Shown: positions 1-64,000 of the stretch, piece after piece
Numbering within the stretch: the first letter of the stretch is position 1
Layout: each line of letters starts with the position of its first letter
NCBI GenBank assembly: GCA_020061465.1
Contig: JAGUYG010000009.1
Location: 62,001-126,000, forward strand
Direction: 5' to 3'
Origin: Ignavibacteriales bacterium
GTDB taxonomy: Bacteria > Bacteroidota > Ignavibacteria > Ignavibacteriales > Ignavibacteriaceae
Length of the DNA: 64,000 bases
The notes under the pieces: generated by a model
Told to the model about the DNA's origin: nothing
Seen by the model: only the letters and a program-made list of their open reading frames with translations
Databases searched by the model: none
Made by a program: the position numbers and the translations under genes

Positions 1-1
1 T

Positions 2-1630
2 AATCCTGCTACTGTTGAGAGGGATGCCGTCCTTACTGATGTGATGATTTTGTTCAACTATGGTTTTGCTCCCTCTATGTATGGATATCAACGTCATTAC
101 CAAATTTGGAAGTATGAAGCCGGGATTTACCGTGGAGATCAGAGAAATTCTTGGGACGCAGATTATTGGTTGTCTTTCAATCTAGATGTACAGACCGATC
201 TGAATCCAGACTTAGCAGGCAAGCCCGAGCCGGACAGAGCTTTATTTAGAAGATATTCCGAAACCGGTGAAAAAGGAGGAGGACTTTGCAGTCCTCAGGC
301 ACCGGGTTATTGCATGCTGTATTATGACACAAATCATCTTGCAGTAGTAGACCCTGATAATTCCGATTTAAACGAATCAGAAGCAGTATTGGTCTTAAGA
401 ACTTCTCAAGGAGTGTTTTATGAGCTTGATGAAAACAAGCATATTAAACAACCCTGGTCTAACAAAGTAAGTACCGGTAATACTAACTCGATCAAGATGA
501 TGAATGAATCGATCAATCCTGATAAGAGATGGAGTGGAGTTTATAGTCAAACCAGTACCACCTGGCCACAGGTTCCGCGTAATGATCCACGATGGTATGG
601 AAGAGCCGCTTACAATTATCGCCAAAGCAACGATGCAGGTCAAAAACATCTTGTGTTTGGACCTTATACTTTGAGACCTGGAGATAAACTGCATTTTGCC
701 TTAGCCGAAGTTGTGGGTTATGGTGCAGAGATAGGTAAGAGAGTTGAAGGCGGGCAGGTTAATACTCAATGGGCACCTACACCTGGTTGGAATAAAAGAA
801 TAGTTATTCAGAGTGAAGTGATGACTGAAAATTATCTAGAGCAGTACGGTTATCCCGATTATGTTAATTCCGAAATTAAAAACGTAACGCAAGTAGCTCA
901 TAAAGCCTTTGAAGCTTATTTAGGGCATGAGCCAACTATCCCGGTTTGGCCGGAGGACAATCCTTCTTCCGGAAGTTATAAAATACCGGTTCCGGTTCCC
1001 GCACCTATAATAGATATATCAAATACCCTCGATGGAAATATCAGAATAAGCTGGAAAAGAGCTGTAGAAAGTTTTACACACCCGCGCTTAATGGGAAACC
1101 TGATAAAATTCAATATCTATACGTCAAATGCGGGAATGGGTCCATGGCGGCTTCTCGGAAGCAAAGTACTCGGAGATGTAACAGAAGATGATCTTTATGA
1201 GTTCATTGATGACGATCAGAATTTTAAAATAGGCGAGTCAAGATTTTATGCAGTAACTTCATTAGATAATAATGGCAATGAAAGTGGAAAAACCAATATC
1301 ACTCAAATCGAAAAGAATGTTGGCTCGGTCGAAAAACTTGAGAAAATATATATCGTTCCTAATCCCCTTGTATCAAAATCCGGTTTTCAAGGAAGTGGTT
1401 CGGTTGACGATAAAATTGGCTTTTATGGTTTACCCGAACAATGTACGATTAGAATTTTCTCTTATTCGGGTCAGCTAATTGAAACAATTGAGCATATCGC
1501 ACCTCTCTATTCAACAGCATGGTTTCAAACTACTAGGAATGGACAGGAGATTGCCTCAGGCATTTACTTCTACCTGGTTACTACTCCGAATGGAGATACG
1601 GCAAAAGGTAAATTCGTAGTTATTAAATAA
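2..1630 (+). CDS. T9SS-sorted secreted protein, 3' part only
   Basis: The reading frame is open from the first bases, so the true start lies upstream and only the C-terminal part is visible. A GTG at 41 is in frame but has no special support as a start. Most of the visible part matches no family I can name. It contains a segment FGPYTLRPGDKLHFALAEVV and, about 320-420 residues in, a fibronectin-III-like stretch ending in SRFYAVTSLDNNGNESG. The last ~90 residues look like a T9SS type A sorting domain: PNP near its start, then IFSYSGQ, GIYFYLV and a final KGKFVVIK. It should therefore be secreted through the outer membrane and anchored or released. It sits 22 bp ahead of a PorV-like gene, which suggests one transcript. 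Function is unknown; a surface binding protein or an enzyme accessory are both possible. Confidence 0.8.
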   Translation, partial: NPATVERDAVLTDVMILFNYGFAPSMYGYQRHYQIWKYEAGIYRGDQRNSWDADYWLSFNLDVQTDLNPDLAGKPEPDRALFRRYSETGEKGGGLCSPQAPGYCMLYYDTNHLAVVDPDNSDLNESEAVLVLRTSQGVFYELDENKHIKQPWSNKVSTGNTNSIKMMNESINPDKRWSGVYSQTSTTWPQVPRNDPRWYGRAAYNYRQSNDAGQKHLVFGPYTLRPGDKLHFALAEVVGYGAEIGKRVEGGQVNTQWAPTPGWNKRIVIQSEVMTENYLEQYGYPDYVNSEIKNVTQVAHKAFEAYLGHEPTIPVWPEDNPSSGSYKIPVPVPAPIIDISNTLDGNIRISWKRAVESFTHPRLMGNLIKFNIYTSNAGMGPWRLLGSKVLGDVTEDDLYEFIDDDQNFKIGESRFYAVTSLDNNGNESGKTNITQIEKNVGSVEKLEKIYIVPNPLVSKSGFQGSGSVDDKIGFYGLPEQCTIRIFSYSGQLIETIEHIAPLYSTAWFQTTRNGQEIASGIYFYLVTTPNGDTAKGKFVVIK

Positions 1631-1652
1631 AATTTTGAAGTAGAGTTCTGCA

Positions 1653-2627
1653 ATGATGAAAAATAATACAAAATACTTGCTTATAATCTTCTTACTCCAG
1701 TTTTTATCAACGGCACAAGCCTTTGAGAAAGTAGGAGCCACCTCATTTCAATTTCTGAAGATGTTAACTAGTGCCAGAGCGTACGGTTTAGCAGGTTCCT
1801 TCAGCTCTGTTGTGAATAATTCAGAAGCAGTTTTTTGGAATCCCGGTGCGCTTACAAAAGTTAGCAATCTCGATTTTTCAGTTGGTTACCTTGATTGGTT
1901 TATGGATGCAGCGCATTACTCTCTTTCTGCTGCTTATAAAATGGACGGCGTCGGAACATTCGGATTTCTAGCGCTCTATTCTACGGTTGGACCAATCGAG
2001 GAAACAAGAGTCGAAGCATTGGGATTTATCGGGGACACATATAATCCCGGTTTAACCGGTCGTACATTTACACCATCAGCCTCAGTGTTCGGGATATCTT
2101 TCGCCAGACAACTCACAGATAAATTTGCATTCGGAGTTACAGCCAAGTACGCTAGAGAAGATTTAATTTATGCAAGTGCTGGTGAATTAATATTCGACGG
2201 TGGTTTGATTTTTAATACGGGCTTTCGTTCAATTCAAGTTTCTGCAACACTTATCAATTTTGGACCCGAAATAAAGTTTATCGAAAAGAGCTATCCGCTG
2301 CCTCAAACTTTAAATCTTGGTATATCTGCTTATCTCGTTTCTGCCGATCAATACTTAATTACCGATACAGGGGATCATTCGTTGTTAGTAACCTACGATA
2401 TGATTCAACCAAGAGATTATGACCAGCAGCATTCTATGGGTTTTGAGTACGGGTTTAATAAAATGATCTTTTTACGCGGCGGATATAAATTTAATGGTGA
2501 TCAGGAAGATTATTGTTTCGGGTTAGGAATTAATTATCAAACATACAGGCTCGATTATGCATACAGCAGCTTTGGCAAATATCTCGATGCTGTTCATAGA
2601 ATAACTGTCGGGCTGGAAATTAGATAA
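1653..2627 (+). CDS. PorV/PorQ-family outer-membrane protein
   Basis: This 324-residue protein has an N-terminal signal peptide ending near TAQA. The family signature follows: SARAYGLAGSFSSVVNNSEAVFWNPGAL, broken here as SARAYGLAGSF and AVFWNPGAL. The rest alternates in the way expected of beta-strands and ends in an aromatic-rich barrel terminus (HRITVGLEIR). In Bacteroidota, PorV shuttles T9SS cargo at the outer membrane and PorQ is a related component. This copy lies inside a polysaccharide locus directly after a T9SS cargo gene, so a role in handling the locus's own cargo is possible but unproven. The start follows a weak ribosome site. A FadL-like transport porin is the main alternative. 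Confidence 0.75.
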   Translation: MMKNNTKYLLIIFLLQFLSTAQAFEKVGATSFQFLKMLTSARAYGLAGSFSSVVNNSEAVFWNPGALTKVSNLDFSVGYLDWFMDAAHYSLSAAYKMDGVGTFGFLALYSTVGPIEETRVEALGFIGDTYNPGLTGRTFTPSASVFGISFARQLTDKFAFGVTAKYAREDLIYASAGELIFDGGLIFNTGFRSIQVSATLINFGPEIKFIEKSYPLPQTLNLGISAYLVSADQYLITDTGDHSLLVTYDMIQPRDYDQQHSMGFEYGFNKMIFLRGGYKFNGDQEDYCFGLGINYQTYRLDYAYSSFGKYLDAVHRITVGLEIR

Positions 2628-2651
2628 GCTTTCAATGGAGAAATAAATACA

Positions 2652-4148
2652 ATGAAATTTTGGAAAGCACTTAAGCGTTTGGTTTATATTACTTTAATCC
2701 CGGTAGTAATTTACTCCCAGCATCGAGGCGATAATCTTTCATTTCAAGGAATTTCTTTTGTAAATGGTGAAGGGGTATTTGCTTCGGCATTCGGAGGAGC
2801 TTTCACTTCACGCAGTGGAAATCTTGATGCATTATTCTATAATCCGGCAGGTCTCATCGGGATAAATTCACTTCAGCTATCAACTTCGGGAAACTATTAT
2901 TCAAAAATGTGGAGAGAGAATCAAGAGTATCGCCCGAATAGATTTTTTGTTACACTCCCTTTTTATCTGGAAGGCTTATATATTCCCGATCCGGCTGATG
3001 ACGGAAGATGGGACCACGAGAGAGCTCAAGACACTACTAAACCTTACATTGTTAATACCCCTGTAATGGGTGTGGATCCTTACAGTAAAGAAGCCGCCGA
3101 CTGGGAAAATGAAAAAAATAGTTTTTCATTCCAAAATATCGCGGCAGCCTATCCCTTCGATATCTCAGGAAACAAAATAGTTGCAGGTTTAAGTTATAGT
3201 AAAAAATTTAATGTGCTTGATTTTGACAGAAACGATACACACTTAGATCCCCACATCGGTTACGATCAATACGGTAGCATCGGAAGGGTAAACGGTTTGG
3301 ATACCTTAGTGATGAAGTGGTCGAAATTCCTTAGACTGAGAACCGGAGAGATACATACCATTGCTGCTGCGCTGGCTTATCAATTATCCGACGAAATAAA
3401 TATAGGTATTGGTGCAAATATTTTATGGGGTGAATCGGACGATCTGCAATATTTAGACAGAGTAGGATCATTTGACCTTATTCGGAAAAATAGATTTAGA
3501 TTTTACTATCAGAAAAGTTATGACGAAATATCAGGTTTATCAAAGTACAGCGGATTAAGCTTCAACATTGGTCTTCAAGTGGATCTTAATTTTATCAAAG
3601 CCGGGTTAACATTTGCTTTACCATATACACTCGAACGTAAGTGGGATTATGTAAAAATTCATAAAGACTCAATTTCTAATTCGCAGGTTAATTTATCGGG
3701 GACTGATAAGCTAAGTCTTCCGGTTTCGATTTCTGTAGGAGTAAGCTTCAAACCTATGGATGAGTTCATTCTTGCTATTGACTATGAATTTTCACCTCTT
3801 AGCAAAACTGAATTTTCAACGACCGGAATAGATACCACTTACAGAAATTATGTCGACCGTCATTCCCTCCGATTCGGTGCTGAGTATATAGTTTCGAATT
3901 ATCTATCCGTTATGATAGGTTATGCTAATATACCTGAATTATTTGTACCTGACGGTTCGGCTTTTAACGACAGAGGACCTGCTGCAGGTTATTTTTCTGC
4001 CGGTTTTAGTTTAAGCTTTTGGTTCGGAACTTTTGATGCAGCTTTTATCTTCAATCAATTAAAATATTACGATTCCTATTTTAGCAATACGAACTATGTG
4101 CTCGAAAAATATAATAGTTATCGGTTTGCATATACATATAAATTTTAA
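2652..4148 (+). CDS. Outer-membrane beta-barrel protein (PorV/OmpP1-like)
   Basis: A 498-residue protein with a signal peptide (ending about VIYSQ). The early motif GGAFTSRSGNLDALFYNPAGL, read here as GGAFTSR then LFYNPAGL, is shared by PorV-like and OmpP1/FadL-like barrels. Many amphipathic strands follow, and the chain ends in YRFAYTYKF, a typical barrel C-terminus with a final aromatic residue. It starts 24 bp after the preceding PorV/PorQ-like gene and precedes the secreted beta-helix genes. In the absence of SusC/SusD it could be the outer-membrane pore for oligouronates, or a second T9SS shuttle; the sequence alone does not decide between these. Confidence 0.65.
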   Translation: MKFWKALKRLVYITLIPVVIYSQHRGDNLSFQGISFVNGEGVFASAFGGAFTSRSGNLDALFYNPAGLIGINSLQLSTSGNYYSKMWRENQEYRPNRFFVTLPFYLEGLYIPDPADDGRWDHERAQDTTKPYIVNTPVMGVDPYSKEAADWENEKNSFSFQNIAAAYPFDISGNKIVAGLSYSKKFNVLDFDRNDTHLDPHIGYDQYGSIGRVNGLDTLVMKWSKFLRLRTGEIHTIAAALAYQLSDEINIGIGANILWGESDDLQYLDRVGSFDLIRKNRFRFYYQKSYDEISGLSKYSGLSFNIGLQVDLNFIKAGLTFALPYTLERKWDYVKIHKDSISNSQVNLSGTDKLSLPVSISVGVSFKPMDEFILAIDYEFSPLSKTEFSTTGIDTTYRNYVDRHSLRFGAEYIVSNYLSVMIGYANIPELFVPDGSAFNDRGPAAGYFSAGFSLSFWFGTFDAAFIFNQLKYYDSYFSNTNYVLEKYNSYRFAYTYKF

Positions 4149-4210
4149 TACGCACCTGAATAATGTCGCTGCGTTTGATTTCACATAATAAATAATTTGG
4201 AGGAAGAAAG

Positions 4211-5620
4211 ATGAAACTCTTTTCAATAATTTTTTTAACTGTAATGCTGTCGATAGTCTCTACTTCATTAGCACAGACGAGCATTCAGGTGACTTCCGAA
4301 CAAGGATTAAGATTGGCTCTCGAATTCGCTGCAGCTAACAATGTCGATTCAATAATCTTAATTACGAGCGGCGGCGTTTATACCGAAGTGGATACATTTA
4401 ACTTTCAGATAAAGAAACCGGTTACTATTGTTGCCAAACCTGGCTTGGCTGAAAAACCTATTCTTACAAACAGCAATCAGGACGGAAAATTGCTCGAAAT
4501 ATTCAGAGTGTCAGATAACCTCACTTTAGAAGGAGTTATTCTCGATGGCGGTCATCCAACTTCTCTCGGTATGAAATATGGCATTAGGGTAGGACTAACA
4601 ATCGGAGATGGGGTCCCGGCTAAAAAGGGTTTGAATGTTACCGTTAAAAATGTCGACTTCAAAAATTTCTATGAAGGAGGAACGGGACAGGGACACGCTT
4701 TTTATTTTTTGAAAGATGTTGAAGCAGGTACAATACGGATTGAGGATTGCACAGTAAACGGCACAGGCTACGAGGCTATCAGGATGAGTGAAACAGAAAA
4801 ATATGCAGTTGAACGATGTCTTGATTCGCTCATAATCCGAAATGTAACTTTTGAGAATGTTGCTGCCGAGTGCATCAGATTTTATTCCGATTTAGATACT
4901 GCCACTGCCGACGCTTATGTCCTGATGGAGCACTTAACTATCAACAAATGTAATTCACGTATGGCGTTCATTAAAAACAATAAAAATTCAATTATGAGAA
5001 ACGTTCTCATCACAAATGATTTCGATGGCGGTTCAATAAGCGGTCAAAATCGAGTAGACTATGTCATGGATGTTCAATCGACAGGTTCGATAGTAAGCCA
5101 TATCGATACATTTAACGTTTTTCCGATTCCAATTAAATCTACAAAAGGAGGAACAGTTGATGCAGCTACTATCTATGGATTTGATCCGATATACGAAGAT
5201 CCCGATAATGGCAATTTTACTCTTCTTAGCGGTTCACCTGCTTATGGAAAAGCTCACGACGGATCGGCATTGGGCGATTTAAGATGGGCTACGAATCCAC
5301 CTATGTCGGTCCGAGAAATAAAGACCGATCGGGAAGTTGATTCCTACAAGCTCGAACAAAATTATCCTAACCCTTTTAATCCGTCCACTAAAATAAGTTT
5401 TAATCTTCCAAAGTCAGGCTTTGTAAATCTTTCGATATACAATGTGCTTGGTCGATTGGTTGAAGTACTGATAAATAAAGAAATGGAAGCCGGTGCATAC
5501 GAATATAATTTCGATGCTTCAAGCTTAAAAAGCGGAGTCTATTTTTATACAATATCCGTAGGGTCCTTTGGAAAATCCGGCAATTTTACGAGCACAAAAA
5601 AGATGGTTTTAATCCGTTAA
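4211..5620 (+). CDS. Secreted right-handed beta-helix protein with T9SS tail
   Basis: A signal peptide (to about SLAQ) precedes a right-handed beta-helix of the DUF4957/DUF5123 kind (about residues 25-375), with repeating short turns such as NVTVKNVDF and IIRNVTFENV. The helix ends in DPDNGNFTLLSGSPAYGK...LGDLRW. The same end motif closes the second domain of the next gene, so this protein looks like a stand-alone version of that domain. The last ~85 residues are a T9SS sorting domain (LEQNYPNPFNPSTKI to KKMVLIR). No PL6 catalytic pair (Lys before SC/TC, Arg in LRHG) is visible, so it may bind polysaccharide rather than cleave it. A good GGAGG ribosome site lies ahead of ATG 4211. Confidence 0.75.
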   Translation: MKLFSIIFLTVMLSIVSTSLAQTSIQVTSEQGLRLALEFAAANNVDSIILITSGGVYTEVDTFNFQIKKPVTIVAKPGLAEKPILTNSNQDGKLLEIFRVSDNLTLEGVILDGGHPTSLGMKYGIRVGLTIGDGVPAKKGLNVTVKNVDFKNFYEGGTGQGHAFYFLKDVEAGTIRIEDCTVNGTGYEAIRMSETEKYAVERCLDSLIIRNVTFENVAAECIRFYSDLDTATADAYVLMEHLTINKCNSRMAFIKNNKNSIMRNVLITNDFDGGSISGQNRVDYVMDVQSTGSIVSHIDTFNVFPIPIKSTKGGTVDAATIYGFDPIYEDPDNGNFTLLSGSPAYGKAHDGSALGDLRWATNPPMSVREIKTDREVDSYKLEQNYPNPFNPSTKISFNLPKSGFVNLSIYNVLGRLVEVLINKEMEAGAYEYNFDASSLKSGVYFYTISVGSFGKSGNFTSTKKMVLIR

Positions 5621-5655
5621 CCTTAAAAATGAAATTGGAGGATTGAAGATTATTG

Positions 5656-8373
5656 ATGAAGAATAAAAAACACATAATTTACTTCGTGGTTGGTTTCCTT
5701 CTCCAATCCTCCAGTATTTATTCGGCTGAATTTTTTGTAACAAACATGCAAGAATTTAATACCGCAGTAAGTTCAGTAAAACCTGGTGATGTGATTATTA
5801 TGCAAAATGGTACGTGGCTGAATGTAAACCTGATATTTAAAGCAGATGGAAATGAAAGTGATTCCATTTATCTATTAGCAGAAACACCGGGTATGGTCAT
5901 TTTATCCGGAACTTCAAATCTAAGGATTGCAGGCAAATATCTTGTAGTAGAAGGACTTTATTTTAAAAATGGTTACAGTCCAAGTGGAGGAGTGGTTGAA
6001 TTCAGACACGGTTCCATTGAGACAACACATTCGAGATTTACTAATTCGGCAATAGTCGATTATAATCCACCCAATAATTCGACCGATTATAAATGGATAT
6101 CATTGTACGGAACTAACAATCGGGTAGACCATTGTTATATAAAAGGTAAAAGGCACATGGGAACCACGCTGGTGGTATGGTTAAGCTCGCAGCCGAATTA
6201 TCATTTAATCGATCATAATTATTTCGGATACCGTCCGCCGTTAGGTGAAAATGGAGGCGAAACAATTAGGGTTGGAACCAGTGATTGGTCGTTGTATGAT
6301 TCATTCACTATTGTTGAAAAAAACTATTTTGAAGAATGTGATGGTGAGATTGAAATAATTTCAAACAAATCTTGCGGAAATATTTATAGGTATAACACAT
6401 TTTATAAGTGCGATGGTACATTAACTCTCCGGCACGGCAACCGGTGCGTTGTAGAATCGAATTTTTTCCTTGGTGAGAATAAATCGAATACCGGCGGTGT
6501 TCGTATTATTGGCGAAGACCATAAAGTTTATAATAATTACTTTTATCAGCTAAAAGGTACCGGTTTCAGATCTGCACTTTCACTTGTTAACGGAATTCCG
6601 GATTCTCCGCTGAACGAATATTTTCAGGTTAAAAATGCTGAAGTAGTATTCAATACCTTCGTAAGTAACAACAGGAATTTTACTATTGGTGCCGGTTCCA
6701 GTTCTTCCCAAAATTTGCCTCCTGAAAACTGTGTTATAGCGAACAACATAGTAAAGGGAAGTTCCAGCCCGCTCATCAGAATTGATGCACAGCCAATTAA
6801 CATGTTTTATGAAGGGAACATAATGCACGGTGCTTCGATTGGTATTCCAGATAATATCGGTATTATTTTTACCGATCCTCTAATTAATTTTGCCGAAGAT
6901 AGTTTGTGGCGAATTTCAGAGCAAAGTCCTGCAGTAGGAACAGCAGAGGGAGACTATCCCTACGTTGAACGAGACATTGACGGACAATTAAGAATCGGAA
7001 ACAAAGATATAGGTGCCGATCAAATTTCAGATGAACCTAAAACTAATTTTCCCCGCAGCAGAAATCATGTTGGACCAAGCTGGTTGGATTTAATATTCAA
7101 CGGACCTCAATCAATCACGGTTTCGGCAGGTGAAAATACATTAATAAACGCAGTCCAATCTGCACAGCCGTTCGATACAATTGAGCTGATAGATGCAGGC
7201 GAATACAACATTACTTCGAGTATCATAATTGATAAGCCCCTTACAATTAAAGCCTCGGTTGACTTATTACAAAAACCGGCAATCCGACATACTAATCTCT
7301 CGTCAAGTACAAGAATTTTATTAGAGCTTAGAAGCGGTGCTGCGTTAACTCTTAATGGTGTTGATTTAGACGGAATGACCGGTTCAAGCACTCCAGCGAA
7401 ATATTTAATTAGAACCGACGACGATCCGTTTACGGGTTCTTACAAATTGATTGTTGACGATTGTGTCCTACGTGACGTCTCTATTTCCGGCGACGGAAAT
7501 TTTTTCAGAGCTTATGCCGGTACATTTGCAGATACAATAATCTTTAGAAATTGTTTATTTACAAACAGCGGGAAGGAGGGAATAAGATTAAAAGATGAAT
7601 CCTCTGGCAGCGGTAAGTATAATGTAAAATACTTTGAAGTTTCCAATTCAACGTTCTGGAATATACCCAAAGAAGCAATTTATATTTATGGAGGAGACAA
7701 TAATCCGGCAACACCGGGACCAAGATTACTTATAGACCATTGTACTTTCGATAACTGTGGTTACAATAATTCTTCGATAATTAGTGCTAAAGATGTTGAC
7801 GAGGCTATTCTTGTGAGCAGCATTTTCAGTAATAGTCCTGTAAATTCAGTTTCTATACGGCTCGACGGAGCTAATTCCAAGATTCATTACAGCGATTTAT
7901 TTAATATCGGGCAGCTCGAATTAAATCGTGGTGCAGTTATTGGCAACGGTATGCTGCAAGTCGATCCTCTTTATGCCGATCCATCTAACGGTAACTTTAC
8001 ATTGGCATCAAACTCTCCTGTACTCGGTAAAGCTTTCGATTTTAAGGCAATGGGCGATTTAAGATGGGTGCCCCCAACTTCAGCCAATGAAAATATAAGT
8101 GAGAAATCACCGGTTTATATCTTAGAACAAAACTATCCTAATCCTTTTAATCCTTCGACCAACATAAAAATAAATTTGCCGACTTCCGGACACATCAAAT
8201 TGAAAATTTACGATTCGAAAGGTGCAATAATAAAAATTCTTGCTGATGGAAATTTCGAGGAAGGTACAAATAGTTTCACCTGGAATGCCAGGGGATACAC
8301 TTCAGGTGTTTACTATTATCAATTGATTACGGTTAATAAAGTGTTTACAAAAAAGATGATATTATTGAGATGA
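5656..8373 (+). CDS. PL6-family alginate lyase, two-domain, T9SS-sorted
   Basis: Residues ~25-460 form a PL6 (chondroitinase-B-like) beta-helix. Counting from the TTG at 5653, the catalytic pair expected from the family is K239 (in ISNKS) and R260 with H261 (in LTLRHGN), 21 residues apart, as in the two other PL6 genes here. Acidic residues E232 and E234 just ahead match the calcium ligands. Residues ~480-815 form a second beta-helix resembling the whole of the preceding gene product. A T9SS sorting domain with NYPNPFNP ends the chain. PL6 enzymes cut alginate by beta-elimination, leaving 4,5-unsaturated uronates. GGAGG at 5637-5641 serves either ATG 5656 or TTG 5653; ATG was chosen. Substrate (polyG, polyMG or a related uronan) cannot be read from sequence. 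Confidence 0.85.
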   Translation: MKNKKHIIYFVVGFLLQSSSIYSAEFFVTNMQEFNTAVSSVKPGDVIIMQNGTWLNVNLIFKADGNESDSIYLLAETPGMVILSGTSNLRIAGKYLVVEGLYFKNGYSPSGGVVEFRHGSIETTHSRFTNSAIVDYNPPNNSTDYKWISLYGTNNRVDHCYIKGKRHMGTTLVVWLSSQPNYHLIDHNYFGYRPPLGENGGETIRVGTSDWSLYDSFTIVEKNYFEECDGEIEIISNKSCGNIYRYNTFYKCDGTLTLRHGNRCVVESNFFLGENKSNTGGVRIIGEDHKVYNNYFYQLKGTGFRSALSLVNGIPDSPLNEYFQVKNAEVVFNTFVSNNRNFTIGAGSSSSQNLPPENCVIANNIVKGSSSPLIRIDAQPINMFYEGNIMHGASIGIPDNIGIIFTDPLINFAEDSLWRISEQSPAVGTAEGDYPYVERDIDGQLRIGNKDIGADQISDEPKTNFPRSRNHVGPSWLDLIFNGPQSITVSAGENTLINAVQSAQPFDTIELIDAGEYNITSSIIIDKPLTIKASVDLLQKPAIRHTNLSSSTRILLELRSGAALTLNGVDLDGMTGSSTPAKYLIRTDDDPFTGSYKLIVDDCVLRDVSISGDGNFFRAYAGTFADTIIFRNCLFTNSGKEGIRLKDESSGSGKYNVKYFEVSNSTFWNIPKEAIYIYGGDNNPATPGPRLLIDHCTFDNCGYNNSSIISAKDVDEAILVSSIFSNSPVNSVSIRLDGANSKIHYSDLFNIGQLELNRGAVIGNGMLQVDPLYADPSNGNFTLASNSPVLGKAFDFKAMGDLRWVPPTSANENISEKSPVYILEQNYPNPFNPSTNIKINLPTSGHIKLKIYDSKGAIIKILADGNFEEGTNSFTWNARGYTSGVYYYQLITVNKVFTKKMILLR

Positions 8374-8377
8374 TTTA

Positions 8378-10300
8378 ATGCTCTTTAAATTAAAAAATAT
8401 TTTTATATCTGGAATATTAATTATTCTTACAGCAATAAATCTCTGCGCACAACAATGGCAGTCTACTATTGTCTTCTATGAGAATGACCGATTGAAATAC
8501 CTCTCTGACAATGAAGGAAACAAAATTCCAGACTTCAGCTATGCCGGTTACAAAGGAGGCGGTGTAGCGATTCCCGATGTACCGGTTGTAAAAACAATAT
8601 CACCAATCGATGGAGATAATACTGCTCATTTACAAAATGCAATTACCGAGATAGCTTCTTTACCACTGAACGAAGAAGGTTTTAGAGGTGCTTTATTATT
8701 ATCACCGGGCACTTACGAGATAAGAGGAACACTTAAAATTCGGGATGATGGAATAGTATTAAGAGGATCCGGTGATGCGGATGACCCGACAAGTAATTCA
8801 ATTTTATTAGGAACGGGTAACAGCCCTAACAAAAGATCAATACTTGTAGCAGGTGGAGGACTTTCAACAAAATGGTCTAATCAGGTAAGCGGAACGAAGA
8901 AAAATATTCTAACCGATACAATTTTTGTTGGTGATCGTGAATTTGAAGTAGAAGATGCTTCTGTTTTTTCTGTAGGTGATAATATTATCATTTTCCATCC
9001 CTCAACCGATTTATGGCTGCAAGCAATTGATTATGGCGGTACATATTCAGACCAACCCGGAGCTGAACCCGGTGTTGACGTGCCTTGGACTCCCGGTGCA
9101 GAAAATATTGTCTTTAATCGATTTATTACTGCAATCAACGGTAATAAAATTACTATCGATGCGCCTGTCTTTAATACTCTTATTCGGGAGCTGTCGCAAT
9201 CATATATTTATAAGTACGCACGAACGGGTGTCCGAGCCAATATTGGAATCGAGAATCTTCGTATTGATATCCAAACAGCAGGAGGCACTGACGAAGACCA
9301 TGCCTGGCAGGCAATAGATCTTTTTCAAATTGAAGATGCATGGATTAGGAATTGTACAATGCTGCATTTTGGACAATCTGCAGTACGAACTAATACTGCA
9401 ACTAGAATAACGGTTGAAAATTGCAATGCAATTGATCCTGTAAGTAAGATTGAAGGAGAGCGAAGATATAATTATCAGGTTTATACAGCATCTCAGCAAA
9501 TTCTTTTTTACAAGTGTCATGCAACCAATGGCAGGCATCATTTTGTTTCGAATGGTACTTCCTATACATCAGGATGTGTCTTCCTTGATTGCACATCTCA
9601 AGGTGCATATACAAGCAGTGAAGGTCATAGGCGTTGGAGTACAGGTTTACTTTATGATAATGTTATAGAATTAGACGGACCAAGACCAGGTGTAAATCCT
9701 CGATTACTAGGTTTGTATAACCGCGGATATTATGGTACGAGTCATGGCTGGTCGGCTGCACATTCCGTAGCGTGGAATTGCGATGTGGCGCAAGGTGATT
9801 TAATAGTTCAGAAACCTCCTACTGCAAAGAATTATGCCATTGGCTGTTTCGGAAAAAATATAACAGGCAATTCACCGCCTGCACCATTTAATGAACCTTT
9901 AGGATTTATTGAAGGCAGCAATCAAGCCGGGTTACATCCGCGCTCTTTGTATCTTGCTCAATTAGAAGAACGGTTGAATCTTACCTCAGGTAGTAGTGAA
10001 CCAATAAGTTCACCGAAAAAACACGGTTATTATTTAAATGGTAATTATCCCAATCCGTTTAATCCCGAAACTATAATAAGTTTTTCGATTCCGGAAAGGT
10101 CGGATATTCTTTTAACAATATTTGATTTGATTGGAAGAGAAGTAGCAGTTCTTGTGAATGATTCACTTCCTGCAGGAACTAATGAGATTAGATGGAATGG
10201 AAAAGATAACGATGGGAATGAGGTAAGCTCGGGACTTTATATATACAAAATTGAATCAGCTCACGGAACTCTTGCGGATAAAATGCTTTTAATCAGATAA
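8378..10300 (+). CDS. Secreted pectate-lyase-3-like beta-helix protein, T9SS-sorted
   Basis: A 640-residue protein with a signal peptide (to about NLCAQ). The motif IPDFSYAGYKGGG follows, then a GH28-related/pectate_lyase_3 type N-terminal turn (LLLSPGTYEIRGTLKI) and a long beta-helix. Near the end, YYLNGNYPNPFNPETI begins a T9SS sorting domain that finishes ADKMLLIR. The gene at 23041 shares the motif P-D-F-S-[YF]-A-G-Y-[KR] and the general layout but lacks the T9SS tail. The position between two PL6 lyases implies a role on the same polymer, as lyase, hydrolase or epimerase. I cannot assign catalytic residues. The start is 4 bp past the preceding stop, so the genes are probably translated from one message. 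Confidence 0.75.
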   Translation: MLFKLKNIFISGILIILTAINLCAQQWQSTIVFYENDRLKYLSDNEGNKIPDFSYAGYKGGGVAIPDVPVVKTISPIDGDNTAHLQNAITEIASLPLNEEGFRGALLLSPGTYEIRGTLKIRDDGIVLRGSGDADDPTSNSILLGTGNSPNKRSILVAGGGLSTKWSNQVSGTKKNILTDTIFVGDREFEVEDASVFSVGDNIIIFHPSTDLWLQAIDYGGTYSDQPGAEPGVDVPWTPGAENIVFNRFITAINGNKITIDAPVFNTLIRELSQSYIYKYARTGVRANIGIENLRIDIQTAGGTDEDHAWQAIDLFQIEDAWIRNCTMLHFGQSAVRTNTATRITVENCNAIDPVSKIEGERRYNYQVYTASQQILFYKCHATNGRHHFVSNGTSYTSGCVFLDCTSQGAYTSSEGHRRWSTGLLYDNVIELDGPRPGVNPRLLGLYNRGYYGTSHGWSAAHSVAWNCDVAQGDLIVQKPPTAKNYAIGCFGKNITGNSPPAPFNEPLGFIEGSNQAGLHPRSLYLAQLEERLNLTSGSSEPISSPKKHGYYLNGNYPNPFNPETIISFSIPERSDILLTIFDLIGREVAVLVNDSLPAGTNEIRWNGKDNDGNEVSSGLYIYKIESAHGTLADKMLLIR

Positions 10301-10308
10301 TAAAACAG

Positions 10309-12357
10309 ATGAATTCATTCACTTATAAAATATTACTTTTATTTGGCATGCTCGTGGGGTTTTCCTTCATGATGAATACGGTAGAGGCGAGAATCATTCA
10401 TGTTAGTTCAGTCAGTCAGTTAAAATCTGCTATTCAAAATTTATTACCCGGCGATACTATCGAAGTTAACGACGGCAATTATGACTTTACTGGCAACATC
10501 TCGATAACTAAAACCGGCACTGAAGAAAATCCTATTGTAATCCGTTCCAAAAATCTTCATGGTGCAGTAATGATTAATAAATCATACTTCACTCTTAAGC
10601 AGGTTGCCTACATTACCATTGAAGGATTTTTATTCAGAAGTAAGGACGTAACTGCTGTAAAAACCGAGAGCTGCAACAACATTAGAATTACAAGAAATAT
10701 TTTCAGGCTCGAAGAGACTACATCCAATAAATGGGTTCTGATTGGCGGCACATGGAATCTCTCGGAACCAAACAGTTATAACAATAGAATTGATCATAAT
10801 TTATTCGAAGAGAAACATCAACTTGGCAACTTTATAACAATTGATGGTTCTCCTGAGCCTAATGCAAAATCTTCTCAGCTTGACAGGATTGATCATAATC
10901 ATTTTAGAAATATAGGTCCAAGAGCTGGCAATGATATGGAAGCTATCCGTGTCGGATGGAGCGAGATGTCTCTTTCGAGCGGCTTTACAATTATAGAGCA
11001 CAACCTGTTCGAAAATTGCGGCGGCGACCCGGAGATAATTTCAGTAAAGACATGCGATAACATTATTCGATATAATACAGTCAAGAGTTCTCAAGGGACT
11101 GTTTGTTTGAGACACGGCAACAGAAATATTGTAGAGGGAAATTTCTTCCTTGGTGAAGGGAAGGAAGGTACCGGCGGAATTAGGTTTTACGGCGATGACC
11201 ACAAAATTTTTAATAATTATTTTGAAGGGCTAAAAGGAACTGTTTGGGATGCCGCTATAACAATTACAAACGGCGATGCCGATTATTCTAGTTCGACTAA
11301 TTGGTCAAAACATTTTCGACCGCGCAATACGCAAATTCTATTTAATACATTTGTTAATAACGACCATAATTTTGAGATAGGCTATACTAACAACGGTTCT
11401 TATTCTAAATCGCCTTCAAACATTTTCATTGCAAATAATATTGTTCAGGGCTCACAGAATGAACTTATTAAAATTATTACTTCACCGGTCGGCTTTACAT
11501 GGTTGAATAATATAATGTATCCTTATTCAACTGCATCGCTTGGAATCTCATTACCGGAGGATCAGATAAGAGTAACAGACCCGGTGTTAATTTTAGCAGA
11601 GGGGATATTGAAATTAAGCGCTAACAGCCCGGCAAGAGACGCCTCTTCCGGTTACTTCGATCTGATTATTTACGATATAGACGGACAGAGCAGAGATCAA
11701 TCAAAAGATATAGGTTCTGATGAATATTCAACTGCACCGGTAGTATTAACACCATTAACTCCAAATGATGTAGGACCGCAAGGAGGAAATATTACAATAC
11801 CCGTTGAGTTAATATCTTTATCTGTCAATCAAATTCAAACAGGAATCCAATTGCGATGGAGCACTGCTTCTGAAATAAATAACTATGGCTTTGAAATTCT
11901 TAGAAAAAGCATTGAAGGTGATTGGGAAGCAATTTGTTTTGTAGAAGGGAAAGGCACTACAACAGAGATTAGCCAGTACAGTTATCTAGACCAAAATTTT
12001 ACAGAAGGAAAATACAGCTATAGGCTGAAGCAAATTGATTTTGACGGAAGTTATGAACTCTCTGAAACATTTGAAATCGAAGTTTATTTACCGTCAGAGT
12101 TAAGGCTAAACCAAAATTATCCGAATCCGTTTAACTCTGAAACAGTATTGAGTTTTATTGTACCGGACGATGAGATGGTACACCTCTATCTTTTAAATAG
12201 CATTGGAGAGCGAGTAATCGATTTTATAAATGATCGAATAACTGCCGGTTTCCACACGATAAAATTTAATGCAGAAAATTTAGCAAGCGGGGTGTTCTTT
12301 GCTGTATTACAAACACCAAACATTTTGAAATGTGTAAAAATAATTTTCATTAAGTGA
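10309..12357 (+). CDS. PL6-family alginate lyase, T9SS-sorted
   Basis: Signal peptide to about VEARI, then a PL6 beta-helix over residues ~30-480. The catalytic pair is K247 (in ISVKTC) and R268-H269 (in CLRHGN), with the same 21-residue spacing as its paralogues. The calcium-ligand region reads GDPEIIS, so the first of the two usual glutamates is replaced by Asp. After the lyase comes a ~100-residue module (LRWSTASEINNYGFEI ... YRLKQIDFDGS) that also occurs in the gene at 12403. A T9SS domain (LNQNYPNPFNSET to KIIFIK) ends the chain. It should act outside the cell on alginate. Only 8 bp separate it from the previous gene. Confidence 0.84.
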   Translation: MNSFTYKILLLFGMLVGFSFMMNTVEARIIHVSSVSQLKSAIQNLLPGDTIEVNDGNYDFTGNISITKTGTEENPIVIRSKNLHGAVMINKSYFTLKQVAYITIEGFLFRSKDVTAVKTESCNNIRITRNIFRLEETTSNKWVLIGGTWNLSEPNSYNNRIDHNLFEEKHQLGNFITIDGSPEPNAKSSQLDRIDHNHFRNIGPRAGNDMEAIRVGWSEMSLSSGFTIIEHNLFENCGGDPEIISVKTCDNIIRYNTVKSSQGTVCLRHGNRNIVEGNFFLGEGKEGTGGIRFYGDDHKIFNNYFEGLKGTVWDAAITITNGDADYSSSTNWSKHFRPRNTQILFNTFVNNDHNFEIGYTNNGSYSKSPSNIFIANNIVQGSQNELIKIITSPVGFTWLNNIMYPYSTASLGISLPEDQIRVTDPVLILAEGILKLSANSPARDASSGYFDLIIYDIDGQSRDQSKDIGSDEYSTAPVVLTPLTPNDVGPQGGNITIPVELISLSVNQIQTGIQLRWSTASEINNYGFEILRKSIEGDWEAICFVEGKGTTTEISQYSYLDQNFTEGKYSYRLKQIDFDGSYELSETFEIEVYLPSELRLNQNYPNPFNSETVLSFIVPDDEMVHLYLLNSIGERVIDFINDRITAGFHTIKFNAENLASGVFFAVLQTPNILKCVKIIFIK

Positions 12358-12402
12358 TCTGATAAATAATTATTTTATTCTTTATTAAAGGGAGGTTCGT
12401 GT

Positions 12403-14133
12403 ATGAAGACTTATAAACTATTTATGGTTGTGAGTATTTTTCTTTTCGCATCTGGCGTAGTTCTTGCGCAGATAGTCTCGTCCGGTTCAGGTAATTGGAG
12501 TGAAAGCTCAACCTGGACAGGCGGTACAGTACCTGGTATAAATGACGATGTTGTAATATCATCCGATCATACCGTAACCGTAGATGCTGACGCTGCTTGT
12601 AAAAATCTAAGCATAAACGGTATCTTGAATTTTGAAGATGCAGTTGCAAGAGCACTTACATGTTCAGGTAACCTAACTATCAATACTGCAGGGAATTTTG
12701 TCACTAAATCTGTTACTAGCGGTCCACTGATTCACACACTCATTCTTCATGGAGACTTAACAGCTAATGACAAAATCGATTTACGTAACGGTTCAAATCC
12801 GAATGTGGGAGTTTGCGATATTATACTATCCGGTTCAACCGATACGCGCATTCTAATTGGTGGCAGTCACGATATTAATGCAGTAACAGTCGATAAATCC
12901 GGTGGTGCAAAGGTAATCCTGCAAAGTAATTTTACTATGAATAACAATAGTTCTACAGCCCCTGCAATACTGCAATTAACCAATGGAGTAGTAGAAACAG
13001 GAAGTTATGAATTGCACGTGAGAGCCACAGGCACTTCAGCCGGGGTACAAGGTGGTGGACTAGATAGTTATGTAGATGGTAATTTGGTCAGATACATGCC
13101 AAGCGGTTCACCCTCAAGAGTTTATCCGCTCGGAAACAATGGAATATATCGACCTGTAGAAATTCATATCAAGACCAGTGTTAGTAACTCTGGTGTTTTG
13201 GGTAAGCTTATCGAAGATGATGCGAATATTGAAACGACAACTTATACCGGTGGTATCGATAAAGTTTCGGGATATAGATATTATGAATTCAAAAATATGT
13301 CTAATAATAATTTATCAATTTGGGCGTTGGAACCAAGTTATCGTGCTGATGATGGTATTACTGCTGGTAATACAGACCTCAGAGTAGCATACTCGGATGA
13401 TGGAAAAACCACATGGAACGGAGTAGGACCTAGCGACACACATACAACTGACTTGACCGATCCACCCACATTTATTAGTTCCGATTCATTAGAGACTGCT
13501 CTCCCGTTTAGTTCACAATCGGAATATCAAGTGGCAGTCGCTCGAAAAAGCGGAACCACCACTAATTCAATTCCCGTAGAGCTGACTTCATTCTCATGTT
13601 CAATAATTAATGAGGGTGTTGAACTGCAATGGGTTACAGCTACAGAAACGAATAACTCGGTTTTCGAAATTGAGAGAAGCGTTGAAAACCTGGCATTTAA
13701 CCGGATTGGCTTCGTCCCCGGTGCCGGCACAAGTACGGAAAAAAGAGCATATTCATTTGTAGATCAAGATTTAAATGCCGGATCGCATTATTCTTACAGG
13801 TTGAAGCAGATAGACTTTGACGGCTCATTTTCTTATTCGCATATAATTAATCTCAGCCTTGAGATACCGGTTAAATATTATCTTGAACAAAATTTTCCAA
13901 ATCCTTTCAACCCGGCTACAGTAATTCGTTATCATATTGCTGAACCAGGTTTTGTTTCGCTTAAGATTTATGATATACTCGGGAATGAAGTAATGACGAT
14001 AGTGGAAGAATTAAAACAACCTGGTATTTATGATCAGGTAGTAAATTTATTAAGTTTAAGCAGCGGAGTTTATTTTTACGAATTAGAGGCTAATTCCTTT
14101 ATACAACGAAATAAAATGCTTCTGCAAAAATAA
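12403..14133 (+). CDS. Secreted G8-like T9SS-sorted protein
   Basis: A signal peptide (to about VVLAQ) precedes a G8-like region of about 100 residues, with GNWSESSTWTGGTVPGINDD near its start, where W and G positions follow the usual pattern for this domain. The middle part (~100-390) has no family I can name. Residues ~395-480 repeat the YRLKQIDFDGS module seen in the previous gene, and a T9SS sorting domain with NFPNPFNP closes it. The ribosome site AAAGGGAGG before ATG 12403 is the strongest in this part of the locus, hinting at high translation. It may be a surface polysaccharide-binding protein. It is not clearly an enzyme. Confidence 0.7.
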   Translation: MKTYKLFMVVSIFLFASGVVLAQIVSSGSGNWSESSTWTGGTVPGINDDVVISSDHTVTVDADAACKNLSINGILNFEDAVARALTCSGNLTINTAGNFVTKSVTSGPLIHTLILHGDLTANDKIDLRNGSNPNVGVCDIILSGSTDTRILIGGSHDINAVTVDKSGGAKVILQSNFTMNNNSSTAPAILQLTNGVVETGSYELHVRATGTSAGVQGGGLDSYVDGNLVRYMPSGSPSRVYPLGNNGIYRPVEIHIKTSVSNSGVLGKLIEDDANIETTTYTGGIDKVSGYRYYEFKNMSNNNLSIWALEPSYRADDGITAGNTDLRVAYSDDGKTTWNGVGPSDTHTTDLTDPPTFISSDSLETALPFSSQSEYQVAVARKSGTTTNSIPVELTSFSCSIINEGVELQWVTATETNNSVFEIERSVENLAFNRIGFVPGAGTSTEKRAYSFVDQDLNAGSHYSYRLKQIDFDGSFSYSHIINLSLEIPVKYYLEQNFPNPFNPATVIRYHIAEPGFVSLKIYDILGNEVMTIVEELKQPGIYDQVVNLLSLSSGVYFYELEANSFIQRNKMLLQK

Positions 14134-14139
14134 AAATGG

Positions 14140-14172
14140 AATTGTGCCGCATCTTTGCGGTGCGGCGCAATT
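14140..14172 (+). terminator. GC-rich hairpin between secreted and catabolic genes
   Basis: An inverted repeat AATTGTGCCGC / GCGGCGCAATT forms an 11-bp stem with one G-T pair and an 11-nt loop. It lies 7 bp after the stop of the G8-like gene and 37 bp before kduI. Only two or three T residues follow, so it is a weak intrinsic terminator at best. An alternative is an RNA-processing or stability hairpin that separates expression of the secreted genes from the catabolic genes. Confidence 0.5.
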
Positions 14173-14208
14173 TAATAAGTGCTTCAACAATTATTAGGTG
14201 AAGGTATA

Positions 14209-15042
14209 ATGGAAGTAAGGTACACTCCAAATCCAGATAGTTACAAACGAATGGATACCTCGGAACTCAGGAAGTCCTTCTTGCTGGAAAATCTTTTTAT
14301 CGAAGATGAAATAGTTTTAACATATTTTGATGTTGATCGCCTTATTGCCGGCTCTGCAATACCCATAAAAAAGACTTTGCAACTATCCGGTAGTAAAGAT
14401 GAATTGGCAGCAGAATATTTTGCCCAAAGACGTGAAATAGGAATTATAAATATCGGCGGAGAAGGTTACATTAAAACCGACGATATAAAACATTCGCTAC
14501 AATATAAAGATGCGCTGTATGTTGGCAGAGGAACAAGATTAATTGAATTCTCGAGTAAAGCGGAAGAGAATCCTGCAAAATTTTACATTCTCAGTTATCC
14601 AGCACATGCCGATTATCCAACTTCACATATAAAATTTGCTGATGCGGAACCCGTAAAATTAGGCAGTTCAAAGGATGTAAATAAAAGAGTCATCTATAAA
14701 TACATTCATCTAAACGGAATTCGAAGCTGCCAATTGGTGATGGGATTAACTGAACTGGAAAAGGGAAGCATTTGGAATACAATGCCTGCACATCTGCATC
14801 AACGAAGATCGGAAATTTATATGTATTTCAACCTCGTACCTGATAGCGTTGTGTTTCATATTATGGGTCTTCCCGAAGAAACAAGAAATTTAGTAGTTCG
14901 CAATCAACAAGCTGTATTATCGCCAAGCTGGTCGATTCACTGTGGTGCGACTACTCAAAATTATTCATTTATCTGGGCAATGGGAGGGGAAAATCAAACG
15001 TTTGAAGATATGGACCCGGTTGAGATGGGGAGGCTTAAATGA
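14209..15042 (+). CDS. kduI: 5-keto-4-deoxyuronate isomerase
   Basis: KduI converts 5-keto-4-deoxyuronate (DKI) to 2,5-diketo-3-deoxygluconate (DKII) in the cytoplasm. The 277-residue product matches the usual length of about 278. Cupin-type metal ligands are in the expected places: H195 and H197 in MPAHLHQRR, E202, and H244 in SWSIHCG. The motifs GIINIGGEG and LSPSWSIH are also characteristic. An upstream in-frame GTG at 14179 would add 10 residues, but ATG 14209 has a good AGGTGAAGG ribosome site and gives the family's normal N-terminus. The stop overlaps the kduD start (ATGA), so the pair is translationally coupled. Confidence 0.95.
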   Translation: MEVRYTPNPDSYKRMDTSELRKSFLLENLFIEDEIVLTYFDVDRLIAGSAIPIKKTLQLSGSKDELAAEYFAQRREIGIINIGGEGYIKTDDIKHSLQYKDALYVGRGTRLIEFSSKAEENPAKFYILSYPAHADYPTSHIKFADAEPVKLGSSKDVNKRVIYKYIHLNGIRSCQLVMGLTELEKGSIWNTMPAHLHQRRSEIYMYFNLVPDSVVFHIMGLPEETRNLVVRNQQAVLSPSWSIHCGATTQNYSFIWAMGGENQTFEDMDPVEMGRLK

Positions 15043-15803
15043 TATTGCAGAAATTCGGTCTTAACGGAAAAACTGCTCTCGTAACAGGCTGTCGTAAAGG
15101 TATTGGCAAAGCATTAGCCGAGGCACTTGCAGAAGCCGGTGCCGATATTATCGGTGTAAGCTCGAATTTGGAAAAAGGAAGTGAAATTGAACAAGAGATC
15201 ACGAAGCTGGGACGAAAATTTTATCCGATGACTGCTGATTTTGCAGATAGAAAATCTCTTTACAAGTTTATTAATAATTTAAATTCTTCAAAACATGCAA
15301 TCGATATTTTAATAAACAATGCCGGCACAATCAAACGAGCTAAGGCTGCAGAACACCCGGACGAGTATTGGGATGAAGTGATGCAAGTTAATCTCGATTC
15401 TCAGTTCATCCTAACCCGTGAGATTGGAAAAGAAATGATCAAAAGAAAAAGCGGAAAAATAATCTTCATAGCCTCGCTTCTTTCATTTCAAGGCGGTATT
15501 ACTGTTCCTAGTTATGCGGCTACCAAGGGTGGGGTCGTACAATTGACGAAGGCATTTGCCAACGAATGGGCACAATATAGTGTTAATGTTAATGCTGTTG
15601 CACCCGGATATATAGAAACAGATAATACTGCCGCTCTAAGATCTGATGAAAACAGAAACAGAGCTATACTCGAAAGGATACCGGCAGGAAGATGGGGTAA
15701 ACCGGAAGATCTTGCCGGAGCAATTGTATTTCTTGCATCTTCTGCATCGGATTATGTCAACGGTACCATCCTAACAGTTGATGGTGGCTGGATGGCAAGA
15801 TGA
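15039..15803 (+). CDS. kduD: 2-dehydro-3-deoxy-D-gluconate 5-dehydrogenase (SDR)
   Basis: A 254-residue classical short-chain dehydrogenase. The nucleotide-binding motif is TGCRKGIG, followed by NNAG, catalytic S146, Y159 and K163 (YAATK), and a C-terminus SDYVNGTILTVDGGW very close to known KduD proteins. KduD reduces DKII to 2-keto-3-deoxygluconate (KDG), the step after KduI. It overlaps kduI by 4 bp. A second SDR lies at 18390; this one is the better KduD match because of its N-terminus (ILQKFGLNGK), its central LSFQGGITVPSYAATK and its coupling to kduI. Confidence 0.93.
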   Translation: MILQKFGLNGKTALVTGCRKGIGKALAEALAEAGADIIGVSSNLEKGSEIEQEITKLGRKFYPMTADFADRKSLYKFINNLNSSKHAIDILINNAGTIKRAKAAEHPDEYWDEVMQVNLDSQFILTREIGKEMIKRKSGKIIFIASLLSFQGGITVPSYAATKGGVVQLTKAFANEWAQYSVNVNAVAPGYIETDNTAALRSDENRNRAILERIPAGRWGKPEDLAGAIVFLASSASDYVNGTILTVDGGWMAR

Positions 15804-15833
15804 ATTTATTTTTAACAAAAGTAATGGAAATTT

Positions 15834-16511
15834 ATGTCTAGAGTTGAAATAGTAAATAGAATAATTGAAGGCGGTGTAGTAGCTGTACTCCGGCTGAATG
15901 ATGAAGAAAATTTTTTAAAAATATCTGAAGCCATTTATCATGGCGGGATCACTTCACTAGAACTGACTATGACTACACCTAATGCATTAAAGCTGCTTGA
16001 AGATGCGCTGAAAGTTTTTGATAATGATATGTTATTTGGTGTCGGTTCGGTCTTAACTGAGCAGATGGCGAAGGATGCTATTAATGCCGGTGCTCGTTAT
16101 ATCGTTAGTCCCGTATATAAAAAAATATTAATTGAAGCAGCTCACTTAAATGATATTCCTATAATGCCCGGAGCTTTTTCACCAACTGAAATTCAAACTG
16201 CATTTGAAAATGGAGCCGATATTATTAAAGTATTTCCTGCCGATATCTTAGGGATGAGTTATTTTAGGGCAATAAAGGTACCATTACCTCACTTAAAATT
16301 AATGCCAACAGGAGGAGTAACTCTAACTAATGCAGCAGATTGGTTAAAAGCAGGTGCATGTGCTGTAGGTATTGGAACAGCCTTATTAAGTAAAACAGCA
16401 ATTGAAAGTAAAGATTATTCAAAACTTACTGAGAATGCTAAAATACTTATAGAAAACATTAAGCAATATCGTCAACAAAATTTGTCTTCCTCAAATTTGA
16501 TAAGGAATTAA
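15834..16511 (+). CDS. eda: KDPG / KHG aldolase
   Basis: A 225-residue TIM-barrel aldolase. It has the Schiff-base lysine K132 in DIIKVFPAD, the catalytic glutamate E43 in [10 protein letters not shown] and the phosphate-binding LMPTGGV loop. It splits 2-keto-3-deoxy-6-phosphogluconate into pyruvate and glyceraldehyde-3-phosphate, the last dedicated step for uronate carbon in this locus. It follows kduD by 30 bp and precedes kdgK by 4 bp. The ribosome site is weak. Length and motifs are normal. Confidence 0.93.
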
Positions 16512-16515
16512 TCTG

Positions 16516-17544
16516 ATGAAGGTTGTAACTTTTGGTGAAATTATGTTGAGACTATCTACTTCCGGATATTCCCGTTTCTATCAAGCAGAAAAATTTAATG
16601 CCACTTATGGGGGCGGGGAAGCAAACGTTGCTGTATCGTTAGCAAATTTCGGATTACAAAGTTATTTCGTAACTAAAGTTCCTAGTAATGAAATTGGTCG
16701 GGCGGCAATAAACCATGTACGAAGATTTGGAGTTAGAGATGATTATATAGTTCGTGGCGGAGAAAGATTGGGTATTTATTTCTTAGAAAGCGGTGCAAGC
16801 CAACGTCCTTCAAAGGTGATATACGATAGATCAAATTCAGCATTCAATTTATCCCATGAATCAGATTTCCAATGGGAAAAAATTTTTGATAATGCTCATT
16901 GGTTTCATTTTACCGGAATTACGCCTGCTCTCGGTAAAAACTTGCAGAAACAAATTTTATCTGCCTGCAAAATCGGCAAAGAAAAAAATGTTAAGATAAG
17001 CTGCGACTTAAATTACCGCGCTAAGTTGTGGACCGAAAGCGAAGCACAGAAAGTTATAATTCCCCTAATGGAATACGTTGATGTTTGCATTGCGAATGAG
17101 GAAGATGCTGAAAAAAGTCTTGGATTAAAACAGAATATTTCGAAAGTTGATTCTGCCGCTCTAGATGAAGAAGAATATTTTAACCTTGCTAAAGAGCTAA
17201 AAAATAAATTCGATTTTGATGCTGTTGCAATTACGCTTCGCGAAAGTTATTCGGCTTCATCAAATGGATGGAGCGCTTTATTGCTGGATAATAAAGATTG
17301 CAAAATTCCATATCGGTCACGAATTTACCAAATTCAAATAGTAGATCGTGTCGGCGGCGGCGATGCATTTGCAGCAGGATTAATTTTCGGATTGCTTAAT
17401 AGAAACAATTCAATAGAAGCACTTGAATTTGCCGTTGCTGCTTCATGCTTAAAGCATTCTATCCCAGGCGACTTTAATTTAGTATCGGTTGAAGAAGTAG
17501 ATAAATTGGTTGAAGGAAATTCTTCAGGAAGAGTTGAAAGATAA
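16516..17544 (+). CDS. kdgK: 2-keto-3-deoxygluconate kinase (PfkB family)
   Basis: A 342-residue PfkB-type sugar kinase with the N-terminal [12 protein letters not shown] motif and the catalytic aspartate D283 in [13 protein letters not shown]. It phosphorylates KDG to KDPG, feeding the adjacent aldolase. Placement between eda and the regulator supports KDG rather than fructose or ribose as substrate. AAGGA lies 9 bp before ATG 16516. Confidence 0.92.
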
Positions 17545-17601
17545 TTCAATTTTTTTCTGATTATTACGAAAATATTTTAAACTTTGTAGAAAGATATAAA
17601 A

Positions 17602-18336
17602 TTGGAAGATAGTACATTTTCTCACTTAGGTATCCGGGAACCTATCAGCAAGATAGTGGCTTCGAGAATTGAAGAGGCAATATTTTCAAAGAAATATGTA
17701 GCCGGTTCCAAGCTGCCATCCGAAGCGGAATTGTGCCGATTATTCGGTGTAAGCAGAACATCGGTTAGAGAAGCTCTACAGTCGTTAGCAGCTCAAGGAT
17801 TGATACACATAATTAAGGGAAAGGGAATCTTTGTTAATAACCTTAACGGTGAAACTGTTACCGATCCGCTTGCTAAATACTTAAAGTTAAAACTCGATAG
17901 AGATTACGTTCTGGATTTGGTACGTGCCCGTCAAATAATTGAACCCGCTATTGCTTTTCATGCTGCAATCAATAGAACTAAAGAAGAAATAGAAACTCTA
18001 AATAAAGATATTGAAGAGTTAGAAAAGTGCAAAGGGGGCTATGTTGAACTTGCACGATTGGACATGCATTTTCACTTGCACTTGGCAAATGCATCTGGTA
18101 ACTCTGTAATACCGCTAATACTCGATCCTATTCACAGACTTATTCCGGAAGTATCTTCGGTATATGCTACCGTTTCTGATGCTAAAGAAATAGCTGTGGC
18201 TTGGCATAGAAAAATATGGGAGTTTGTAGCCTCAGGCTCTTCTATTGAAGCGCGAGAGGCTATGGTTGAACACTTAAAGATAGCTGAAGAACATGCAATC
18301 AAAATGCTTGAGTCCAGATCAAAACTTGAATCGTGA
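17602..18336 (+). CDS. FadR-subfamily GntR transcriptional regulator
   Basis: Residues ~15-80 are a GntR winged helix-turn-helix (KLPSEAELCRLFGVSRTSVR, EALQSLAAQGLI). Residues ~95-235 are an FCD effector domain, with metal-binding type residues in LDMHFHLHLA, in HRLIPEV and in a late AWHRKIWEFV segment. The start is TTG at 17602; a stop at 17587 leaves no other usual start. Regulators of this subfamily (KdgR or UxuR/ExuR like) often sense uronates or KDG, so this is the likely local repressor. I found no convincing FadR-type operator nearby. Confidence 0.88.
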   Translation: MEDSTFSHLGIREPISKIVASRIEEAIFSKKYVAGSKLPSEAELCRLFGVSRTSVREALQSLAAQGLIHIIKGKGIFVNNLNGETVTDPLAKYLKLKLDRDYVLDLVRARQIIEPAIAFHAAINRTKEEIETLNKDIEELEKCKGGYVELARLDMHFHLHLANASGNSVIPLILDPIHRLIPEVSSVYATVSDAKEIAVAWHRKIWEFVASGSSIEAREAMVEHLKIAEEHAIKMLESRSKLES

Positions 18337-18389
18337 TAATTAGTTAAAATCAATAAGATATTATTTCTGAAACAACATGGAGAATTATT

Positions 18390-19145
18390 ATGAAAAAATT
18401 TGAAGGAAAAGTTGTATTAGTAACTGGCGGGGGAAGAGATATCGGAAGAGAAATTTGTTTAAAGCTTGCTTCAGAAGGTGCTAAAGTATGCTTAAATTAT
18501 TTTGAATCCGACGATAATGGCAATGAGACTGTAAGATTGATAAAAGAAAACGGTGGCGAGGCTTTCGTCGTTCCGGGCGATATGACAAAATGGGATGATG
18601 TAAATACTTTAGTTCAAAAGTGTGTTAGCACATTTGGAGATAAAATCCACGTGCTCGTTAATGTTGCAGGCGGTTTAGTCGGAAGAAAAACGATGGAAGA
18701 AATGGATGAATATTTTTGGGATTTTGTAATTACTCTAAATCTTAAAACAGCTTTTTTCGTAACAAAAGCAATGCTGCCTTATATGCCTGAAGGAGGTGCA
18801 ATAGTTAACTTTTCCTCCCAGGCAGCCAGGGATGGCGGTGGACCAGGAGCTATTGCTTACTCTACCGGAAAAGGCGGTGTTCTTACTTTTACAAGGGGCT
18901 TAGCTAAAGAACTGGGACCAAAAGGAATACGCGTTAATTGTGTCTCACCGGGTATGATAAACACAACTTTCCACAATACATTTACAAAACCGGAGGTTAG
19001 ACAAAAAGTGGCTGCCGTAACTCCTCTAAGAAGAGAAGGTGAGGCAAAGGAAGTAGCCAATCTTGTTTGTTATCTGGCTTCGGATGAAGCTTCATTTATT
19101 ACCGGAGCTTCCGTTGAGATTAATGGCGGCACTTATTTCATTTAA
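18390..19145 (+). CDS. SDR oxidoreductase, possible DEH reductase
   Basis: A 251-residue classical SDR with cofactor motif TGGGRDIG, NVAGG, the active-site tyrosine and lysine in AYSTGKGG, and C-terminal ITGASVEINGGTYFI. Neighbours PL17 and KdgF suggest reduction of the linear unsaturated-uronate product DEH to KDG, as alginate degraders do with DehR-type SDRs. With kduD it makes two SDRs in one uronate locus. Assignment to DEH reduction rests on context; a general 3-oxoacyl-ACP-reductase-like enzyme cannot be excluded. ATG 18390 has a GGAG site. Confidence 0.7.
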   Translation: MKKFEGKVVLVTGGGRDIGREICLKLASEGAKVCLNYFESDDNGNETVRLIKENGGEAFVVPGDMTKWDDVNTLVQKCVSTFGDKIHVLVNVAGGLVGRKTMEEMDEYFWDFVITLNLKTAFFVTKAMLPYMPEGGAIVNFSSQAARDGGGPGAIAYSTGKGGVLTFTRGLAKELGPKGIRVNCVSPGMINTTFHNTFTKPEVRQKVAAVTPLRREGEAKEVANLVCYLASDEASFITGASVEINGGTYFI

Positions 19146-19162
19146 ATTTAGGAAGGAATTTA

Positions 19163-21361
19163 ATGCGTTATCTGAAAATTTTTTTTCAAATCTTTCTCTT
19201 AATCTTTTTTCTCTCATTTGTTTCATTCGCTCAGAAAAATCATCCGAATTTAGTATTAACCAAGAAGGGTGTAGAAAACATAAAGGCAAATCTCGGTAAA
19301 CTACCTCTGTTTGATAAATCATTTGGAGAGGCTCGATTAAAAGTAGAACAAGCAATCTCATCACCGATTGATGTTCCCATTCCTAAAGATCCGGGCGGCG
19401 GATATACGCATGAAAAACATAAGCAGAATTATAATGAAATGTACTTAGCCGGAATTTTATTTCAGGTAACCGGCGACGAAAAATATGCAGTGTTTATTAA
19501 AAATATGTTAGATAAATATGCCAATATGTATCCGGGTTTATCTCTGCACCCTCAAAAGAAAGATCAAACGCCCGGCAAGCTGTTCTGGCAGTCATTAAAT
19601 GAAACTGTATGGCTTCTTCATTCTATACAGGCTTATGATTGTATTTACGGCTGGTTATCTAACGAGGTTAGAGAAAAGTATGAGCAGAACATTTTCATAC
19701 CGATGGCAAAATTTTTCTCGGAAAAACTTCATCATGAGTTTGATCTGATTCATAATCACGGAACATGGATGGTCGCATCTGTAGGAATGACAGCATTTGT
19801 ATTGAATAAACCGGAGCTTATAGAAAAATCTCTCTATGGTTCCAATAAAAAAGAGAAAGGTGGTTTTTTAGCACAGCTAAGACTTTTATTCTCACCCGAC
19901 GGTTATTATACCGAAGGGGGTTATTATGTACGTTATGCGTTGTGGCCCTTTTTCATCTTTGCTGAATCAATCCAAAATAATTTACCTGAATTAAAAATTT
20001 ATGAATATAGAGATCAAATTCTTAAAAAGGCATTTTATTCAGCTTTACAAATGACCTATACCAACGGTGCATTCATGCCGATAAACGATGCACTTAAAGA
20101 AAAAACATTCCTCTCAACCGAATTGGTTTATGCTCTAAATTTTGTCTTCGAACGTTATGAGAGAGAGCTATCCTTGCTAAAAATAGCTAAGCTGCAGAAT
20201 AGAGTAACGTTAACCGACGGCGGACTTGAAGTAGCAAAAGCCCTTGCCGAAGCAAAAGAATTGCCTGATTTCAATTGGCACAGTGTTGAATATAAAGATG
20301 GTCCTAATGGTGACGAAGGAGGTGTAGGCATTTTACGCTGGGGCGAGAAGAATGATATGGAAACGCTTCTCTTTAAATATAGTGCGCATGGTTTATCCCA
20401 CGGTCACTTTGATAAATTAAGCTTTTTATTTTATGATCAAGGCAGAGAAATCATCCAAGATTATGGCGCTGCCCGATTCTTAAATGTTGAACAGAAAGCA
20501 GGCGGAAGGTATTTGCCCGAAAACAAATCCTTTGCGATGCAAACAATTGCCCACAACACTGTTACCGTAGATGAAAAATCTCATTTTAAAGGTCGCCAGG
20601 AAATTTCAGAAAAGTTTCATTCAGAACGATATTGCTTTTATGCAGATAACCTGAATTTTCAATATATGTCGGCTAAAGATAATCATGCATACGACGGAGT
20701 TAAAATGCATCGAACATTCTTGATGGTATACGATAGAAATTTTCTGCGTCCGGTGATAATTGATGTATTTAAATTAACTGCCGATAAAGAACACCAATAC
20801 GATCTTCCGTATTATTATATGGGGCATTTCATTTCGACTAACTTTGATTATAAGCCATTCATTAGTGAAAGGAAAGCAGTTGGAGAAAAAAATGGTTATC
20901 AACATTTATGGAAAACAGCCGAAGGCAAGTCTGATGGTACATCAAATTTTACGTGGTTAAATGGTGAGAGATACTACTCGATTACATCTAATACAGATGA
21001 AAACACGCAAATAATATTTGCGCAAATAGGTGCTAATGATCCAAATTTTAATTTGCGCAATGAAGAAGCAATTATCTTCCGTACAAAGGCAAAAGACCAT
21101 GTATTTGCCACTGTAATTGAACCGCACGGTGAATTTAATCCAACACTTGAGTATTCATTTAATTCATACAGTGCATTCGAAAAAATCGATGTGATTCATA
21201 CCGATGATGAATTAATTATAATTAGCATAGATGGGAAAAAAAATCTTAACTGGACTTGTTTTATTGTAAGTAATGATCCTTCTAAAGATAAAATACATTC
21301 TTTTGAACTGGGCGGAGAGAAATATTCATGGACGGGTCCTATTCATCTTCACAAAAACTAA
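19163..21361 (+). CDS. PL17 oligoalginate lyase
   Basis: A 732-residue protein with a signal peptide (to about SFAQK). An (alpha/alpha)-toroid alginate-lyase domain covers ~25-340 and a heparinase II/III-like beta-sheet domain ~375-600. By analogy with characterised PL17 enzymes, the active-site residues are N198-H199 in HNHGTW and Y255 in EGGYYVRYA. The histidine cluster H409, H413 and H415 in SAHGLSHGHFDK covers the active-site and zinc-binding positions. PL17 enzymes trim alginate oligomers exolytically to unsaturated monomers. No T9SS tail is present, so it likely acts in the periplasm. AAGGA precedes ATG 19163. Confidence 0.9.
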   Translation: MRYLKIFFQIFLLIFFLSFVSFAQKNHPNLVLTKKGVENIKANLGKLPLFDKSFGEARLKVEQAISSPIDVPIPKDPGGGYTHEKHKQNYNEMYLAGILFQVTGDEKYAVFIKNMLDKYANMYPGLSLHPQKKDQTPGKLFWQSLNETVWLLHSIQAYDCIYGWLSNEVREKYEQNIFIPMAKFFSEKLHHEFDLIHNHGTWMVASVGMTAFVLNKPELIEKSLYGSNKKEKGGFLAQLRLLFSPDGYYTEGGYYVRYALWPFFIFAESIQNNLPELKIYEYRDQILKKAFYSALQMTYTNGAFMPINDALKEKTFLSTELVYALNFVFERYERELSLLKIAKLQNRVTLTDGGLEVAKALAEAKELPDFNWHSVEYKDGPNGDEGGVGILRWGEKNDMETLLFKYSAHGLSHGHFDKLSFLFYDQGREIIQDYGAARFLNVEQKAGGRYLPENKSFAMQTIAHNTVTVDEKSHFKGRQEISEKFHSERYCFYADNLNFQYMSAKDNHAYDGVKMHRTFLMVYDRNFLRPVIIDVFKLTADKEHQYDLPYYYMGHFISTNFDYKPFISERKAVGEKNGYQHLWKTAEGKSDGTSNFTWLNGERYYSITSNTDENTQIIFAQIGANDPNFNLRNEEAIIFRTKAKDHVFATVIEPHGEFNPTLEYSFNSYSAFEKIDVIHTDDELIIISIDGKKNLNWTCFIVSNDPSKDKIHSFELGGEKYSWTGPIHLHKN

Positions 21362-21372
21362 AAGGAGTTATA

Positions 21373-21720
21373 ATGGAAAAAATTATGAGCCAGCTTTTTG
21401 TAGAAAGCGATAAAATCGACTGGGAAATTGTTGGAGAAGGAGTTAAGAGAAAGATTCTCGGTTACGATGATCAACTCATGATGGTCGTAGTTCAATTTGA
21501 TAAAGGCAGTATTGGTTACGTTCATAAACATCCTCAAAGGCAAACTACATACCTTGTCAAAGGAAAATTTGAAGTTCAAATTGGTAATAAAATGAAAATA
21601 TTAAAAGAAGGCGATTGCTATTACATTCCACCAAATGTTGAACACGGTGTAGTTTGCCTTGAAGAGGGCATCCTCATAGACGTTTTTAATCCCCACCGTG
21701 AAGACTTCCTCAAACAATAA
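21373..21720 (+). CDS. kdgF: KdgF-like cupin, unsaturated uronate processing
   Basis: A 115-residue single-domain cupin. H51-x-H53 and, in place of the usual cupin glutamate, Q57 (HKHPQRQTTYLVKG) form the first metal motif; H91 in PPNVEHGV supplies the last ligand. The His/His/Gln/His set and the end LIDVFNPHREDFL are features of KdgF, which converts cyclic 4,5-unsaturated uronates from alginate or pectin lyases to the linear ketouronate. The start at 21373 follows AAGGAG; a longer frame from 21328 overlaps the PL17 gene and is unlikely. Confidence 0.9.
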   Translation: MEKIMSQLFVESDKIDWEIVGEGVKRKILGYDDQLMMVVVQFDKGSIGYVHKHPQRQTTYLVKGKFEVQIGNKMKILKEGDCYYIPPNVEHGVVCLEEGILIDVFNPHREDFLKQ

Positions 21721-21734
21721 TAACGGAGTTCATC

Positions 21735-23021
21735 TTGAAAAAAATTAAAGGCTTTAGATGGTGGATCGTAACACTTATTGGCATTGCCACGGTAATTAAC
21801 TATATAGATCGAAATTCTTTAGCAATAATGTGGGTGGATATATCGGCAGAAGTTGGGTTGGATAAGAATGATTATGCTGCCATAGTTTCGGTTTTTATGG
21901 TTATGTATGCATTAGGGCAAAGTGTGTCCGGCAGGCTCTTCGATTGGATTGGAACGAGAATAGGATTTACGGTATCTATTTTTGTCTGGTCGCTTGCATG
22001 TGCACTACACGGAACAGCAAGAACTATTTTGGGCTTTAGTATCTTCAGGGGATTGTTGGGTTTAAGTGAGTCAGGTCCGTGGCCCGGTGCCACTAAGTCC
22101 AACGCCGAATGGCATCCTGCACATGAAAGAGCGTTTGCTCAAGGAATTTTTAATGCCGGTGCGTCGATAGGAGCTGTAATTTCGGCACCCTTGATTGCAC
22201 TATTATATATTTATTTTGGCTGGAAGGCTACCTTTGTAATAATCGGTGTATTGGGTTTCCTCTGGATTGTTCCCTGGCTAATTATTAATAAATCTACACC
22301 CGAAAAACATCCATGGCTTACTGATAAAGAAAGAGATTATATTCTTACAGGAAGAATTCCTAAGGAGAATCGGGGTAAAGACGTGGAAGAGCAAGCACCT
22401 TCCTGGGGAAAGTTATTAACGTATAAAGAAAGCTGGAGTGTAATAGCAGGCAGATTTTTCTTCGATCCCATTTGGTGGATGTTTGTTACCTGGCTGCCAA
22501 TATATTTAACAGAGCAATTCGGTTTTGATATTAAACAAATCGGTTTGTTCGCGTGGGTTCCTTACGTTGGTGCAGCAATTGGTAGTCTTGTTGGAGGATA
22601 TTATTCCGGATATTTGATGAATAAAGGGTGGAGCTTAAACAAAGCAAGAAAAATTGCAATAGTTACAGGTGCAATCATCACAGTTCCTGCGATGATCGTT
22701 AGTGCTTTCGCTGCAACGCCGCTTATCGCTGTTATTCTTATTGCAGTAATCTTATTTGGTTTTCAATTTTCAATGCAGAATCTTCAGACTCTGCCAAGTG
22801 ATTTTTTTAGCGGAAAGACTGTTGGCTCTTTAGCCGGTTTGGGTGGTACAAGTGCAATAACCGGTGTATTGATCATGGTGTGGATTGTACCGGCTATTAC
22901 AACAACGAGTTATGTCCCGTTTTTTTTGATGGGCGCAATCTTAGCACCTTTAGGTGTACTGTGTGTTTACCTTTTCGGTGGTGAAATAAAACGCGTAGAA
23001 TTGAAAGAAGAGATTAAATAA
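21735..23021 (+). CDS. MFS hexuronate transporter (ExuT-like)
   Basis: A 428-residue MFS transporter of the anion:cation symporter group. The opening is NYIDRNSLAIMW, the loop 2-3 motif SGRLFDWIGTRIG is present, and TM4 carries the sequence RGLLGLSESGPWPGATKSNAEW typical of ExuT/GudP-type proteins. About 12 membrane segments can be seen. It probably imports unsaturated or ordinary uronate monomers across the inner membrane. Start codon is TTG at 21735 with ACGGAG upstream. It follows kdgF by 14 bp. Confidence 0.87.
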   Translation: MKKIKGFRWWIVTLIGIATVINYIDRNSLAIMWVDISAEVGLDKNDYAAIVSVFMVMYALGQSVSGRLFDWIGTRIGFTVSIFVWSLACALHGTARTILGFSIFRGLLGLSESGPWPGATKSNAEWHPAHERAFAQGIFNAGASIGAVISAPLIALLYIYFGWKATFVIIGVLGFLWIVPWLIINKSTPEKHPWLTDKERDYILTGRIPKENRGKDVEEQAPSWGKLLTYKESWSVIAGRFFFDPIWWMFVTWLPIYLTEQFGFDIKQIGLFAWVPYVGAAIGSLVGGYYSGYLMNKGWSLNKARKIAIVTGAIITVPAMIVSAFAATPLIAVILIAVILFGFQFSMQNLQTLPSDFFSGKTVGSLAGLGGTSAITGVLIMVWIVPAITTTSYVPFFLMGAILAPLGVLCVYLFGGEIKRVELKEEIK

Positions 23022-23040
23022 CGATTAGCGATGCTTAACG

Positions 23041-24624
23041 ATGAAATTACCAAATAGAATATTGTCAATAAATTTATTAGCACTGATCACCTTACCTTTC
23101 CTTGGGTTGAATCCGTTTGATGATTCCAAATGGTTCCCGCAAATATTGATGGACGATTCAAAAAATTATCTTCCCGATTTTTCTTTCGCTGGCTACCGTT
23201 GGGGGGAAACTGAATTGCCGTCAGCTTCAGGAAAAGTGTTAGATGTAACCAGCTTCGGAGCGGCAGCAAATGATAATATTGATGATACACCTGCATTTAA
23301 TACCGCAATCGCCTCTGCAAATAATTACGAAGGAAATGTTATCATTAGTGTTCCCCCAGGTAAATTTATTATTAAAGATATTTTATGGATAGAACGAAGT
23401 AATCTAATTCTACAAGGATCCGGAAATAATCATAATGGAACCATACTCTTAATGCCAACTCCGATGGAAGAAATGGAACTTCCTCCGAAGCTTGTGGAAT
23501 TAAAAACGTACCTTATCGATAATGATAAAAAAGTATCTACGGGTGAATATTTTTCGGTTTTTTCATGGACGGGCGGAATAATTTGGACAAGAAGCAAATC
23601 GATAAATCAACAAATATTAGCTGATGTTATCGAAGGGAAAAGGGGAGGACAAAAAATTATAGTAAGTGATAACTCGAAAATTAAGTCCGGCGATGTTCTT
23701 CAAATTCGCTGGTATAATACCGAAGGGAAACAGTCAACTCTATTAAATCATATCATGGATAACCAGGAAGTCATTTGCGGCGAAAGACTATATGAAGAAC
23801 CCGAAAAGTCGATAATCAAACAAGAAGTATCTATTCAATCGGTAGATAAAAATACTATAACAATTAAAGAAAAATTGTTACATGCTATTAAACCGGGGTG
23901 GAAGGTTGACCTGGCAGCAGTTAATTTTATCGAAGAAGTAGGTTTTGAAAATTTCACTGTCGAATTTCCGAATGTACCAAATAAAGGGCATCATATCGAA
24001 GCCGGATTTAATGCCTTCTATCTTACAGGACTTCTTCACTCGTGGATAAAAAATGTAAAAATTATTAATGCCGATAACGGTATCTTATCGGATGATTGTA
24101 AAAATGTGACGATAGAAAATTTGGAAGTAAGCGGTAGACATACGCATTATAATGTTCATCTGGGTGATTGCAGATATATGATTGTGAAAAATTTTAAATT
24201 TAATTCCAGCTCCTATCATACGCCCAGTTTCAATACAGGTTCAATCTTAAATGTATTTAGTGGCGGCTACGTTCGTGAAGCGAAATTGGATCAACACTGC
24301 GGGCTAAATCATCAAAACCTATTTGATAATCTTTACTTAGAATTGACAGAATTAAATAATCTGTTTGAACACGGAGGCGCTGGTTATTGGAAACCGACAG
24401 CCGGTGCGTTTAATACATTTTGGAATTTGAAAATTGAATATCAAGTAGCAGCAATTCCGAAAATAAACAACGCTCCGTCGGCACGCTTTGTGGGCATTCA
24501 CGGACCACAAAAATTGGAATTTGAGTACAGACCTAATGCATATTTTGAAGGAATGAACAAAGATAATATCAGCGTTCCGTCACTATATGATTATCAGCTT
24601 CAGCTAAGACTAAGTGGATTATAA
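23041..24624 (+). CDS. Pectate-lyase-3-like beta-helix protein without T9SS tail
   Basis: A 527-residue protein with a hydrophobic N-terminus. The motif LPDFSFAGYRWGE and a GH28-related start (VTSFGAAANDNIDDTPAF, VPPGKFIIKD) precede a long beta-helix. It is related in layout to the gene at 8378 but ends without a sorting domain, so it is probably periplasmic. It shares a 1-bp overlap (TAATG) with the downstream PL6 gene. A role on oligomers, as lyase or epimerase, is plausible, but no catalytic residues can be named. Confidence 0.75.
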   Translation: MKLPNRILSINLLALITLPFLGLNPFDDSKWFPQILMDDSKNYLPDFSFAGYRWGETELPSASGKVLDVTSFGAAANDNIDDTPAFNTAIASANNYEGNVIISVPPGKFIIKDILWIERSNLILQGSGNNHNGTILLMPTPMEEMELPPKLVELKTYLIDNDKKVSTGEYFSVFSWTGGIIWTRSKSINQQILADVIEGKRGGQKIIVSDNSKIKSGDVLQIRWYNTEGKQSTLLNHIMDNQEVICGERLYEEPEKSIIKQEVSIQSVDKNTITIKEKLLHAIKPGWKVDLAAVNFIEEVGFENFTVEFPNVPNKGHHIEAGFNAFYLTGLLHSWIKNVKIINADNGILSDDCKNVTIENLEVSGRHTHYNVHLGDCRYMIVKNFKFNSSSYHTPSFNTGSILNVFSGGYVREAKLDQHCGLNHQNLFDNLYLELTELNNLFEHGGAGYWKPTAGAFNTFWNLKIEYQVAAIPKINNAPSARFVGIHGPQKLEFEYRPNAYFEGMNKDNISVPSLYDYQLQLRLSGL

Positions 24625-26069
24625 TGAAAAAGTATTTAGCAGCTTTCGTTTTATCTTTATTCGTTATAAATATTTTCGCAAATCAATATAAAGTCTCATC
24701 AGCGGAAGAAATCAAAAGTATATTGAAAATTATTCAACCCGGTGATACAATAACGATGTTAAATGGTATTTGGAAAAATCAAGAGATAAAATTCATCGCA
24801 AAGGGAAAATTAGACTCACCGATTCTCCTCAAAGCCGAAACTCCCGGCGAAGTAATTTTAACAGGTTCTTCGAGCTTAAAATTAGCAGGTGAGTATTTGG
24901 TGGTAAACGGACTTTTATTTAAGGACGGAGCTATTGAGAAAGGAGCGGTAATCGAATTTCGAAGCGGAACTGATAAAGAAGCTAACTATTCCAGAGTTAC
25001 TAACTGCGCTATTATAAATTATAATCCACCGGATAAGGATACGGATTATAAATGGGTATCGCTTTACGGCGAATATAATAGAGTTGACCACTGCTATTTT
25101 AGAAATAAAACTCACTCAGGATGCTTATTAGTAGTTTGGCTTAGTGATAAACCGAATTATCACCGGATTGATTCCAATTACTTTGCATACCGACCGGAAC
25201 TTGGTTATAACGGTGGAGAAATAATCAGGGTAGGAACCAGTCATTGGTCAATGTACCCGTCGTACACCATTGTTGAATCCAATTACTTTGAAGATTGTAA
25301 TGGAGAAAGAGAGATCATTTCGAATAAATCGTTTTACAATACTTACAGACATAACACTTTTGTTCGATGCCAAGGAACGCTTACTCTTCGACATGGGAAT
25401 AGCTGCACAGTAGAAGGTAATTTTTTCTTTGGTGAAAATGTTCCGATGACCGGAGGAGTTAGAGTGATTGGTGAGGGGCATAAAATTTTCAATAATTATT
25501 TTTATCATCTTGTAGGAGAAGACGTTTTCGCAGCACTCCCTATAATGAACGGTGTGCCTGATTCTCCTCTAAACAGATATTTTCAAGTTAAGAGTGCTCA
25601 GATTTCTTTTAATACATTTGTTGACTGCAAATACAATATAGTTATAGGCACAGGAGCAGATGAAGAACTTTGCTTACCACCAATAAATTCTGTGGTAGCC
25701 AATAATATATTTTATAATACTGAAGAAAATATTGTAACATTGATTGATGAGCCTCAGAATTTTTTATGGGAAGGTAATATATATCATAATGCTCAATTAG
25801 GTATTGAATCAAACGGTTTTTCAGAAATTGATCCGCTGATTTCACAATTTACTGATGGGTTATTCCGTATCTCTGAAAATAGTCCGGCAATTGGAAATGC
25901 AGTTGGCAATTACAAATACGTTACTCACGATATGGATGGACAGCAAAGAAAAACTTCTAAAGATATTGGGTGTGATCAGTACTCGACTGACCCGGTAATT
26001 TATAAACCTCTAAAAGCGACCGATATTGGACCGAATTGGCTGCAAAATTTTTCAGAAATATTGTATTGA
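24624..26069 (+). CDS. PL6-family alginate lyase, single-domain
   Basis: A 481-residue PL6 lyase with signal peptide (to about IFANQ). The catalytic pair is K235 (ISNKSF) and R256-H257 (LTLRHGN), 21 residues apart, with a glutamate pair in GEREIIS just before. It matches the lyase half of the gene at 5656 closely across RVGTSHWSMY and GGVRVIGEGHK but lacks both the second beta-helix and the T9SS tail, so it is probably periplasmic. It ends the alginate block; a short AT-rich dyad at 26071-26087 follows. Confidence 0.87.
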   Translation: MKKYLAAFVLSLFVINIFANQYKVSSAEEIKSILKIIQPGDTITMLNGIWKNQEIKFIAKGKLDSPILLKAETPGEVILTGSSSLKLAGEYLVVNGLLFKDGAIEKGAVIEFRSGTDKEANYSRVTNCAIINYNPPDKDTDYKWVSLYGEYNRVDHCYFRNKTHSGCLLVVWLSDKPNYHRIDSNYFAYRPELGYNGGEIIRVGTSHWSMYPSYTIVESNYFEDCNGEREIISNKSFYNTYRHNTFVRCQGTLTLRHGNSCTVEGNFFFGENVPMTGGVRVIGEGHKIFNNYFYHLVGEDVFAALPIMNGVPDSPLNRYFQVKSAQISFNTFVDCKYNIVIGTGADEELCLPPINSVVANNIFYNTEENIVTLIDEPQNFLWEGNIYHNAQLGIESNGFSEIDPLISQFTDGLFRISENSPAIGNAVGNYKYVTHDMDGQQRKTSKDIGCDQYSTDPVIYKPLKATDIGPNWLQNFSEILY

Positions 26070-26170
26070 AATTCCAATTATTGGAATAATCTGATTTGTT
26101 AGTAGTATCTGTAAGCATCATTTTTTTTTCTCAGCTAAGTTAACCCCGCTTTTTATATTTAAATATTCCA

Positions 26171-26206
26171 GCTGTATTTTGAGTCCAGTTAACTACCAAT
26201 TCTGCT
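26171..26206 (-). pseudogene. tRNA-Leu 5'-half fragment 1
   Basis: The minus strand carries the D-loop (AGAATTGGTAG) and anticodon-arm (CTGGACTCAAAATACAG) region of tRNA-Leu(CAA), with a mismatch in the anticodon stem. Neither a variable arm nor a T-arm follows. Two similar fragments lie at 26506 and 26790, each just ahead of a GTACC[GA]AAG acceptor-like sequence. Confidence 0.6.
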
Positions 26207-26211
26207 ATGAT

Positions 26212-26395
26212 GTACCGAAGGTCTGTCTCCGTTTCACTTCGCCAGATAAACCGGACTCGAATCTAACTATCAGTAGACAAGCCTGCATGAGATGTAAACC
26301 TTACTAACAATAAAATGTTTGGGGTTGCTCTAAAAATTCCGCAGATGAGTAGTACCGAAGGCCGGACTCGAACCGGCACGAGGTGTGAGCCTCAC
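26212..26395 (-). repeat. Long direct repeat, copy 1 (with tRNA-Leu 3' half)
   Basis: This 184-bp stretch recurs at 26541-26724 with only a few substitutions. The first ~141 bp look like a decayed tRNA-Leu 3' half (GTACCGAAG, then CCGGACTCGAATC), interrupted by about 30 bp (TCTGTCTCCGTTTCACTTCG onward). The last ~43 bp are the T-arm and variable arm of the next tRNA-like copy. Confidence 0.8.
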
Positions 26396-26477
26396 CAACC
26401 AATTTTTTAACAAATTAAAAATTGTTTGGTAAACTGGATTTTGAGTCCAGTTTATCTACCAATTCCACCACTTCGGC
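26353..26477 (-). pseudogene. tRNA-Leu(CAA)-like copy with 39-nt insert
   Basis: Acceptor (GCCGAAG / CTTCGGT), anticodon arm with CAA at 26441-26443, variable arm (GAGG ... CCTC) and T-arm (GCCGGTTCGAGTCCGGC) match the intact copy at 26682. The D-stem is damaged (GTG against TAA). A 39-nt insert at 26395-26433 sits between the anticodon stem and variable arm. The insert folds into a 13-bp hairpin with one mismatch and a 9-nt loop. The anticodon stem can extend to 9 bp. It is probably not a working tRNA, but its conserved arms suggest recent origin or some structural role. Confidence 0.65.
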
Positions 26478-26505
26478 ATGAAAAAATTCAAATAACCGAA
26501 CCGAA

Positions 26506-26540
26506 TTTAGGATCCAGTTATCTATCAATTATCCGATGAA
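26506..26540 (-). pseudogene. tRNA-Leu 5'-half fragment 2
   Basis: A more decayed relative of the fragment at 26171. On the minus strand TTGATAGATAACTGGATCC keeps the D-loop end and the 5' side of the anticodon stem, but the anticodon loop is altered. It again sits directly ahead of GTACCGAAG of the next repeat unit. Confidence 0.45.
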
Positions 26541-26724
26541 GTACCGAAGATCTGTCTCCGTTTCACTTCGCCAGATAAACCGGACTCGAATCTAACTATC
26601 AGTAGACAAGCCTGCCTGAGATGCAAGCCTTACTAACAATAAAATGTTTGGGGTTGCTCTAAAAATTCCGCAGATGAGTAGTACCGAAGGCCGGACTCGA
26701 ACCGGCACGAGGTGTGAGCCTCAC
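26541..26724 (-). repeat. Long direct repeat, copy 2 (with tRNA-Leu 3' half)
   Basis: Second copy of the 184-bp unit at 26212, offset by 329 bp, with differences mainly around GCCTGCCTGAGATGCAAGCC. It runs into the intact tRNA-Leu. The match stops where copy 1 has its 39-nt insert and resumes beyond it in the anticodon arm. Confidence 0.8.
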
Positions 26725-26767
26725 TGGATTTTGAGTCCAGCGCGTCTACCAATTCCGCCACTTCGGC
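26682..26767 (-). tRNA. tRNA-Leu(CAA)
   Basis: An 86-nt class II tRNA. The acceptor is GCCGAAG / CTTCGGT with G1-U72 as a wobble pair and discriminator A. The D-stem is GCG/CGC, with GG in the D-loop. The anticodon stem is CTGGA/TCCAG, and anticodon CAA lies at 26731-26733. The long variable arm is GAGG-CTCACA-CCTC and the T-arm GCCGG TTCGAGT CCGGC. The CCA end is not encoded. It reads UUG leucine codons. It is the only one of the three full-length copies with all stems intact. Confidence 0.9.
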
Positions 26768-26789
26768 AAGAATAAATTTTAAAAAAAAT

Positions 26790-26828
26790 CTGTATTTTGA
26801 GTCCAGTTTATCTATCAATTCCACCATC
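26790..26828 (-). pseudogene. tRNA-Leu 5'-half fragment 3
   Basis: The minus strand reads a D-arm and anticodon arm (GGTGGAATTGATAGATAAAC, then CTGGACTCAAAATACAG) with the same anticodon-stem mismatch as fragment 1 and the copy at 26832. It is followed in the array by GTACCAAAG of that last copy. Confidence 0.55.
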
Positions 26829-26831
26829 AAG

Positions 26832-26956
26832 TACCAAAGGCCGGACTCGAACCGGCACGAGGTGTGAGCCTCACCAACCAATTTTTCAACAAATAAAAAA
26901 TTGTTTGGTAAGCTGTATTTTGAGTCCAGTTTATCTACCAATTCCGCCACTTCGGC
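26832..26956 (-). pseudogene. tRNA-Leu(CAA)-like copy with 39-nt insert, decayed
   Basis: Same architecture as the copy at 26353, including a 39-nt insert at 26874-26912 whose 13-bp hairpin stem is unchanged while two loop bases differ. The acceptor has a mismatch (GCCGAAG against CTTTGGT), the D-stem cannot form (GCG against TAA), and the anticodon stem has one mismatch. T-arm and variable arm are perfect. It is probably non-functional in translation. Confidence 0.65.
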
Positions 26957-27056
26957 AACAGCATGTAAAAGATGAGATGACTTAAAAAATGCGCTGCAAT
27001 TTTAAACCAAATTACTCAGAGTTTCAAGTTAATGAACACTTTGCACAAATCATTCG

Positions 27057-28802
27057 TTAACTCGTTTTGCTGATCTTTGCCCATGTATCCCGCAACGGCA
27101 CTGTTCTATTAAAAACAAATTTTCCTTCCTTAGTATCGACAGTATCCACACAGAAATAACCAAGTCTTTCAAATTGAAATTTATCACCCGGCTTCGAATT
27201 TAATAAGCTTTTTTCCATCTTACATGTATCAAGAATTTCTAAAGAATTAGGATTAATCAATTCCATAAAATCTTTTTCTTTTTCGTATGAAGGATCTTCA
27301 ACTAAAAATAATCTATCATACAATCGAACTTCGGCTTCAATTGCATCGACTGCCGAAACCCAATGTATGGTCCCTTTTACTTTTTTATCGGAAGTTCCGC
27401 TGCCGCTTTTTGTAGCAGGATCATAGGTACATCTTAGTTCAAGTACTTCGCCTGTCTTATTATCCTTTATAACTTTTTCGCACTTGATTATGTAAGCATA
27501 CCTCAATCGTACCTCAGTTCCCGGCGAAAGTCTAAAAAATTTCTTCGGGGGAAACTCAAGAAAATCTTCGCGCTCAATAAAAATCTCACGGGAGAAGGTT
27601 ACCCTACGTTTTCCCATTGACAAATCTTCAGGATTATTTATTGCATCCAATTCCTCGGTTTGATTCTCGGGATAATTTTCAATCACCACTTTCAAGGGTT
27701 TAAGCACAGCCATTACCCGCATTGCCCGTTTATTTAAATCTTCACGAATGCTGTGTTCGAGCAGGGCAACATCTATCATGTTATCCCGCTTTGCTACACC
27801 GACTCTTTCAGAAAATAAACGTATCGATTCGGGTGTATAACCGCGACGCCGCAAAGCTGAAATAGTAGGCATTCTTGGGTCATCCCATCCCGATACAATT
27901 TGTTCTTCAACTAATTGAAGAAGCTTGCGTTTACTCATAACTGTATATGAAAGATTTAATCGCGCAAACTCGATTTGCTGGGGATGATATATTTCTAATT
28001 CGTCTAAAAACCAATCATACAAAGGGCGATGATTTTCAAACTCTAAAGTACAAATTGAATGCGTAATACCTTCAATGGAATCGCTTTGACCATGCGCCCA
28101 ATCGTACATAGGGTAAATACACCATTTATTGTCCGTTCGATGGTGAGATGCATGCCGGATTCGATACATTATCGGGTCTCTTAAATTCATATTTGGAGAC
28201 GACATATCGATCTTTGCTCTTAGAACATGTTCACCTTCTTTAAATTCACCTGCACGCATTCGCTCGAATAATGATAAATTTTCTTCTGCTGAACGGTTTC
28301 GATAAGGGCTTTCCTTTCCGGGTTCGGTATGGGTTCCTCTGTACCCTCTTATTTCCTCCATCGTAAGTGAATCGACGTAAGCTTTTCCTTTTTTAATTAA
28401 CTTAACTGCATACTCAAATAATTGCTCGAAGTAGTCGGAAGCAAAATACAATCTGTCACCCCAATCAAAACCGAGCCAACGTAAGTCCTCAATAATAGAA
28501 TCTACGTATTCAACTTCCTCTTTCGTAGGATTCGTATCATCAAAACGAAGGTTGCATAATCCGCCGTAAGTTTCGGCTAAACCAAAATTAAGACAAATTG
28601 ATTTTGCATGTCCGATGTGTAAATAACCGTTCGGTTCAGGAGGAAAACGTGTATGTACCTTTCCGCCGTATTTATTTGTTTTTAAATCTTCATCAATAAT
28701 TTCTGTAATGAAATTACCCGGTTTGATAGATGCATTATTTTCGTTTTTAATATCGGTTTTGTTCAAGTCCCGTAGATTTTTTGTGTTTTCAGGATTATTC
28801 AT
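27057..28802 (-). CDS. glnS: Glutaminyl-tRNA synthetase
   Basis: A class I aminoacyl-tRNA synthetase of 581 residues charging tRNA-Gln. It has the HIGH motif in [12 protein letters not shown], the KMSKS-equivalent [10 protein letters not shown], and GlnS-type segments [20 protein letters not shown] (read as NLRFDDTNP) and [17 protein letters not shown]-terminal beta-barrel anticodon-binding region follows. A longer start at 28811 sits directly on the AGAAGG ribosome site; ATG 28802 gives normal spacing and was chosen. gltX lies just upstream on the same strand. Confidence 0.95.
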
Positions 28803-28835
28803 TTTACACATCCTTCTTTAGAACGGACGATTATT

Positions 28836-30287
28836 TTAAGATAACTTTTCAATTGCTTTTTTTATTCTATCTATTGTTTTCTCTTTTCCGATTATGAATA
28901 AGATATCATATACTCCGGGTCCGGCTCCCATTCCCGAAACAGCTAAGCGAAGCGGATGGATGAGTTTTCCTATACCCAAATTCAAATTTTCTGTTGTTTT
29001 TTTAAGAGCATTTTCAAAATCTTCTTTACCCGGATTATTCAATAAAGAAAACTCTTCACTAAGTTTTGAAAGATAAACCGGAGTTTCTACAGTCCATCGC
29101 TTCTTAATAACGTCGGGATCGTAATTTTCAATTTCAGCAAAGAAATAAGGACTCTTGGTTATGACTTCACTTACGAAAGTAATTCGTTCTTTCATCGAGT
29201 CAATAACTTTTGTTAAATACTCATCGGAAAAAAAAGATTCATCATAAACTGAATTTTTTAGTGCGCTTCTCAATTCCGGTAAAAGCTCTACTGAATTTTT
29301 ATTCCGGATATGTTCTGCATTTAACCAATTAAGTTTTTCAGTGTTAAAAATAGCGCCGGCTTTGTTAACACTTGCTAATGAAAATTTTTCGATCAATTCA
29401 TTCATGTAATAGAACTCTTTATCATCACCGGCATTCCATCCTAAGAGCGCAACAAAATTTATTAGCGCTTCTTTCAAATAACCCTTTGCGCGATAGTCTT
29501 CCACTGCAACATCTCCCTGCCGCTTGCTTAATTTGGATCGGTCTGGATTAAGCAGAAGAGGGAGGTGGGCAAACACGGGTCTATTCCATCCAAAAAAATC
29601 ATAAAGAAGTATATGCTTCGGCGTAGAAGACAACCATTCTTCACCACGTATAACGTGAGTAATTTTCATTAGGTGATCATCTACTACATTGGCTAAATGA
29701 TATGTAGGATAACCGTCGCTTTTTATTAGCACCTGATCGTCAAGAGTTTCGGAGTTGAATTCAACACGACCCCGAATAACATCATCAATTTCAATAATTT
29801 GGTTTTGAGGAACATTCAACCTAATAACATACGGTTTTAATGCACTCAAATTCTTTTGAATTTCTTCAGGGGTAAGGTTCAAACAGAATTTGTCATATTT
29901 GGCTTGATCTTTTGTATGTTTCTGTTCTTGTCTCAACATACTAAGACGTTCTGGTGAGCAGAAACAGTAATAAGCTTTGTCTTTCTTAATTAATTCCTGT
30001 GCGTGCGTTCTGTAAATATCGAGTCTTTTCGATTGAATGTATGGGCCATAATCACCTCCCTTATCGGGACCCTCATCATAGTCTAAGCCTGTCCAATGTA
30101 AGGTAGAAATTAAATTTTCAACTGCACCGTCAACGAAACGATTGCGGTCAGTATCTTCTATTCTTAGGATAAATTTTCCGTCATGGTGTCTTGCAAAAAG
30201 AAAATTAAAGAGTGCTGTACGAAGCCCGCCGACATGCAAGTAGCCTGTTGGACTAGGAGCGAACCGTACACGCGGAGTAATATTCAT
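28836..30287 (-). CDS. gltX: Glutamyl-tRNA synthetase
   Basis: A 483-residue class I synthetase charging tRNA-Glu. The HIGH-type motif is PSPTGYLHVGGLRTALFN and the KMSKS loop is KLSKRQGD. GRVEF, HVIRGEEWLSSTPKH and LGWN motifs are also typical. Length is normal. It is the first gene of a two-synthetase unit with glnS (33-bp gap). The two enzymes share the class I fold but have different N-terminal signatures, so this is not a recent duplication. Confidence 0.95.
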   Translation of the reverse strand: MNITPRVRFAPSPTGYLHVGGLRTALFNFLFARHHDGKFILRIEDTDRNRFVDGAVENLISTLHWTGLDYDEGPDKGGDYGPYIQSKRLDIYRTHAQELIKKDKAYYCFCSPERLSMLRQEQKHTKDQAKYDKFCLNLTPEEIQKNLSALKPYVIRLNVPQNQIIEIDDVIRGRVEFNSETLDDQVLIKSDGYPTYHLANVVDDHLMKITHVIRGEEWLSSTPKHILLYDFFGWNRPVFAHLPLLLNPDRSKLSKRQGDVAVEDYRAKGYLKEALINFVALLGWNAGDDKEFYYMNELIEKFSLASVNKAGAIFNTEKLNWLNAEHIRNKNSVELLPELRSALKNSVYDESFFSDEYLTKVIDSMKERITFVSEVITKSPYFFAEIENYDPDVIKKRWTVETPVYLSKLSEEFSLLNNPGKEDFENALKKTTENLNLGIGKLIHPLRLAVSGMGAGPGVYDILFIIGKEKTIDRIKKAIEKLS

Positions 30288-30470
30288 AAAATAATCCTTA
30301 ATTTAAGGCGTAAAAATAAGCATAATGAAATTAAGAAATGAGTCTCCTCTAAAAAAGGCAGGATGATTTATGAAAATATTTTTTGAATAATTCTTTAGAT
30401 AAACCTCTTAAATGATTGTTTAAAGTAGATATTCATCACTAGTAGATATAAAGGATTTGAATAAGCGCTG

Positions 30471-32831
30471 TTAAATACTTTGACCAACTTTTACTTCTGT
30501 ATAATATCTCACCTTTTCTATAAATTCCTGGCTATCAATAGGTTTGGGAATATAATCTGTTGCGCCCGCTTCAAGGCATTTTTCTTTATCGCCTTTCATC
30601 GCAAACGCAGTTAAAGCTATGATTGGAGTTTCTTTGTATTCCGGAAGATGCCTTATTTTTTCGGTAGCCTCGAAACCGTTCATAACGGGCATTTGCATGT
30701 CCATGAGAATCAAGTCGAATTTTTGCTGTTTCACCTGGTCGAGCGCCTCAGCACCATTCTCAACAACAACAATCGTATCAAAATTATTTTTCTTCAGAAG
30801 TCTTGTAACAATTATCTGAGAGTGCTTATAATCCTCAACGAGCAGTATTTTTACCGAATCTTGATGTTTAGGTAGCTCTTCCGGCGGTGTGGGTTCGTCG
30901 TACCTATTTATCATTGCATTAATTGTTTCGGAAAGATCTTCTATGTTTGAACTGCTTTTTTCTAACAATTCCTCGAATAAACCATCAATCTTTTTCAAAT
31001 CGGCTTGATAATTTTCTTTCCCCGTATAGATGATAACAGGCAGCCGTGAAAAGTTTGGTCTAGATTTTATCAGTTTAATTAAATCGAAACCGTTAACTTC
31101 GGGCATATCAAGATCGATTATCGCAAGATCGAGATTCATGTTCTCAATCATGTTTATAACTTTGTTTGAATGCGATTCGGCAACTGCATTATAGCCGGCT
31201 TGTTCAACAGCTTCTTTAATTAAATTTAAGGTAGGAACATCGTCATCCACAATTAAGATATTCGAATCTTTTTTGAGCCGGTAGCTGGTTAAAACTTCAA
31301 CAAGGAACTTGTATTTGATCGGTTTAACAAAATACTCAACTGCACCCATTAAAAATGCTTTCTGCTGTTCAGCTTCAACAGAACAAATTATAATTGGCGT
31401 ATTCTTTGAATTTTTGTGCTCACGAATTCGCTGCAGCAGTTCAAATCCGTTTACATCCGGCAGCACTATGTCCATTAACACCGCAAGAAAGACCTCTTTA
31501 TCTATAGCCTTTAGAGCTTGTTCGGCAGAATTTACTAAAGTTGGTTCATAACCCCACTTGTTGAGATAGTTGCTTAAGAGCCTGGCTGTAGCGTAGTCGT
31601 CCTCCACTACCAGCACATTGTTTTTCTTGCCCGGTTTTGGCAAAGCAGTTACCTGGGTTTCAATTGTTGAAAGGAGTTCAGCACCTATGGTGAAATTATA
31701 AGTAATTCCTTTTCCTAATGTGCTCGTAACATCTATACTGCCACCAAGAAGTTCGATATATTTTTTACATAAGATTAATCCTAATCCTGTAGAACCCGAT
31801 ATTTTGTTAGAGCCGATTTCAGTCAAGGTAAACGGTTTGAAGAAATCTTTTAGCTTACTGCTGGGAATACCGGGGCTAGTATCGGAAATCTTTATGTTCA
31901 ATTTATTTTGCCGGGCAGGACTTACCGAAATCGTAATCTTTCCTCTCTCGGTTAACTTAAGCGAATTGGTTATAAAGTTTACTAATATGTATCGGAGCTT
32001 TTGAGAATCAATTTTTATTTGAGCTGGAAGATCATCGCTAAAGTGAGTTAGAAATTCGATTTGATTACCGACGACCTTATCTTTGAATAATTTAATAACA
32101 TCATCAATAAAATGTTTGATTTCTATAATTGTCAAATTTTCTTTATTACTGCCGGAATCAATTTTTGCCAGGTCGATTAAATCGTTTATTAAAGAGAGTA
32201 GATTGAATGCACTCTCTTTCAATGTAGTTACATATTCAGCTTGAGAGGAAGTTAGATTGTCTTCATTAAGAAGCGAAGCAAAACCCATAATACTGTTTGT
32301 GGGTGTTCGTAATTCATGTGCAATGTTGGTTACAATTTCGCTTAATGTAATATCAACTTTGCCGTTATTACCGAGCCATATCCTCAAAAGATAAGCTACG
32401 GTCTCTCCGATGATTTCAAGATTATCTCTATCGGTTTTAGAGAAAGGTGTTTTCTTTGCAATCTTTAGTAAGGCTTTCTCCGAATCATTTATCTTAACGA
32501 ATAAACAACCTTCATAAATAACAAATTCCGAAACCTGTATTTCACAATCTGATTGAGAGTTGAAGCTGATGTTTTGAGCGGTGTTTTTTAATGCACTGCA
32601 GCTTTCACAGGAAAACGCTGCATTAGTAAGATATGCCTTTTTAGATGAACCAGATTTACCCAACACTTTTAGTGTATTCTTTTCTTTAATCTTGAATAGA
32701 ACAATTGCTTGAAGATCAAATTCACCTGCCAGGTATTCACATAGCTTATCGGGAAAATCATTTGAGGCAATGAGAGCCGCTTTAAGCAAATCATTATATT
32801 TGTTTAAATAATCAATTTTTACAATTTGCAT
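30471..32831 (-). CDS. Soluble hybrid histidine kinase with three receiver domains
   Basis: A 786-residue signalling protein with no membrane segment. An N-terminal GAF-like region (~10-150) contains a cysteine cluster (SCESCSAL, then C96). HisKA has phospho-acceptor H172 in NIAHELRTP. The HATPase domain (~265-385) has an N-box near NFITNS and DTSPGIP, where DTGPG is usual. Three receivers follow with acceptor aspartates D454 (LMDIVLPD), D573 (IIDLDMPE) and D711 (LMDMQMPVMNG). The ribosome site AAAGGG precedes ATG 32831. No partner output regulator lies nearby. The N-terminal ligand is unknown. Confidence 0.88.
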   Translation of the reverse strand: MQIVKIDYLNKYNDLLKAALIASNDFPDKLCEYLAGEFDLQAIVLFKIKEKNTLKVLGKSGSSKKAYLTNAAFSCESCSALKNTAQNISFNSQSDCEIQVSEFVIYEGCLFVKINDSEKALLKIAKKTPFSKTDRDNLEIIGETVAYLLRIWLGNNGKVDITLSEIVTNIAHELRTPTNSIMGFASLLNEDNLTSSQAEYVTTLKESAFNLLSLINDLIDLAKIDSGSNKENLTIIEIKHFIDDVIKLFKDKVVGNQIEFLTHFSDDLPAQIKIDSQKLRYILVNFITNSLKLTERGKITISVSPARQNKLNIKISDTSPGIPSSKLKDFFKPFTLTEIGSNKISGSTGLGLILCKKYIELLGGSIDVTSTLGKGITYNFTIGAELLSTIETQVTALPKPGKKNNVLVVEDDYATARLLSNYLNKWGYEPTLVNSAEQALKAIDKEVFLAVLMDIVLPDVNGFELLQRIREHKNSKNTPIIICSVEAEQQKAFLMGAVEYFVKPIKYKFLVEVLTSYRLKKDSNILIVDDDVPTLNLIKEAVEQAGYNAVAESHSNKVINMIENMNLDLAIIDLDMPEVNGFDLIKLIKSRPNFSRLPVIIYTGKENYQADLKKIDGLFEELLEKSSSNIEDLSETINAMINRYDEPTPPEELPKHQDSVKILLVEDYKHSQIIVTRLLKKNNFDTIVVVENGAEALDQVKQQKFDLILMDMQMPVMNGFEATEKIRHLPEYKETPIIALTAFAMKGDKEKCLEAGATDYIPKPIDSQEFIEKVRYYTEVKVGQSI

Positions 32832-33368
32832 ATAGACCCTTTATGAGCAAATATTGTGCTTAAATTACAGCATTATTTTAACTAAGTGCAAATATAAATA
32901 ATTAACTTTCAAAAGAAAAACAAAGCATTATAAGTTACTTACCCTCTTTTACCCAGATTTTCTATGAGTAAAGTGCCCGAAACCTCTTTAGCTTAAAGTT
33001 TTAATATACCTGCGTGATTGTTATCAGTTTTACCTGTTAAGAACATTCTTCCTTCCAAACAAAAAATTATTTGTTTCAGAAAATTCATTGGCAAGAATTT
33101 CTTTTTCCTAAATAAACTTAATCATGCATCGATATTCATTGACGGGGCTTCATAAATGATGTATGTAAATATCATTTTTTTGTACAGATGCATTAAAATT
33201 ATCAAGATTTTAATTTTCTTCCACACTCTCAGGACTATTGAATCAGGCAGACTTTTCTGATTAAAAATATCCGTCAAGCTTATTACGTTTTATCCTTTTT
33301 TTCTTAAATTTAGCACCAACATTCGTAAATCATATCAATTCAAATCCCATAAACAAACAGGGAATCAG
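32832..33368. other. Intergenic region between divergent genes
   Basis: This 537-bp AT-rich gap separates the kinase gene (minus) from the AbgT-like gene (plus), so it should hold both promoters. I found only a weak dyad AAACAAA/TTTGTTT at 33057-33076. No ORF, tRNA or strong promoter match was recognised. Confidence 0.6.
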
Positions 33369-34913
33369 ATGCATGAAAATTCAAATTCGAAAAAAACAAC
33401 TATAACCAAAATTTTAAATATAATAGAGACTGTAGGCAATGCATTGCCTCATCCGGGAACGTTATTTGCAATTTTTGCTTTAGGAGTGATTATCATATCC
33501 GGTATAGCCGCGATGTTTGATATTTCAGTTGTACATCCGGGCACGGGGGAAATAATAAAACCGGTTAGTCTTTTGACCGAGGAAGGGCTGCATAGAATCC
33601 TTACCTCGATGGTAGTAAACTTCACAAGTTTTGCGCCGCTGGGAACGGTTTTAGTTGCTATGTTGGGTATCGGTATTGCCGAAGGCAGCGGTTTAATCGG
33701 GACCGCTTTACGATTGTTAGTAATTAAAGCTCCACCAAAGCTGCTAACTTTTGTAATTGTATTTGCCGGTGTGCTGTCTAACACTGCAAGTGAAATTGGA
33801 TATGTATTGTTAGTGCCATTAGCCGCCATCATATTTCTTTCCGTAGGAAGGCATCCGATTGCTGGCTTAGCCGCTGCCTTTGCCGGTGTTTCCGGAGGAT
33901 ATAGCGCAAATCTTTTATTAGGAACAATTGATCCGCTCCTCGCAGGATTATCGGAAGAAGCAGCAAGAATAATTGATCCAAATTATATAGTTAATCCCGC
34001 TTGTAATTATTATTTCATGTTCGTTTCAACTTTTCTTGTTGCCGGCGTTGGTACTTGGGTAACTGAAAAATTTGTGGCTCCAAGATTAGGAGATTACCAA
34101 GGTAGTGCCGAAAAAGAAGAAATTAAGCAGCTTACAACCGGAGAGAAAAGAGGATTGAAATTTGCAGCAGCAGCATCGGTGGTATTTGCGCTCATACTTG
34201 TTTGGGGAACCTTGCCGGATGGATCCATTCCCGGTTCCGGTTTTTTAAGAGATCCCGTAAATGATGAATTACTGCGTTCTCCTTTCATGTCCGGCATAGT
34301 AGCTTTTATTTTTTTAGGTGCGGCAGTAGCAGGAATTGCTTATGGTATAGGTGCGGGTACAATAAAAAGCGACACCGACGTTATTAAAGGTATGGGAAAA
34401 GCTATTGAAACTCTCGGTGTTTATATTGTGCTGGTTTTTTTCGCGGCTCAGTTTGTTGCTTATTTTAATTGGACTAACCTTGGATTAATTATTGCGGTTG
34501 AAGGTGCAGAAATCTTGAAAGCTTCAGGATTGGGTGATATTCCTTTAATGTTAAGTTTCATTTTTGTAGCCGGTTTCATAAATCTCTTTATGGGAAGCGC
34601 CTCGGCTAAGTGGGCAATCATGGCACCTGTATTTATCCCTATGTTTATGCTGTTAGGGTACACTCCTGAATTTACACAAGCAGCTTACAGAATAGGGGAC
34701 AGCGTGTCAAATATCGTCTCTCCTATGATGTCCTATTTTGCACTTATAGTTGCATTTGTTGAGAGGTATGATAAGAAAGCCGGAATAGGAACTGTAATTG
34801 CCACAATGCTGCCTTATACAATTTTCTTTACTATTGCATGGGCAATTTTACTGGTGATATGGATATTACTCGGAATTCCGGTTGGACCGGGTGCGGAACT
34901 TTATATGCCTTAA
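33369..34913 (+). CDS. AbgT-family transporter
   Basis: A 514-residue inner-membrane protein with many hydrophobic segments. Features of the AbgT/p-aminobenzoyl-glutamate transporter family include [14 protein letters not shown] near the N-terminus, [21 protein letters not shown] and a late [19 protein letters not shown]. Members import p-aminobenzoyl-glutamate or export sulfonamide-like drugs by proton coupling; direction cannot be read here. Start ATG 33369 follows AGGGAATC. The downstream NDH-2-like gene is 95 bp away. Confidence 0.9.
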
Positions 34914-35008
34914 TAAAAAGGTTATGATTGCGATGAGTCTTAAAGAAAAATTCGAGATTAAAAAGAATTAACTCGAAGTTTTTTCATAAATGAATAAAAC
35001 AAATTCTT

Positions 35009-36262
35009 ATGTCGAAAAAAAGAGTTATAATAATTGGTGGTGGATTTGGAGGCTTAAGCGCCGCTTTAAAATTAAAAGACTCCGATTTTGAAATAACCAT
35101 TATCGATAAAACTAATCACCACCTATTTCAACCGCTGTTATACCAGGTTGCGGCGGCGGCGTTATCTCCCGGCGATATAGCAATGCCCATAAGAGCGGTA
35201 TTCAGAAATTATAAAAATGTTCATATAATTCTTGGAGAAGCATATTCAGTTGATAAAGATAATAAAACTGTTTCAGTCAATGGATCGAACATAAAACTTG
35301 ACTACTTAATATTGGCTCCAGGTTCAAGACACTCATATTTCGGTAAACCCGAATGGGAAAAATTTGCTCCGGGACTAAAAACACTGGATGATGCATTGTA
35401 TATTCGTGAAAAAATCCTCCTCTCATTAGAAGAAGCCGAAAAGATCGATAATAAAGACTTAGTAAAAAAATATCTTACATTCGTGATTATAGGTGGAGGT
35501 CCAACAGGAGTTGAACTTGCCGGTGCTATTGCGGAGATTGCAAAACAGACGATGATTAAGGATTATAAGAGAATTAATAAAAGCCAAACAAAAATTTATC
35601 TTGTAGAAGGATTATCGAAAATATTACCGGCTTATCCTAATGATCTATCCGATCGTGCAAAGAAGGATTTGGAAAATCTTGGTGTAGTTGTCAAATTGAA
35701 TTCTCGTGTTTCCGAAATAACGTCGGAAGGAGTAACAGCCGGTGGAGAGTTTATTGAATCGAAAAACATTATCTGGGCTGCAGGCAATCAAGTAATGCCA
35801 TTAATTAAATCACTAGGTGTTGAAACCGATTCAGCCGGTAGAGCAATTGTAAATCCAGATTTAACTATTAAAAATTATCCCAATATTTTTATCATTGGAG
35901 ATGCAGCAGCAGTAAAAGATTCCACCGGAAATCTTTTGCCGGGAATAGCACCGGTAGCTATGCAGCAAGGAGCTTATGCAGCTAAAATTATTTTAAGACA
36001 TGAACTTTCAAGTTCACGTCCTCCGTTTGAATATTTAGATAAAGGTATTATAGCGACGATTGGAAAAGCTAAAGCAGTAGCATTAATTAAAGGGCTAAAA
36101 TTGAAAGGATTTGTCGCCTGGGTTACCTGGTCGGTAGTGCATATTTTTTATCTAATCAGCTTCAGGAACAGATTTCGAGTGATGGCTGAGTGGATTTGGT
36201 ACTATTTTACAAAACGTCAGGGTATTAGGTTGATTGTAGGCAGGTCAAAGAGAACTGAATAG
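35009..36262 (+). CDS. NAD(P)/FAD-dependent oxidoreductase, NDH-2-like
   Basis: A 417-residue flavoprotein. The N-terminal FAD-binding site is IIIGGGFGGLSAA, the second dinucleotide site for NADH is VIIGGGPTGVELAGAI, and the FAD-contacting IFIIGDAAAV and PGIAPVAMQQG occur near residues 290 and 310. The motif HHLFQPLLYQVAAAALSPGDIA, seen as HHLFQPLLYQVA, is typical of type II NADH dehydrogenases. It probably passes electrons from NADH to quinone at the membrane without pumping protons. Some relatives use other acceptors. Confidence 0.87.
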   Translation: MSKKRVIIIGGGFGGLSAALKLKDSDFEITIIDKTNHHLFQPLLYQVAAAALSPGDIAMPIRAVFRNYKNVHIILGEAYSVDKDNKTVSVNGSNIKLDYLILAPGSRHSYFGKPEWEKFAPGLKTLDDALYIREKILLSLEEAEKIDNKDLVKKYLTFVIIGGGPTGVELAGAIAEIAKQTMIKDYKRINKSQTKIYLVEGLSKILPAYPNDLSDRAKKDLENLGVVVKLNSRVSEITSEGVTAGGEFIESKNIIWAAGNQVMPLIKSLGVETDSAGRAIVNPDLTIKNYPNIFIIGDAAAVKDSTGNLLPGIAPVAMQQGAYAAKIILRHELSSSRPPFEYLDKGIIATIGKAKAVALIKGLKLKGFVAWVTWSVVHIFYLISFRNRFRVMAEWIWYYFTKRQGIRLIVGRSKRTE

Positions 36263-36275
36263 AACATTAATTTCT

Positions 36276-38318
36276 TCAAAATCTAATATCAAGTTGGAAG
36301 CTGATCCGGTTATCAAGGTTTCCATTAATTCTCGAGTCTCCCGAACTTAAATAAGTTTCTCCCGGTTTAAATGTTTCAGAATACTTTAGCGACAGACTCA
36401 TAATATTTATTGGTTTAAAACGAACTATTAAATACCATCTTAATCCTTCACCGTACATAGCAAAGTTGGATAACACTCCTGTCAAATCATTCTCATATTC
36501 GTAAACGGCGGAATTAAATGAATCGGTTCTGAAAAATATTATTCTCCAATAAAAATCTAATTGGGAAGAAGGAAGAAATCTGATATCTTGAAACAGCAGC
36601 AGCCCCTTTTCGTTTGTTTGGGCATTTTCAAGCTCGAATGAATTCAATTCTACACGGCTTCTTAGTCGGAGTGAGTTCGAAAGGGAAAAGATTATTTCAC
36701 CACGCAGGCTTTGTCTATAACGTGTATCTAAAATTCTTTCTCCCGATGAAGTCCCGACAATTTCTTTCTTTTCATATTTATAACGGACATTGGTTTCAAC
36801 ACGGTAAAAAGGTTTCGATCTTATATCGAATAGATATTCATTCCCGGAAGAGGGAAGCGGTTCTCTGAAAGTGGCATAGGGAAACTTCCATTGATCGAAA
36901 TAAAAATTAATTACTCCGATAGGACTTCGCCATTTTATTCCGTTATAGATTCCAAATTCATTTTGAACATTACCGGAGCGTTCACCAAAACCATAACCGT
37001 GTAAACTGTTAAAATTGCGTGGATAGTTTCTCAAGAGCGTGGTGAAATAAAAATCCCGGGTTAATAGGAACTGAATTGCAGCGATTGAGGCAGCCGAAGT
37101 TCCGTCGTACGAAATTTCGCCGAACAAGTTTATGCTGTTCCATAACACATCATAAGAAAATGAATAATAAGTGAACTGCTTTCCACTTAAACCGAAAGTG
37201 CTGGAAGAAACCACTTCGTTACTGAATGAAGTATTTAGAAACAAGAAACCTAACTGAAGACTATTCGAATGAGTATAATCGGTTCGCAACCCAAAAACTA
37301 TTTCCTTTGCACTATTTATCCTTCGAATTTCATTTTCAGTTCTATGCAAACCGTCAACAGGACGAGAAGTAACTACACCGCTAATAGAATCGATATTAGC
37401 ATCGAAAGTATTATTTGAATAGAAAGTTGCAAGCGAAAAGGATTTATAATCCAAAGAAACGGCAGCACCTCTAAAAAAATTATTTTCATCTGTGCTTGTA
37501 TAAGGCTTAATCTTACGGTTTCTTTTTTTAGAAGTAAGGATTGCATCGCTTCCTTTAGAAAAACCGTATGGACTCCATAAAGTTAATCCTTGTCCGAATT
37601 CTGCTAAGTAATCGCCTAACAGAATTGTGCTGAAAGGGGTGATGCTGTTGATAACGAAATAAGCAGAATAAAAGTCGGTTAATGAAGTCTCGCCGGCGTC
37701 TTTTTCCAGCAGAATTCCGAAACTGTAATCATTTCGATAAGAAGCATTAAGCCTATTATAAATTTTTGGTTTTGAGCCTGCATATCTATTTCTTAAAAAA
37801 CCTTCTCTGGTTTGAAGATCGGTTATAGCTCTCGAGCGCAAATATACTTTTGTATCGGCAGTAAATCTTTCGAAACCGCTTAACTCAGGCTGAATACTTT
37901 CAACAATTACTTCTTTACTCACTCCAACAAAGGGGATTATCTTATCGACGGTTTCTTTTGTTAATTGAGGAATGGCATATAATTCATATGTTGAGAAGAA
38001 TGCTCCATATCTCTCGCGGTGTTTTACGATGATGTCAGCTTCGATTGCACTTATTGACGGTAATTTCTGAAGCTCATACACAGTTGCAGCATTTATATTT
38101 ACCGGATTTCGGGTAAGCTCTTCAAGAATTTCTACCAGGTCGGAATTATCGGCTTCTTCCGAAGGTTCTTGCAGGAGGTGGTCCAATATTGACTCAATTT
38201 CTATTGATGTTGAATCTGTTTGAGAGTAAATAGGTGCAATAAATAAAAATTGTAGAGTTAGCAGACTTACCAAAGAGTAAAGTTTTGAATAACGAGTATT
38301 GCGGTATTCTTTTAGCAT
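36276..38318 (-). CDS. Helix-hairpin-helix outer-membrane protein
   Basis: A 680-residue protein with a signal peptide (to about IYSQT). A ComEA-like helix-hairpin-helix segment occupies ~60-140 (NPVNINAATVYELQKLPSIS, and YGAFFSTYELYAIPQLT). A long beta-rich region rich in aromatic residues then runs to the end (ISFQLDIRF), as in an outer-membrane barrel. Such HhH-barrel proteins are common in Bacteroidota but I know no proven function. It lies 6 bp after the PorV-like gene on the same strand, so the two are probably cotranscribed. Confidence 0.75.
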   Translation of the reverse strand: MLKEYRNTRYSKLYSLVSLLTLQFLFIAPIYSQTDSTSIEIESILDHLLQEPSEEADNSDLVEILEELTRNPVNINAATVYELQKLPSISAIEADIIVKHRERYGAFFSTYELYAIPQLTKETVDKIIPFVGVSKEVIVESIQPELSGFERFTADTKVYLRSRAITDLQTREGFLRNRYAGSKPKIYNRLNASYRNDYSFGILLEKDAGETSLTDFYSAYFVINSITPFSTILLGDYLAEFGQGLTLWSPYGFSKGSDAILTSKKRNRKIKPYTSTDENNFFRGAAVSLDYKSFSLATFYSNNTFDANIDSISGVVTSRPVDGLHRTENEIRRINSAKEIVFGLRTDYTHSNSLQLGFLFLNTSFSNEVVSSSTFGLSGKQFTYYSFSYDVLWNSINLFGEISYDGTSAASIAAIQFLLTRDFYFTTLLRNYPRNFNSLHGYGFGERSGNVQNEFGIYNGIKWRSPIGVINFYFDQWKFPYATFREPLPSSGNEYLFDIRSKPFYRVETNVRYKYEKKEIVGTSSGERILDTRYRQSLRGEIIFSLSNSLRLRSRVELNSFELENAQTNEKGLLLFQDIRFLPSSQLDFYWRIIFFRTDSFNSAVYEYENDLTGVLSNFAMYGEGLRWYLIVRFKPINIMSLSLKYSETFKPGETYLSSGDSRINGNLDNRISFQLDIRF

Positions 38319-38324
38319 CGGGAT

Positions 38325-39179
38325 TTAATCTGTGCTAAGAAATTTCTTTATTCTTTTTGATCGAGTTTCTTCAACATCAAAACTAATTATTATACCTGCT
38401 TGATGGGTTAATCCCAAATCGTTATGTGTGAACACGGCATAATCAAAATTTATGAATGAATAAATAATTCCGATACCTGCAGAATAGATGTTTGGTTCAT
38501 TAGCAAAGCCTATTCGCAGAGCAAGATAATCAATAGGGAAATATTCAATTCCTCCTCTTAGTGATGTTTTAAGCTTGAGTTCTTTCTCAACTGCAAAATT
38601 GAAGTTAAACGATTCTAAAATCTCATAATTAAAGCCCGTGTTAAAAACGATTGGTATTTGATCGGAATAATTTCCGAATGATGCGCGATTAACATTATGA
38701 ACGTAAAAGCCCCATCTGATCGATTCGGTTAGATAAGCCAAACCACCCACATTGACATAGAACGACCCATCGCTGCCGTAGTTTTTGATAGAAATAGTAT
38801 GATAGTTTATCGCTGCTCCGATGAAAAATTTCTTCACATATGAATAGGAGTATCCTAACAAAATTTTACTTTCTCTGTATACATCAAAGCCGTATGTCAT
38901 TCCTCCTGCGGCTAATGAACCGAATTCAAACGGTTCGTGGAAAGCAGCGAAACCATTTGCTAATTCTGTAAAGCCATAAGGTGCAGGTGAATAATAAACG
39001 CCTACCTCCCTCCAATTCATTTGCGATAAACCGGCAGGGTTGTTGAACAAAGCAAATACATCGTTCGATAAAGCAACATCCGAGTTTGCCATCGATATCT
39101 GCCTTGCGCCGGGATTTAGTTGTGCATTTAACGTACAACCGAAGGAAACTATATATAATAACCTAAGTAAAAGGTGCAT
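38325..39179 (-). CDS. PorV/PorQ-like outer-membrane protein
   Basis: A 284-residue protein. The signal peptide MHLLLRLLYIVSFGCTLNAQ is followed by LNPGARQISMANSDVALSND and LFNNPAGLSQMN, the family signature. A beta-rich domain follows. TTG at 39194 is an alternative start, but ATG 39179 puts the signal peptide directly at the N-terminus; neither has a clear ribosome site. It forms a pair with the downstream HhH protein. It may be a T9SS shuttle or an OM barrel of unknown role. Confidence 0.72.
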   Translation of the reverse strand: MHLLLRLLYIVSFGCTLNAQLNPGARQISMANSDVALSNDVFALFNNPAGLSQMNWREVGVYYSPAPYGFTELANGFAAFHEPFEFGSLAAGGMTYGFDVYRESKILLGYSYSYVKKFFIGAAINYHTISIKNYGSDGSFYVNVGGLAYLTESIRWGFYVHNVNRASFGNYSDQIPIVFNTGFNYEILESFNFNFAVEKELKLKTSLRGGIEYFPIDYLALRIGFANEPNIYSAGIGIIYSFINFDYAVFTHNDLGLTHQAGIIISFDVEETRSKRIKKFLSTD

Positions 39180-39263
39180 AACATCAGTATTCAAAAGTTT
39201 GTTGTAGGATAATATCTAAATTCATATATTAAATCAACTAAAAAGTTTAATCTGAGGATAAAA

Positions 39264-40148
39264 ATGAAGATCATCATATTCTTACTCATTATGTTTATTC
39301 CAGCTTTTAATTATGCTCAGGAGCTAAATTGCAAAGTAAATGTAAATTTAGAAAATCTTCCTCAGTCGAATAAAGACAATCTAAGAGATTTTGCAAGAGC
39401 TGTTGAAGACTACATGAACAAAACCCGATTTACGAATAGTTCATGGGATGTAGATAAAATTCAGTGCACGCTTGAAATCTTCTTCATGTCGGCTTCTGGC
39501 GAGGTTACTTATAATGCACAGTTTTTTATCGGAAGCAAGCGGGCAATTTATCAGTCTGAATCTTTTTCCCCGATGTTAACAATTCTTGATAACACATGGT
39601 CCTTCTCGTATGAAAAAAATCAAGCATTAAATCAAAATCAATCCATATTCGATCCGCTTACCGGCTTTCTTGATTTTTATGCATACTTAATAATTGGATT
39701 TGATTTAGAATCGTGGGAAGAATTTGGCGGATCACCTTTTTTTACTAAAGCGATGGACATAGTGAACTTAGGCGCATCAAGTAAATTTTCAAGCGGCTGG
39801 CTGCGAAGCAGCAGTACCTACAGCAGAAGGGGAGTTGTGGAAGATTTATTAAATGAAAGATTTCGAAATTTTAGAGAAGCATTTTACGACTATCACTACG
39901 GTGTGGACATTTTTGCAAAAAATAAAACTATCGGGCGGGAAAAAATTGTCGGTCTGATTAAAACAGTGGAAACAATTAAGACAAAACAAAACGTAAGCGG
40001 ACCGTTATTAAACACTTTTTTCGATGCAAAGCATGGTGAAATAATTGATCTGTTGAGAGATTATCCAGATGAAGACATCGTAAGAATACTAAAAAGAATA
40101 GATCCTCCGCATGCAGCAAAATATGAAACATTGTCTGAACAAAATTAA
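39264..40148 (+). CDS. DUF4835/PorD-like protein
   Basis: A 294-residue protein with signal peptide (to about NYAQE). The family features are LNCKVNVNLE at the start, SNKDNLRDFARAVEDYMN (amphipathic helix), FIGSKRAIY, DPLTGFLDFYAYLIIGFDLES and a late PDEDIVRILKRIDPPHAAKY. This family is called PorD in T9SS annotation and is linked to type IX secretion, fitting the many T9SS cargo proteins here. The precise role is unknown to me. Confidence 0.78.
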   Translation: MKIIIFLLIMFIPAFNYAQELNCKVNVNLENLPQSNKDNLRDFARAVEDYMNKTRFTNSSWDVDKIQCTLEIFFMSASGEVTYNAQFFIGSKRAIYQSESFSPMLTILDNTWSFSYEKNQALNQNQSIFDPLTGFLDFYAYLIIGFDLESWEEFGGSPFFTKAMDIVNLGASSKFSSGWLRSSSTYSRRGVVEDLLNERFRNFREAFYDYHYGVDIFAKNKTIGREKIVGLIKTVETIKTKQNVSGPLLNTFFDAKHGEIIDLLRDYPDEDIVRILKRIDPPHAAKYETLSEQN

Positions 40149-40237
40149 AAATTGTTTATTATTTTCTGATTTATCGATTATTCAAAGACATCCGTATTAA
40201 CCTGAGTCATTCGCAATAAAGTTTATAAACGAAAAAT

Positions 40238-41359
40238 TTAAACCGGTATCTCATAAATCCTGTATCGCTTATAAATCTCTCCATTTAACACCTGTGCGCC
40301 TCGCTTCATCATTTCATTATCTTCCAATACCCAGCTTGCTTCGCCTAAATCTATACCTAACTTATGGGCACGATTTACTATATCCCAATAAAATACCGCA
40401 TCTAAACCGCGTTTTTGAAATTCCGGAATAATTCCAAGCGTAAGAACGCGGCTCCATTTAATATTCTTCTTCTGCGTAAACAATTTAATGAATCCAAACG
40501 GAAACAGTTTACCGTTAAGTTGTTTGAAGATGTAATTGTAGTCTAACATTACCAGCGCAAAACCAACCAGTTTGTTTTTAATTTCACCGAATAAGACTAA
40601 AGAAGGCTCAACAAGCGGTTTTAAGTCTTTAGCCATTGCATCGATTTCAGCATCCGTCATAGGAATAAATCCCCAATTAGGAGCCCATGCTTTGTTGTAA
40701 ACATATTTAACATTTTCTAATTCCTTCTTAAAATTTTTCATATCCAGTTGACGAATATTCAAGCTATATCTCTCTTTAGCAATCTCTGCTACTCTTCTCA
40801 TTTTTTCTGATGCAACCACCTTCTTGTTTTCTAGTTTATATGCGTATAAATCTTTTGCTTTTACGAAACCATAATTTTCACAGAGAGTTAAGTAATATTT
40901 TGGATTGTATGTCATCAAAATTCTCGGGGAGTCATAAAAACCTTCGAGCAGCATTCCGTATTCATCATTACTCGATGGATTAGCAGGACCACGAAGGGCA
41001 GTCAATCCTTTTGATTTTACCCAATCTTTCGCAGCATCGAATAAAGCATTTGCAATTTCTTGATCATTAACACATTCAAAGAAGCCAAAGAAGCCTACTT
41101 TGTCATGATGGTATTTATTGTGTAAATCATTTTTGATCGCTGCTATTCGACCAACTATTTTATTATCTCTTTCAGCAAGAAAAAGTTCCCGTTCGGCATG
41201 TTGATAAAATGGATTTTTATTAACATCGAGAATTTTCTTTCGCTCCATAATAAGAGGAGGGACCCAATACTCATTATCTTTATAAATTTCCCACTGAAAT
41301 TTTATAAAGCGCATTAAATCTTTTTTCGATTTGACGGTTGTAATTTTAACTGAACTCAT
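40238..41359 (-). CDS. GNAT-fold acyltransferase, candidate bacterial ceramide synthase
   Basis: A 373-residue protein of a GNAT-related family. The N-terminal half begins WEIYKDNEYWVPPLIMERKK, then LFLAERDNKIVGRIAAI, and LRGPANPSSNDEYGML. A C-terminal acetyltransferase-like end carries LGIIPEFQKRGLDAVFYWD, with the [QR]xxGx[GA]-like acyl-CoA loop. Proteins of this type sit with serine palmitoyltransferase in Caulobacter and related bacteria, where one was shown to be bCerS, which N-acylates the long-chain base. Here it is 74 bp after an spt-like gene. The name is by context and family; it is not proven. Confidence 0.7.
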   Translation of the reverse strand: MSSVKITTVKSKKDLMRFIKFQWEIYKDNEYWVPPLIMERKKILDVNKNPFYQHAERELFLAERDNKIVGRIAAIKNDLHNKYHHDKVGFFGFFECVNDQEIANALFDAAKDWVKSKGLTALRGPANPSSNDEYGMLLEGFYDSPRILMTYNPKYYLTLCENYGFVKAKDLYAYKLENKKVVASEKMRRVAEIAKERYSLNIRQLDMKNFKKELENVKYVYNKAWAPNWGFIPMTDAEIDAMAKDLKPLVEPSLVLFGEIKNKLVGFALVMLDYNYIFKQLNGKLFPFGFIKLFTQKKNIKWSRVLTLGIIPEFQKRGLDAVFYWDIVNRAHKLGIDLGEASWVLEDNEMMKRGAQVLNGEIYKRYRIYEIPV

Positions 41360-41433
41360 CACTCCTCCATAAATAAAAAAAGCATACCTGTATATTAACG
41401 GTATGCCTTGTAAAAATTACCATTGATTTATTA

Positions 41434-42627
41434 TTATTCAATAAGTCCCAGTTTTTTACCGGTGTCTGTAAATATCTCAATAATTTGATCGAGGTGTTCA
41501 TCTTCGTGAGTAGCCATATAGCTTGTTCGCATCATCTGTCTGCCGGGTGGAACGCCGGGTGAAATAAATACGTTAACGAAAACCCCGGCATCGTAAAGCA
41601 TTCGCCACATTTTAAAAGATAATCCATCATCTCCAACAATCACCGGAACTATTGCCGTTCTTCCATCGACGACATTAAAGCCGGCTTTTTTAAGGGAGGT
41701 GCGCATTTTTGCTGCATTACGGATAAGTTTATCAACTCGTTCGGGTTCGGCTTCAAGAATATCTAAAGCAGCAAGTGCGGCAGCAACAGCGGCAGGTGTG
41801 GGAGATGCACTAAAGATTAAGGCAGGAGAATGGTGCTTAATATAATTAATCACCCTTGATTTACTTGCTACAAATCCTCCAAGGGATGCAAAAGTTTTGC
41901 TGAATGTACCCATCGTTAAGTCAATTTCCGACTCTAAGTCGAATTCGCTTGCAGTTCCTCTTCCTCCTTTACCTATCACACCGACTGCGTGTGCATCGTC
42001 AATTAATATTTTTGCACCGTACTCTTTGGCAATTTTATTAAGTTTTGGCAAGTCGACTATTTCGCCACCGGTGCTGAATACACCATCGCTCACGATTAAT
42101 TTCCCGGCATCTTGAGGCAGTTTTTGTATTACCCGTTCAAGGTCATCCATATCGTTATGCTTATAACGAACAAAATCTGCTAACGAACCTTTTGCCATTA
42201 AATTTCCGGCGACAAGGCACGCATGATTATCCTTATCGGATACCACATAGTCGCCGCGCTGTACTAAGGTTGGAATTATTCCTTGACCGGTTTGATAGCC
42301 GGTGCTAAAAAGCAAAACTTCCTCAGTATTAAAAAATTTTGCCAGTCTTTGTTCTAATTCAATATGGAGGTCGAGGGTACCTGTAAGATATCGGGAGCCG
42401 GAGCAACCGGTTCCGTATTTTTCGACGGCTTTTATTGCTGCTTCTTTTACTTTGGGGTGTGCTGTTAGACCCAAATAATTATTTGAGCCTGCCATTATAA
42501 CTTTTCTCCCCTCTATCTGAACAACCGGTCCTTCATTTTCTTCAATCGCTCTAAAATATGGATATAAACCTAACGCTTTTACTTCATCTGCTCGTGTAAA
42601 CTCATAGCACTTTTTGAATAAATCCAA
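41434..42627 (-). CDS. spt: Serine palmitoyltransferase (alpha-oxoamine synthase)
   Basis: A 397-residue PLP enzyme. The lysine that binds PLP is K244 in [14 protein letters not shown]211 and H213 in DDAHAVG are the usual cofactor contacts. The N-terminal [16 protein letters not shown] is close to Bacteroidota serine palmitoyltransferases, and [10 protein letters not shown] is family-wide. It condenses L-serine with palmitoyl-CoA to 3-ketodihydrosphingosine, the first step of sphingolipids. KBL or BioF relatives are alternatives, but the YPYFR start and the two neighbours favour Spt. Start TTG 42627 lies after GGAGG. Confidence 0.83.
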
Positions 42628-42744
42628 TAATCCTCCGGAGATTTAATGAGAATAAACTGAGAAGTTCTTTAGTTATCTTCTTATAAATTCTTAAATTTCG
42701 CTGTAAAATGTATAATTAAATAGAGTGAAAATCAAATAAGAAAC

Positions 42745-43737
42745 ATGACTAAAGATTACACTGCTGTAGTAACAGGAGCTAATGGTTTTGTTGGAAGTCA
42801 TCTGGTAGATTTACTGCTTGAGAAAGGATTTAAAGTAAGATGTATTGTTCGAAAAAGCAGCAATTTAAGATGGCTAAAAGACAAAGATGTTGAAATAATT
42901 GATTCCGGATTACGTGATAAAGATGGATTACGTAAGGCATTCAACGGAGCGCAATATATCTTTCATGTTGCAGGCGTTGTTAAATCTAAAAAGCCGCAGG
43001 GATATTTTGATGCAAATGTTGAGAATACAAGAGTACTGCTTGATACTGCTCTTGAATTCAAAGATAAAATTAAACGATTTGTAATTGTCAGCAGTCAAAC
43101 TGCAACAGGACCCTCATTAGATGGAAACCCTGTAACCGAAAAAACAGAATGCAAACCAATTACAACTTACGGAAGAAGCAAGCTGGCACAAGAGAAACTG
43201 GCAATGAGTTATATGAGCCAAATACCAATTACAATTTGCCGGGCTCCGGCTGTTTACGGAGAAAGAGATACAGAAATTTTAATCTACTTTCAAACATTTG
43301 TGAAAGGGTTAACAACATCAATCGGCTTTGACAAAAAATTGGTAAGCTTAATTCATGTTTGCGATTTGGTTAACGGAATTTTTTTAGCGGCAGCCTCGGA
43401 GAAGACGGCTGGACAAATTTATTTCATCAGCTCAGAAAGATTTTATTCCTGGGAAGAAGTCGGAGAGGTTACGTCAAGAATATTAAACAAGAAACCTATT
43501 CACATAAAAGTGCCGCATTTTATCGTTTATTTGATAGCAGCCATTGCACAATTTTTTGCTTTATTTAAAAAAACCGCCGCTACTTTAAATATCGAAAAGG
43601 CACGAGATATTACTCAACACGCTTGGATTTGCGGTACAGAAAAAGCCAAACGCGACTTCGGATTCCAGCAAAACATTTCTTTAGAAGAGGGAATTAAAAG
43701 AACCACCGATTGGTATAAAGAAATGAAATGGATATAA
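42745..43737 (+). CDS. Extended SDR, candidate CerR-like reductase
   Basis: A 330-residue NAD-dependent epimerase-like protein. It has the cofactor motif TGANGFVGSHLVD, then FHVAGVV, and YGRSKLAQEKLA with the Y-x-x-x-K pair. A hydrophobic stretch near 255-275 (VYLIAAIAQFFALF) suggests membrane contact. In Caulobacter an epimerase-like CerR acts with Spt and bCerS to reduce the ketone of the sphingolipid intermediate. The gene lies divergently beside spt with a 117-bp shared intergenic region. The name is by context. Confidence 0.68.
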   Translation: MTKDYTAVVTGANGFVGSHLVDLLLEKGFKVRCIVRKSSNLRWLKDKDVEIIDSGLRDKDGLRKAFNGAQYIFHVAGVVKSKKPQGYFDANVENTRVLLDTALEFKDKIKRFVIVSSQTATGPSLDGNPVTEKTECKPITTYGRSKLAQEKLAMSYMSQIPITICRAPAVYGERDTEILIYFQTFVKGLTTSIGFDKKLVSLIHVCDLVNGIFLAAASEKTAGQIYFISSERFYSWEEVGEVTSRILNKKPIHIKVPHFIVYLIAAIAQFFALFKKTAATLNIEKARDITQHAWICGTEKAKRDFGFQQNISLEEGIKRTTDWYKEMKWI

Positions 43738-43777
43738 AATAATTTTAGCTGCAAGTGTTAAAAAGTGATGTATCCTT

Positions 43778-44185
43778 TCAATTATTTTTCGCTCCTTCCT
43801 CAACCCAGATTCTAATTCCATTTATTTGGTTCTTCGTTAAGGTAGGATAACCAATCGGAGGCATTGGAGTGGCACCGATCCTTCCTTCAATTGCCCAAAC
43901 AAGCCGGCTGTTTTCAGGTTCGTATGGAAAAACAATACCGGGATCAGCCGTAGTATTCACCCATGAGGATAAACTTAAACCGCCCGCTCTGGATCCATCA
44001 TCGTGACAGCCTGAATTTGAGCATTTTAAATCGAGTACCGGTTGGATATCTTTCGAATAGCTCACATTTGAATCTGGAATTACTCTACTATCCAGTTCAT
44101 CACCAGTAAGGGTATCTTTACAGCCTACAGAAAAGTAAATAAAAGTAAAAAAAATGATCGGTAATAATGCAGAAACTAATTTCAT
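43778..44185 (-). CDS. Lipoprotein with cytochrome-c-like domain (CX4CH)
   Basis: A 135-residue protein. Its N-terminus is a lipoprotein signal (FTFIYFSVGC). The haem-type motif is CSNSGCH, i.e. C-x4-C-H rather than the usual C-x2-C-H, and a later methionine in TPMPPIGYPTL could be the sixth ligand. The surrounding sequence YSKDIQPVLDLKCSNSGCHD resembles the planctomycete-type cytochrome-c domain. A longer start at 44239 is possible, but ATG 44185 puts the signal at the N-terminus. Whether haem binds is uncertain. Confidence 0.7.
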   Translation of the reverse strand: MKLVSALLPIIFFTFIYFSVGCKDTLTGDELDSRVIPDSNVSYSKDIQPVLDLKCSNSGCHDDGSRAGGLSLSSWVNTTADPGIVFPYEPENSRLVWAIEGRIGATPMPPIGYPTLTKNQINGIRIWVEEGAKNN

Positions 44186-44440
44186 ACTAAATGGAATTAT
44201 TTTTTGTTCAAAGTTATAACATGCGCTTACGTCAATCAACAGGTTAAATATTCCCTAATAAAATGGTAATGAATTACATAGAAATGTCTGTACCGCTTAA
44301 TTTATACTAAATGAGCGTGCCGTATACGAACTCTTTGAAATACCTTAAAGCGTCATAATTTACTTTCTTAAGTTTTATATTTGGCACGAGATAACTAATT
44401 TTGATTAAAACACTTGAGAAATAAATTAGCGGGAACAAAC

Positions 44441-45958
44441 ATGTACAACATTTATAAATTAAAATACCTTTCTATTCTATTCATAGCTGCTGTTTTATCC
44501 GGTTGTGCGGCTAGTACACAAACCTCCATAGATCAAAAATTTGAAGATGCCAAACTTAAAATACACCGGCAATTTTCTGATCCAAGATTCGAACATGCAT
44601 TCTGGGGTGTTCTAATCAAATCCCTAAAAACCGGAGAGATATGGTATGAGCGGAATGCTGATAAATTATTTATGCCTGCGTCAAACGAAAAAATTCCAAC
44701 AACAGCGGCTGCTCTTATAAAGCTTGGACCCGAATTCACATTTAAGACTGAACTTTATTACGACGGTTTTATCGAAGGCAATACGTTAGATGGAGATTTA
44801 ATAGTTGTCGGAGAAGGAGATCCGACTTTATACACACGCTTTTATGATACTCCGAAGGATGTTTTCAAAAAATGGGCTAGGATTTTGAATGAAAAAGGGG
44901 TTCAAATTATTTCAGGCAGAATAATCGGAGACGATAATGCCTTTGACGATAATAGAATAGGTTATGGCTGGGCTTTTAATAATCTGGATACATGGTATTC
45001 CGCGGAAATTGATGCGCTGCAGATAAATGAAAATTATATCGATTTGAAAATTGTTCCTCCTTCTTCATCAAATGAAGAAATTAAGATTGAGCCAAACATC
45101 AATAGCAAGTATTTTAAGCTTACCAATAATCTGAATGCCGTTGAATCCGGCTCTTCTAATATATGGACTTCAAGAGAATATGGTACGAACAACATTGTTT
45201 TAAACGGAACTGTGCTAATCGGCGATAAACCTATTGAACGTTCACCTTCGATAACTAATCCTTGTCTTTTTTATGTAACTGTTTTAAAGGAGACTTTAGA
45301 AGAAGAGGGAATTAAAGTAATGGGAAATCCTACCGATTGTGATGATATTCCTGGATGGACAAGACAGCAAACAGATTTAATTCTAATTGATCTCCATCTT
45401 TCACCGCCGTTGAAAGAAATATTAAAAAACTTAATGAAACCAAGCCAAAATCTTTATGCCGAAACGATGACTAAAACTTTAGGGTGGAAATTCAAGGGAG
45501 AAGGATCCTTTAGACAGGGTAAAAAAGTGGTGGAGGAAGTGCTCAAAAGTTTTGGCATAGAACCGGAATCTTATGCTTATATGGATGGCTCTGGATTATC
45601 GAGGTATAATTATATCTCTCCAAGACAAATAACTGCAATATTGGAGGGAATGTTAAATAGCCCTTATAAAACTGAATGGCTTGAGACTTTTCCCATCGCA
45701 GGTGTTGACGGAACATTAAGGAACAGAATGAAAAATACTTCAGCAGAAGGAAATGTTCGTGCCAAAACCGGGACTATATCGAACGTAAGAGGTTTATCGG
45801 GTTACGCCGCAACAGCCGATGGGGAAGAAATAGTATTTTCATTTTTGGTTAATGCTCATTTAAGATCGACTAAAGAAACAGAGGAAATAACTGATTCGGT
45901 TTTAGAGATTATTACATCTCTTGATAGAATTGAAATATTAAGTATATCGAATAAATGA
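44441..45958 (+). CDS. dacB: D-alanyl-D-alanine carboxypeptidase/endopeptidase (PBP4/DacB)
   Basis: A 505-residue class C penicillin-binding protein. The lipobox VLSGC suggests a lipoprotein. Serine-active motifs are PASNEKIP (S-x-x-K), GSGLSRYN (S-x-N) and RAKTGT (K-T-G). The insertion domain between the first two motifs is of family length. It trims peptide crosslinks in peptidoglycan in the periplasm. ATG 44441 follows GCGGGAAC; a TTG at 44414 would add 9 residues and is less likely. Confidence 0.9.
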   Translation: MYNIYKLKYLSILFIAAVLSGCAASTQTSIDQKFEDAKLKIHRQFSDPRFEHAFWGVLIKSLKTGEIWYERNADKLFMPASNEKIPTTAAALIKLGPEFTFKTELYYDGFIEGNTLDGDLIVVGEGDPTLYTRFYDTPKDVFKKWARILNEKGVQIISGRIIGDDNAFDDNRIGYGWAFNNLDTWYSAEIDALQINENYIDLKIVPPSSSNEEIKIEPNINSKYFKLTNNLNAVESGSSNIWTSREYGTNNIVLNGTVLIGDKPIERSPSITNPCLFYVTVLKETLEEEGIKVMGNPTDCDDIPGWTRQQTDLILIDLHLSPPLKEILKNLMKPSQNLYAETMTKTLGWKFKGEGSFRQGKKVVEEVLKSFGIEPESYAYMDGSGLSRYNYISPRQITAILEGMLNSPYKTEWLETFPIAGVDGTLRNRMKNTSAEGNVRAKTGTISNVRGLSGYAATADGEEIVFSFLVNAHLRSTKETEEITDSVLEIITSLDRIEILSISNK

Positions 45959-45982
45959 GAGAATCCGACAAACACTAATAAT

Positions 45983-46032
45983 ACGAATTTGCACGAATCG
46001 AAATTTTAAAGTTTTTATTCGTGTAAATTCGT
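45983..46032. terminator. Hairpin between convergent dacB and arsM
   Basis: ACGAATTTGCACGAAT and ATTCGTGTAAATTCGT form a 16-bp stem with one G-T pair and an 18-nt AT-rich loop. It lies 24 bp past the dacB stop and 37 bp from the arsM stop, between convergent genes, so a two-way terminator is likely. The arm resembles a short sequence repeated in many Bacteroidota intergenic regions. Confidence 0.6.
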
Positions 46033-46069
46033 GGCTTACAATTTCTTCTACTCAAATCAGAAACTAAAT

Positions 46070-46867
46070 TTAATCTTTATATCCTACCATTGTGATACTG
46101 ACAATCATTGCATTGTTCTGATCGTACTGCTTAACTTCTTCATCAGTTAAAAATGCCCTTAATAAATTATCGGGAAGATGAATTGTTTTTTCCTTTTTTA
46201 TTTCGACGTTCCTAAATCCTGCATTCTCAACAATTCCGAGATATTCATCTTTACTAGAAGCACCTGCTACACATCCGGCATACAATTCGGCTGAACGTTT
46301 GAGTTTTTCTGGTAAGCTTCCGTTAATAACAATATCTGATATACAAAAGTGTCCTCCCGGTTTTAGTATGCGAAATATTTCGCTAAAAGATTTTTCTTTA
46401 TTCGGAACAAGATTAAGCACGCAATTACTTACAACAACATCGGCAGTCTGTTCCGGAAGCGGGATATTTTCTATTTCACCGAAAACAAACTCTACATTTT
46501 TGTAGCCAAGTTTGGAATTATTCTTTTCGGCTTTAGCGATCATTTCCGGAGTCATATCCAATCCGATTACTTTACCTGTTTCTCCCACTAATGAGCGGGC
46601 TACAAACACGTCATTTCCTGCACCGGAACCTAGGTCAATTACTGTATCGCCTTCTTTAATTCCTGCAAACTGAGTGGGTAAACCACAACCTAAATTAAGA
46701 TCTGCTTCGGCGATATATCCATCTAATCCGAAGTAATCATCCGCCATGATCGAATAATCAGACTTTGATGAGCAGCCGCAGCCGCACGAACTTTTTATAT
46801 CGGCTGCCTTGGCTATTTGTCCGTATTTCTCTTTCACTATCTGTTTTAAATCATTTTCATTTCGCAT
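46070..46867 (-). CDS. arsM: Arsenite methyltransferase
   Basis: A 265-residue SAM-dependent methyltransferase. The SAM site is VIDLGSGAGND. Arsenic-binding type cysteines are placed as in ArsM: SCGCGCSS near the start, LGCGLP, SNCVLNLVP and YAGCVAGA. ArsM adds methyl groups to As(III). A longer frame reaching 46990 overlaps arsR; ATG 46867 has AAGGAG and the family's usual N-terminus. It is 13 bp downstream of arsR. Confidence 0.93.
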   Translation of the reverse strand: MRNENDLKQIVKEKYGQIAKAADIKSSCGCGCSSKSDYSIMADDYFGLDGYIAEADLNLGCGLPTQFAGIKEGDTVIDLGSGAGNDVFVARSLVGETGKVIGLDMTPEMIAKAEKNNSKLGYKNVEFVFGEIENIPLPEQTADVVVSNCVLNLVPNKEKSFSEIFRILKPGGHFCISDIVINGSLPEKLKRSAELYAGCVAGASSKDEYLGIVENAGFRNVEIKKEKTIHLPDNLLRAFLTDEEVKQYDQNNAMIVSITMVGYKD

Positions 46868-46880
46868 TGAGTTTCTCCTT

Positions 46881-47198
46881 TCAACATTTACAAATTTTTG
46901 AAAATAGTTTAGAAAAATCTGCTCTTGCTGTTTGCAAGGCTTTCTGACTAAGACAATAGCAGGTTTTGGGTCCTTCAATTTCACCTTCAATTAAACCTAC
47001 TCGTTTTAGTTCTTTTAAATGCTGAGAAACAGTAGATTGTGCAAGCGGCATCAAGTCTACAATATCTCCACACATACAAACATTTTTATCAGTAAGAATT
47101 TTTAGAATTTTAATTCTTGCCGGATGAGAAAGCGCTTTCGCAATGTCAGCTAACAATATTTCATCTTTAGAGAACATTTCAACTTTTGATTGAGCCAT
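46881..47198 (-). CDS. arsR: ArsR-family metalloregulator
   Basis: A 105-residue winged-helix repressor. The helix-turn-helix is about LAQSTVSQHLKELKRVGLI. The metal-binding motif NVCMCGDIV corresponds to the ELCVCDL of ArsR, and further cysteines occur in TCYC and the terminal KICKC. It should repress the arsR-arsM unit and release DNA on binding As(III). An operator overlaps its promoter just upstream. Confidence 0.93.
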   Translation of the reverse strand: MAQSKVEMFSKDEILLADIAKALSHPARIKILKILTDKNVCMCGDIVDLMPLAQSTVSQHLKELKRVGLIEGEIEGPKTCYCLSQKALQTARADFSKLFSKICKC

Positions 47199-47212
47199 AA
47201 TAATTTCCTAAA

Positions 47213-47252
47213 CGTATATCGTAAATATACGATTAAAAATGTTAGCAGCAAA
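47213..47252 (-). promoter_or_regulatory. arsR promoter with overlapping ArsR operator
   Basis: On the minus strand TTTG (47249-47252) is followed after 19 bp by TATATTTA (47222-47229), matching the Bacteroidetes TTTG / TAnnTTTG promoter except the last base. Two overlapping dyads cover the -7 box: CGTATAT/ATATACG (47213-47231) and ATCGTA/TACGAT (47218-47233). A bound ArsR dimer would block RNA polymerase directly. Confidence 0.75.
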
Positions 47253-47264
47253 TGGTGTTCAAAA

Positions 47265-47299
47265 AAAATCTCCTTCACAATTAAGTTGAAGGAGATTTT
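47265..47299 (-). terminator. Strong intrinsic terminator after the copper gene set
   Basis: AAAATCTCCTTCA and TGAAGGAGATTTT form a perfect 13-bp stem with a 9-nt loop. On the minus strand it is followed by a run of T residues, 43 bp after the YHS gene stop. It should end transcripts of the copper gene set before arsR. Confidence 0.85.
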
Positions 47300-47341
47300 A
47301 TTTACTTTATACTAAAAGGGAACATCTGATGTAGAAGGGAC

Positions 47342-47785
47342 TTAATGTTTTTCCTTCTTGCCGATAAAAGTCTTTCCGTCTTCGCTCAAATTAGATGAAT
47401 ATTTTTTGGGATCTTTTCTAAACTTTGCATCGCATCCGTCGCAGCAAAAGCCATACAATTTACCTTCATATTCAACCGTATTTGCTTCGGGATCAACTTC
47501 GTTTCCCATTACCGGACATACTTCATTCCAAATAATATTACTGCTGCAGCATGCATCGGCAGCTTTTATGTCAACATCTTTGAATTTGTGAGTATGAACT
47601 TCAGTTTTTATTGCTTTACATTCCTTTGAATGATGCATTGATTTTGAGGAGCCTTCTTCCTTCTCATGTTGATGTGTATTACTCTTAACACTATCGGTTT
47701 CAATATTAATGGCAGTTAAAGCAAAAATATTAGCAGATGCTAAAACTAAAATTGAAACAATGAAAGAAATTGTTCTTTTTCTCAT
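47342..47785 (-). CDS. Periplasmic YHS-domain metal-binding protein
   Basis: A 147-residue protein with signal peptide (to about NIFAL). A His-rich stretch (HQHEKEEG, MHHSKE, HTHKF) precedes a YHS/TRASH-like domain at ~85-130: NEVCPVMGNEVDPEAN, then YGFCCDGCDAKFRKDPKKY. Such domains bind copper or other soft metals. It is the last gene of the copper set and is coupled to the HMBD lipoprotein (11-bp gap, AGGAGA site). Confidence 0.82.
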   Translation of the reverse strand: MRKRTISFIVSILVLASANIFALTAINIETDSVKSNTHQHEKEEGSSKSMHHSKECKAIKTEVHTHKFKDVDIKAADACCSSNIIWNEVCPVMGNEVDPEANTVEYEGKLYGFCCDGCDAKFRKDPKKYSSNLSEDGKTFIGKKEKH

Positions 47786-47796
47786 TTGATTTTCTC

Positions 47797-48114
47797 CTAT
47801 TTGTTTTCGAGATATTTATTGAAATTATTTTGTGCGACTTCTACACTGAATTCCTCCAATTTCATTTTACATGTTGGACAGTTGCCGCTTTCGTCGGATA
47901 TTACTTCATAATCCATCGGACATTGAAATAATTTACCGTCCTTGTTTTCATCAAGCCCAGAAACATCAATACTGCTATCTCTGATAATGGACGATTTAAC
48001 TTGTCCCGTTGCCTCCTTATTATGCGTTGCATCATGGTTTTCGGATTTTCCACAACCAATAAGCATAAAAAATATTGTGATTAAAGCTATTGATAAAACA
48101 AGTTTTGTATTCAT
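47797..48114 (-). CDS. Lipoprotein with heavy-metal-binding domain (HMBD)
   Basis: A 105-residue lipoprotein (lipobox about FMLIGC). The C-terminal half carries FQCPMDYEVISDESGNCPTC followed by KMKLEE, the HMBD pattern of C-P-M and C-P-x-C that also begins CusB here. It likely binds copper at the membrane. AAGGAG precedes ATG 48114. Confidence 0.82.
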   Translation of the reverse strand: MNTKLVLSIALITIFFMLIGCGKSENHDATHNKEATGQVKSSIIRDSSIDVSGLDENKDGKLFQCPMDYEVISDESGNCPTCKMKLEEFSVEVAQNNFNKYLENK

Positions 48115-48171
48115 GGTTGACTCCTTTCTATGATTTAGATTTTTTATTTATAGTGTTAAAGTAAAAAGATC

Positions 48172-50340
48172 TTAAAGTTTTATTTTAATTCCTCCGTTAA
48201 TAATTCTTCCGTCAGTCGGTGCGTATATTTCTGCAAAGACAGGGTTGGAAGGTGAACCTGTGTACATTGAACCGTACCTCGATTGCCTTGTATCAAGAAA
48301 ATTTTCAAAGTTTAAGAATACACTTAAGAAACCAAATTTCTTTTCCAGCATTAAGCCTGTTACCCAGAAATCGGTTGTTGATTCACCTGACGATAAAAAC
48401 TGTTTACCCGTATAATAAGCTTCAAGCCCGATTCTGTAATTGTCGTGCTCTTCGAAAATAAGGACTATTCCCAATCTGTGTTTTGGAGTTAAAGGTAAAG
48501 TTCCATTTATATCCCAGATATGATTTTTGGCCTGAATAAATGTATAACCAAAGAAAAATTTTATATGATCATAGGTAATTTTCAAATTAGTTTCTGCTCC
48601 GCGTGTGTCAACGAAACCATCGCCGGTGAAGAATTCAAATAAAAGTGAACCTGTTTCCAATGCTCCAATCAGAAGGGGATTGTTAATTCTTGTATAAAAG
48701 AAAAGCTGATTTATAGAAAAAGTGAATTCATCAAACAGAATTGTTCTGTAATTCACATCGAAATTAAATCCGTATGATCTCTCGGCTTTGATTCTGTCCA
48801 TATTTATTGGAATCAGGCTGCGAAAGAAAATTTTCTCAGCTTCTTCATTGAAGATTGTAGGAATCTTGTATCCCATTCCGCCGCCAAACCTTGAAGAGAC
48901 ATTATGATTGAACTTTAAGAGTAAAGATACTCTCGGAACAGCAAACAACCCGTAGTCAAAATTGTAATCTGCTCTGAATCCGCTCTCGATAATAATATTT
49001 TCAGAAATATCATAGGTATTTTGAATAAAGGAACCTACTGTATAATCAGAATAATCGAGTTTATTTATAAAAAGACTTTTATCATTAAAATCTTCCGATA
49101 AACAATTTAATCCTGCAATCCATTCCAGATTTTCATTTTGCCAATTGTAGCTTGCTTCACTGAAGCTTGATACCTGATTTCCTTTGAAAGAATAATCGGG
49201 AAGGATGATTGTTCTGTTGAAGTAACCAATGCTGTTTTTTATTATTAGTTCTGAACCATTGAGCTTCAGTTTGTATTTGATTTGAGTTGAATACCTGTCA
49301 CTCAGATTTTTCTCTGTGTAAGTAAAAACTGTATCGGGAGTTCCTTCGATTAGATTAATGCCTCCGCCTATTCTATCCTCGGTACTTATTGTACCTCCAA
49401 TTTCGAGAGTGCTTTGTTCATTTAAATAAAAATAAAGCTTTGGATTGAAGGAATATCTTTCTATTTCAGGTAAATCAGTGAAGTTATCATCATTGTTGTC
49501 ATAAGCTCTCTGAGTATTGCGGGATGCAAATAGAGTTAAACCATATTGTTCAAACCTTTGAGAATAAAATCCGCTAAGGTCAAGTCCGCCTGCAGTAGTA
49601 GTATTAATTAAGAATAAAAGATCTCTATGTTTTGAAGGTTCTTTTGACACGAGATTGATCAATCCCGCAATTGCACCGCCGCCGTATAAAGTTGAAGAGC
49701 TCCCCTTAATTATTTCAATTTGCCTCAAATCAAGCGGCGGTATCTGGACTATGCTTAAGCTGCCTGAGAATCCCGAATACAAAGGAAAACCATCTTTTAA
49801 AAGCTGAGTATATCTTCCATCCAAACCCTGAATCCTGAACGTTGAATTAACACTCGATGCAGAAGTTTGCTGAACCTGGATTCCGGTGCTTTCATTTAGC
49901 ATCATAGAAATATTTGACGGATCCATGCTGATCTTCTCGTCAATTTCTTCTCCTGCAATTACTTCAATTCTCGTTGGTTCATCATCAATGAGTCTTGAAC
50001 CCCTGGTGGATGTAACAGAAATTTCCTCAAGCTCTTCAGCTTCCGGTTCAAGAAAAATAACCGGAATTTCATCTGCAATAATGGGGAAAGTAACTTTTAT
50101 TGATTGCGAACTGAAGCCGATATAAGAAAAAATAATTACATAACTACCATCGCGAATGTTAGTAATTTCTACATAGCCATTTTCGTTAGTAGAAGAGCCA
50201 ATTTGTGTATCTTTCAAAATTACATTTACACCAATAAGAGGTTCTTTCGAGTGTTTATCTTTAACAAAAGCTTTAAAAGTGTTTTGAGCTAATGCTGGAA
50301 AAATTGATAGTACAGTAATAATTAGAATTTTTTTAATCAT
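48172..50340 (-). CDS. TonB-dependent outer-membrane receptor
   Basis: A 722-residue receptor. Signal peptide to about PALAQ; a CarboxypepD_reg-like domain at ~20-100 (SKEPLIGVNVILKDTQIG); a plug with SVTSTRGSRLIDDEP, RIQGLDGRYTQLLKDGFPLY and IEIIKGSSSTLYGGGAIAGLINLVSK; then a 22-strand-type barrel ending GRIINGGIKIKL. It lies within the copper efflux set, so import of a copper or metal chelate is possible, as with OprC-like receptors. The ligand is unknown. Confidence 0.87.
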   Translation of the reverse strand: MIKKILIITVLSIFPALAQNTFKAFVKDKHSKEPLIGVNVILKDTQIGSSTNENGYVEITNIRDGSYVIIFSYIGFSSQSIKVTFPIIADEIPVIFLEPEAEELEEISVTSTRGSRLIDDEPTRIEVIAGEEIDEKISMDPSNISMMLNESTGIQVQQTSASSVNSTFRIQGLDGRYTQLLKDGFPLYSGFSGSLSIVQIPPLDLRQIEIIKGSSSTLYGGGAIAGLINLVSKEPSKHRDLLFLINTTTAGGLDLSGFYSQRFEQYGLTLFASRNTQRAYDNNDDNFTDLPEIERYSFNPKLYFYLNEQSTLEIGGTISTEDRIGGGINLIEGTPDTVFTYTEKNLSDRYSTQIKYKLKLNGSELIIKNSIGYFNRTIILPDYSFKGNQVSSFSEASYNWQNENLEWIAGLNCLSEDFNDKSLFINKLDYSDYTVGSFIQNTYDISENIIIESGFRADYNFDYGLFAVPRVSLLLKFNHNVSSRFGGGMGYKIPTIFNEEAEKIFFRSLIPINMDRIKAERSYGFNFDVNYRTILFDEFTFSINQLFFYTRINNPLLIGALETGSLLFEFFTGDGFVDTRGAETNLKITYDHIKFFFGYTFIQAKNHIWDINGTLPLTPKHRLGIVLIFEEHDNYRIGLEAYYTGKQFLSSGESTTDFWVTGLMLEKKFGFLSVFLNFENFLDTRQSRYGSMYTGSPSNPVFAEIYAPTDGRIINGGIKIKL

Positions 50341-50401
50341 AATTAGATAGAATATTTATTAAGGCCTAATTTTATTCGACAAAAATGCGTTCAAATAATT
50401 T

Positions 50402-50453
50402 GTCATTCATTGTCGAAAAACAATTTAATGACTACCGAAGGACAATGAATGAC
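50402..50453. repeat. Perfect 13-bp inverted repeat between cusB and TonB gene
   Basis: GTCATTCATTGTC at 50402-50414 and GACAATGAATGAC at 50441-50453 are perfect reverse complements around 26 bp. On the minus strand there is no T-run, so it is not a clear terminator. It may be a processing hairpin or part of a small repeat element. Similar ATTCATTCA words occur at 58165-58240. Confidence 0.65.
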
Positions 50454-50473
50454 CTCTCCAGTTCTTGAGCTTT

Positions 50474-52261
50474 TTAATGTTGATGCTCCATCGGCTGCTG
50501 CGGTTTATCGCTAACTTCTTTATAACTATCAATAGAGCTAATCCTCCTTGTTACTTCACCGCAGGTTAACATCATGTCACCAAAATATGGATTTAGTATT
50601 TTATCTGATTCACTTAACCAATATGCACCTTTGTCATCAAATGCCATCGGGCAGAACTGAACATAAACCATATCTATTGTTAATCCGAAAAGCTCTGCTG
50701 ATTCAATCAAAACATCAGACAATGTTTCGAAATGTTTCCTTTGCTCTTCAATGTCTTTTGCTTTCAAGATCATATCAATTGATTTTTTTAATTGCTTTTC
50801 TTTTTCCATCCACTCGTGGTGTGCTTTTTCATCTAAAAGATTCATATCAACCGATTGAACAGACTTCATTATTCTACCCGCACTATTTTTTGCGCTAGTA
50901 AAATTACTTTTAACCAAAGAATTTTTTAAATCGAAATAACGCCTGGTTAAATCTGTCAATTGTGATTTGAATTTTTCATGAACAGAAATCCGTTTGCTTA
51001 CCGGACGGTTCATCATACTATAATTACCACTTAACTGTGCTGCAGCATCTATTGCAAAAACACCGTTAGTAACAATTTCTTCACCCTCCTTCAATCCTTT
51101 TTCAACTATATAAAAATCTCCCGCACGCGGACCAAGAACGATATCACGCATTTCGAAAGCGGGAAATTCACTTCCCTGTACTTTTACGTAGACTACTGAT
51201 CGTGTACCTGTCCATAAAACAGATGTTTTAGAAATCAATAATGATTTACCCTTAAGTTCTGCCTGTGCAGAAAATTGTGCTTTTATTTTTCCCTTAACAA
51301 ACATTTCAGGTTTCAGTTGAAGTTCGGGATTATTAGCTTCGGCTCGCACAGATGCTGTGCGTGTCTGAGGATTTATAAGCGGATCAATAAAAGTTACAGT
51401 TGATGTAAATTCTTTCCCCGGTAAAGATGCAACAGTGAAATTTACTTTGCTGCCAATTTTCACCAATGCTAAATCTTGTTCATAAGCATCAAGCATAACC
51501 CAGATAGAAGATAAATCTACTATTTCAAAAAGAACGCTTCCCCTGTTAACATAATCGCCTGTGGAAACATTGCGCGTCATTACGATTCCTGAAATGTCTG
51601 CATAAACATCAAGTTCAGTCATTACTTCACCGTTGGATTCTATTGCCGCAATCTGCTTTTCGGTAATCTTCCACAAACGCAGCTTCTCTCTCACTGCATT
51701 ATAGAGCGATGGATTAACTTGCTTATTTTTTGCTGCTTCAATTAATTCTCTTTGTGCAGTTACCAATTCCGGTGAATAAATTGTTGCCATCTTCTCGCCT
51801 TTAGTAACTGCTTGACCAGTGAAATCAACAAAGAGTTTTTCAATTCTTCCGGAATAGTTTGCCGTTATAACTGCAAGCTTCTTTTCATTCGGTGCGATCT
51901 TACCGGTTAAATAAATTTCATATTCGGGAGTTAAATAACTTACTTTTGCAGTCTGAACATTTGCAAGAGCAATTGCTTCGGGGGACATAGTATAAATGAA
52001 AGGATTATCTGAATCAGTATCATTTCTCGAAGTCAATGGAATTAAATCCATTCCGCAAATAGGGCATTTACCGGGTTCCTTCTGCCTAATCTGGGGATGC
52101 ATTGAGCAAGTATAAATTGATGACTCAATGTGCTGATCATTTGATGTGCTGATGTGCCGATTGTTTGAAATACCAATTAATTGATTTATTATGAAATATA
52201 TCAATAAACCGGTTATTAGACCTGCAGCACCTGTCAAAATTTCTTTTTTTGAAAATTTCAT
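50474..52261 (-). CDS. cusB: CusB-like RND efflux membrane-fusion protein
   Basis: A 595-residue periplasmic adaptor. An N-terminal membrane anchor (LITGLLIYFIINQLIGI) precedes HMBD at ~50-80 (YTCSMHPQIRQKEPGKCPIC), then a barrel-sandwich hybrid, hairpin and beta-barrel (DVYADISGIVMTRNVSTGDYV; WVMLDAYEQDLALVKIG). The C-terminal ~170 residues form a DUF3347-like four-helix domain with metal-type residues near VQFCPMAF. It links CusA to the TolC-like channel. Its N-terminal linker is encoded by a low-complexity repeat. Its start overlaps the four-helix gene stop by 4 bp. Confidence 0.88.
   Translation of the reverse strand: MKFSKKEILTGAAGLITGLLIYFIINQLIGISNNRHISTSNDQHIESSIYTCSMHPQIRQKEPGKCPICGMDLIPLTSRNDTDSDNPFIYTMSPEAIALANVQTAKVSYLTPEYEIYLTGKIAPNEKKLAVITANYSGRIEKLFVDFTGQAVTKGEKMATIYSPELVTAQRELIEAAKNKQVNPSLYNAVREKLRLWKITEKQIAAIESNGEVMTELDVYADISGIVMTRNVSTGDYVNRGSVLFEIVDLSSIWVMLDAYEQDLALVKIGSKVNFTVASLPGKEFTSTVTFIDPLINPQTRTASVRAEANNPELQLKPEMFVKGKIKAQFSAQAELKGKSLLISKTSVLWTGTRSVVYVKVQGSEFPAFEMRDIVLGPRAGDFYIVEKGLKEGEEIVTNGVFAIDAAAQLSGNYSMMNRPVSKRISVHEKFKSQLTDLTRRYFDLKNSLVKSNFTSAKNSAGRIMKSVQSVDMNLLDEKAHHEWMEKEKQLKKSIDMILKAKDIEEQRKHFETLSDVLIESAELFGLTIDMVYVQFCPMAFDDKGAYWLSESDKILNPYFGDMMLTCGEVTRRISSIDSYKEVSDKPQQPMEHQH
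52124..52151 (-). repeat. ATCAGCACATCA-type repeat, inverted copy in cusB
   Basis: Read on the minus strand, this is CAGCACATCAAATGATCAGC followed by ACATTGAG. It matches the element at 52643-52670 at about 24 of 28 positions but in opposite orientation. Here it lies within the cusB linker codons. Confidence 0.6.
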
Positions 52262-52611
52262 TTTAAAGACCTTTTAGTAGTGTAAATAATTCTTGTTAAA
52301 AGTTTTTGAATGACTAGAAGCTTGTCAATTAATTCTTTTGGCTCTGGATAATGTTTGCTTCGCTTACAAAGCAAGAGCCAATATTCTGTTTCTTCTGCTT
52401 CCTTTGCTGCGATTTTTAATTTATGGATAAAATCTAATTTACTTTCCGCGCTCTGGGCTTCACGGATATTAGCACCAATTGAAACACCGGATTTTAACAA
52501 CTGACGTGATATTACAAATTTCTTATCGCTTTCAAGCATTTCGCTGAAATCAATTATATCGAGAGCAAATTCAAAACTCAACTCAAGTATTTCATTTCTT
52601 CTTTCTTTCAT
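52258..52611 (-). CDS. Four-helix-bundle protein (23S rRNA IVS type)
   Basis: A 117-residue all-helical protein of the family once found in 23S rRNA intervening sequences (TIGR02436 type). The signature is LLKSGVSIGANIREAQSAES followed by KLDFIHKLKIAAKEAEETEYWLLL. Known relatives include DGR accessory proteins (Avd). It has no evident link to metal efflux, yet it sits inside the cus gene set between the TolC-like gene and cusB, flanked by inverted short repeats (52124 and 52643). Its stop overlaps cusB by 4 bp. Confidence 0.85.
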   Translation of the reverse strand: MKERRNEILELSFEFALDIIDFSEMLESDKKFVISRQLLKSGVSIGANIREAQSAESKLDFIHKLKIAAKEAEETEYWLLLCKRSKHYPEPKELIDKLLVIQKLLTRIIYTTKRSLK

Positions 52612-52642
52612 TTTATACCTCTTAACAAATTTAAAATTTCAT

Positions 52643-52670
52643 CAGCACATCAAACAATCAGCACATTAGC
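52643..52670 (+). repeat. ATCAGCACATCA-type repeat, copy upstream of four-helix gene
   Basis: CAGCACATCAAACAATCAGC followed by ACATTAGC, in the 67-bp gap between the TolC-like and four-helix genes. It is the inverted partner of 52124-52151. Similar CAGCACATTAGC words are a familiar intergenic low-complexity repeat in Bacteroidota genomes. Confidence 0.6.
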
Positions 52671-52678
52671 AAATCAGT

Positions 52679-54286
52679 TTATCGTCCCATCAACCTTTCA
52701 ATCATAGCTGCTGCTATATTCTGATCCACAACCGCAGCAAGACTTCTCAATCTGTAGTCAAGTAACTGCTGCTGCATTCTTAACACTTCTTCAAAGTTAC
52801 TTCCGGCGGTAGTGTATTGAATGGTGAGAATGTTCAAAGCCTGTTGAGCCAATTGAGTCTGCTGCTCATATAATTCAATTCGTCTTTCAGCATCTTTAAA
52901 GTCCTTAAGTGCTTCTTCATAACTTACAAGTAATTGATTTTCTGTTTCTTCCTTTCTTTTACCTGTAGAATGACGTAAAAATTCCGCTTCCTTTACAGAT
53001 GCATCGTATTTACTTCGCCAAATAGGAAGACTGATCGTTACCATCGGCATAATCATATTTTTTGCAGTCATCATACTTTCAGGTCTTTGTTGAAATATTG
53101 AATATTGCAGCCCAAGACCAATCATCGGGAATCCCATTTTTTTGTTCATTCTTTCATGAGCTAAATGAGACTCTTCTTCTCTTTGAAGCATTTGCAGCAT
53201 CGGATTGTTTAACCGGATACTGTCAGGTATTTCAAAAATTGATGCCGGTAGAGATGATGCAGAAATAGCATCGGGTATGTTTACATATTCATCCGCTGAT
53301 CTGTTCAGCAATTTATTAAACTGAACGAGTAATGGCTGCTTACTATCATAAAGTAAAGCTAGCTTATTTTTTAATTCATTTATTTCTAATTGTACGCGAA
53401 GTACATTAACCATATTACCGTCGCTGCTCATCGAGTTCATACCGCTCATATCTTGCGCTTGAGTAGTTGAGCCAGGAGTAGTTTGATTTTGCATATTCAT
53501 TCCACTCATACCAGAAGTGCTAGATGTTCCGGATGATTTATCCTTTCCCGAAGGCATTTCCGAAGGATCCCGAATACTTTCGGGACGGGATCGTTCCGAT
53601 TGCATTCCACCGCTGGAAGAACCGCTTGATCCGCCTGTCGATCCGCTTTTAAGACGGGTGATTGCAATTTCTTCGAGTGTTTTAAGGATTTCTATATTTT
53701 CTTCAGCAATAGATATTTCTTTTCGAAGAAGGTGAAGTGAATACCAGATTGCTTTCACTTCATAGAACAACATAGTCTTGGCTTCATTAAATTCTTCATA
53801 CCTTGCTTTAGCCATTGCAACTGCTTCATCCTCTGCTGCACTAAGTGTTCCGAACCATGGAAACATCTGCATTAGAGAAATATCAGCAATTTGATTACCC
53901 ATATATCTTTCCATCGGTTCAATAAAAATTCCGAATGAAAGCTGGGGATCCGGCAGAGCTCCAACCTGCGGCACTTTTTCTAATGATGCCTGGTATGAAA
54001 AAAATTTTGCTTTCAAGCCCGGATTGTTTTCAGCAGCTATCTTTAAATATTCATCAAGAGATTGTGCATTGGACGGGAAAATTATAAAAATGGTACAGAG
54101 GATGAAGAGTAGTGTTTTACCCACCCCTCGCCCCTCCAAGGATGGAACAATACTCTTTTTAAAACGGAGAAGTATCCCCTCCAGGGAGGGGATGAAGGGG
54201 TGGGTATAGTTGTTTGAGAATATTATACTATGATACATATATGATTTAACACTATTCAAACTTTTATTGAAATTTTTTCTTCTCAT
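52679..54286 (-). CDS. cusC: TolC-family outer-membrane channel (CusC-like)
   Basis: An outer-membrane efflux protein for the CusCBA pump. The body has two OEP repeats: SLDEYLKIAAENNPGLKAKF near the start, ADPQLSFGIFIEPMERY-like sequence, and a late YTTAGSNFEEVLRMQQQLLD. A Ser/Gly/Met-rich loop lies at ~225-285 (GMSGMNMQNQ, MSGMNSMSSDG), a likely metal-contact site. ATG 54286 overlaps the cusA stop (ATGA). A palindromic repeat encodes residues ~28-56, before the hydrophobic signal (KTLLFILCTIFIIFPSNAQ). GTG 54124 with GGAGG inside the repeat could be the working start (481 residues). Confidence 0.85.
   Translation of the reverse strand: MRRKNFNKSLNSVKSYMYHSIIFSNNYTHPFIPSLEGILLRFKKSIVPSLEGRGVGKTLLFILCTIFIIFPSNAQSLDEYLKIAAENNPGLKAKFFSYQASLEKVPQVGALPDPQLSFGIFIEPMERYMGNQIADISLMQMFPWFGTLSAAEDEAVAMAKARYEEFNEAKTMLFYEVKAIWYSLHLLRKEISIAEENIEILKTLEEIAITRLKSGSTGGSSGSSSGGMQSERSRPESIRDPSEMPSGKDKSSGTSSTSGMSGMNMQNQTTPGSTTQAQDMSGMNSMSSDGNMVNVLRVQLEINELKNKLALLYDSKQPLLVQFNKLLNRSADEYVNIPDAISASSLPASIFEIPDSIRLNNPMLQMLQREEESHLAHERMNKKMGFPMIGLGLQYSIFQQRPESMMTAKNMIMPMVTISLPIWRSKYDASVKEAEFLRHSTGKRKEETENQLLVSYEEALKDFKDAERRIELYEQQTQLAQQALNILTIQYTTAGSNFEEVLRMQQQLLDYRLRSLAAVVDQNIAAAMIERLMGR
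54118..54206. repeat. 89-bp palindromic element within the TolC-like gene
   Basis: The outer arms are TACCCACCCCT (54118-54128) and AGGGGTGGGTA (54196-54206), perfect inverts, and the inner arms are CCCCTCC (54131-54137) and GGAGGGG (54185-54191). It is far more GC-rich than its surroundings. It is read through in frame and adds residues of the type PSLEG twice to the protein's N-terminus. This looks like a small REP/MITE-like insertion. Confidence 0.8.
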
Positions 54287-57200
54287 TGTTGACTCTTCTT
54301 TATTAAATACTCTTCTCTTGCAGAATAAAGCACAGGTACAACGAACAATGTAATCAATACTATAGTCATTCCGCCGAAAGCAGGAATAGCCATTGGTATC
54401 ATAATATCAGCGCCTCTTCCTTGTGATGTTAAAACCGGTAAAAGAGCAAGCAAGGTTGTTGCAACAGTCATAAGGCAAGGGCGTACCCTTTTCTTTCCAG
54501 CTTCTACTACAGCCTTGCGAACTTCTTCGCGGCTTTCAGGTTGATATCTTTTGAAACTTTGCTTAAGGTAGGTTGCAATTACTACTCCGTCATCAGTGGC
54601 AATACCGAATAAAGCAATAAATCCTACCCAAACAGCAACACTAAGATTGAACGTTCGCATCTGAAATAATTCGCGCATGTTTATCCCAAAAACTGAAAAA
54701 TCCATAAACCAATTTTGACTATACAACCATAGCATTATAAATCCGCCTGCAAATGCTAGTGCAATGGCAGATAAAATAAATAATGAAGTACTTACTGATC
54801 TAAACTGAAAATAAAGGATAAGAAAAATAACAGCCAAGACTATAGGAATGATGATAGAAAGGCGTTTCTCTGCTCTTATCTGGTTTTCATAGCTTCCTGA
54901 AAATTTATAGCTAACACCTGCCGGAACTATCAATTCGCCGGATGAAATTTTTTCTTCAAGAAAACGCTGCGCATCTTCAACTACTGTTACTTCAGCATAT
55001 CCTTCTTTTTTATCTAAAAGAACATAGCCTACCAAAAAAGTATTTTCTCCGCGAATCATGGCTGGTCCCTGCCTAAAATTAATTTCTGCAATTTCGCCAA
55101 GTGGAATTTGTTGCCCGGTCGGAGTTGGAATAAAAATACGTTTCATCATTTCGGGATCATCACGCCATTCACGTGCGTATCGAGCACGAATATTAAAACG
55201 TTCACGTCCTTCAACCGTAGTGGTTAATGGCATACCACCAATTGCAGTTTCGATATACATTTGAACTTCGGCAATGTTCAAACCGTAGCGAGACATTGCA
55301 TTTCGGTCAAGATCAATTTCAAGATAAGGTTTCCCTAAACTGCGATCGGCAAAGACTGCTTCTGCTTTTACTGAGGGAACTTCTTTTAATAGTTGTTCTA
55401 ACTTCAAGCTGAATTCTTCAATAACTTTTAAATTAGGACCGAATACTTTTATACCCATCGGTGCACGCATTCCTGTTTGAAGCATTACAAGCCGGGTTTC
55501 AATCGGTTGAAGTTTTGGAGCCGAAGTAACACCGGGAATGTTGTTGGTTGCTTTTACAATTTCATTCCAGATATCCTGAGGAGAATTGATATGATCTCTC
55601 CATTGCCTGAAATACTTTCCGTTATTATCAGGAATAAGATTTCCGTTTTCATCTATTACAAATTCTCCATTGCCATCAGTTTTAAAACGTACTGGATAAC
55701 CATTTTCATCAGTTATATACTCTGTTTTATAAAGAATAATATTTTCGAACATTGAAACAGGAGCGGGATCAAGCGCGCTTTCAATCCTGCCTGCTTTACC
55801 CACAACGGTATGCACTTCAGGTATTGCCTGCACGCGCATATCAAGCTGCTGAACGTATTTGAGATTAGCTTCAACACCGGAATGGGGCATTGAAGTCGGC
55901 ATCAACAGAAATGAACCTTCATCCAACGAAGGCATAAATTCCTTACCCATTCCGGGAAATGTATGTGCAAGTCCGCTCCATACAAAATTAGTTCTGATGT
56001 TTAATCCTACGGCATCAAATGTTTTTGGGATAAAACCAAAAACTTTATCAAAACCTAACCAGATATTTATTCCTAATAAAATAATTACAACCGGTATGGC
56101 AAGAAATGTTTTTTTGTTATCGAGGCACCAGTGAAGTATTTGAGGATAAAGCTTTATGAACACTTTGAATACACCGAGCACTAAAGCGATGATAAAAAGT
56201 ATAAAAATAAAATTGAGAAGTAAACTATTCTGAACACCGAGCGGAAGCCATTCGGCAGCAAGCAGCCATGATACTGCTGCGGTAATAATCCCGATTGTTA
56301 TTTTGTCATGATGCTTTGCTGCTAACGATAAAAATGATACGAGTCTTTTGTCTCTCAAATTTCTAAGAAAAGTTAGCCCGGGTCCCTTTTGATAATTGAT
56401 TGAATGATGAATCAAATTATTTGTTGCGAGTAAAATCAAGACTAAGCCTACCCATAGCAGCCACCATATAGAAATCAAACCGATTATCAATAAAAAAACA
56501 TTAAGATAGAACCGAAAATTTTCTTTTTTTGTTTTGATTGAAAAAAGCCAATGTGCAAAGGCAGGCATCAAAAGTAGTGTTATTATTACCGATGCAATTA
56601 ATGCAAACGTTTTGGTATAAGCCAATGGACCAAAAAGTTTTCCTTCTGCTTCTTGTAAAGTAAATACTGGCAAGAAACTAACAATGGTTGTTGAAACGGC
56701 AGTAAGTATAGCCGTTGCTACCTCACTTGAAGCATTATAGACCGTAGTTATTATAGATTGTCCAGCAGGCGCTTCATCTTTATGACGGAGAATATTTTCA
56801 TTTAGAATTATTCCTAAATCAACCATAGTCCCTATTGCTATTGCAATGCCTGAAAGAGCGACAATGTTAGCATCCACATTAAAATATTTCATCATAATGA
56901 AGCTCATCAGAACAGCAATAGGAAGTAATGCAGAAATAATTAGTGAAGCACGCAAATGCATTACCATAACTATAATAACTATTATAGTAATCAGTATCTG
57001 CAAACTAATTGCTTCATACAAAGTGCCCAATGTTTCATAAATCAATTGTGTGCGATCGTAAAAGGGAACTATAGTTACTTTTGAAACTCTACCATCGGCA
57101 AGTTTTTTTGATGGAAGACCGGGAGAAATTTCTTTGATCTTTTCTTTTACTTCCTGAATAACTTTGAGCGGATTATCGCCATAGCGAGCAACAACAACTC

Positions 57201-58113
57201 CACCGACAGCTTCAACACCGCCTTTGTCTAAGAATCCGCTGTGTCCCCGCGGTGCCGGTCCAAAATTCACTCTTGCAATATCGCGGATGCGAATAGGAAT
57301 GTTGTTTGTTACTTTAACTACCGCCTGTTCAATATCATTGAGCGATTTTACATAACCCAAACCGCGTACATAATATTCTGCAAGGTTCAGTTCTACTGTA
57401 TTGGCTCCAACATCAAGATTGCTTTGGCGAATTGCTTCCATAACCTGCATCATGCTTACGTTGTGTGCTTTCATTGCAACAGGATCTAGATCAACCTGGT
57501 ATTCCTTTACAAAGCCTCCGATTGAAGCTACTTCTGAAACACCTTCCGATGCTGTTAATGCATAACGAACATAAAAATCCTGGACTGTTCTTAACTCGTG
57601 CGGATCCCAGCCTCCTGCCGGATTTCCTTTCTCATCACGACCTTCAAGTGTGTACCAAAAAATTTGTCCTAATGCAGTAGCATCAGGACCGAGTGTAGGT
57701 GAAACACCGTCAGGAAGTAAATCGGGTGAAAGTGAGTTTAGTTTTTCAAGTACACGGGTTCTGCTCCAGTAGTATTCAACGCTTTCACCAAAGATGATGT
57801 AGATGCTGGAGAAGCCGAACATCGAAGTGCTTCTAATGCTTTTTACACCAGGCAATCCGAGTAGTGAAGTAGTAAGAGGATAAGTTATTTGGTCTTCCAC
57901 ATCCTGCGGACTTCGTCCCATCCATTCGGTAAAAACTATTTGTTGATTTTCACCAATGTCAGGAATTGCATCAACCGGCACAGGATCGCGCGGAAGGAAA
58001 TCAATGTTCCAATTGAATGGAGCTGTTGCGATGCCCCAGCCGACAAAAAGCAGCAGCAAGAGCATCGTAACAAGCTTGTTCTCAAGAAAGTATTTTATGA
58101 TTGAGTTTAGCAT
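54283..58113 (-). CDS. cusA: CusA-like heavy-metal RND efflux pump
   Basis: A 1276-residue inner-membrane RND transporter, about 230 residues longer than E. coli CusA. The N-terminus has TM1 and IPDIGENQQIVFTEWMGRSP. TM4 carries the proton-relay region with D432 and E439 (AIGTMVDLGIILNENILRH). Extra hydrophobic segments lie between the usual TM6 and TM7 (about 537-563, 604-622 and 629-649). It exports Cu(I)/Ag(I) or similar metals with CusB and the TolC-like channel. The stop overlaps the channel gene start. Confidence 0.92.
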   Translation of the reverse strand: MLNSIIKYFLENKLVTMLLLLLFVGWGIATAPFNWNIDFLPRDPVPVDAIPDIGENQQIVFTEWMGRSPQDVEDQITYPLTTSLLGLPGVKSIRSTSMFGFSSIYIIFGESVEYYWSRTRVLEKLNSLSPDLLPDGVSPTLGPDATALGQIFWYTLEGRDEKGNPAGGWDPHELRTVQDFYVRYALTASEGVSEVASIGGFVKEYQVDLDPVAMKAHNVSMMQVMEAIRQSNLDVGANTVELNLAEYYVRGLGYVKSLNDIEQAVVKVTNNIPIRIRDIARVNFGPAPRGHSGFLDKGGVEAVGGVVVARYGDNPLKVIQEVKEKIKEISPGLPSKKLADGRVSKVTIVPFYDRTQLIYETLGTLYEAISLQILITIIVIIVMVMHLRASLIISALLPIAVLMSFIMMKYFNVDANIVALSGIAIAIGTMVDLGIILNENILRHKDEAPAGQSIITTVYNASSEVATAILTAVSTTIVSFLPVFTLQEAEGKLFGPLAYTKTFALIASVIITLLLMPAFAHWLFSIKTKKENFRFYLNVFLLIIGLISIWWLLWVGLVLILLATNNLIHHSINYQKGPGLTFLRNLRDKRLVSFLSLAAKHHDKITIGIITAAVSWLLAAEWLPLGVQNSLLLNFIFILFIIALVLGVFKVFIKLYPQILHWCLDNKKTFLAIPVVIILLGINIWLGFDKVFGFIPKTFDAVGLNIRTNFVWSGLAHTFPGMGKEFMPSLDEGSFLLMPTSMPHSGVEANLKYVQQLDMRVQAIPEVHTVVGKAGRIESALDPAPVSMFENIILYKTEYITDENGYPVRFKTDGNGEFVIDENGNLIPDNNGKYFRQWRDHINSPQDIWNEIVKATNNIPGVTSAPKLQPIETRLVMLQTGMRAPMGIKVFGPNLKVIEEFSLKLEQLLKEVPSVKAEAVFADRSLGKPYLEIDLDRNAMSRYGLNIAEVQMYIETAIGGMPLTTTVEGRERFNIRARYAREWRDDPEMMKRIFIPTPTGQQIPLGEIAEINFRQGPAMIRGENTFLVGYVLLDKKEGYAEVTVVEDAQRFLEEKISSGELIVPAGVSYKFSGSYENQIRAEKRLSIIIPIVLAVIFLILYFQFRSVSTSLFILSAIALAFAGGFIMLWLYSQNWFMDFSVFGINMRELFQMRTFNLSVAVWVGFIALFGIATDDGVVIATYLKQSFKRYQPESREEVRKAVVEAGKKRVRPCLMTVATTLLALLPVLTSQGRGADIMIPMAIPAFGGMTIVLITLFVVPVLYSAREEYLIKKSQQ

Positions 58114-58241
58114 AATTCACAACTTTTTAGTTATCAACTTTTTTATGTCGAATGGACGAAAGGATGAATGATTGAATGAAATAAATTAAGAATTATATTT
58201 ATAAACTCATTCACTCATTCAATCATGCAAGCAATCATTCG

Positions 58242-58634
58242 TTAATGTCTATGATCTTCGTCTTTAGGCTTATGATTATCATTATCATTTATTTCTTCCC
58301 GTTCGTATTTGCAGCAGCCAGGGAGTTTTGAGTAATCTTCATCCGAAGCACGGTATTTTTCAGTATCGTGTCCTACTTTTGCTGCAATTTTGTGAAACTG
58401 TTCTTCACTGACTTTACTTTGGTCAAAAACTACCGATGCAATTTTTGTGTCTTCATCCCACACGGCGGATTCAACACCTTCCACCTTAAGGGCTTTTTCA
58501 ATTCTGCTTTTACACATGCCGCAATTGCCGAATACTTTGAACTCAACTTTTTTTGGTTTAGCGTAAATATTTGATTCAGTTATTCCGAATAATGTTGTAA
58601 TGATTAATGCTATTATGAAAAACATTTTTTTCAT
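58242..58634 (-). CDS. Periplasmic heavy-metal-associated (HMA) protein
   Basis: A 130-residue protein with signal peptide (to about NIYAKP). The HMA fold has metal motif GNCGMCKSRIEKAL (C-x-x-C) and a later VFDQSKVSEEQFHKIAAKVGHD. The tail is rich in charged residues and histidine (NDNDNHKPKDEDHRH). It likely carries copper to the pump. It is 128 bp before cusA; that gap has ATTCATTCA-type inverted words. Confidence 0.85.
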   Translation of the reverse strand: MKKMFFIIALIITTLFGITESNIYAKPKKVEFKVFGNCGMCKSRIEKALKVEGVESAVWDEDTKIASVVFDQSKVSEEQFHKIAAKVGHDTEKYRASDEDYSKLPGCCKYEREEINDNDNHKPKDEDHRH

Positions 58635-58676
58635 GACTTTAATCCTTCTAATGATTATTTAATTTCTTTATTAGTT

Positions 58677-58822
58677 ACTCACCTTACGCAGAATGACAAA
58701 CCTCCGAGGTTTCAATGATTGGTTCTACGTAAATAATTTTGATTATTAACTATAAAACAAGTTTAAGAACATACTAATTAACAAAACCCCGGAGGTTTTG
58801 TACTCAATTGCGTAATGTGAGT
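58677..58822. mobile_element. MITE-like inverted-repeat element
   Basis: Outer arms ACTCACCTTACGCA (58677-58690) and TGCGTAATGTGAGT (58809-58822) match at 13 of 14 positions as inverts. Inner arms ACAAACCTCCGAGGTTT (58696-58712) and AAACCCCGGAGGTTTTGT (58784-58801) form a second, near-perfect pair. The 146-bp element has no ORF. It fills most of the 329-bp gap between the HMA and HYC_CC_PP genes. No clear target duplication was seen. Confidence 0.6.
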
Positions 58823-58963
58823 TAGTTAGTTAAAATATGCTAACGATTATTATAACCTAGAACTACTCGAATAGAGTACTTCAAATTAGAATTATCGAAC
58901 TAAAATCGGATTTTAAGCGAACCGATTTACAAATCGTTGTTCTAAGGGAGATAAGAGCGAGTA

Positions 58964-59380
58964 TTAAATCAGAAGTACGGAATTAAAAAGATATATATGG
59001 CTGCTATAGAGGAGCGGGGGAGAGGGGCTTATGTTTATAAATAATTCGTGTTCTAAAAACTTAGTTAAAGCATCATTTGATAAAATAACAACTGAAAATT
59101 GAGTTTCGCCGCTCAACTCAACTTTTGATGAAACGAAATCATCCTTCACCGATTCATCAACGATATAATCCATGCAGCATTCGTCAATCTGTTTTGTGTA
59201 ATACAATTCAAAATCCTCGTCTTCCATGCAGCAGGAACTTTCATTATTTTTGCTGTGCATTTCACAGGCTGCGAAAGAAGTAGCTTCCATCATGGTACAG
59301 TAGTGAAGAACAAGAGGCAACGCCGTTGTGGAGAGACTAAATATAATCGTTAAGGTTAATATGAGCAGTCTTCGTTTCAT
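58964..59380 (-). CDS. HYC_CC_PP-family small membrane protein
   Basis: A 138-residue protein. Its N-terminal hydrophobic segment leads to LVLHYCTMMEATSF; cysteine pairs follow in SSCCMEDEDFEL and DECCMDYIV, and SPSPPLL lies near the end. HYC, CC and PP are the marks of the family of that name, often next to copper transport genes in Bacteroidota. It is the first gene of the copper set. A TTG at 59392 could add 4 residues. Its biochemical role is unknown. Confidence 0.78.
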   Translation of the reverse strand: MKRRLLILTLTIIFSLSTTALPLVLHYCTMMEATSFAACEMHSKNNESSCCMEDEDFELYYTKQIDECCMDYIVDESVKDDFVSSKVELSGETQFSVVILSNDALTKFLEHELFINISPSPPLLYSSHIYLFNSVLLI

Positions 59381-59392
59381 AAGCTTGGGCAA

Positions 59393-59879
59393 AAATAAAT
59401 TATCATATAAAACTATGCAACATTGATTACTGAAATTTTGTTATATAATTCCTGCATTATTTTTCATTTTATTCATAAGGCAACTCTAACAAGTTCGGAA
59501 TCCAACCTTTCGGTTATAGTTTTCAATTAACCTATCTTCAATTTAACTTTGCTGACTCCGGGTAATAAACACTACACATTATTTATGGAAGTATCTTTTA
59601 GTGCGGACTCTTTAATGAATCTTCTCATGCCGAATCCGCTTACTGTTCTTAGATAGAAATTATTATTATTTTTCATTAGCCTGTAAAACAGGAATGATTG
59701 TTCAATTGATTAATTCGCTGATGTAGTACTTAAATATTTCCCAAGCCAATCTGCATCGTCATGAAATTGTAGTTAATCGATTGGCACTGTGTTCTAATAT
59801 GAATGGAAGTCTCGTAATTAAATGCAGCTTATTAATAATTTGAGTTTGTAGTTTTTTCTAACAATCAAAAGGTTGTGTG
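59393..59879. other. Intergenic region between divergent genes
   Basis: A 487-bp AT-rich gap between the HYC_CC_PP gene (minus) and the VanY-like gene (plus). No tRNA, clear repeat or gene was seen. It should hold promoters for both directions, including the copper set, but I found no confident consensus match. Confidence 0.55.
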
Positions 59880-60671
59880 ATGAAAAAAATTTTACTTTTA
59901 CTCTTAATTTTATTTTCAGCCGTATTCATCTATATCGTTTTGCTTTTCATTCAAAGACCCGATTATGAAGAGCTTAATTTTGTTCATAAACGTTTTGCAC
60001 AATTAGTTCACGATAAGTGGGAAACAAAAATTAATTCTTTACCTAAAGAAGAACGGGCGGTTGTGGATTATGACATACTAATGGATGAACTAAATTATTT
60101 TGAAAGAAAGTTTGCTCAGAAGTTATTTAGTATAAATCCTAATGACATCGGTTTCAAAGGTCCATTTTATTCCAGAGAGAAGCCTGCGAATTTAGTAAAG
60201 ATTGAATCTGTAAAAGTAGGTAAATCAGAACAAGAGTCTGAAACAGGAATTCAATACTGTCCATACCAGTCATACCTAAATTATGAACGGATGATGAAAA
60301 AAATGGAAGATGATATTGGAATGCGACTTTACATCGATTCCGGATATCGTTCACCGGGAAGACAGGCATATTTATTCTTTTACTATCTCGTTACAAGCAG
60401 CGAATTTTCACTTCTTGAAAATGCTAAGTGGATTGCCATGCCCGGCTACAGCGAACACGGACACCCGATAAATAATGCAATCGACTTTATCAATGAAGAT
60501 GGTATTAATGGATTCAGCGGGAATCAAACAGCTAAAGATTTTGAGGTTCTTGAGGAATACAACTGGCTGCAAGCGAATGCACATTTATTTAATTTTTATT
60601 TATCCTATCCTAAAGGAAATCCGTATGGAGTAGAATTTGAACCGTGGCATTGGCACTGGGAGGTTAAATAA
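59880..60671 (+). CDS. VanY-like D-alanyl-D-alanine carboxypeptidase (M15)
   Basis: A 263-residue protein with an N-terminal membrane anchor (LLLLILFSAVFIYIVLLFI). The peptidase M15 motifs are DSGYRSPGRQAYL, the zinc site GYSEHGHPINNAIDF (S-x-H ... D) and EPWHWHWEV (E-x-x-H-x-H). It probably trims the terminal D-Ala of peptidoglycan in the periplasm. A GTG at 59877 is an in-frame alternative. No vancomycin-resistance genes are nearby. Confidence 0.87.
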   Translation: MKKILLLLLILFSAVFIYIVLLFIQRPDYEELNFVHKRFAQLVHDKWETKINSLPKEERAVVDYDILMDELNYFERKFAQKLFSINPNDIGFKGPFYSREKPANLVKIESVKVGKSEQESETGIQYCPYQSYLNYERMMKKMEDDIGMRLYIDSGYRSPGRQAYLFFYYLVTSSEFSLLENAKWIAMPGYSEHGHPINNAIDFINEDGINGFSGNQTAKDFEVLEEYNWLQANAHLFNFYLSYPKGNPYGVEFEPWHWHWEVK

Positions 60672-60680
60672 CTTATGGGC

Positions 60681-60842
60681 ACCTCTAAAATCTCAAATGA
60701 CAAGCACCAAAAGACAAATAAATTCCAAATTCAAAAAACGAAATTTCAAACAAATACAGTTTTTGCTTTGCTTTGGTCATTTGTATTTTAATTATTGGCT
60801 CTTATTTGAGATTTGTTTTTTGTGATTTGAGTTTTTAGAGGT
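60681..60842. repeat. 162-bp imperfect palindromic AT-rich repeat
   Basis: Ends ACCTCTAAAATCTCAAATGA and the complement of TTTGAGTTTTTAGAGGT match over about 20 positions. Inside are CAAATTTCAAA-like and CAAATCACAAAAAAC-like words. It lies entirely between the convergent VanY-like and epimerase genes. Repeats of this wording are common in several environmental bacterial phyla. A transcription-ending role is possible. Confidence 0.6.
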
Positions 60843-60846
60843 TCTC

Positions 60847-61257
60847 TTATATCTCTCCATCTTCGCACAGTTCTGTCAATACTCCTCCGGCAGCTTTTGG
60901 ATGAATGAATGCTATGTTCATCCTCTCAGCACCCGGACGTGGTTCAGAATCGATTAGCTGAATTCCTTTTTGCTTTAATTCGTCAAGAGATTGAGTTAAG
61001 TCACTTACAGCATAAGCAATATGATGAATACCTTCACCGCGTTTTTGAATGAACTTGCTTATTGGTCCTTCCGAATCAGTTGATTCAAGCAGCTCAACCT
61101 TTGTTTGTCCCACTAAGAAAAACGCAGTTCTTACGTTTTGATCTTTTACTTCCTCGATTTCGTAGCACTTCAAGGCTAAGATTTCCTCATAAAATTTTAT
61201 CGACTCCTCCAAATTTTTAACAGCAATTCCGATGTGTTCAATGTGAGTGATATTCAT
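60847..61257 (-). CDS. mce: Methylmalonyl-CoA epimerase
   Basis: A 136-residue vicinal-oxygen-chelate protein. Metal ligands are in the expected places: H8 in IEHIGIAV, Q in FLVGQTKVELLE, H in GIHHIAYAV and E in GGVLTELCE. It interconverts (R)- and (S)-methylmalonyl-CoA. It is 40 bp after the mutase gene on the same strand. Confidence 0.93.
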   Translation of the reverse strand: MNITHIEHIGIAVKNLEESIKFYEEILALKCYEIEEVKDQNVRTAFFLVGQTKVELLESTDSEGPISKFIQKRGEGIHHIAYAVSDLTQSLDELKQKGIQLIDSEPRPGAERMNIAFIHPKAAGGVLTELCEDGEI

Positions 61258-61297
61258 AATTATCCTCCTGGTTAATAAAGCTCATATAATTTGAATC

Positions 61298-62980
61298 CTA
61301 AGCAAGGTTTTGTTCTGTATATTTCCCGAACACTTCTCTCAACGTATTGCAAATTTCACCGATGCTCGCATAAACTTTTACTGCTTCAAGAATATAAGGC
61401 ATAAGATTACCGTCACCATTAGCTGCACTCTTTAACGATTCAAGCTTACTTTTCACATCATCGTTATTGCGTTCTCTTTTTATTTTTCTCAAAAAATCTA
61501 CCTGCGTATTCTGTATCTTCTCATCAATCTTGAGGAGATTTCTTTCAGCAGATTCAGTTATTTGAAACTTGTTTACGCCGACTACAATCCGTTCCTTTAC
61601 CTCCACTTCCTTTTCATGGCGATAAGCTGCCTCTTGAATTTGCGATTGAACATACCCCGATTCAATAGCAGCAATCATTCCGCCTAATGAATCTATTTTA
61701 TTGATATACTCTTCGGCTTGTTTCTCTATTTCATCTGTCATCGATTCTACATAATATGAACCGGCTAATGGATCAATTGTGTTTATCACTCCACTCTCAT
61801 AAGCAATTATCTGTTGAGTTCTAAGTGCAATTCGAACAGACTCTTCGGTGGGGAGGGCGAGGGCTTCATCCATTGAATTTGTGTGCAAACTTTGAGTGCC
61901 ACCCAATACCGCAGCTAAAGCCTGAAGTGTTACACGAACGATATTGTTTTCAGGCTGCTGCGCAGTTAGCGTTGAGCCGGCAGTCTGCGAATGAAATCTT
62001 AACATCATTGCTCTTGGGTCGGCTGCATTAAATCTATCTTTCATAATTTTTGCCCAAAGCCTTCGTGCCGCTCTGAATTTTGCTGCCTCTTCAAAAAGAT
62101 CATTGTGAGCGTTGAAGAAGAATGAAAGTCTCTTTCCAAACTCATCTACGTTTAATCCGGCATCAACCGCTGCCTGTACATAGGCTATTCCGTCAGCCAA
62201 AGTGAAGCCAACTTCCTGTGCGGCAGTTGAGCCGGCTTCTCTAATATGATAACCGGAAATTGAAATAGTATTCCATCTCGGCATTTCTTTTGCGCAGTAT
62301 TCAAAAATATTTGTAATTAATCTCATTGAAGGTTTCGGCGGAAAGATATAAGTACCGCGGGCGATGTACTCTTTTAAAATATCGTTTTGAATCGTTCCGC
62401 TTAATTGATTCTTTTCAACGCCTTGTTTTTCTGCAACGGCAATGTACATTGCCAATAATACTGAAGCGGGAGCATTGATAGTCATCGAGGTAGAGACTTT
62501 ATCCAATGGGATACTATAAAACAAAACTTCCATATCTGCGAGAGTGTCGATAGCAGCACCTACTTTACCTACTTCACCGTAAGAGATTGGGTCGTCACTG
62601 TCATAACCTATTTGAGTCGGCAAATCGAAAGCAATGGAAAGACCTGCCTGTCCTTGTTCAAGAAGATATTTATACCTTTTGTTTGACTCTTTCGCAGTTC
62701 CAAATCCTGCGTATTGACGCATAGTCCACAATTTTCCTCGATACATTGTTGGTTGAATTCCACGTGTAAATGGGTACTTACCGGGGAAGCCTATTTTTTC
62801 GATGTAATTCTGTTCACTGTTTTCAGAAGGTACGTAGAGCGGCTCAATAGGAGTAAATGATGCAGTCTTGAATTTCTTACGCCTTTCAGGTACGCTTTCA
62901 ATGAATTTGTTATAAACGTTTTGCTGCCAATCCTTAAAAGAATTTTTAATTTTCAAATGTATATTTTTTAACGGATGCAC
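61298..62980 (-). CDS. Methylmalonyl-CoA mutase, large subunit
   Basis: A 560-residue TIM-barrel protein. Features are [61 protein letters not shown], and [18 protein letters not shown]. It lacks the C-terminal B12-binding domain of full-length mutases, so it is the catalytic half of a split enzyme. It rearranges methylmalonyl-CoA and succinyl-CoA. Start is GTG 62980. Confidence 0.93.
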
Positions 62981-62992
62981 AATTAAACCTTA

Positions 62993-64000
62993 TTAGACTA
63001 ATTGATTTTTGAAATACCTTTCGGATACAAATTTATCAAGCTCTTCTTGAAAATTCGGATGAGCAATTTCAATTAATGCTTTCGCACGCTGCAAGATACT
63101 TTTTCCGTACAAGTCCGCTGCACCGAATTCAGTAACTACGTAGTGAACATCGCCGCGTGTTGTTGTAACACCTGCACCCTCGGTAAGATAGGGAACTATT
63201 CTTGATACCGTTCCGTTCTTTGCAGTTGAGGGGAGAGCAATAATCGGCTTTCCATCTTTACTGCGCGATGCACCTCTAATAAAATCCAACTGTCCGCCAA
63301 ACCCGCTGTAAAAATACGATCCAATTGAATCGGCACAAACCTGTCCGGTTAAATCAATTTGAATTGCCGAATTTATTGCAACCATTTTATCATTCTTTGC
63401 AATGATGAAAGGATCATTCGTATAATCGGAAGGATGAAATTCCATTAAGGGATCGTTATCAATGAAATCGAACAGCACTTTTGAGCCTAATACAAATGAG
63501 GCAATTATTTTTCCCGGATGAAGAGTTTTTTTCTCGTTAGTAATTATTCCTTTTTCGACAAGCTTAATAACTCCGTCCGAAAATAATTCGGTATGAATTC
63601 CCAAATGTTCCTTATCAGTTAAGTTAGCCAGCACAGCATCGGAAACGGTTCCGATTCCGGTTTGCAGTGTAGCTCCGTCTTCAATTAATTCAGCAATATT
63701 TTTCCCGATTGCCTGATATATTTCATTATCTTCAACGGAAACGTCTCGATAATGTTCTTTAAGTTCTTTAAGCGGTACATCGGCTTCGACGCAATAATCA
63801 ATTTTATCTATATGAATGAAAGAATTTCCTAGTGCACGGGGTTGATTGGGATTAACTTGTGCGATTACAATTTTAGCTTTTTCGGTAGCTGCTTTTGTTG
63901 TTTCAACTCCCACTCCGTAGCTGCAAAAACCGTATTTATCGGGCGGAGATACTTGAATTAGAACAACATCGATAGGTAATAATTCTTTAATAAATAGTGA
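62993..64000 (-). CDS. Acetyl-CoA hydrolase/CoA-transferase family, partial
   Basis: The frame is open to the window edge, so the N-terminus is missing. Upstream of a GTG at 63913 it reads VSPPDKYGFCSYGVGVE, a conserved family segment, so that GTG is not the start. Other motifs are YSGFGGQLDFIRGA and VVTEFGAADLYGKS. Family members move CoA between acetate, butyrate, propionate or succinate, or hydrolyse acetyl-CoA. The neighbouring mutase and epimerase favour succinyl/propionyl substrates, but this is inferred. Confidence 0.87.
   Translation of the reverse strand, partial: SLFIKELLPIDVVLIQVSPPDKYGFCSYGVGVETTKAATEKAKIVIAQVNPNQPRALGNSFIHIDKIDYCVEADVPLKELKEHYRDVSVEDNEIYQAIGKNIAELIEDGATLQTGIGTVSDAVLANLTDKEHLGIHTELFSDGVIKLVEKGIITNEKKTLHPGKIIASFVLGSKVLFDFIDNDPLMEFHPSDYTNDPFIIAKNDKMVAINSAIQIDLTGQVCADSIGSYFYSGFGGQLDFIRGASRSKDGKPIIALPSTAKNGTVSRIVPYLTEGAGVTTTRGDVHYVVTEFGAADLYGKSILQRAKALIEIAHPNFQEELDKFVSERYFKNQLV

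Follow-up and report, generated by a model that had tools for sequence, protein, structure and literature searches.

A cluster of broken tRNA-Leu(CAA) copies in an Ignavibacteriales genome: probable nuclease-less remains of a tRNA-targeting GIY-YIG element

Introduction

Why would a bacterium keep one working tRNA gene in the midst of broken copies of the same gene? The question is raised by a locus in a 64,000-nucleotide stretch of an Ignavibacteriales draft genome (contig JAGUYG010000009.1, positions 62,001 to 126,000; hereafter the window), where copies of tRNA-Leu(CAA) crowd together close to glnS. A first-pass annotation of this DNA had suggested repeated duplication, recombination or integration at a tRNA. 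Here we describe the array and compare it with tRNA loci in the same genome, in the order and across other phyla. With a probability of roughly three in four, we consider that a tRNA-targeting GIY-YIG homing element inserted here repeatedly and was amplified in tandem, and that the array is what is left of it after decay and loss of the nuclease.

Eight copies of one tRNA in the window

In the array, eight tRNA-Leu(CAA) copies follow one another head to tail on the minus strand between 26171 and 26956, in the order A-a'-B-C-b'-D-E-e' along that strand from 26956 to 26171. Alignment and Rfam scores confirmed the three full-length copies, three 5' halves and two long direct repeats that the first-pass annotation had listed in less than 800 bp of this strand; its inventory had missed two further decayed copies inside the repeats (C and E), which bring the total to eight. 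The features are listed below.

26832..26956, minus strand: copy A, full-length displaced tRNA-Leu(CAA), with D-arm CGCG changed to TAAA, a broken anticodon stem (ATACAG) and a 39-nt V-arm hairpin
26874..26912, minus strand: V-arm hairpin insert of A (CTTACCAAAC...TTGGTTGG)
26790..26830, minus strand: a', decayed 5' half with the GATAAACTGGACTCAAAATACAG signature
26682..26767, minus strand: copy B, sole intact tRNA-Leu(CAA) (ARAGORN; Rfam 60.4 bits)
26542..26680, minus strand: copy C, strongly decayed, with two hairpin inserts (alignment with B and E)
26591..26610, minus strand: T-loop insert of C (CTTGTCTACTGATAGTTAGA)
26551..26579, minus strand: T-stem/acceptor-junction insert of C (TTTATCTGGCGAAGTGAAACGGAGACAGA)
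26501..26540, minus strand: b', decayed 5' half
26353..26477, minus strand: copy D, full-length displaced, with D-arm TAAA, a 39-nt V-arm hairpin and the anticodon stem kept (41.9 bits)
26394..26432, minus strand: V-arm hairpin insert of D
26213..26351, minus strand: copy E, strongly decayed, 136/140 identical to C
26222..26250, minus strand: T/acceptor-junction insert of E
26171..26211, minus strand: e', decayed 5' half with ACTCAAAATACAG
27057..28811, minus strand: glnS, flanking gene upstream of the array (Pfam PF00749/PF03950)

Only the middle full-length copy, B, keeps every stem, as had been proposed: ARAGORN calls a single tRNA in the window, Leu(CAA) at 26681-26767, and with the Rfam tRNA model (cmscan) B scores 60.4 bits with no broken pair. 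By the same measure D, which has a D-stem mismatch in addition to its 39-nt V-arm insert, scores 41.9 bits, and A reaches 22.5 bits, below the gathering score of 29. Among the tRNA genes scored, B is also the only intact Leu(CAA) of the host genome. C and E are recognizable by alignment as badly decayed tRNA-Leu, each with two hairpin inserts and each lying inside a long direct repeat. BLAST matches between the pieces and the intact gene, with E-values down to 4.9e-15, are far beyond chance.

The first direct repeat (26157-26395 and 26486-26724; 239 nt, 92% identity) holds E and C, and the second (26351-26478 and 26830-26957; 128 nt, 95% identity) corresponds to D and A. It follows that the array grew through duplication of units, each made up of a tRNA, a decayed copy and a 5' half, which have diverged since.

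Besides glnS, the neighbours of the array are a second class-I (Glu/Gln-type) tRNA synthetase gene and a chondroitinase-B-family lyase gene; no integrase or transposase gene was seen among the neighbouring ORFs, in agreement with the first-pass annotation as regards integrases. The Rfam scan of 24000-29000 contained no group I or group II intron family, and the intact tRNA adjoins the copies. We discarded a mir-4077 match in the Rfam scan of the region as due to chance. No GIY-YIG gene is present on the window's contig, and a search of the array for a nuclease remnant found none (best tblastn 17 bits, below shuffles). The array itself thus encodes no nuclease and is best read as a nuclease-less relic. 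Phages and plasmids searched with the array gave matches only of tRNA-Leu length, and an exact-pattern scan of genome contigs gave no match.

Small GIY-YIG genes between intact and displaced tRNAs

At other tRNA genes of the host genome and of its relatives, free-standing GIY-YIG endonuclease genes of ~80 aa are flanked by an intact tRNA and by a displaced piece of that tRNA. The host genome contains such small ORFs behind tRNA-Pro(CGG) and tRNA-Asn, with displaced pieces beyond them, and a decayed one behind tRNA-Ala. Displaced same-strand pieces lie near 8 of the 39 scored host tRNAs, a set that leaves out some loci without a prediction, tRNA-Asn among them. Another small GIY-YIG ORF (L049, host contig C36) is located ~340 bp behind the tmRNA gene, which may be a further target of these proteins.

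A protein motif search of named bacterial genomes retrieved at least 522 relatives. Of the best 80, which were picked by a C-terminal motif and do not yield an unbiased rate, 61 lie less than 400 bp from a tRNA, all on the same strand, and many of the rest are on truncated contigs; this set comes from Ignavibacteriota, Bacteroidota, several candidate phyla, Omnitrophota and Margulisbacteria. In complete genomes, the small-GIY loci found at tRNAs are 6/6 in G048 (16 ORFs), 4/11 in G035 and 1/5 in G044, compared with 0.9% for random positions. Another type of small GIY-YIG protein, with a W.R.KK-like motif and sorted by eye, is encoded at 15 loci in the family's genomes, none of them tRNA-linked. 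The 2.9 million viral contigs of IMG/VR contain three relatives, against at least 522 in genome contigs.

The Pfam domain PF01541 is detected in these proteins with E down to 4e-16, and Pfam and NCBIfam showed nothing in them beyond this general GIY-YIG domain. The catalytic residues Y5, Y16, G18, R26 and E62 are present in 98-100% of 103 proteins and dN/dS lies between 0.07 and 0.29; the protein is therefore under purifying selection. At one locus (L071), the last codons of the GIY-YIG ORF overlap the intact tRNA-Ser gene that follows it, at the 5' end of that gene.

Polarity, tandem units and isotype

In the set of loci compared here, all tRNA-adjacent ORFs are on the strand of the tRNA (119/119), and a displaced piece lies beyond the ORF in 84 cases. 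The same strand rule applies to the fragments, 150 of which were found on the tRNA strand and none on the opposite one in a search of both strands. Pieces upstream of the tRNA carry its 5' end (49 cases) and those downstream its 3' end (41 cases), except for seven downstream pieces that keep the 5' end. This polarity is what a tRNA-restoring insertion would leave.

Near-identical units of piece plus ORF form tandem arrays in the single-contig genomes G048, G035 and G043. Six loci adjoining tRNA-Leu, Asp, Arg, Ser and Pro genes (L145, L146, L147, L152, L064, L098) consist of 3-5 near-identical units of GIY-YIG gene and tRNA fragment, with periods of ~289-450 bp. One empty site was found: the upstream flank meets the intact tRNA directly in G079, and G078 has 362 bp at this place with two displaced copies and no full nuclease upstream of the tRNA. 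The flanks of G066 and G068 are offset by ~284 and 381 bp.

The nucleases form isotype-specific clades. The protein tree, built on 78 columns and with many weak forks, requires 22 isotype changes, compared with 52.8 when labels are shuffled (minimum 46). Leu-associated ORFs from several phyla group in one clade, starred in the tree, together with six Arg-associated rows.

Inserts shared with nuclease-bearing loci

At the tRNA-Leu locus L166 (evidently G022:C190), from the same family as the host, an intact tRNA-Leu(CAA) is followed by an intact GIY-YIG ORF and then by a displaced tRNA-Leu copy. The GATAAACTGG..ATACAG signature and the V-arm hairpin are common to this nuclease-bearing locus and to the broken copies of the window. 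The displaced copy of L166 bears GATAAACTGGACTCAAAATACAG and a TTTACCAAAC..TTGGT V-arm insert, as in A and D of the window. GATAAACTGGACTCAAAATACAG is shared with it by A and a', and e' has the 3' part; the TTACCAAAC..TTGGT V-arm insert is found in A, in D and in the L166 copy behind the ORF. Of 164 genomes, three have a match to the signature pattern, in all cases at tRNA-Leu(CAA), and copies with the TAAA signature persist across several genera.

The positions of the inserts also agree between loci. The V-arm insert of A follows tRNA position 44/45 and has the same site and ends in L166, L137 and L029. At 16/20 positions, compared by eye, the T-loop insert of C and E is identical to CCTGTCTACCGACAGGTAGA, which occupies the same site of the T loop in the GIY-YIG-bearing units of L098. 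The pattern of their junction insert has three occurrences in the host genome: one each in C and E, and a third in a displaced tRNA-Met copy, where it occupies the same tRNA position. More generally, 93 inserts were counted in the D, anticodon, variable or T regions of displaced copies; their inverted-repeat stems average 5.9 bp, against 2.8 bp when shuffled.

We considered that displaced copies might have been carried in with the element; this was not supported, since in the cases read the V arm matches that of the tRNA in the same genome. Given this match, the signature and the inserts would have come either by conversion or recurrently at fixed sites.

At a tRNA-Met locus of the host (L265, contig C43), displaced tRNA-Met copies flank the intact gene on both sides and carry hairpins at the D, anticodon, T and T/acceptor positions; no nuclease was seen at the locus. 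We rejected the TCCCGA..TCGGGA palindrome as a tRNA-specific element: TCCCGAY..RTCGGGA palindromes occur at 19 places in the host genome (0 for the reversed control), of which only some are at tRNAs and most lie away from tRNA fragments.

tRNA-Leu(CAA) loci across the order

We compared 90 tRNA-Leu(CAA) loci of the order, counting that of the window. Displaced same-strand pieces are present at 16 of them, a small GIY-YIG ORF at 13 and either at 24; these are lower bounds, with many contigs ending beside the tRNA and one locus with three displaced pieces (L140) found later. The remaining 66 show neither fragments nor nuclease. The nearest ORF is in every case on the same strand and at most ~210 bp from the tRNA, with tandem copies further away (L098). 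The order is intact tRNA, ORF and 3' piece in L019 and L127, and 5' piece, ORF and intact tRNA in L043.

Comparison of the glnS-flanking locus revealed duplication, recombination and insertion at this tRNA in related genomes, in some cases again next to glnS (L029); read by eye, glnS flanks tRNA-Leu(CAA) in L029, L101 and L038. We encountered no relative with three intact tRNAs at this site, only single intact copies with or without broken ones; in L036, two near-intact tRNA-Leu copies are separated by an assembly gap (N gap). The earlier suggestion of duplication, recombination or insertion at one tRNA holds, but the agent is probably neither an integrase nor plain duplication.

Nuclease-less tRNA-Leu arrays are about as common as nuclease-bearing ones. 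One of them (L106, in G134) consists of units that keep only the C-terminal end of the GIY-YIG protein (27 bits, 2e-5). It looks like an internally deleted, non-autonomous form, and suggests how nuclease-less arrays may arise. Two others lie upstream of the intact gene and are made of tRNA-Leu 5' pieces with a D-loop palindrome: L035 (G048), a tandem array of about nine 77-bp units, and L140 (G029), with three units.

Proposed origin of the array and alternatives

Intact versions of the proposed element are made up of an ~80-aa GIY-YIG ORF and duplicated tRNA sequence. With the ORF placed between the restored intact tRNA and the displaced piece, host translation is spared. Presumably, the nuclease acts on tRNA genes of its own isotype that are still unoccupied: it would cut them, and homologous repair would then copy the element into the cut gene. 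Further breaks at the duplicated tRNA sequence could lead, through tandem duplication and gene conversion, to arrays. Displaced pieces acquire small hairpins in one or other tRNA loop (D, anticodon, variable or T), and we infer that these protect them against recutting. In the window, the nuclease would have been lost, and one working tRNA-Leu(CAA) is left. Several observations weigh against this proposal: the array has no nuclease remnant, 66 of the 90 tRNA-Leu(CAA) loci have neither fragments nor nuclease, arrays with and without a nuclease are about equally common, the signature and inserts call for conversion or recurrent insertion, and few of the small-GIY loci of G035 and G044 are at tRNAs.

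Plain tandem duplication by slippage or unequal crossing-over, followed by decay of the spare copies and with no mobile element involved, would suit direct repeats of 92-95% identity, an array without a nuclease remnant and the broken copies without an ORF at many tRNA-Leu loci. We nevertheless consider it unlikely: it does not account for hairpin inserts at the same tRNA positions, and some of the same sequence, as in copies flanking GIY-YIG ORFs, for displaced pieces at 8/39 scored host tRNAs, or for the strict fragment polarity. The broken copies might instead be kept for a function, as decoy or regulatory RNAs (for example a bait for a tRNA-cutting nuclease) or as target sites to which the hairpins confer resistance. 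Consistent with this, the folds of A and D are more stable than those of shuffled sequences (z -3.4 and -4.5) and TAAA-signature copies persist in several genera; the stability, however, comes largely from the inserted hairpins, and the copies are free to decay, their number varies and most relatives have none, which makes such a role improbable.

tRNA genes are frequent targets of integrases, and duplicated 3' ends are typical of such sites, so that tyrosine recombinase islands which integrated and excised again and again at tRNA-Leu could have left att-like fragments behind. This is very unlikely here, as there is no integrase among the neighbouring ORFs, att repeats are usually 3' ends and not 5' halves and whole copies, and the ORFs wedged at the relatives' tRNAs are GIY-YIG nucleases. 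That the array is an assembly artefact is hardly credible, even though the host genome is a draft of 122 contigs and L036 has an N gap with a tRNA-Leu copy on either side: the divergence of 5-8% between the copies makes a simple duplication during assembly unlikely, and their inserts differ; the window is internal to a 129-kb contig, and comparable arrays are found in the single-contig genomes G043, G048 and G035.

Comparison with known systems and implications

The tRNA-targeting GIY-YIG element proposed here has its closest known counterparts in phage SegB and in fungal mitochondrial mobile ORFs. SegB of phages T4 and T6 is a free-standing GIY-YIG homing endonuclease that is encoded beside tRNA genes and cuts within them; in phages it shows enrichment close to tRNAs, and through recombination it drives the unit of tRNA plus segB to amplify in tandem (PMC13096335, 2026). 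The two share a GIY-YIG enzyme encoded at tRNA genes and tandem units. SegB is phage-encoded, with no isotype preference reported (PMC13096335), whereas the present elements reside in chromosomes of Ignavibacteriota, Bacteroidota and candidate phyla, encode a single-domain protein of ~80 aa, fall into isotype-specific clades and have displaced tRNA pieces with loop hairpins. The mobile ORFs of Glomus and Allomyces atp6 mitochondrial genes carry a duplicated 3' end of the gene (PMC3630166). Here too an endonuclease ORF lies in an essential gene, which the duplicated end restores while the native end is displaced downstream (PMC3630166). These fungal ORFs are found in mitochondrial protein genes, with a LAGLIDADG enzyme in the atp6 case; the present elements differ in their bacterial tRNA targets, their 5' as well as 3' restoration, their hairpin inserts and their tandem arrays.

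Tyrosine-integrase elements at tRNAs also leave the tRNA functional after insertion, and fragments remain. The present elements differ from them in having no integrase, in their 5' fragments and full copies, and in units of ~300 bp. REP/REPIN-like palindromes likewise combine short hairpins with a DNA-processing enzyme, TnpA-REP (PMC3116915, PMC8266576), whereas the hairpins found here occupy fixed loop positions within displaced tRNA copies and occur together with GIY-YIG ORFs. The available part of a 2006 survey of the GIY-YIG superfamily does not mention an association with tRNA genes (PMC1564403). In the literature searched, which included few subscription papers and no preprints, only SegB and the fungal mitochondrial ORFs were relevant to bacterial GIY-YIG genes at tRNA genes, and we found no report of a chromosomal bacterial version.

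A broader reading, for which we see the odds as even, is that widespread mobile elements of bacterial chromosomes live by cutting tRNA genes: isotype-specific minimal GIY-YIG nucleases would restore the invaded tRNA, displace the old copy and 'lock' it against recutting with loop hairpins. They would have spread across phyla and turned tRNA loci into tandem arrays, one of which, now a fossil, would be preserved in the window. If this is true, tRNA genes, which rank with the most constrained genes of all, would be broken and rebuilt time and again, isotype by isotype and across phyla; their evolution would have a new driver, and broken tRNA copies one of their sources. The principle of SegB and of the mitochondrial mobile ORFs would then extend to bacterial chromosomes, which may offer a supply of small nucleases with apparent tRNA-gene specificity.

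Follow-up and report, generated by a model that had tools for sequence, protein, structure and literature searches.

Palindrome-interrupted tRNA-Leu copies in an Ignavibacteriales genome as a candidate scar of a tRNA-homing GIY-YIG nuclease

Group I introns occur in bacterial tRNA-Leu genes, Rickettsia palindromic elements and REP-type repeats are short dispersed palindromes inserted into genes, and partial tRNA duplicates are typical of integrative elements that target tRNA genes. Mobile elements are also described as leaving fragments of tRNA genes behind, an example being a 21.4-kb element (PMC9897764). The closest tested precedent for the array considered here is SegB of phages T4 and T6, which is described as a free-standing GIY-YIG homing endonuclease of the tRNA region (PMC13096335). 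Its GIY-YIG activity drives tandem amplification of the tRNA-nuclease segment, as the same report establishes experimentally, and donor alleles in homing are typically cut inefficiently (PMC13096335). A search of the open-access literature other than bioRxiv returned no report of GIY-YIG genes that lie in chromosomes beside tRNAs accompanied by palindrome-broken copies.

We analyzed a stretch of 64,000 nt from an Ignavibacteriales bacterium (contig JAGUYG010000009.1, positions 62,001 to 126,000 of the forward strand; referred to as the window), which contains an array of tRNA-Leu copies on its minus strand. The intact tRNA-Leu(CAA) gene lies at 26682-26767 (ARAGORN; 60.4 bits in Rfam) and is flanked, one on each side, by two full-length copies that are interrupted by a hairpin and have a broken D-stem. 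Copy A occupies 26353-26477 (41.9 bits, with a non-standard D-stem pair marked by Rfam) and copy C, which has one anticodon-stem mismatch in addition, 26832-26956. Between 26170 and 26829 there are at least five more tRNA-Leu copies, all of them decayed or partial. A decayed copy with extra palindromic inserts at 26541-26681 (repeat family D1 and alignment) has a second decayed copy at 26212-26352 (repeat family D1) as its tandem partner at a spacing of 329 nt. Family D1 measures 239 nt and shows 92% identity to the unit at 26157. Each of the two decayed copies contains a palindrome with a TAAA tail, read directly at 26551-26579 and 26222-26250, respectively. The other pieces are 5' halves: one of the GATAAAC type at 26790-26829, read directly and found as a repeat match (C15:88790-88826, 95%), a decayed one at 26500-26538 and one at the distal end of the array at 26170-26207, the latter two read directly and aligned. 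Elsewhere in its own genome, the array matches only tRNA-Leu(TAA) and tRNA-Leu(TAG). Upstream of the array, a glutaminyl-tRNA synthetase gene (27057-28811, minus strand; Pfam PF00749/PF03950) provides a syntenic anchor, as this gene is also found near tRNA-Leu(CAA) in many relatives. A gene of the chondroitinase B family beside a pectate-lyase-like gene and an MFS transporter at 21735-26069 is probably a polysaccharide-use cluster.

A preliminary description of this DNA had reported a 39-nt insert between the anticodon stem and the variable arm of a tRNA-Leu copy, and a second occurrence of the same insert. Both are real: the insert of copy A (TTTA followed by CCAAAC...GGTTGG) lies at 26395-26433 and that of copy C at 26874-26912, both on the minus strand and within copies that share 95% identity over 128 nt. 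The 13-bp hairpin assigned to the insert is found in copy C, whereas the minimum free energy structure of copy A has 11 bp. Likewise, the inserts had been said to differ in two loop bases with an identical stem, but there are three differences, one of them in the TTTA that precedes the hairpin and two near the apex, where the changes in copy C extend its stem. Taken alone, the insert of copy C has a better fold than 200 of 200 shuffles (z -4.0), while the isolated insert of copy A is only modestly above its shuffles (z -1.5). In copy A (minus strand, 26420-26464), a 19-nt imperfect inverted repeat flanks the anticodon loop, with one half in the D-arm and the other at the start of the insert; this pairing would compete with the insert's own hairpin.

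Copies A and C retain the acceptor and T stems and, after the insert, a normal variable arm. In both, the 3' strand of the D-stem is replaced (GACGCG to GATAAA), which explains the non-standard D-stem pair in copy A and the score of copy C (22.5 bits), which falls under the Rfam gathering score of 29 and leaves the D-stem and the anticodon arm unaligned. Neither copy shows in Rfam the complete cloverleaf stems of a functional tRNA. Given the loss of the D-stem in copies A and C and the decay of the copies around them, an intron or a functional tRNA variant is unlikely; the broken D-stems and the decayed neighbors had escaped the preliminary description. Two of its suggestions are not supported, an unusual variable arm, since the normal arm is kept, and a removable intervening sequence; the lost D-stem, the anticodon-stem mismatch of copy C and the decayed neighbors speak against either. 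It also stated that the insert is too short for a group I intron and lies outside the anticodon loop; the insert has 39 nt and matches no Rfam intron family (none among the four matches up to an E-value of 1 in 26100-27050). The closest of its options is a small mobile hairpin, with which the palindromy and the TTTA/TAAA tail, resembling inserts found across the class, agree. However, genomic copies elsewhere are missing: with up to three mismatches allowed, the insert occurs in its own 4.2-Mb genome only in copies A and C, and a search for the hairpin outside tRNAs thus came back empty. Shuffling the window 100 times gave no match. The insert therefore lacks the many genomic copies of a dispersed repeat of the REP/RPE type, and a dispersed mobile hairpin is ruled out for this 39-nt sequence by the count of two. 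Overall, the earlier interpretation is partly supported.

Copy C was used as a query against 146 related genomes and the resulting loci were read. Hairpin-type Leu copies with the signature GG[CT][AT]GATAAAC are present in eight genomes of one family, namely the window's own genome (G000), G008, G021, G028, G033, G035, G071, and G073. In the eight-row alignment, the apex of the hairpin is variable, the outer arms (CCAA/TTGG or similar) are kept in most rows and the outer pairs hardly vary. In G021, a TTTACC-type palindrome is found again within the T-arm. A stringent pattern run against 391 genomes of the class, a sample that excluded G033, G035, G071, and G073, matches only G000 (twice), G008 and G028, and the backward control gives one match. 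Four of the eight genomes have an intact GIY-YIG gene at the locus and a fifth has a degenerate start of such a gene directly after the copy. The strict signature is associated with GIY genes in 4/8 compared to 13/76 genomes, which is borderline (p 0.049), or in 5/8 if the degenerate gene is counted (p 0.01). This stricter pattern was chosen after the first result had been seen, because the 8-mer AGATAAAC is too weak as a locus signature; with the 8-mer, no GIY association is seen at tRNA-Leu(CAA) loci (p 0.25). The tRNA-Leu(CAA) locus could be read in 84 genomes, of which 17 have a GIY gene within 700 nt and 19 have extra tRNA pieces; the two occur together in nine (p 0.002).

Several tRNA-Leu(CAA) loci are worth describing individually. 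In Ignavibacteria bacterium GWC2_36_12 (L083:3118-3456; L216 is alike), a GIY-YIG ORF abuts a palindrome-bearing 5' half of tRNA-Leu(CAA), starts after the first two anticodon-loop bases of this broken half and ends where the complete tRNA-Leu begins. In G019 (L046:771-1543), about ten units with a spacing of 77 nt precede the intact gene, each comprising a tRNA-Leu(CAA) 5' half with the palindrome CTGTCTGCCGACAGGCAGG at the end of the D-loop; no GIY gene was found at this array. Many draft contigs end less than about 250 nt from tRNA-Leu(CAA) (L181, L182, L192, L193, L198, L217, L218, L227, L236, L237, and others), as expected if repeats at this place break assemblies.

Broken copies are not confined to leucine. 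Our survey comprised 171 tRNAs from the own genome and from the single-contig complete genomes G019, G026, and G099, and compared each tRNA with the 1.2 kb on either side of it, to the extent that these flanks had been fetched. Same-strand partial copies lie within 1.2 kb of 44 of the 171 genes, compared to 1/171 for the opposite strand and 1/171 for the flank of a tRNA of a different isotype. The copy-bearing tRNAs are distributed over all four genomes (10/44 in G000, 15/42 in G019, 7/42 in G026 and 12/43 in G099), and an earlier run with a near-identical method gave the same 10/44 and 15/42 for G000 and G019. Copies A and C are recovered by the same procedure (L031) and fall under the definition of a palindrome-broken copy. 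Many copies consist of 5' or 3' halves only. Many of the relatives are drafts, in which tandem repeats can be mis-assembled; the three complete genomes agree. At two tRNA-Val loci of G019 (L271 and L309), near full-length copies carry a different palindrome in each of the D-loop, the anticodon arm and the T-loop.

The inserts favor loops. Among 44 distinct inserts, 14 lie in the D-loop, 14 in the T-loop and three in the anticodon loop, and the remainder in the anticodon stem (five), the T-stem (four), the D-stem (two) and the variable region (two). None lies in the acceptor stem, to which the present method is blind. The 31 of 44 loop inserts compare with an expectation of 29% (p 1.5e-8 against a uniform spread), and the excess persists without the tRNA ends, where inserts go undetected by the method (p 1.3e-5); events that share a genome and a palindrome family are not fully independent, and the count leaves out one 95-nt insert and repeated break positions. 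Of 36 distinct inserts, 22 fold better than 95% of shuffles and 14 do not. By eye, several consist of a short inverted repeat followed by TAAA, like the window insert read on the other strand. Compared to the others, the window insert is longer, A/T-rich and atypical in its position at the junction of anticodon and variable arms. In G019, the palindrome TCCGTTAGCTAACGGA lies within tRNA copies at six of its seven places, and two families carry it at one and the same position in the T-loop of tRNA-Asn. In G022, TCCGTTAGCTAACGGA has 113 exact copies, with no tRNA in the three loci read, and might represent a dispersed palindromic repeat family; it is found away from tRNAs in other genomes as well. 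Because dispersal in a relative is seen for at least one palindrome, the palindromes need not belong to a nuclease unit at the tRNAs.

The small ORFs at the Leu loci of relatives encode GIY-YIG proteins according to Pfam, which have a length of about 80 aa and contain little besides the catalytic domain. G019, G026, and G099 possess 40 standalone GIY domains that form 21 clusters (six long ORFs of 562-622 aa, taken as UvrC-like, were left out). Fifteen of these clusters are found 300 nt or less from a tRNA, compared to a random mean of 0.23 and a maximum of 3 in 2000 placements, and every GIY gene at a distance of up to 1 kb from a tRNA is located on the strand of that tRNA (33/33). At several loci, up to five near-identical units are arranged in tandem, and palindrome-broken tRNA parts separate the genes. 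Broken copies accompany 17 of 20 tRNAs with a GIY gene nearby and 27 of 151 tRNAs without (p 4e-9), GIY genes in these locus counts, and at the tRNA-Leu(CAA) loci above, being detected by small HMMs built from the GIY proteins of this study and not by Pfam; conversely, 27 of the 44 copy-bearing tRNAs have no GIY gene within 700 nt. After near-duplicates from the same genome and tRNA had been dropped (40 to 31 proteins), the GIY tree is organized by tRNA identity, with groups that cut across host families. It requires 12 label changes, with a minimum of 9 and a shuffled mean of 20.8, and none of 200 shuffles is as low. The Leu, Pro, Asp, and Cys proteins group well, while those of Ser and Arg do so only partly and are not single clades. 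A phylum sample of 118 genomes added 25 newly fetched GIY loci, seven of them with a tRNA in reach; four of the seven belong to genomes outside the class, and two of these have partial copies. Outside the class, GIY-YIG genes and partial copies are seen at tRNA-Leu(CAA) and tRNA-Leu(GAG) in L396 (G530) and L389 (G525).

The own genome has GIY genes together with palindrome-broken pieces at tRNA-Asn and tRNA-Pro. None of its seven GIY matches lies on the contig of the window, and tblastn finds nothing convincing as a GIY gene or remnant at the window locus (best E-value 0.096). Two features of a GIY-YIG homing unit, an adjacent and co-oriented nuclease gene and a nuclease lineage that matches its target, are present in the relatives, and a nuclease gene at the locus is absent from the window. 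As the window has no such gene, the homing account is extended to it from its relatives.

The combination of GIY-YIG genes and broken tRNA copies points to a family of selfish genes that target tRNAs and have drawn little notice. The simplest account to cover the Leu array as well as the other tRNAs and the nuclease would be a tRNA-homing GIY-YIG unit that is amplified along with parts of its target. The best reading of the window, toward which the balance of probability tilts slightly, is a GIY-less scar of such a unit, with copies A and C as dead, palindrome-interrupted duplicates and as one instance of an arrangement that is common in the class. The GIY-YIG nuclease would be of the homing type and cut the tRNA gene to which it is matched, and recombinational repair would lead to tandem amplification of segments comprising tRNA and nuclease. 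Selection would keep one intact tRNA, and extra copies could survive once a palindrome has abolished the site of recognition or cleavage or has disrupted the tRNA fold. Loss of the nuclease gene, which the window would once have possessed, would leave the broken copies as a scar. The palindromes may sit in loops due to protection against the nuclease, exclusion of misfolded tRNA or an insertion chemistry that favors loops. Simple homing must also explain why an intact tRNA persists beside apparently intact GIY genes. A wider proposal, plausible although we would stop short of calling it probable, is that Bacteroidota and above all Ignavibacteria harbor undescribed chromosomal selfish units, in which minimal GIY-YIG homing nucleases, one tRNA per lineage, spread in tandem and produce palindrome-capped copies that are proof against re-cutting. 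The window would then be a fossil of the leucine lineage.

Plain pseudogene decay would do without such a unit: tRNA genes would have been duplicated in tandem, dispersed selfish palindromes would have landed in the duplicates and GIY-YIG genes would have gathered at tRNAs independently. The dispersal of TCCGTTAGCTAACGGA in G022 (113 copies) and its occurrence off tRNAs in other genomes fit this explanation, as do the 27/44 copy-bearing tRNAs without a nearby GIY gene. However, the concentration of inserts in D- and T-loops, the shared T-loop site of tRNA-Asn in two families, the presence of the G019 palindrome in tRNA copies at 6/7 places and the strong co-occurrence of GIY genes and copies argue against it, and we consider decay unlikely, if deserving of attention. 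The copies might instead have a function as tRNA-like RNAs whose arms are capped, for instance as decoys for toxins or nucleases that cleave tRNAs. While the tRNA-Val copies of G019 keep a tRNA outline with three arms replaced or extended by palindromes, and acceptor and T stems are kept in copies A and C, many copies are mere 5' or 3' halves, the D-stem is lost in the window copies, decay is far advanced in the units at 26212-26352 and 26541-26681, and the anticodon-stem difference between A and C has no compensatory change, making a function of this kind improbable.

Scars left at attachment sites by integrase-type islands with tRNA-Leu as their target are a highly improbable source of the array, even though partial tRNA duplicates are generally in line with integrative elements. 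No integrase is found in the six neighboring ORFs scanned with Pfam (21735-32831), 5' halves and whole palindrome-bearing copies are present instead of simple 3'-end repeats, and the pattern recurs at many different tRNAs with the GIY gene as its companion. Lastly, a tRNA with a removable intervening sequence is scarcely credible. Removal of the insert does yield a tRNA-like sequence, and copy A reaches 41.9 bits, but both D-stems are broken, the insert lies outside the anticodon loop, a complete and uninterrupted gene stands between copies A and C, and comparable copies elsewhere are truncated or abut a GIY gene.

If the tRNA-homing GIY-YIG unit is real, about a quarter of the tRNA genes in four genomes (44/171) would be scarred by, or live with, one family of nucleases, which would explain odd tRNA pseudogenes and fragments in genome annotation and constitute a chromosomal counterpart to phage SegB. 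The GIY proteins, which fall under ten tRNA labels, would moreover make available some ten natural pairs of nuclease and target, in each of which a nuclease lives beside its own essential target. It would also raise the question of how palindromes arrive in the loops of structured genes.

With group I introns, the window array shares an insert within a tRNA-Leu gene, but this insert has 39 nt, lies outside the anticodon loop and matches no intron family. In contrast to Rickettsia palindromic elements and REP-type repeats, the palindromes take preferred loop positions of partial tRNA copies, and the window insert is not dispersed. Partial tRNA copies near an intact tRNA are a feature in common with the mobile element of PMC9897764; a term search of that text gives neither a GIY gene nor a palindromic insert in tRNA fragments. 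Like SegB, as portrayed in PMC13096335, the loci described here combine a GIY-YIG gene beside tRNA genes with tandem segments of tRNA and nuclease. Unlike phage SegB, they reside in bacterial chromosomes, involve many tRNA species with GIY lineages matched to them, encode proteins of only about 80 aa and carry palindromes in the loops of the extra tRNA copies.

Follow-up and report, generated by a model that had tools for sequence, protein, structure and literature searches.

A dispersed palindromic repeat, in frame, separates the signal peptide of a CusC/TolC-like channel from its cusA-coupled start codon in an Ignavibacteriales genome

Here, we describe an 89-bp palindromic element at positions 54118-54206 (minus strand) of a 64-kb stretch of Ignavibacteriales DNA, referred to below as the window. 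The element is a copy of a repeat family dispersed through its own genome, and it stands in a slot of a CusC/TolC-like outer membrane channel gene where relatives have repeatedly acquired unrelated repeats. We consider it quite probable that a repeat copy was inserted into a tolerant slot and is translated mainly from the start codon coupled to the upstream pump gene. On this account, a small REP/RPE-like repeat would have entered upstream of the channel signal peptide, behind the start codon coupled to cusA, at a place that tolerates foreign codons and where the insert may be close to neutral. Most ribosomes would initiate at the coupled ATG and read on through the element, melting its hairpin, and the product would be a precursor with an n-region of about 57 residues, presumably removed along with the signal peptide.

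The channel ORF (52679..54286, minus strand, 535 aa; PF02321 OEP, E 3.8e-38) has the RND pump gene cusA directly upstream (54283..58113, minus strand; PF00873, E 7.2e-171), and its coupled ATG (54284..54286, minus strand) overlaps the cusA stop codon as ATGA. Possible start codons in this frame before the signal peptide are ATG 54286, TTG 54259, ATG 54238, TTG 54139 and GTG 54124. A preliminary description of this DNA had placed the palindrome in frame between the coupled ATG and the hydrophobic signal segment, with about 30 residues added, and the reading frame from 54286 to 52679 bears this out: the element forms residues ~27-57 of the ORF and adds about 30 codons (THPFIPSLEGILLRFKKSIVPSLEGRGVG) ahead of TLLFILCTIFIIFPSNA-Q. 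The core and end of the signal peptide (TLLFILCTIFIIFPSNA, 54065..54115, minus strand) were placed by translation and hydropathy, with a presumed cleavage site. Roughly 24 codons between the coupled ATG and the element (54207..54283, minus strand) are likewise missing from short orthologues, and a genome search for a second copy of them gave nothing convincing, with only short matches of 18-26 nt (best E 0.03). Elsewhere in the channel ORF (52679-54286), residues ~214-290 form a Ser/Gly/Met-rich insert (MSGMNMQNQ...), a candidate metal-binding loop that orthologues L010 and L011 have in shorter form. The cus operon also contains a gene for a 23S rRNA-intervening-sequence protein (PF05635; 52258-52611, minus strand), which lies between the channel gene and cusB and overlaps the start of cusB.

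The palindrome is real, and the position first given for it is exact. Read on the minus strand, it begins with TACCCACCCC and ends with GGGGTGGGTA; its outer arms share an exact 11-nt match (TACCCACCCCT) and, beyond unequal bases, a further one of 7 nt (CCCCTCC). Its RNA fold reaches -53.6 kcal/mol (z -4.4), a value equalled by none of 200 shuffles, and it forms the lowest-energy 131-nt window on both strands of the 64 kb (1278 sliding windows per strand). A default inverted-repeat finder reported no match for it, owing to an indel that makes the arms unequal. One terminus is a dispersed half-element carrying the repeat unit GGAGGGGCGAGGGGTGGGTA (54118..54137, minus strand), which includes a Shine-Dalgarno-like GGAGG within the stem (54133..54137, minus strand); the other half holds an inner hairpin, CCCCTCCCTGGAGGGG (54176..54191, minus strand), with a pattern match at C15:116176-116190. 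Each terminus bears a TA, with no clear target-site duplication and no empty site for comparison, and a search of positions 52000-56000 against Rfam gave no matches at E up to 1. Four of the six reading frames of the element are open, so the open frame of a single copy is weak evidence alone.

Copies of the terminal unit are dispersed through the 4.2-Mb genome. The unit GAGGGGCGAGGGGTGNGT has 31 sites at up to 3 mismatches, compared with 5 for a reversed-pattern control. A stricter 24-letter pattern (up to 2 mismatches) finds 23 sites in the same genome and matches 10 of the 59 genomes searched, its own included, with one control match overall. Reading of 30 loci revealed that copies are half-units or facing pairs of half-units with variable sequence between them; the copy at 54118-54206 is such a pair. 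No parent transposon was found for the element. A REP-associated transposase was considered as mobiliser and rejected, since none of the genome's 10 Y1 transposase loci (PF01797), some of them cut by contig ends, carries the unit or its hairpin within flanks of about 1.5 kb.

For the same slot in relatives, we compared 80 loci encoding homologues (of 465 confirmed relatives) and an additional orthologue, G054. The cusA stop was placed by tblastn, and the start of the hydrophobic core and the gap length by a simple hydropathy rule; L047, which has no cusA match, and loci with gaps above 300 nt were omitted from the gap counts. In most homologues, 1-30 nt separate the cusA stop from the hydrophobic core. 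For example, L043 and L045 lack the element and start 3 and 7 codons ahead of the core with a normal short signal peptide. Its residues are absent from all 80 homologue loci and from L011, so that no orthologue among them carries the same residues without a palindrome. No near-identical empty site was found, and identity to the closest orthologues is about 60%.

Other relatives carry palindromes of their own in this slot. The G054 orthologue has a 146-nt gap holding a palindrome (fold z -3.9) of a different family, dispersed in its genus and unrelated to the window's element; palindromes of this type have 7 matches in G054 (own copy counted), 9 in G041, and none in the window's genome or in G401. 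In L068 (Prolixibacteraceae), a 202-nt gap contains several strong palindromes (z -10.9) with the channel frame fully open. The slot of L104 folds at z -3.5, and that of L115 has strong palindromes (z -6.0) but in-frame stops. An insert common to L049 and L044 was considered as a dispersed repeat and rejected, with one match per genome. The palindrome families at the cusA/channel junction of relatives are mutually unrelated and without conserved structure.

The channel frame is preserved across homologues with long gaps. Fifteen loci, the window included, have a gap of 96-300 nt, and in 11 of them no stop interrupts the frame between the end of cusA and the hydrophobic core, compared with 0.96 expected (P about 1e-12). 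The expected values were obtained by dinucleotide shuffling of the individual gaps, and the homologues are only partly independent. The other two frames of these gaps are open in 2 of 30 cases. Leaving out the window gives 10 of 14 open (0.95 expected). When L049 and L118, which probably go back to the same events as L044 and L107, are dropped as well, 8 of 12 remain open (0.82 expected, P about 1e-8); lowering the gap threshold to 45 nt gives 14 of 21 (2.43 expected). Stops within the gap occur in four of the 15 homologues (L042, L057, L065 and L115), so the slot is merely intergenic in some relatives and the open frame is not universal. The last canonical start before the core lies 41 codons upstream of it in G054, 18 in L044, 24 in L049, 25 in L068, 22 in L104 and 16 in L120. 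As the last in-frame ATG, GTG or TTG thus stands 16-41 codons before the core in six of the 11 open cases, some of the extension has to be translated there, given canonical starts. A frame open from the cusA stop in 11 of 15 homologues is what would be expected if the coupled ATG is in use and inserts are filtered for frame, unlike the outcome of a takeover by a downstream start. Most likely, then, translation would start at the coupled ATG and run through the insert.

The same palindromes also occur inside other proteins, in particular in type IX sorting domains (Por_Secre_tail), where the unit is read in a frame other than that of the channel: VPSLEGRGVG in the channel and SPLLRGARGV in the sorting domains are two frames of one DNA unit. 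Five aligned sorting-domain proteins carry it at one place, between ...KIKFSIP and VTLKVYDVLG. The genome has 149 TIGR04183 matches, of which 110 retain both anchors used for counting the spacing; among the 39 dropped, 17 lack the first motif and 22 the second, and at least three visibly have inserts (L302, L334, L343). The spacing is exactly 23 residues in 88 of the 110 domains and longer in 22. By reading, seven of the longer ones hold the GGGG unit (degenerate in L317), ten hold GTAGAGACGGGGCATGCCCCGTCTCTAC or a variant of it, and five hold other sequence. For one loop to hold two unrelated families, at least two insertions are needed. Genome-wide, 6 of the 31 sites of the GGGG unit and 8 of the 32 places of the second family, a GTAG palindrome, overlap sorting-domain matches or lie at their edge, counts inflated by paralogous domain duplication; by estimate, the loops make up about 0.1% of the genome (149 x about 30 bp). 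The half-units in sorting domains have no folding advantage over shuffled sequence (z -1.4 to +0.7), so the evidence there is sequence identity, not structure.

In relatives, the unit stands in frame in the DNA methylases L210 and L212 (PF01555 for L210; N6_N4_Mtase), in an HsdM-type methylase (L220, PF02384) and in a G028 sorting domain (L227). An MmeI-like protein (L351) contains a GTAG-type palindrome. Several of these in-frame palindromes (L220, L210, L212, L351) thus fall in DNA methyltransferases of restriction systems, one of them shortly after the FDPCCGSGG stretch of the HsdM-type protein. A literature search by title and abstract opening, mostly outside subscription journals, found no report on palindromes in type IX sorting domains or at CusC/TolC N-termini.

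The rival that bears most directly on how the insert is read holds that the element itself restores a start: the channel would be made mainly from GTG 54124 with a normal signal peptide of about 20 residues, leaving the upstream codons as a leader. The preliminary description had raised this, and the motif it pointed to is present, namely an in-frame, palindrome-borne GTG (54122..54124, minus strand) three codons before the hydrophobic core, with GGAGG at 54137-54133, 8 nt upstream. The resulting N-terminus, MGK + TLLFILCTIFIIF + PSNA-Q, resembles a normal signal peptide, and the genome does use Shine-Dalgarno sites: of the 36 first ATGs in the window, 13 have such a core ahead of them, versus 1.3 in control windows. 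The coupled ATG has a weak one only. Against a restart, the GTG and its GGAGG are both paired in the predicted stem, with a mean unpaired probability of 0.21 for the GTG region versus 0.56 for the coupled ATG, and no stop would end coupled ribosomes before they reach the GTG. Moreover, homologues keep long open extensions, and in six of the 11 the nearest upstream start is more than 15 codons away from the core. We thus regard a main start at the GTG as rather unlikely. What stands from the original proposal is that the element was inserted and is read in frame; a rewiring of translation to the GTG is less supported, given the pairing of its site and the open frames of the homologues.

The hairpin might instead be kept for regulation, lowering channel output relative to the pump or protecting or processing the cus mRNA, with coding incidental, and such a role would be compatible with insertion and translation from the coupled ATG. 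A very stable structure at the cusA/cusC junction and the recurrence of palindromes there in relatives, including the non-coding one of L115, would fit it, but most homologues are too short at this place to hold a hairpin, the families share neither ancestry nor structure, and the coding strand has no T-run for a terminator after the hairpin; we deem this improbable. The notion that the element is native coding sequence, palindromic by chance or codon bias, can appeal to the open frame, but further copies in the genome contradict it, and the element's rank as the lowest-energy window and the absence of its residues from every orthologue compared make it hardly credible. The preferred reading remains an inserted repeat translated mainly from the coupled ATG.

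Among known repeat systems, the closest likeness is to the RPEs, described in PMC2229807 and PMC10969869 as in-frame palindromes within Rickettsia genes and as protein-coding palindromes (Ogata et al. 2000). As in those descriptions, small dispersed palindromes occur here both between genes and in frame in unrelated ORFs, some at N-termini: the genome holds a dispersed palindromic family (31 unit sites, 23 under the stricter pattern; z -4.4), with in-frame copies in the channel, in sorting domains and in methylases of relatives. The Rickettsia RPEs differ in having one conserved peptide and reading frame, whereas the unit here is read in different frames; furthermore, insertions here recur at defined protein positions, the pre-signal slot and the sorting-domain loop. 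The element thus works like RPEs but is at most a candidate member of them, since the encoded peptide differs between copies. GTAG/CGTC-tagged REPs, as portrayed in PMC3733652, are likewise dispersed palindromes, some intragenic and many at ORF N-termini, and the second family of this genome has GTAG...CTAC ends. The window's element (TACCCACCCC...GGGGTGGGTA) differs in bearing neither a GTAG nor a CGTC tag, and no cognate tyrosine transposase flanked by the repeat appears among the 10 PF01797 loci. This also sets it apart from the Bacteroidetes TnpA-REP genes, which are flanked by atypical hairpins according to PMC6006769. With MITEs, the element shares small size, TA at both termini, the lack of a gene of its own and terminal inverted repeats (the 11-nt exact arms plus the 7-nt inner match); neither a parent transposon nor a clear target-site duplication was found for it.

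PMC3733652 reports that N-terminal RPE-1 copies are expressed and that many intragenic REPs, often N-terminal, may be untranslated owing to downstream starts; for most N-terminal palindromes, the choice between translation and a mis-annotated start is undecided, as stated there for REPs. Whether independent insertions leave the frame open behind a translationally coupled start offers a direct test of this choice, and here the outcome argues for translation. The findings suggest that coding palindromes, best described in Rickettsia, occur in Ignavibacteria-type genomes too. It is conceivable, although we hold this tentatively and with some doubt, that the pre-signal slot of CusC-like channels in Ignavibacteria and Bacteroidota and one type IX sorting-domain loop are true landing sites, at which unrelated palindrome families insert repeatedly in frame and are kept as expressed spacers. 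Preferred protein positions of coding palindromes could serve as natural permissive sites, and, if such landing sites exist, short selfish palindromes would quite generally supply exported proteins with in-frame peptide inserts.
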